From positions 1-8,684 of the forward strand of contig JAGRHB010000064.1 in the NCBI GenBank assembly GCA_020445245.1: 8,684 bases of DNA, given 5' to 3'. The stretch is from Gammaproteobacteria bacterium (GTDB taxonomy: Bacteria > Pseudomonadota > Gammaproteobacteria > Chromatiales > Sedimenticolaceae). The notes under the pieces are model-generated. The model did no database searches and was not told the origin of the DNA. It worked only from the letters and a program-made list of their open reading frames with translations. The number at the start of each line of letters is the position of its first letter. The first letter of the stretch is position 1. The translations under genes and the position numbers were made by a program. This document shows, piece by piece, positions 1-8,684 of the stretch.

Positions 1-1
1 C

Positions 2-142
2 ACGCACGGCACCAAGTTCAAGATGCCGGTGGTCTACTACTCGACGCTGATGTCGGTCGCTTACGGTCGCTCTGCCAAGGATGCGGCACTCAATGGCCAG
101 GTAATCCCGGCCAAGCAGCTTGAGGCGATCGCCAACAAATAA
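2..142 (+). CDS. HdrB-like heterodisulfide reductase subunit, C-terminal fragment
   Basis: Only the last 46 codons are present; the gene starts outside the window and ends with TAA at 140-142. The fragment contains KMPVVYYSTLMSVAYGR, which resembles the C-terminal end of the cysteine-rich CCG domain of HdrB proteins (a P-V-x-Y-x-x-x-L-M/L-x-x-A-x-G pattern). The tail DAALNGQVIPAKQLEAIANK resembles the HdrB2-type subunit of the sulfur-oxidising Hdr-like (sHdr) complex, a cytoplasmic Fe-S complex that oxidises sulfane sulfur in many sulfur oxidisers. The cysteine motifs themselves are outside the window, so this rests on recognition of a short C-terminus. A strong terminator follows 26 bp later, so this is probably the last gene of its operon, as HdrB2 often is. 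Confidence 0.55.
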   Translation, partial: THGTKFKMPVVYYSTLMSVAYGRSAKDAALNGQVIPAKQLEAIANK

Positions 143-168
143 GGCCCGGCGACAGGCCTGCCACGAGA

Positions 169-194
169 CCCCGCCACCCGGCGGGGTTTTTTTT
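169..194 (+). terminator. Rho-independent terminator of the HdrB-like gene
   Basis: A perfect 7-bp GC stem (CCCCGCC at 169-175, GGCGGGG at 180-186) with loop ACCC is followed by eight Ts (187-194). It sits 26 bp after the HdrB-like stop. The T tract runs directly into the REP-like copy at 196. Confidence 0.9.
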
Positions 195-195
195 G

Positions 196-239
196 AAAAG
201 GGGTCGGTGACAAATGCGAGTCATTTCGATCGTAACCCG
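196..239 (+). repeat. REP-like repeat, copy A (orphan copy)
   Basis: The 19-bp head AAAAGGGGTCGGTGACAAA (196-214) is followed by an imperfect fold-back (TGCGA 215-219 with TCGTA 230-234, one G-U pair). The 44 bp at 196-239 match 3492-3535 in the same orientation with one mismatch (T233 versus C3529). Position 3529 lies in the equivalent fold-back of the other copy, where it makes a G-C pair, so pairing is kept. This copy has no transposase beside it; it lies between the HdrB terminator and the 3' end of the DGR reverse transcriptase. Confidence 0.85.
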
Positions 240-256
240 GCCGTGAGCCCCCCTGG

Positions 257-273
257 CGTGCACGCGATGCACG
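257..273. other. Perfect hairpin just after the RT stop codon
   Basis: CGTGCA (257-262) and TGCACG (268-273) form a 6-bp perfect stem with a 5-nt loop. It begins one base downstream of the minus-strand RT stop (277-275). There is no T tract on either side, so it is not a classical terminator. It may mark the 3' end of the DGR transcript or belong to the REP-like module; the sequence does not decide between these. Confidence 0.5.
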
Positions 274-274
274 G

Positions 275-1780
275 TCAACCCGGTTCCAACCTGCCGGATT
301 CGGTCGGATACCTTAGCCAGGCAGGCGCCCTGCACCTGATCCTGGCGGGACACGGCTGATCCGATTCCGCAATGTGCAGCACAGCACGCCCGTGCGACTG
401 CAATGTCCGGGCGAAGGAACCGAGCAGGGTGCGCGGAAAACCGAACCGTGCCCGTCGTCGATTGGGTGTTAGCGGCTTCAAACCGAGATGACGGCAGGTC
501 GCGTCATCCTCGGCGGCGTAGAGTTCGATGAATCGCCCCACCTGCATCAGCACGATCACGTCGGGATACCGCCGCCGACACGCCAGGTACTGGGACCTCA
601 CCGTACACGGATTGGGCGGCATCTCGTAGCGGGGCATGAGCACCGCGCGTCGATCGTCGTCGCTGAACAACCAGCGCAGGAATTCGAACCGGTCCCATAG
701 TGAGCGCCACAAGCGATGGCTGTCGGCGTGCGCGAAGTGCCCGCGGTACGAAGCCAGCACGGCGCGCAGGCGTCGTAGCGCCGGCAGATCGAATGTGATC
801 TCCGCCCATCCGTTGCATTCACGGACGTACCGGCGCCGGAACGCAATCAGGCGGTCGACGAGGTTACCGACGACCCGCCGCCGTACCAGCCGGTAATCCG
901 GGTACAGGATGTAACCGAGAAAATCGATGCCATTGCCGACCGGCCGCAGCCGGGTGTGCGCCGCGTTTAGCGTCAGGCCCAGCGATTCGTACAGATAGTG
1001 TTCGATATCCGCCCGCCAGCCATCAAGCTGCTCGCGGCTGTCGGCGAGCAGAATGAAATCGTCGCAGTAGCGCAGGTAGTGACGGCACCTGAGTTCGTGC
1101 TTGACGAACTGATCGAGGCCGTTGAGGTAGACGTTGGCGAAAAACTGTGAATTCAGGTTGCCGATTGGCAGGCCCCTGGCGGACCCGGTGTGGCGCAGAC
1201 TCTTATGGGCTGGCACCCGGCCGAGCAGGGACTGGCCGCTGCGCGCCACGTAGTCACTGGCACAGTCGTGGAACACCAGGCGCCGGGTAAGCCAGCGCAG
1301 CCAGGGATCGTCGATGCACGGTTCGAGCATCTCCCACAGCCGCGCCTTGTCGATGCGCATGAAGTAGTTGCGGATGTCGAGTTGCAGGTACCAGGCGGGA
1401 CGCTTGCCGCTGCGTGTCAGTTGATGCAGGAATGTCTGCAGCCGGTCGACCGCCCGGTGCACTCCTTTGCCCTTTCGGCAGGCGTAGGAATCATGGATGA
1501 ACACCCGCTCCCAGTGGCGCTCCAGATGATCGACGACCAGATGATGTACGATGCGGTCGCGAAAATCAGCGGCGAAGATCTCACGCAGCTTGGGTTTGCG
1601 GGTAACGAAGCAGACAGAACGACCGGGCCAGTAGCGCCGGCTGTTGAGCTCGTCCATCAGTTCCAGCAGCGCCAGCTCCTGGCGCGTCTCGAACTTGAGC
1701 GCATTGATGGTGTTGCGCTTGTTGCGCCGGCACCTCACATAGCACCGGTACAGTTCGGCGTAACTCACCGGCACGGGCAA
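275..1780 (-). CDS. DGR reverse transcriptase with C-terminal MutS_I-like domain
   Basis: This 501-residue protein is the RT of the DGR and would copy TR RNA into cDNA with errors opposite adenine. Seen in the sequence: an N-terminal RT region (about 5-130, including GRSVCFVTRKPKLREIFAADFRDR), the first catalytic Asp in LQLDIRNYF (D135), the DGR-typical motif LPIGNLNSQ (204-212), the catalytic YCDD box (238-241), and LGYILYP (288-294) leading to a thumb region to about 375. Residues about 389-475 read as the MutS N-terminal mismatch-recognition domain: QYLACRRRYPDVIVLMQVGRF, an aromatic/Glu pair in FIELY where MutS has FYE, LGLKPLTPN, a GFPR element and a closing AESDQP. The start is TTG at 1780; a TGA lies immediately upstream in frame and no ATG fits. 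GTG at 1774 or 1768 are alternatives. No good ribosome-binding site is visible. TR ends only 7 bp upstream. Confidence 0.93.
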   Translation of the reverse strand: MPVPVSYAELYRCYVRCRRNKRNTINALKFETRQELALLELMDELNSRRYWPGRSVCFVTRKPKLREIFAADFRDRIVHHLVVDHLERHWERVFIHDSYACRKGKGVHRAVDRLQTFLHQLTRSGKRPAWYLQLDIRNYFMRIDKARLWEMLEPCIDDPWLRWLTRRLVFHDCASDYVARSGQSLLGRVPAHKSLRHTGSARGLPIGNLNSQFFANVYLNGLDQFVKHELRCRHYLRYCDDFILLADSREQLDGWRADIEHYLYESLGLTLNAAHTRLRPVGNGIDFLGYILYPDYRLVRRRVVGNLVDRLIAFRRRYVRECNGWAEITFDLPALRRLRAVLASYRGHFAHADSHRLWRSLWDRFEFLRWLFSDDDRRAVLMPRYEMPPNPCTVRSQYLACRRRYPDVIVLMQVGRFIELYAAEDDATCRHLGLKPLTPNRRRARFGFPRTLLGSFARTLQSHGRAVLHIAESDQPCPARIRCRAPAWLRYPTESGRLEPG

Positions 1781-1787
1781 TCATTCT

Positions 1788-1923
1788 CAGGAGCGAACCG
1801 CCACGGCATACAGGCCATTGTTCTTATTGGTGTTGTTCTGGTTGCCGTTGTTCGTGTTGAAGTTCCACGCGTTGTTGGTATTTGGCGCATACGCCGTACC
1901 CGACCAGTACGCGTTCGACTGCA
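1788..1923 (-). repeat. DGR template repeat (TR)
   Basis: This 136-bp segment aligns without gaps to VR at 2673-2808 (offset 885). All 22 mismatches fall where the printed strand of TR has T, that is A in the sense strand. In VR these have become G (18), T (3) or C (1). About 40 sense-strand adenines are present, clustered in AAC/AAT (Asn) codons when read in the target's frame, for example NTNNAWNFNTNNGNQNNTNK. AAY codons cannot become stop codons by adenine substitution, a known design feature of TRs. The sense-strand 3' part (1788-1817) is identical to VR. Beyond 1788 the copies diverge. Confidence 0.97.
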
Positions 1924-2037
1924 ACTTGCCCAGCCACTTCACGGGGCCTTACCCCCCACCGGTTGGGAATCGGCCCTCGGGCCGTATCCCGCCCTGTATC
2001 GCCATACCCGTTTCCGGGTGGGATGGGCGCACAATGA
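1924..2037 (-). other. Non-coding spacer between avd and TR, probable structured part of the DGR RNA
   Basis: No convincing gene lies in these 114 bases. Two short hairpins can be seen: CGGCCC/GGGCCG at 1971-1984 and ACCCG/CGGGT at 2006-2019 with a TTTC loop. In characterised DGRs the RNA flanking TR is needed for cDNA priming and Avd/RT binding. Here TR almost touches the RT start, so upstream sequence is the likelier place for such structure. That role is inferred. Confidence 0.4.
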
Positions 2038-2460
2038 TCAATCGGCACGCTCGGCGCGGGGCCTGCGTTGGCGCCGCGCCGATTCCGGCCCCCGTACCTG
2101 CGCCCCGGCGCCGTCGCCGGCAACGCTCTTCAACCAACCCTCGTTCTGTCTGCAAACCTTCGTTACCTGCGTCACCGCGTGCTGGTAGCTCTTGAAACTC
2201 TTGAACGCCTGCGCCTCTTTGGCGATGCGGATCAGGATCAGCAGGTCATCCAGGCGCGCGCGCAGGTGACGCAGATGCGGCGCCTTGTCGTGCTCACTGT
2301 TGGCCCGCGCGATCAGGCCGACGATCTCTCGGCTCAGGTTGCGCAGCTCGCTGCCCAGCGTGTACTTGTGGTAACGCGAAAACCCGGCGACGGCCTGCTC
2401 GAACCACACCGCGACCTCCATCGCCTGCCTGTAGACCGGCAGGTGTTCGTAACGGGCCAT
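2038..2460 (-). CDS. avd: Avd-like DGR accessory protein (four-helix bundle)
   Basis: Avd is a small basic four-helix-bundle protein that binds the RT and the TR RNA and is needed for mutagenic retrohoming. This 140-residue product has the family's helical pattern: LPVYRQAMEVAVWFEQAVAG (7-26), LGSELRNLSREIVGLIARAN (35-54), LRHLRARLDDLLILIRIAKE (63-82) and a fourth helix around 86-111 ending QNEGWLKS. The signature GFSRYHKYTLGSELR (26-40) matches Avd/four-helix (S23-type) proteins. The start is ATG at 2460, with an in-frame TAG two codons upstream; no clear ribosome-binding site precedes it. The last 28 residues are a Gly/Ala/Arg-rich tail that extends beyond the usual fold and may reflect structured RNA constraints more than protein function. 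It sits between the target gene and TR, the usual place for avd. Confidence 0.9.
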   Translation of the reverse strand: MARYEHLPVYRQAMEVAVWFEQAVAGFSRYHKYTLGSELRNLSREIVGLIARANSEHDKAPHLRHLRARLDDLLILIRIAKEAQAFKSFKSYQHAVTQVTKVCRQNEGWLKSVAGDGAGAQVRGPESARRQRRPRAERAD

Positions 2461-2479
2461 CGACTAAGCAATGCGGCGA

Positions 2480-2538
2480 TGCAGGGGGACACCCCCTGCA
2501 CCCCCGCCCCCTCCCCGACCCTCCCCCGCGCGCGGGGG
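2480..2538. repeat. GC-rich palindromic elements between the DGR target and avd
   Basis: A perfect 9-bp stem (TGCAGGGGG 2480-2488, CCCCCTGCA 2492-2500, loop ACA) is followed by a C-rich stretch and a 16-bp perfect palindrome CCCCCGCGCGCGGGGG (2523-2538). The C-rich and palindromic part looks like GC-rich intergenic repeats common in proteobacterial chromosomes. It fills most of the 115-bp gap between the target stop and the avd start and could attenuate transcription or protect mRNA ends. Confidence 0.65.
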
Positions 2539-2575
2539 AAGGGGAAAGGACCGAAGCACACGAATCACCAAAGGA

Positions 2576-3334
2576 TCAACGCCGGCGGCGCACCGCGCCC
2601 CCTGCCAGGCCGAGTCCCAACAGGGCCAGGGTGCCAGGCACCGGCACCGTGCCTTCACAGCCGCCGGCATCGCAGGAGCGAACCGCCACGGCATACAGGC
2701 CACTGCTCTTACCGGCGCCGTCCTGGCGGCCGTCGTCCGTGCCGAAGCCCCACGCGCCGTAGGTACTTGGCGCATACGCCGTACCCGACCAGTACGCGAA
2801 CGACTGCATGTTGTCGAAAGGCCCGGCGTTCGTCAGGCCCCAGCCGGCTTGAGGGCCGCTACCAGAGTTGTCGTACAAAGGCGTATTGCCGAGCGCGCGA
2901 TACCACAGATCGGCCAGCTCGCCGGTGGCCAGGTCCACGTTGTAGCCGCAATCGGTGCCGGTGTAGGCGAAGTTGCAGCCGGACGACCCGGTATCGGTCA
3001 CACCCGGCAGGCGCCAGTCGTTGAATCCAAGGTAGTTCGCCGTGTTCATCGCGTCGATCCAGTGCAGCGCGGCGCCCCAGTTCATGTAACCGGACGTAAA
3101 GATCTGCTCGGCATAGCTCGCCGCGTAGCTGTCGCTCGGGTGATCCCCTAGATCGGTGCTGTAGGCCAGGCCGAAGGTGTTGCTCGCGGCCAGGTTGAAG
3201 TCCTTGATCCACATTTTGTTGCTGACATCGTCGGTAACCGTGCCGTCGCCATTGTCGATCAGCGTGGCCTGGGCGTCGAAGGCCAGCAGCGACAAGGCGG
3301 CTACCGCTGTCTTGAGGAAGGTTCTGCAATCCAT
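2576..3334 (-). CDS. DGR target protein: secreted DUF1566/Lcl-type lectin fold with PEP-CTERM-like tail
   Basis: This 252-residue exported protein is the one diversified by the DGR. A signal peptide covers about residues 1-23 (FLKTAVAALSLLAFDAQA). LIDNGDGTVTDDVSNKMWIKD (25-45) and NDWRLPGV (105-112) are hallmarks of the DUF1566/Lcl_C domain, a C-type-lectin-like fold used by many DGR targets. The VR encodes residues 176-220, starting MQSFAYWSGTAYAP. Variable residues are 179, 190, 192, 193, 196, 198, 200, 201, 203, 205-208, 210 and 211. The C-terminus VPVPGTLALLGLGLAGG plus RRRR is a PEP-CTERM-type sorting signal, with Val where Glu is usual. I chose ATG at 3334 because AAAGGA lies 8-13 bases upstream and the signal peptide follows; the frame opens further up, to 3448, through repeat DNA. 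Cys120/129 and Cys221/226 could form disulfides. Confidence 0.93.
   Translation of the reverse strand: MDCRTFLKTAVAALSLLAFDAQATLIDNGDGTVTDDVSNKMWIKDFNLAASNTFGLAYSTDLGDHPSDSYAASYAEQIFTSGYMNWGAALHWIDAMNTANYLGFNDWRLPGVTDTGSSGCNFAYTGTDCGYNVDLATGELADLWYRALGNTPLYDNSGSGPQAGWGLTNAGPFDNMQSFAYWSGTAYAPSTYGAWGFGTDDGRQDGAGKSSGLYAVAVRSCDAGGCEGTVPVPGTLALLGLGLAGGAVRRRR
2630..2642. other. Short near-perfect palindrome downstream of VR
   Basis: GGTGCC (2630-2635) and GGCACC (2637-2642) with one central base form an inverted repeat 31-43 bases beyond the sense-strand 3' end of VR, inside the PEP-CTERM-coding part. Some DGRs need a hairpin or cruciform just after VR for efficient target recognition. This one is farther from VR than the characterised examples, so the role is only a possibility. 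Confidence 0.35.
2673..2702 (-). promoter_or_regulatory. Candidate initiation-of-mutagenic-homing (IMH) segment at the VR 3' end
   Basis: The last 30 bases of VR (sense orientation) are identical to TR 1788-1817, whereas the preceding part is heavily substituted. In known DGRs an invariant segment at the 3' end of VR marks where cDNA integration starts. The next sense base differs (A in TR at 1787, C in VR at 2672), which is the expected TR/VR boundary. Confidence 0.7.
2673..2808 (-). other. DGR variable repeat (VR) in the target gene
   Basis: VR encodes the C-terminal part of the target's lectin-like domain. It is identical to TR at 1788-1923 except at 22 positions that are all adenine in sense-strand TR. 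Changes per codon: Asn to Phe (179), Ser (190, 210, 211), Tyr (192), Gly (193, 196, 198, 206, 208), Asp (200, 201, 205), Arg (203), and Thr to Ala (207). Framework residues such as YWSGTAYAP, AW and GLYAVAVRS are unchanged. Confidence 0.97.
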
Positions 3335-3407
3335 GTTGACGTTCCTTTGGTGTTTAATTTTTGTCCGGTTACGCGCAATGCAAGATCCGTACACAGAAGC
3401 AGCTTTT

Positions 3408-3421
3408 CTGTTGAACAACAG
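3408..3421. promoter_or_regulatory. Dyad symmetry upstream of the DGR target, possible operator
   Basis: CTGTTG (3408-3413) and CAACAG (3416-3421) form a perfect 6-bp inverted repeat with an AA spacer, 74-87 bases upstream of the target start. It lies in the promoter-proximal region and could bind a dimeric regulator. No family can be named. Confidence 0.35.
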
Positions 3422-3422
3422 T

Positions 3423-3455
3423 GTATTAGGCATGGCATGGCATGGCATGGCTCAA
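3423..3455 (-). promoter_or_regulatory. Weak candidate promoter of the DGR target, spacer made of repeats
   Basis: On the minus strand TTGAGC (3455-3450) could be a -35 box and TAATAC (3428-3423) a -10 box. The 21-bp spacer is longer than the usual 17 and consists of the pentanucleotide repeat. One fewer repeat unit would give 16 bp. Both hexamers match the sigma-70 consensus poorly. Confidence 0.25.
3431..3450. repeat. Pentanucleotide tandem repeat (CATGG)x4
   Basis: Four perfect copies of CATGG (printed strand) lie about 97-116 bases upstream of the DGR target start. Such short tandem repeats can change copy number by slipped-strand mispairing. It is outside every convincing coding sequence. 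Confidence 0.85.
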
Positions 3456-3491
3456 GTGTAAAAATATTGGACGCAGAAGGTGAAAAGGGGA

Positions 3492-3535
3492 AAAAGGGGT
3501 CGGTGACAAATGCGAGTCATTTCGATCGCAACCCG
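3492..3535 (+). repeat. REP-like repeat, copy B (left end of the RAYT unit)
   Basis: The head AAAAGGGGTCGGTGACAAA (3492-3510) is followed by a fold-back TGCGA (3511-3515) with TCGCA (3526-3530). It is a direct repeat of copy A (43 of 44 bases) and its head is an inverted repeat of copy C. The RAYT stop codon (3519-3517) lies inside the fold-back. Confidence 0.88.
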
Positions 3536-4212
3536 CCCGGCCGGCCCCGCGACGCATAACCGATGCCCCTGCCCAATGCGCACTCGATCATTGCGCGAAA
3601 GTCGTCGTCCCCTAACGGCATCGAGAACTGGCTGGCCCCACGAATCGCATGAATATCGGCCCGATGGAGTTCCTGCCTGAACAAATTCCTGTATGCCGCC
3701 TGCCGCATTACTTCGTTTTGACCCAAAGACAGGTAAATTGGATGCGGCTCCAATATCGACGATGCTTGGCCGTAACCGTTCTCCCGAAAGCTTGACCAGG
3801 CGTAGTCGCCCGGTTGCAACACCATGCCGGCACGAACGGGGTTGAGCTCTATGTACCGGTAGCAGGTCAGCAGGTATCGCTCGTGCTGAACCAAGCTCGA
3901 CTTGTGGCGGCTTTCCCAAAGGGTGCCGGTGCGAAGGCGTCGTTTGTTGACGTATTGCACGTAGCGACGGCCAATCGACTGCATCAGACGGGAGACGCCG
4001 TCGCTGACCGACGGTGTCACCAATAGATGGACATGGTTGGTCATCAGCACGTAAGCATGCACGGATACGCCATAACGCTTCGCACCATCGCTCAGGCAGG
4101 CGAGATAGAAGCGGTAGTCGTCGTCGGTGAAGAAGGCGGCTTGCCGATTGTTGCCGCGGTGGACGACATGGCAGGGCACTTCGGGCAGATGCATCCTTGG
4201 CTTGCGAGGCAT
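3517..4212 (-). CDS. REP-associated tyrosine transposase (RAYT, Y1/HUH family)
   Basis: This is a 231-residue single-strand DNA transposase of the IS200/IS605-related TnpA_REP type, which nicks and rejoins REP hairpins. Seen in the sequence: N-terminal MPRKPRMHLPEVPCHVVHRG followed by NNRQAAFF (1-28), the HUH metal-binding motif in MTNHVHLLV (H60 and H62), GRRYVQYVNKRRLRTGTLWE (81-100), and ERYLLTCYRYIELNPVRAGM (111-130), which holds the candidate catalytic Tyr (113, 118 or 120). I chose ATG at 4212 because the conserved N-terminus begins there and AAAGGA precedes it by 7 bases; the frame stays open to 4404 through the REP end. The stop lies in REP copy B, so the last codons are written by the repeat. 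The gene appears intact. Confidence 0.9.
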   Translation of the reverse strand: MPRKPRMHLPEVPCHVVHRGNNRQAAFFTDDDYRFYLACLSDGAKRYGVSVHAYVLMTNHVHLLVTPSVSDGVSRLMQSIGRRYVQYVNKRRLRTGTLWESRHKSSLVQHERYLLTCYRYIELNPVRAGMVLQPGDYAWSSFRENGYGQASSILEPHPIYLSLGQNEVMRQAAYRNLFRQELHRADIHAIRGASQFSMPLGDDDFRAMIECALGRGIGYASRGRPGGLRSK

Positions 4213-4275
4213 GGCGAATCCTTTCGACCATTGCGGGATGTTCAAGGCTAAAGGAACGAGCTGCGAAATTCGACT

Positions 4276-4309
4276 CGCGAATGCTTCGCGTTTGTCACCG
4301 ACCCCTTTT
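4276..4309 (-). repeat. REP-like repeat, copy C (right end of the RAYT unit, inverted)
   Basis: The 19-bp head lies in reverse orientation at 4309-4291 and runs directly into a perfect hairpin CGCGAA-TGC-TTCGCG (4276-4290). Head plus hairpin is the classical REP layout. The hairpin sequence differs from those in copies A and B while the head is identical. Confidence 0.85.
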
Positions 4310-4433
4310 AGGCTTTTCGATCCGGCACAGCCCACCACTGGCCCGGAGCTGCCGCAATACGCCCACGCCGCGGCAGCAGGTCGCAGAGTTTTGATTTCCC
4401 TCAAAGATCTCCAACAAAAACCTGGGTTAAAAA

Positions 4434-4439
4434 TATATT
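4434..4439 (+). promoter_or_regulatory. Candidate -10 box of the sulfur-globule-like gene
   Basis: TATATT (5 of 6 matches to TATAAT) lies 40 bases upstream of the start codon at 4479, in an AT-rich patch that contrasts with the GC-rich surroundings. No good -35 box is seen at 17 bp, so the gene may use another sigma factor or an activator. Confidence 0.3.
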
Positions 4440-4478
4440 AGGGAAAAGCCATATAGGCAGATTGGTAAGGAGAGGATC

Positions 4479-4868
4479 ATGAAAAGACACCTGAAATTCT
4501 CACTGCTGGCAGGCGTGCTGCTGGCGCTCACGACCCAGGCCTCGGCCTGGTGGGGCGGCGGCTGGAACCCCTACGACCCATGGGACCCGCGTTACTGGGC
4601 GGAAGAATTCTTCGGCGGTAGTGGCTGGGGTGGCTACGGCGGCGGCCCGTGGGGTTACGGCGGCGGACCCTGGGGCTACGGTGGCCCATGGGGAGGCTAC
4701 GGTTACCCCTATTACGGCGGCTATGGCTACGGACCCTATGGCTATGGCGTGCCCTACTACGGCGGCTACCGCTCATACTTAGGCGGCTGGGGCTATGCCC
4801 CGTACGCGGCCCTGCCTGCGCAGACCGCAACCACCCAGGCCGGCAAATCGAAAACCTCCGACAAGTAA
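4479..4868 (+). CDS. Secreted Gly/Tyr/Trp-rich protein, sulfur-globule-protein-like
   Basis: This 129-residue protein has a signal peptide (MKRHLKFSLLAGVLLALTTQ, cleavage probably after ASA at 23). The mature part starts WWGGGW and is dominated by Gly, Tyr, Trp and Pro, with repeats of GGPWGYG (about 55-70) and YGGYGYGPYGYG (79-90), ending in a hydrophilic KSKTSDK. The composition, size and export signal match the small structural proteins that coat periplasmic sulfur globules in purple sulfur and related bacteria. The HdrB-like gene upstream supports a sulfur-oxidising host. Low-complexity Gly-rich proteins can also be unrelated cell-envelope proteins, so the call is by resemblance. The ribosome-binding site AAGGAG (4467-4472) is strong, and the gene has its own terminator, so it is monocistronic and probably highly expressed. 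Confidence 0.7.
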   Translation: MKRHLKFSLLAGVLLALTTQASAWWGGGWNPYDPWDPRYWAEEFFGGSGWGGYGGGPWGYGGGPWGYGGPWGGYGYPYYGGYGYGPYGYGVPYYGGYRSYLGGWGYAPYAALPAQTATTQAGKSKTSDK

Positions 4869-4882
4869 TCCGTCGTCGGCAG

Positions 4883-4911
4883 CCCCGTGCCTCATCGAGG
4901 CGCGGGGTTTT
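4883..4911 (+). terminator. Rho-independent terminator of the sulfur-globule-like gene
   Basis: An 11-bp stem (4883-4893 with 4897-4907, one G-U pair) and loop ATC are followed by four Ts. It lies 14 bp after the stop codon. Confidence 0.88.
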
Positions 4912-4968
4912 CCTTGATCGATCGGGGCGATAGGCTGCACCACGACACCTCCTGCGCGAAGGCCCCAC

Positions 4969-5265
4969 ATGCAAGATGCGATCGTCTGGCTGATCATCGC
5001 CGCGTTCTACGCGCCGCTACACTACCTGCTGCCGGTACTGGTGCTGTTCATCACCGGCAACGAATCCGCAGACGTGCGCAAAAGACTGGTGCGCAGCGCC
5101 CTGATCGACGCCACGCTGTCGATGGCAGTGGCCTTCGCGGCAGTGATCTACCTGGTGCAACAAGGACATATCTCGGCGGCGATGATCGTCCTTTTCCTGT
5201 CGATGGGATTCCCATTCATCAGGATCTGGCAACATCGGCGCGAGATGGTCGAGAATCGATTCTGA
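4969..5265 (+). CDS. Small hypothetical membrane protein, three predicted helices
   Basis: This is a 98-residue protein of unknown function. Hydrophobic segments at about 4-29, 44-63 and 69-87 suggest three membrane-spanning helices, with a charged loop (NESADVRKRLVR, 31-42) and a basic C-terminal tail (WQHRREMVENRF). I do not recognise a family. The start is ATG at 4969, with a weak GAAGG 8-12 bases upstream. It lies 34 bp before the MFS gene on the same strand, so the two may be cotranscribed. Codon usage and GC content fit the surrounding genes. Confidence 0.75.
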   Translation: MQDAIVWLIIAAFYAPLHYLLPVLVLFITGNESADVRKRLVRSALIDATLSMAVAFAAVIYLVQQGHISAAMIVLFLSMGFPFIRIWQHRREMVENRF

Positions 5266-5299
5266 CCGCACGGTTCGCCTCCGCCACCACCCTTGTCCG

Positions 5300-6724
5300 A
5301 TGCCCGACAACCACGCCCCTGATCGCGAACGCGAAACGGCCCTGAAACATTCCGTCAGGGACGGGGCTGCCTATTCGGTGATGACGGGTGCCGGCGAGAG
5401 CTATCTGTCCGCCTATGCCATTCACCTGCGTTTCACCGAGCCGCAGATCGCCACACTGGCCTCGATCCCACCGCTGATCGGCGCGATCGCGCAGTTGTTC
5501 TCGACCTGGCTGCATCGCCGCTGGCGCATCGGCCGCGGACGTATCATCCTTGCCGGCGCGCTCACCCAGGCGGTGAGTTGGCTGCCGATCATGCTGGTGC
5601 CGCTTCTGTGGCCGGAAGATCAGGTCGCGGCGCTGATCTTCTGGGTAGTCGCCTACCAGGTGTGCGGCAACATCATCTCCCCGCACTGGCCGTCGCTGAT
5701 GCGCCACCTGGTGCCCGAGAAGGAGCGGGGACGCTATTTCTCGCGGCGAACGCGGGTCACCACGCTGGTCGGCTTTACCGCCCTGATCGCCGCCGGTGGC
5801 GTGCTCGAGGGGTTCAGGACCCACAGTGATGCCCTGTACGGTTTTCTGCTGCTGTTCGCGCTGGCCGCAATGGCGCGCATGATCTCCGGTTACTATCTCA
5901 GCCGCCTGCCCGATCGCAGCCCTCGAGGCGATGACATACAGTACGGGGCCCTCCCGTTGATACCGGTCTGGCAGGCGAGTATCCGCCGATCCCCCTACGC
6001 GCGTTTTCTCTTCTATTACGCCGGAATGTGTTTCGCGACCGCGGTCGCCGCGCCATTCTTCGCGGTACACATGTTGCGCGACCTGCAGTTCACCTACCTT
6101 GAGTTCATGGCGATCACCGCCGCCTCCGTGCTGGTGCAGTTCCTGACACTGAACGGCTGGGGCCGCGTCTCCGACGCCTTCGGCAACCGCCTGATCCTCG
6201 CGATCACCGGATGGATGGTCCCGTTCGTACCGCTGCTGTGGGTGTTTTCGGACAATTTTCTTTACCTGCTGGCGATACAGGCGTTGTCCGGGCTGGCTTG
6301 GGGCGGCTTCGCATTGAGCGCCGGGAGCTTTTTCTACGATCTTTCGGGCGATGCCGACATGGCGGCACCGATCACTACGGCCAACGTGACCAATGCGCTG
6401 GCCGCGTTCGCCGGCGCTCAGCTGGGAGCGGCGGCGGTTCTGTGGATGCCCGACTGGGCGCACAGCGACCAAGCCTGGTCGTTCGAGTACCCGCTGTTCG
6501 GCGTATTCCTGCTGTCGTTCGCGACCAGGCTCGCGGTGGCCGTCGTTTTCGTCCCGGTGCTCAGGGAGGTACGCCAGGTGCGGCGCGCCTCACCTCGCCG
6601 GGTGATCTTCCGCTTCACCCGATTCTCCGTGTTCTCCGGCGTGGGCTTCGATATCGCATCCGTATGGCGGCCACGCGAGCGGCGACGCCCGTATAAGACA
6701 GGGGACAAGTCACACGACGTTTAG
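5300..6724 (+). CDS. Major facilitator superfamily (MFS) transporter
   Basis: This 474-residue polytopic membrane protein has about 12 hydrophobic segments (approximately 26-46, 50-70, 81-103, 109-130, 153-172, 177-199, 236-256, 265-285, 297-314, 319-343, 362-383, 397-420). MFS-like features are the charged loop after helix 2 (HRRWRIGRGR, 72-81), EKERGRYFSRR (140-150) and GRVSDAFGNR (288-297), which resembles the repeated motif A of the second half. The C-terminal 50 residues are a basic cytoplasmic tail. The substrate cannot be inferred. The start at 5300 has no clear ribosome-binding site; translational coupling to the small membrane protein is possible. The TAG stop (6722-6724) overlaps the stop of the convergent peroxidase remnant. 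Confidence 0.85.
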   Translation: MPDNHAPDRERETALKHSVRDGAAYSVMTGAGESYLSAYAIHLRFTEPQIATLASIPPLIGAIAQLFSTWLHRRWRIGRGRIILAGALTQAVSWLPIMLVPLLWPEDQVAALIFWVVAYQVCGNIISPHWPSLMRHLVPEKERGRYFSRRTRVTTLVGFTALIAAGGVLEGFRTHSDALYGFLLLFALAAMARMISGYYLSRLPDRSPRGDDIQYGALPLIPVWQASIRRSPYARFLFYYAGMCFATAVAAPFFAVHMLRDLQFTYLEFMAITAASVLVQFLTLNGWGRVSDAFGNRLILAITGWMVPFVPLLWVFSDNFLYLLAIQALSGLAWGGFALSAGSFFYDLSGDADMAAPITTANVTNALAAFAGAQLGAAAVLWMPDWAHSDQAWSFEYPLFGVFLLSFATRLAVAVVFVPVLREVRQVRRASPRRVIFRFTRFSVFSGVGFDIASVWRPRERRRPYKTGDKSHDV

Positions 6725-7512
6725 CCCGCGCATCGCCAGGAGGACTTGCGCCGCATACCCATGCCGGCAATCCCGATCGACAGTAACAGCAGGACGCCCG
6801 GCTCGGGGACGAAAAACACGTTGGCCTGCAGCCCGGTGATGCCGGTATTGCGCATGATGATCGCGCTCAGGGTCGATCCCTCGATGAATTCCATCCATTC
6901 GGTCTCAAACATTCCGTTCTGATACCAGAAACGGTCGCCGTCACGCAGGCGACTGAACTGATCGCCGACGATTGCCGAGAACAGCTCGCCCAGCATGCCC
7001 CCGTTGACATGGGCTTCTGCGAGACCGCCGATCCACAGGTCGATGTCGCGGACGTCGTCGTACACGCTTTGCAACGCATCGATGATCGCATCTGCCATGA
7101 TGCCGTCGAGATCGCTCCAATCGTTGAAGGTCGTGTATCCCATTTGGTTTCCGAACATCACGTCGCGCATTTCCACGTAGCTCGGCAGGCCGTGATCGCG
7201 ACCGCGCTGCATGTTCAGTGCGGCGAGATCGAAGCCCATCGGCCCAAACAACAGATTGCGCACATCGTCCACCAGGAACGGATCCACCTCCTGTCCAAGC
7301 TGGCTGACCAGCCCCCGAAGGACCGGATCTATGCCACCGTTGGCATCGGTAAGCACGGTCTCCGGGGTGAAAAATGCGTCGCGTAGCGCAAGATGACCAG
7401 CGGCGATCTCGTTGCCATTGGCGTCGAGGCGCATCAGCACCGACGACAGCGTCGAATGACCAAATCGATAGGCCGCCGTGCTGAACTCGTTGGCGATACG
7501 ACGAAGCCGCCT
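6721..7512 (-). pseudogene. 5'-truncated animal-type haem peroxidase with PEP-CTERM tail
   Basis: The open frame from 7512 to the TAA at 6723-6721 encodes the C-terminal part of an animal-type (peroxidasin/myeloperoxidase-like) haem peroxidase. It begins RRIANEFSTAAYRFGHS, which aligns with the proximal-haem-histidine segment of that family. It continues with GGIDPVLRGL, LNMQRGRDHGLPSY and IDLWIGGLAE, then QFSRLRDGDRFWYQN. It ends in VPEPGVLLLLSIGIAGMGMRRK, a standard PEP-CTERM sorting signal. The N-terminal half with the distal His and Arg and the signal peptide is missing: an in-frame TGA (7515-7513) precedes the homology, and the hairpin of the next gene starts there. An ATG at 7440 exists, but starting there loses even the haem ligand. 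A 5' deletion is the simplest explanation. Confidence 0.8.
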
Positions 7513-7527
7513 TCAGCCGACGGCGGC
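7506..7527 (-). terminator. Hairpin after the YkgJ-type gene, possible terminator
   Basis: GCCGCC (7506-7511) and GGCGGC (7522-7527) form a 6-bp GC stem with a 10-nt loop, starting 11 bases after the minus-strand stop at 7539. The following bases in that direction are only moderately T-rich, so termination would be weak. It coincides with the point where the peroxidase remnant begins. Confidence 0.45.
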
Positions 7528-7538
7528 CTGTCGTCCGA

Positions 7539-8456
7539 TCAGCTGTCGGAGCAGCCGGAGGTCTCCTGGCGCATGTCCGACTCGGCCTTGGCGTTGCGCG
7601 CCTCGACCTCTGCTTTCGAGCGGGCCTCCCAGACCTCTTTTCGTGACTCGACCCGCTTTTCCCAGGCGCCACTGTTTTCCGGGATCGTCTTCTCCCCGAA
7701 CAGCGCCTGGCGCATCAAGCGGTTGCCCAGCTTGATCAGCGCGATATCGTCTCCGGCCACCTCGGCGTACGTCTCCGGGGGCAGGTTGTAGGACTGCTTG
7801 AAGTTGTCGCTGAGCACGAAGCGACGCAGCATGTCAAAGTTGAATGACGCCATGAAGAACAGCTGCAGGCTCATCTCGTTGGGCTTGCCGACACCCGGGC
7901 CACCGGATTTTTTCTTCAGGATCAGCTCGTACCAGCTGCGGTTGAACTCGTCGTATTCGGCGACACGCTGCTCCTTGCGGTAGTCGCGGACCGTAATCTC
8001 GCGCGCCTCTTCGTGGCCCCTGCAGTGATCCTCCTGGACCAGGGAGTATTGCTGCCTGGCCTCGTAGGTGTCCTTTTCGCGCATGTTCAACAATGCAACG
8101 GGGTAGTAGCGGCAAACCGTCGGGCGATCCTCGTAGACACCGCAGCCGTTGTCGCCGTCGAGGAGCAGGCAGGCACCATCGTTGTCGGTACGCAGCTTGA
8201 TGCCCGGCACCCCGTCGGCATCGAGCTGGAACGGCACCGTGTGCTTCTTGAGGAATTCTTCGGAATTCATGCCGAGACGCTTCTGCAGGCGCAACACGTC
8301 ATACGGCGCCAGCGTGACATCTGCATGTTTGCAGCAGGCGTTGAAACAGGAGATCCCCTTGTAGCACTGGAAGCGGATCACGCTGTCTTCGGTCAGCAGT
8401 GCCGGCACTGCCGGGCTGGCGAACTGTTGGGGGATGTCGAGTTTGTCTTCGCTCAT
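7539..8456 (-). CDS. YkgJ-type cysteine-cluster protein
   Basis: This 305-residue cytoplasmic protein has the cysteine pattern of the YkgJ/CxxCxxCC family (putative Zn- or Fe-S-binding). The cluster is C31, C37, C41 and C42 (FQCYKGISCFNACC), followed by ACLLL (C96), NGCGVYEDRPTVCRYYP (C105, C115) and C145. The region 46-75 (VTLAPYDVLRLQKRLGMNSEEFLKKHT) is also typical. The reaction is unknown; members are annotated as metal-binding or as flagellin N-methylase-like. The C-terminal 45 residues are highly charged and probably form a coiled coil (WEKRVESRKEVWEARSKAEV). The start ATG at 8456 is supported by GAGGAA 8 bases upstream. It has its own promoter (TATAAT at 8548-8543) and an approximately 80-nt leader. 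Confidence 0.85.
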   Translation of the reverse strand: MSEDKLDIPQQFASPAVPALLTEDSVIRFQCYKGISCFNACCKHADVTLAPYDVLRLQKRLGMNSEEFLKKHTVPFQLDADGVPGIKLRTDNDGACLLLDGDNGCGVYEDRPTVCRYYPVALLNMREKDTYEARQQYSLVQEDHCRGHEEAREITVRDYRKEQRVAEYDEFNRSWYELILKKKSGGPGVGKPNEMSLQLFFMASFNFDMLRRFVLSDNFKQSYNLPPETYAEVAGDDIALIKLGNRLMRQALFGEKTIPENSGAWEKRVESRKEVWEARSKAEVEARNAKAESDMRQETSGCSDS

Positions 8457-8542
8457 GGGGTGGTTCCTCAGGCGGCTACACGCCGCATTCTGCAGGCCAT
8501 GACATAACGGTAAACCATGGCCGGTTCTCGCAAGGGTTGGGG

Positions 8543-8548
8543 ATTATA
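8543..8548 (-). promoter_or_regulatory. -10 promoter box upstream of the YkgJ-type gene
   Basis: A perfect TATAAT on the minus strand lies in an AT-rich patch 87 bases upstream of the start codon. The -35 region at 17-19 bp spacing matches the consensus poorly. The rest of 8457-8617 shows no gene, only a small GCCG-AAAAA-CGGC fold-back upstream of the box. Confidence 0.6.
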
Positions 8549-8617
8549 AGGTTTTTCTGATTTTCCTGCCGAAAAACGGCTCGTCACGGCGATCGCTTGC
8601 AGCGAACCGGCCGGGGC

Positions 8618-8648
8618 AAAAAAAAACCGGGCGCCTCGCGGCGCCCGG
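8618..8648 (-). terminator. Strong minus-strand terminator of a gene beyond the right edge
   Basis: A perfect 9-bp stem (CCGGGCGCC 8627-8635, GGCGCCCGG 8640-8648, loop TCGC) is followed on the minus strand by nine Ts (printed As 8618-8626). It implies a minus-strand gene ending at or beyond the right edge. The 36 bases right of it (8649-8684) hold several possible stop codons, but the reading frame cannot be fixed. Confidence 0.88.
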
Positions 8649-8684
8649 TCATGCAGTCGTCAGACTGTCAAGCAACTATCACTT

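Follow-up and report, generated by a model that had tools for sequence, protein, structure and literature searches.

Detailed knowledge of how a diversity-generating retroelement (DGR) chooses its template RNA and where its cDNA starts comes from one phage system, according to the available portion of PMC12875486. HRDC and MSL are named as known DGR accessory proteins, and 'domains fused to RT' are counted as a class, in the accessible part of PMC10053308. DUF1566 is given as a common target domain of human-gut and other DGRs (PMC4159848, excerpted text), and salt-marsh sulfur-oxidising Gammaproteobacteria, including Chromatiales, are described as carrying active DGRs with adenine-diversified CLec targets (PMC10686091, excerpted text). 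MutS-like DGR accessories are already known. Their primary source, for MSL, is reportedly Wu et al. 2018 in NAR.

Here we analysed the window, a whole stretch of 8,684 nucleotides from a gammaproteobacterium of the Chromatiales. The locus at 275-3334 is a complete, intact DGR in the order target-avd-TR-RT, and we consider it very likely that the cassette is a cellular, recently active DGR from a lineage with a MutS-like domain at the RT C-terminus. An earlier note on this DNA had described a complete DGR with RT and Avd intact and in canonical order, and this description held: the RT, Avd and target frames are open, and RVT_1, bAvd and Lcl_C matched above their Pfam cut-offs. The range it gave was right in its coordinates, but its description omitted the 87-nt leader RNA and the MutS_I domain fused to the RT; the PEP-CTERM tail downstream of VR was likewise absent from it. 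The parts of the locus are listed in Table 1.

Table 1. Features of the DGR locus and its neighbour in the window.
Feature	Coordinates	Strand	Evidence
Target (variable) protein, 252 aa; Lcl_C domain at residues 31-219 and PEP-CTERM tail	2576-3334	-	Pfam, AlphaFold2, fold match
VR, target residues 177-220, internal to the gene	2673-2808	-	TR/VR alignment
PEP-CTERM sorting signal (predicted), residues 229-252, downstream of VR	2579-2650	-	PF07589, TIGR02595
Avd accessory protein, 140 aa	2038-2460	-	bAvd PF22296, phrog_3206
Structured leader RNA (predicted), 87 nt (88-position model), three inner helices, between avd and TR	1955-2041	-	covariation
Leader 5' strand AUCAUU of the long-range helix	2033-2038	-	pairing in aligned loci
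TR 3'-flank strand AAUGAU of the long-range helix	1780-1785	-	pairing in aligned loci
TR; similarity to VR reaches 1928	1788-1923	-	repeat finder, ungapped alignment
DGR reverse transcriptase, 501 aa, TTG start at 1780	275-1780	-	RVT_1, phrog_1423, motifs, fold match
MutS domain I at RT C-terminus, residues 396-474	359-595	-	PF01624
F417-I-E419, position of the F/Y-x-E motif of MutS	524-532	-	homologue alignment
REP-associated (RAYT/Y1) transposase, neighbour outside the DGR	3517-4404	-	PF01797, 48.7 bits (cut-off 23)

The repeat pair and the target protein

A computed ungapped alignment of TR with VR (offset 885) contained 22 mismatches in 136 nt, all 22 of them at TR adenines (40 A in TR), in agreement with the adenine-only differences that had been claimed from a hand alignment; the chance of all 22 falling on A is ~9e-15. 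The changes comprised 18 A>G, 3 A>T and 1 A>C. The earlier count of 15 altered codons, 14 of them Asn in TR, was also reproduced, with 14 Asn (AAY) codons and one Thr (ACC>GCC), and every AAY codon of TR was altered in VR (14/14). The repeat finder placed the pair at 1785-1928 and 2670-2813 with 83% identity, and in this wider frame 23/25 mismatches were at A, the remaining two lying near the 1928 edge. Adenine-directed mismatches were likewise counted in relatives (19/20 in L002, 14/16 in L003, 17/18 in L004) and in the four loci found blindly with the leader model described below (25/27 in L060, 17/18 in L061, 19/20 in L062, 23/24 in L063). A search of IMG/VR with a 26-mer from the 3' terminus of TR/VR gave 0 exact matches. 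A candidate DNA hairpin downstream of VR had a folding z of -2.49.

The A>G share was higher in the window VR (18/22) than in three relatives (19/50; Fisher p 8e-4). An enzyme property of the RT was considered for this bias and rejected; it is instead ascribed to this VR copy, because P0121, a metagenomic relative of the target, carries Tyr, which requires A>T, at several of the codons that are changed in the window VR.

The AlphaFold2 model of the target (pLDDT 83.6) had as its best PDB fold match the C-terminal domain of Legionella Lcl (8q4e, prob 0.99, E 0.017), with C-lectin fold matches weak, ranked behind 8q4e and none at E <= 0.001. Its C-terminal tail, VPVPGTLALLGLGLAGGAVRRRR, has the Pro-Glu-Pro-type motif, hydrophobic stretch and basic tail of a PEP-CTERM signal and scored 26.2 bits against PF07589 (cut-off 20.7) and 23.0 bits against TIGR02595 (cut-off 16). 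This tail hints at the destination of the diversified lectin-like domain; no paper in the literature searched combined 'diversity-generating retroelement' with 'PEP-CTERM'. Predicted sorting tails differ within the clade, the L003 target having an IPTL-CTERM tail and the VR-bearing frame of L063 ending without a sorting tail of that type. Exosortase was present in 5/5 relatives' genomes versus 127/369 genomes (34%) of the class sample, an apparent enrichment that is only suggestive because the five relatives were chosen by their RT. Avd matched bAvd (52.2 bits, cut-off 40) and phrog_3206, 'Avd protein of DGR' (5.5e-23), and scored 50 bits against NF033474, under the cut-off of 80.

The MutS-like domain of the RT

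The RT carries GLPIGNLNSQ and YCDD, the LPIGNLxSQ-type and YxDD motifs of the DGR clade, and matched RVT_1 with 71.1 bits and phrog_1423 at 1.1e-110. Its best Foldseek match was the BPP-1 DGR RT (8ub7, E 5.7e-24, TMt 0.87), and the database protein P0001 is the same RT with a start two codons after the TTG. At the C-terminus, MutS_I was matched with 25.2 bits (cut-off 20.6), and PDB sequence matches of this region were Taq MutS (1ewq) and MSH6 (2o8b), whose FYE aligns with F417-I-E419. A full MutS is not present: domain I was the only MutS part matched, the clamp and ATPase domains are absent and the protein ends at residue 501. The full-length RT fusion was not seen in phages or plasmids, where 141 and 3,146 records matched, none with 80% query coverage in one place.

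F/Y417 and E419 correspond to the residues that contact the mismatch in MutS. A MutS-like domain on a mutagenic RT would link targeted hypermutation with mismatch recognition, a link testable via these two residues. Among the 120 listed homologues, the closest of 6,410, E419 was found in 120/120, and position 417 was F in 96, Y in 23 and L in 1. Such conservation (F/Y in 119/120) argues against the domain being a bystander, a nucleic-acid-binding tail without mismatch function, which we regard as possible but somewhat doubtful. The bystander reading draws on loci in part of the clade where the motif has been lost or altered (GNRVALF, GNCLEVH, RGKKID) and TR/VR differences are still adenine-directed (12/14 in L016, 17/18 in L039, 16/16 in L052, 18/20 in L053). 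It also draws on an E. coli DGR reconstitution in which, according to the available text of PMC12875486, mutS deletion left an 18-nt-insertion reporter unaffected, that insertion not being a MutS substrate.

The leader RNA and its helix with the TR flank

Covariation pointed to a structured leader between avd and TR. Across 8 loci, 98.0% of cells were paired with 24 double-change cells, a value reached by 0/500 shuffles, and in 13 distinct rows double changes occurred in 14/19 pairs (47 cells, 0/500 shuffles); the 'further pair types' measure for the 8 loci was not above shuffles (127/500). Because a motif search among the fetched loci supplied the first 8, conservation within this set is not independent; L016, L039, L040, L052 and L053, too, were selected following a motif or model match (model E 1.7e-4 for L040, 3.1e-3 for L039, 0.35 for L052, and none at E <= 1 for L053). 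Independent evidence consists of the covariation controls and four blind matches: when 336 genomes from a different phylum were searched by RNA alone with the leader model, R1, there were 4 matches, all just upstream of a TR and an RT with F/Y-x-E at its C-terminus (the fetched stretch ended within the domain, with the motif visible). At the thresholds applied, the leader matched nothing in Rfam 15, and single-sequence folding of leader plus TR was uninformative (z -0.91).

The leader model search did not detect a leader at L018, L019/L024, L038, L041, L049, L051 and L055, nor at the decayed L005 and L006, and matches were weak at L042 (E 0.76 and 0.2), L046 (E 0.42) and L054 (E 0.05). Also without a leader match are L001/L034, which begin within the RT, and L037, which is cut by a contig end. 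Ten RTs are without the extension; among them, L021, L022, L044, L047 and L048 yielded no TR, and L047 has <200 nt upstream of the RT core. C-terminally extended RTs do not all have the leader (none in L018 and L041, weak in L042 and L046), and the motif and the predicted leader are not strictly tied, because some leader-bearing RTs have lost or changed F/Y-x-E (L016, L039, L040, L052, L053).

A predicted helix with compensatory changes joins the leader 5' strand, AUCAUU, to the TR 3' flank, AAUGAU, at the RT start; the leader's helix strand begins with the last base of the avd stop codon. In 17 loci, 98.0% of cells were paired, with 11 double-change cells (0/500 shuffles), versus <=61.8% paired in slid controls, while the 'further pair types' measure was not above shuffles (500/500). 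When distinct helix types were counted once, there were 5 types, and 2/120 re-pairings did equally well. The 17 loci include L052 and L053 despite their weak or missing leader-model match, and leave out L046, in which a 6-bp pairing of leader and flank is visible but shifted by one base. TR ends at 1788 and the RT starts at 1780, and a BPP-1-type structured spacer 3' of TR was not found in the window. For 16 of the 17 leader loci, those with a measured TR, the distance from TR end to RT-core model start was 24-64 nt at 14 loci and reached 90 and 127 nt at the other two. Codon identity was mildly raised through a large part of the first half of the RT, with no particular rise at its start, and a structured spacer element may still lie within the RT ORF.

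From these features we infer a function for the leader. The avd-leader-TR transcript would fold so that the leader presents the 3' junction of TR to the RT-Avd complex and thereby fulfils, from the 5' side of TR, the role of the 3' spacer in BPP-1; adenine-mutagenic cDNA would start at the TR 3' end and replace VR. The MutS-like domain may grip the leader/TR RNA or the cDNA/VR heteroduplex with its mismatches, and may protect it from the mismatch repair of the host. The mutated Lcl/C-type-lectin-like domain would reach the cell surface or extracellular matrix via the exosortase (PEP-CTERM) route, its 15 variable residues forming a selectable binding face. Jointly, and with a confidence that falls somewhat short of even, we propose a permuted template RNA in which a conserved ~88-nt scaffold lies 5' of TR and a long-range helix of 5-7 bp returns the TR 3' junction to it. 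The scaffold strand would form an RNA homoduplex that primes mutagenic cDNA, in place of the BPP-1 3' spacer, and the MutS-like domain would have co-evolved as a clamp on either that homoduplex or the mismatched duplex of cDNA and VR.

The helix may instead control translation rather than cDNA priming, because GGAG...start also resembles an RT ribosome-binding site; the RNA would then be template when closed and RT mRNA when open, the helix acting mainly as a switch that masks the GGAG-to-start spacer. In keeping with this, AAUGAU in the window sits exactly between GAG, which may be Shine-Dalgarno-like, and the TTG start, the L002 strand runs into an ATG start, and most of the 17 aligned loci retain GGAG. 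However, the inner helices of the leader, which touch no ribosome-binding site, show both conservation and covariation, and the weak leader match of L042 (521-625) appears to follow TR rather than the RT start, because it ends beside TR (627-757) and 764 nt from the RT core. On balance a translational switch seems unlikely. A leader that serves chiefly as a reverse transcription stop, its stable fold ending the cDNA, would suit a position on the 5' side of TR, reached last by the RT, but a roadblock alone needs no pairing between the leader 5' strand and the TR 3' flank, and we consider this role distinctly improbable.

Activity, mobility and comparison with known systems

P0121 (from an ENA source) differed from the window target at 16/252 residues, all within VR, and was identical at all 208 residues outside it. 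They comprised every Asn codon (14/14) together with the ACC codon and a single GGC codon. Although indirect as a sign of mutagenic retrohoming, this VR-only divergence supports continuing activity, which had earlier only been inferred, and points to a genuine, recently active DGR. The refutation test of the earlier note, non-adenine differences in other isolates, meets a caveat: in a protein-level comparison, Gly202>Cys in P0121 (1/16 VR differences) and Ala180>Val in the more distant P0122 (1/14) are not at TR adenines.

The RAYT neighbour scored 71.2 bits against NF047646, under the cut-off of 80. Movement of the DGR as a composite element bounded by RAYT transposon ends is suggested by a 75-nt direct repeat, D2, flanking it at 196-270 and 3492-3566, and by a 19-mer in three copies (0, 0 and 1 mismatch; 0.01 expected). 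The exact end motif was found in 3/369 class genomes, none among the 9/369 with a DGR RT match, and in 0/6 loci compared, and the 196-270 flank resembles a RAYT 3' remnant; with end-motif and DGR RT genomes disjoint, composite mobility is unsupported and very improbable. It is also very improbable that the DGR is a fossil with a clean signature left from past activity: the adenine signature by itself gives no date, and decayed relatives are known (L005, with YCAD replacing YCDD, no TR found and MutS_I lost; L006/L009, interrupted in frame by a TAG and with no repeat pair of 70 nt or longer found), but every window ORF is open, and the identical backbone and wholly different VR of P0121 need recent rewriting or very strong VR-only selection.

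The leader represents a second RNA architecture, supported by compensatory changes, present in two phyla and unmatched in Rfam 15 at those thresholds, allowing direct comparison with the one phage DGR in which template choice and cDNA start are known in detail, and R1 provides a sequence handle that finds DGRs without the RT. For the salt-marsh gammaproteobacterial DGRs, the available part of PMC10686091 makes no mention of a MutS-like domain or leader RNA. MSL (PF01624) DGRs, as in the window, link MutS domain I to a DGR; the accessible part of PMC10053308 describes no F/Y-x-E motif, leader RNA or such fusion, all three of which the window DGR has. BPP-1 (mtd-avd-TR-brt; NC_005357) shares gene order, Avd and RT fold with the window, and its TR/VR pair is similarly adenine-directed (18/22 mismatches, our own alignment). 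Its brt (1756-2742; solved chain 328 residues) is, judged by length, too short for the fused MutS_I of the window RT. The leader model found nothing convincing on BPP-1 (best 8 bits), which has 144 nt from TR to brt and 0 nt from avd to TR, whereas in the window the arrangement is reversed, with the spacer upstream of TR. The BPP-1 target is C-type-lectin-like, as the window target is, but VR1 occupies the extreme 3' end of mtd (3443-3576 of 3438-4583) and the window VR is internal. DUF1566, which we take to be the same Pfam entry as Lcl_C, is a domain shared with described DGR targets; in the window the VR-bearing Lcl_C is followed by a PEP-CTERM tail.

The cassette and its diversified target

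The window cassette is a well-made example of an established DGR type. As the earlier note had claimed, it was complete, with target, avd, template repeat (TR) and reverse transcriptase (RT) all on the minus strand, and a computed alignment of the core TR and variable repeat (VR) reproduced its count of 22 mismatches in 136 nt, every one (22/22) at one of the 40 TR adenines (p ~9e-15 under random placement). Its further count of 15 altered codons, 14 of them Asn, was also borne out: 14/14 Asn (AAY) codons of the TR were changed together with one Thr codon. A>G accounted for 18 of the 22 changes in the window VR and for 19 of 50 in three relatives. P0121, a database relative of the target, seems to be without this bias, which therefore looks particular to the window copy of VR.

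Features of the DGR cassette in the window
Feature	Position	Strand	Transcription order
Target gene	2576-3334	-	first
VR	2673-2808	-	
avd	2038-2460	-	second
Leader	1955-2041	-	
Long-range helix, leader 5' strand	2033-2038	-	
TR (template repeat)	1788-1923	-	third
Long-range helix, TR 3'-flank	1780-1785	-	
Reverse transcriptase	275-1780	-	last

Searching proteins for relatives of the target brought up P0121, a 252-aa sequence of ENA source with 94% identity, and P0122, with 87%. P0121 differed from the window target at 16 residues, all within VR (residues 177-220): 15 lay at the Asn codons (14/14) and the Thr codon, and the remaining one at a Gly codon without a TR adenine. The 208 residues outside VR were identical. 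P0122 showed 14 differences in VR and 19 outside; of those in VR, 12 fell at Asn codons, one at the Thr codon, and the last, Ala>Val, away from adenine. The expectation that VR would change only at TR adenines in related strains, assessed here by comparing proteins, was upheld at 15/16 residues in P0121 and 13/14 in P0122 and failed at one residue in each. From these protein sequences, we interpret the VR differences as a sign that VR was rewritten recently, between populations.

The target carried Lcl_C and PEP-CTERM, both above Pfam cut-offs. Its structural model (pLDDT 83.6) best matched the C-terminal domain of Legionella Lcl (8q4e; E 0.017, Foldseek prob 0.99); C-type lectins ranked behind it at insignificant E-values. 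VR was followed by a 32-residue stretch ending in the sorting signal, and diversification and anchoring are therefore separate parts of one protein. The same plan was found in relatives L002 (PEP-CTERM) and L003 (IPTL-CTERM); the L063 target did not share the plan with a sorting tail. Exosortase PF09721 was present in 5/5 relatives' genomes versus 127/369 genomes of the class sample.

Around the cassette, RAYT-type end repeats were seen at 196-270, 3492-3566 and 4280-4309, with the DGR lying between a complete RAYT (3517-4404) and an incomplete RAYT 3' end in direct orientation. In genome G088 the exact RAYT end motif was present five times. The window also held an apparently 5'-truncated animal-haem-peroxidase fragment with a PEP-CTERM tail (6721-7440; profile 327-530 of 530) and a 129-aa Gly/Tyr/Trp-rich protein of secreted appearance that matched neither Pfam nor NCBIfam (4479-4868).

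A MutS_I domain at the RT C-terminus

The window RT combined RVT_1 with MutS_I at residues 396-474, over cut-off, and its AlphaFold2 model (pLDDT 92.4) best matched the BPP-1 DGR RT (8ub7, 328-residue chain; E 5.7e-24). This RT cluster is represented on 19 contigs. Among the best 120 of 6,410 RT homologues with E <= 1e-20, PF01624 was listed for 84 (hand count of precomputed annotation), and in an alignment of these 120, which included the window's own protein, E419 was invariant (120/120), position 417 held F (96), Y (23) or L (1), G415 was kept in 119/120, and R442 and G447 in 120/120. A PDB sequence search with the domain matched Taq MutS and MSH6, their FYE aligning with this F/Y-x-E motif. 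The F and E of MutS FYE contact the mismatched base. More distant clade members had altered or lost the motif (GNCLEVH in L016; GNRVALF in L052 and L054; GNRVAAF in L053). Extensions positioned like MutS_I and without F/Y-x-E were seen in L018, L041, L042, L052, L053 and L054, possibly a repurposed sister domain. MutS-like (MSL) proteins are already known as DGR accessories (PMC10053308), and their association with DGRs is therefore not new.

Several relatives had unusual or decayed loci. L005 (Desulfobacter latus, 5998-7254) was a decayed DGR with catalytic YCAD, MutS_I lost and no TR found. The DGR RT of L006 (5881-7191)/L009 (Thiorhodococcus mannitoliphagus) had an in-frame TAG near its C-terminus and ~50 unmatched N-terminal residues, and no TR/VR pair or leader was detected at the locus; it is another decayed DGR relative. 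L003 (Thiohalocapsa marina) held two avd-TR-RT copies in direct orientation (1-2369 and 5891-8259) around one target and an ORF that we take to resemble an integrase. The two TRs were identical over 124 nt. The first copy began at the contig end, so the duplicate is possibly an assembly artefact. The L003 RT was without ~24 residues near the N-terminus compared with relatives.

A leader RNA and a long-range helix around TR

A conserved non-coding stretch between avd and TR was common to the window, L002, L003 and L004. We built a model of this leader (88 positions, 19 pairs) from eight loci, in which 98.0% of cells were paired, with changes on both sides in 8 pairs (24 cells). None of 500 shuffles reached the observed cells paired, double-change cells or covariation score; 3/500 reached the double-change pairs and 127/500 the further pair types, and slid versions were at most 52.7% paired. 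With 13 distinct rows, an alignment fitted to the model and so biased towards it, double changes extended to 14/19 pairs and 47 cells (0/500 shuffles), and 12/500 shuffles reached the further pair types. In neither count did P1, the outer helix, show a double change. Rfam 15 gave no match across the window, none for the leader stretch up to E = 1, and none in ten relatives at gathering cut-offs.

The leader strand AUCAUU was complementary to AAUGAU directly 3' of TR, and in diverged loci the two strands changed in step: ACCACU/AGUGGU (L016), AUCACU/AGUGAU (L039, L040, L063) and GUCACU/AGUGAC (L052). Across 17 loci 98.0% of cells paired, with double changes in 3/6 pairs (11 cells); L053 and L062 each had a single mismatch. 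Again 0/500 shuffles reached the cells paired, double-change cells or score; 40/500 reached the double-change pairs, 500/500 the further pair types, and slid controls paired at most 61.8%. The first 13 loci held 5 distinct strand pairs, 2/120 re-pairings of which scored equally high, so the independent helix events are few.

We propose that leader and long-range helix would turn the TR RNA into a closed particle of defined form for the RT-Avd complex, the helix adjoining the point where cDNA would have to start. The MutS-like domain may bind either the leader/flank duplex or a mismatched cDNA/VR duplex. The leading rival reading is that the helix controls translation of the RT, since it spans the interval from a Shine-Dalgarno-like GGAG to the RT start codon. 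Another is that the leader serves only to terminate cDNA.

Leader distribution and layout relative to BPP-1

Leader matches occurred in 11/16 genomes selected for holding a DGR RT relative, 10 of them at the known RT locus. The match in G813 (C624:4278-4385, E 4.2e-8) lay on a different contig from its RT locus. An RNA-only search under stricter filters of 336 genomes from the phylum of G004, a Desulfobacter genome, gave 4 matches (E 1.4e-13 to 1.0e-4). All four lay directly upstream of a TR and a DGR RT with F/Y-x-E in its C-terminal extension; all four RTs matched a MutS-like domain profile (E 1.1e-18 to 9.5e-11), the analysed stretch ending inside the domain, and TR/VR differences were adenine-directed at each (25/27, 17/18, 19/20 and 23/24).

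On an RT tree of 32 loci, 17/17 leader loci had a long C-terminal extension, and no leader was found at the 10 RTs without one. An extension or remnant with no clear leader was seen in L041, L042 and L018, in L005, a decayed locus, and in L001, whose sequence begins inside the RT. Leader loci were not monophyletic, with 6 changes on the tree, of which well-supported branches require 3 or more. In the part of the DGR literature searched, the leader was described nowhere, and we claim no priority; nor was a description found in the searchable literature of a sub-lineage combining a MutS_I-fused RT with an upstream template-RNA scaffold, which we regard as a DGR variant.

TR was measured in 16/17 leader loci, and in 14 of these 16 the distance from TR end to the start of the RT-core model was 24-64 nt; the other two gave 90 and 127 nt, and the TR alignment of L050 ends early. 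Three leaderless loci with an extension gave 71, 764 and 1,099 nt, and the 6/11 extension-less loci with a TR found gave 32, 128, 192 (BPP-1), 428, 546 and 745 nt. L045, at 32 nt without extension or leader, breaks the pattern. In the BPP-1 cassette the leader model scored no more than 8 bits anywhere. There, avd lies directly against TR and a 144-nt spacer stands between TR and brt; according to PMC12875486, this spacer folds, recruits bRT-Avd and provides the cDNA-priming adenine. The window has these spaces in the reverse order.
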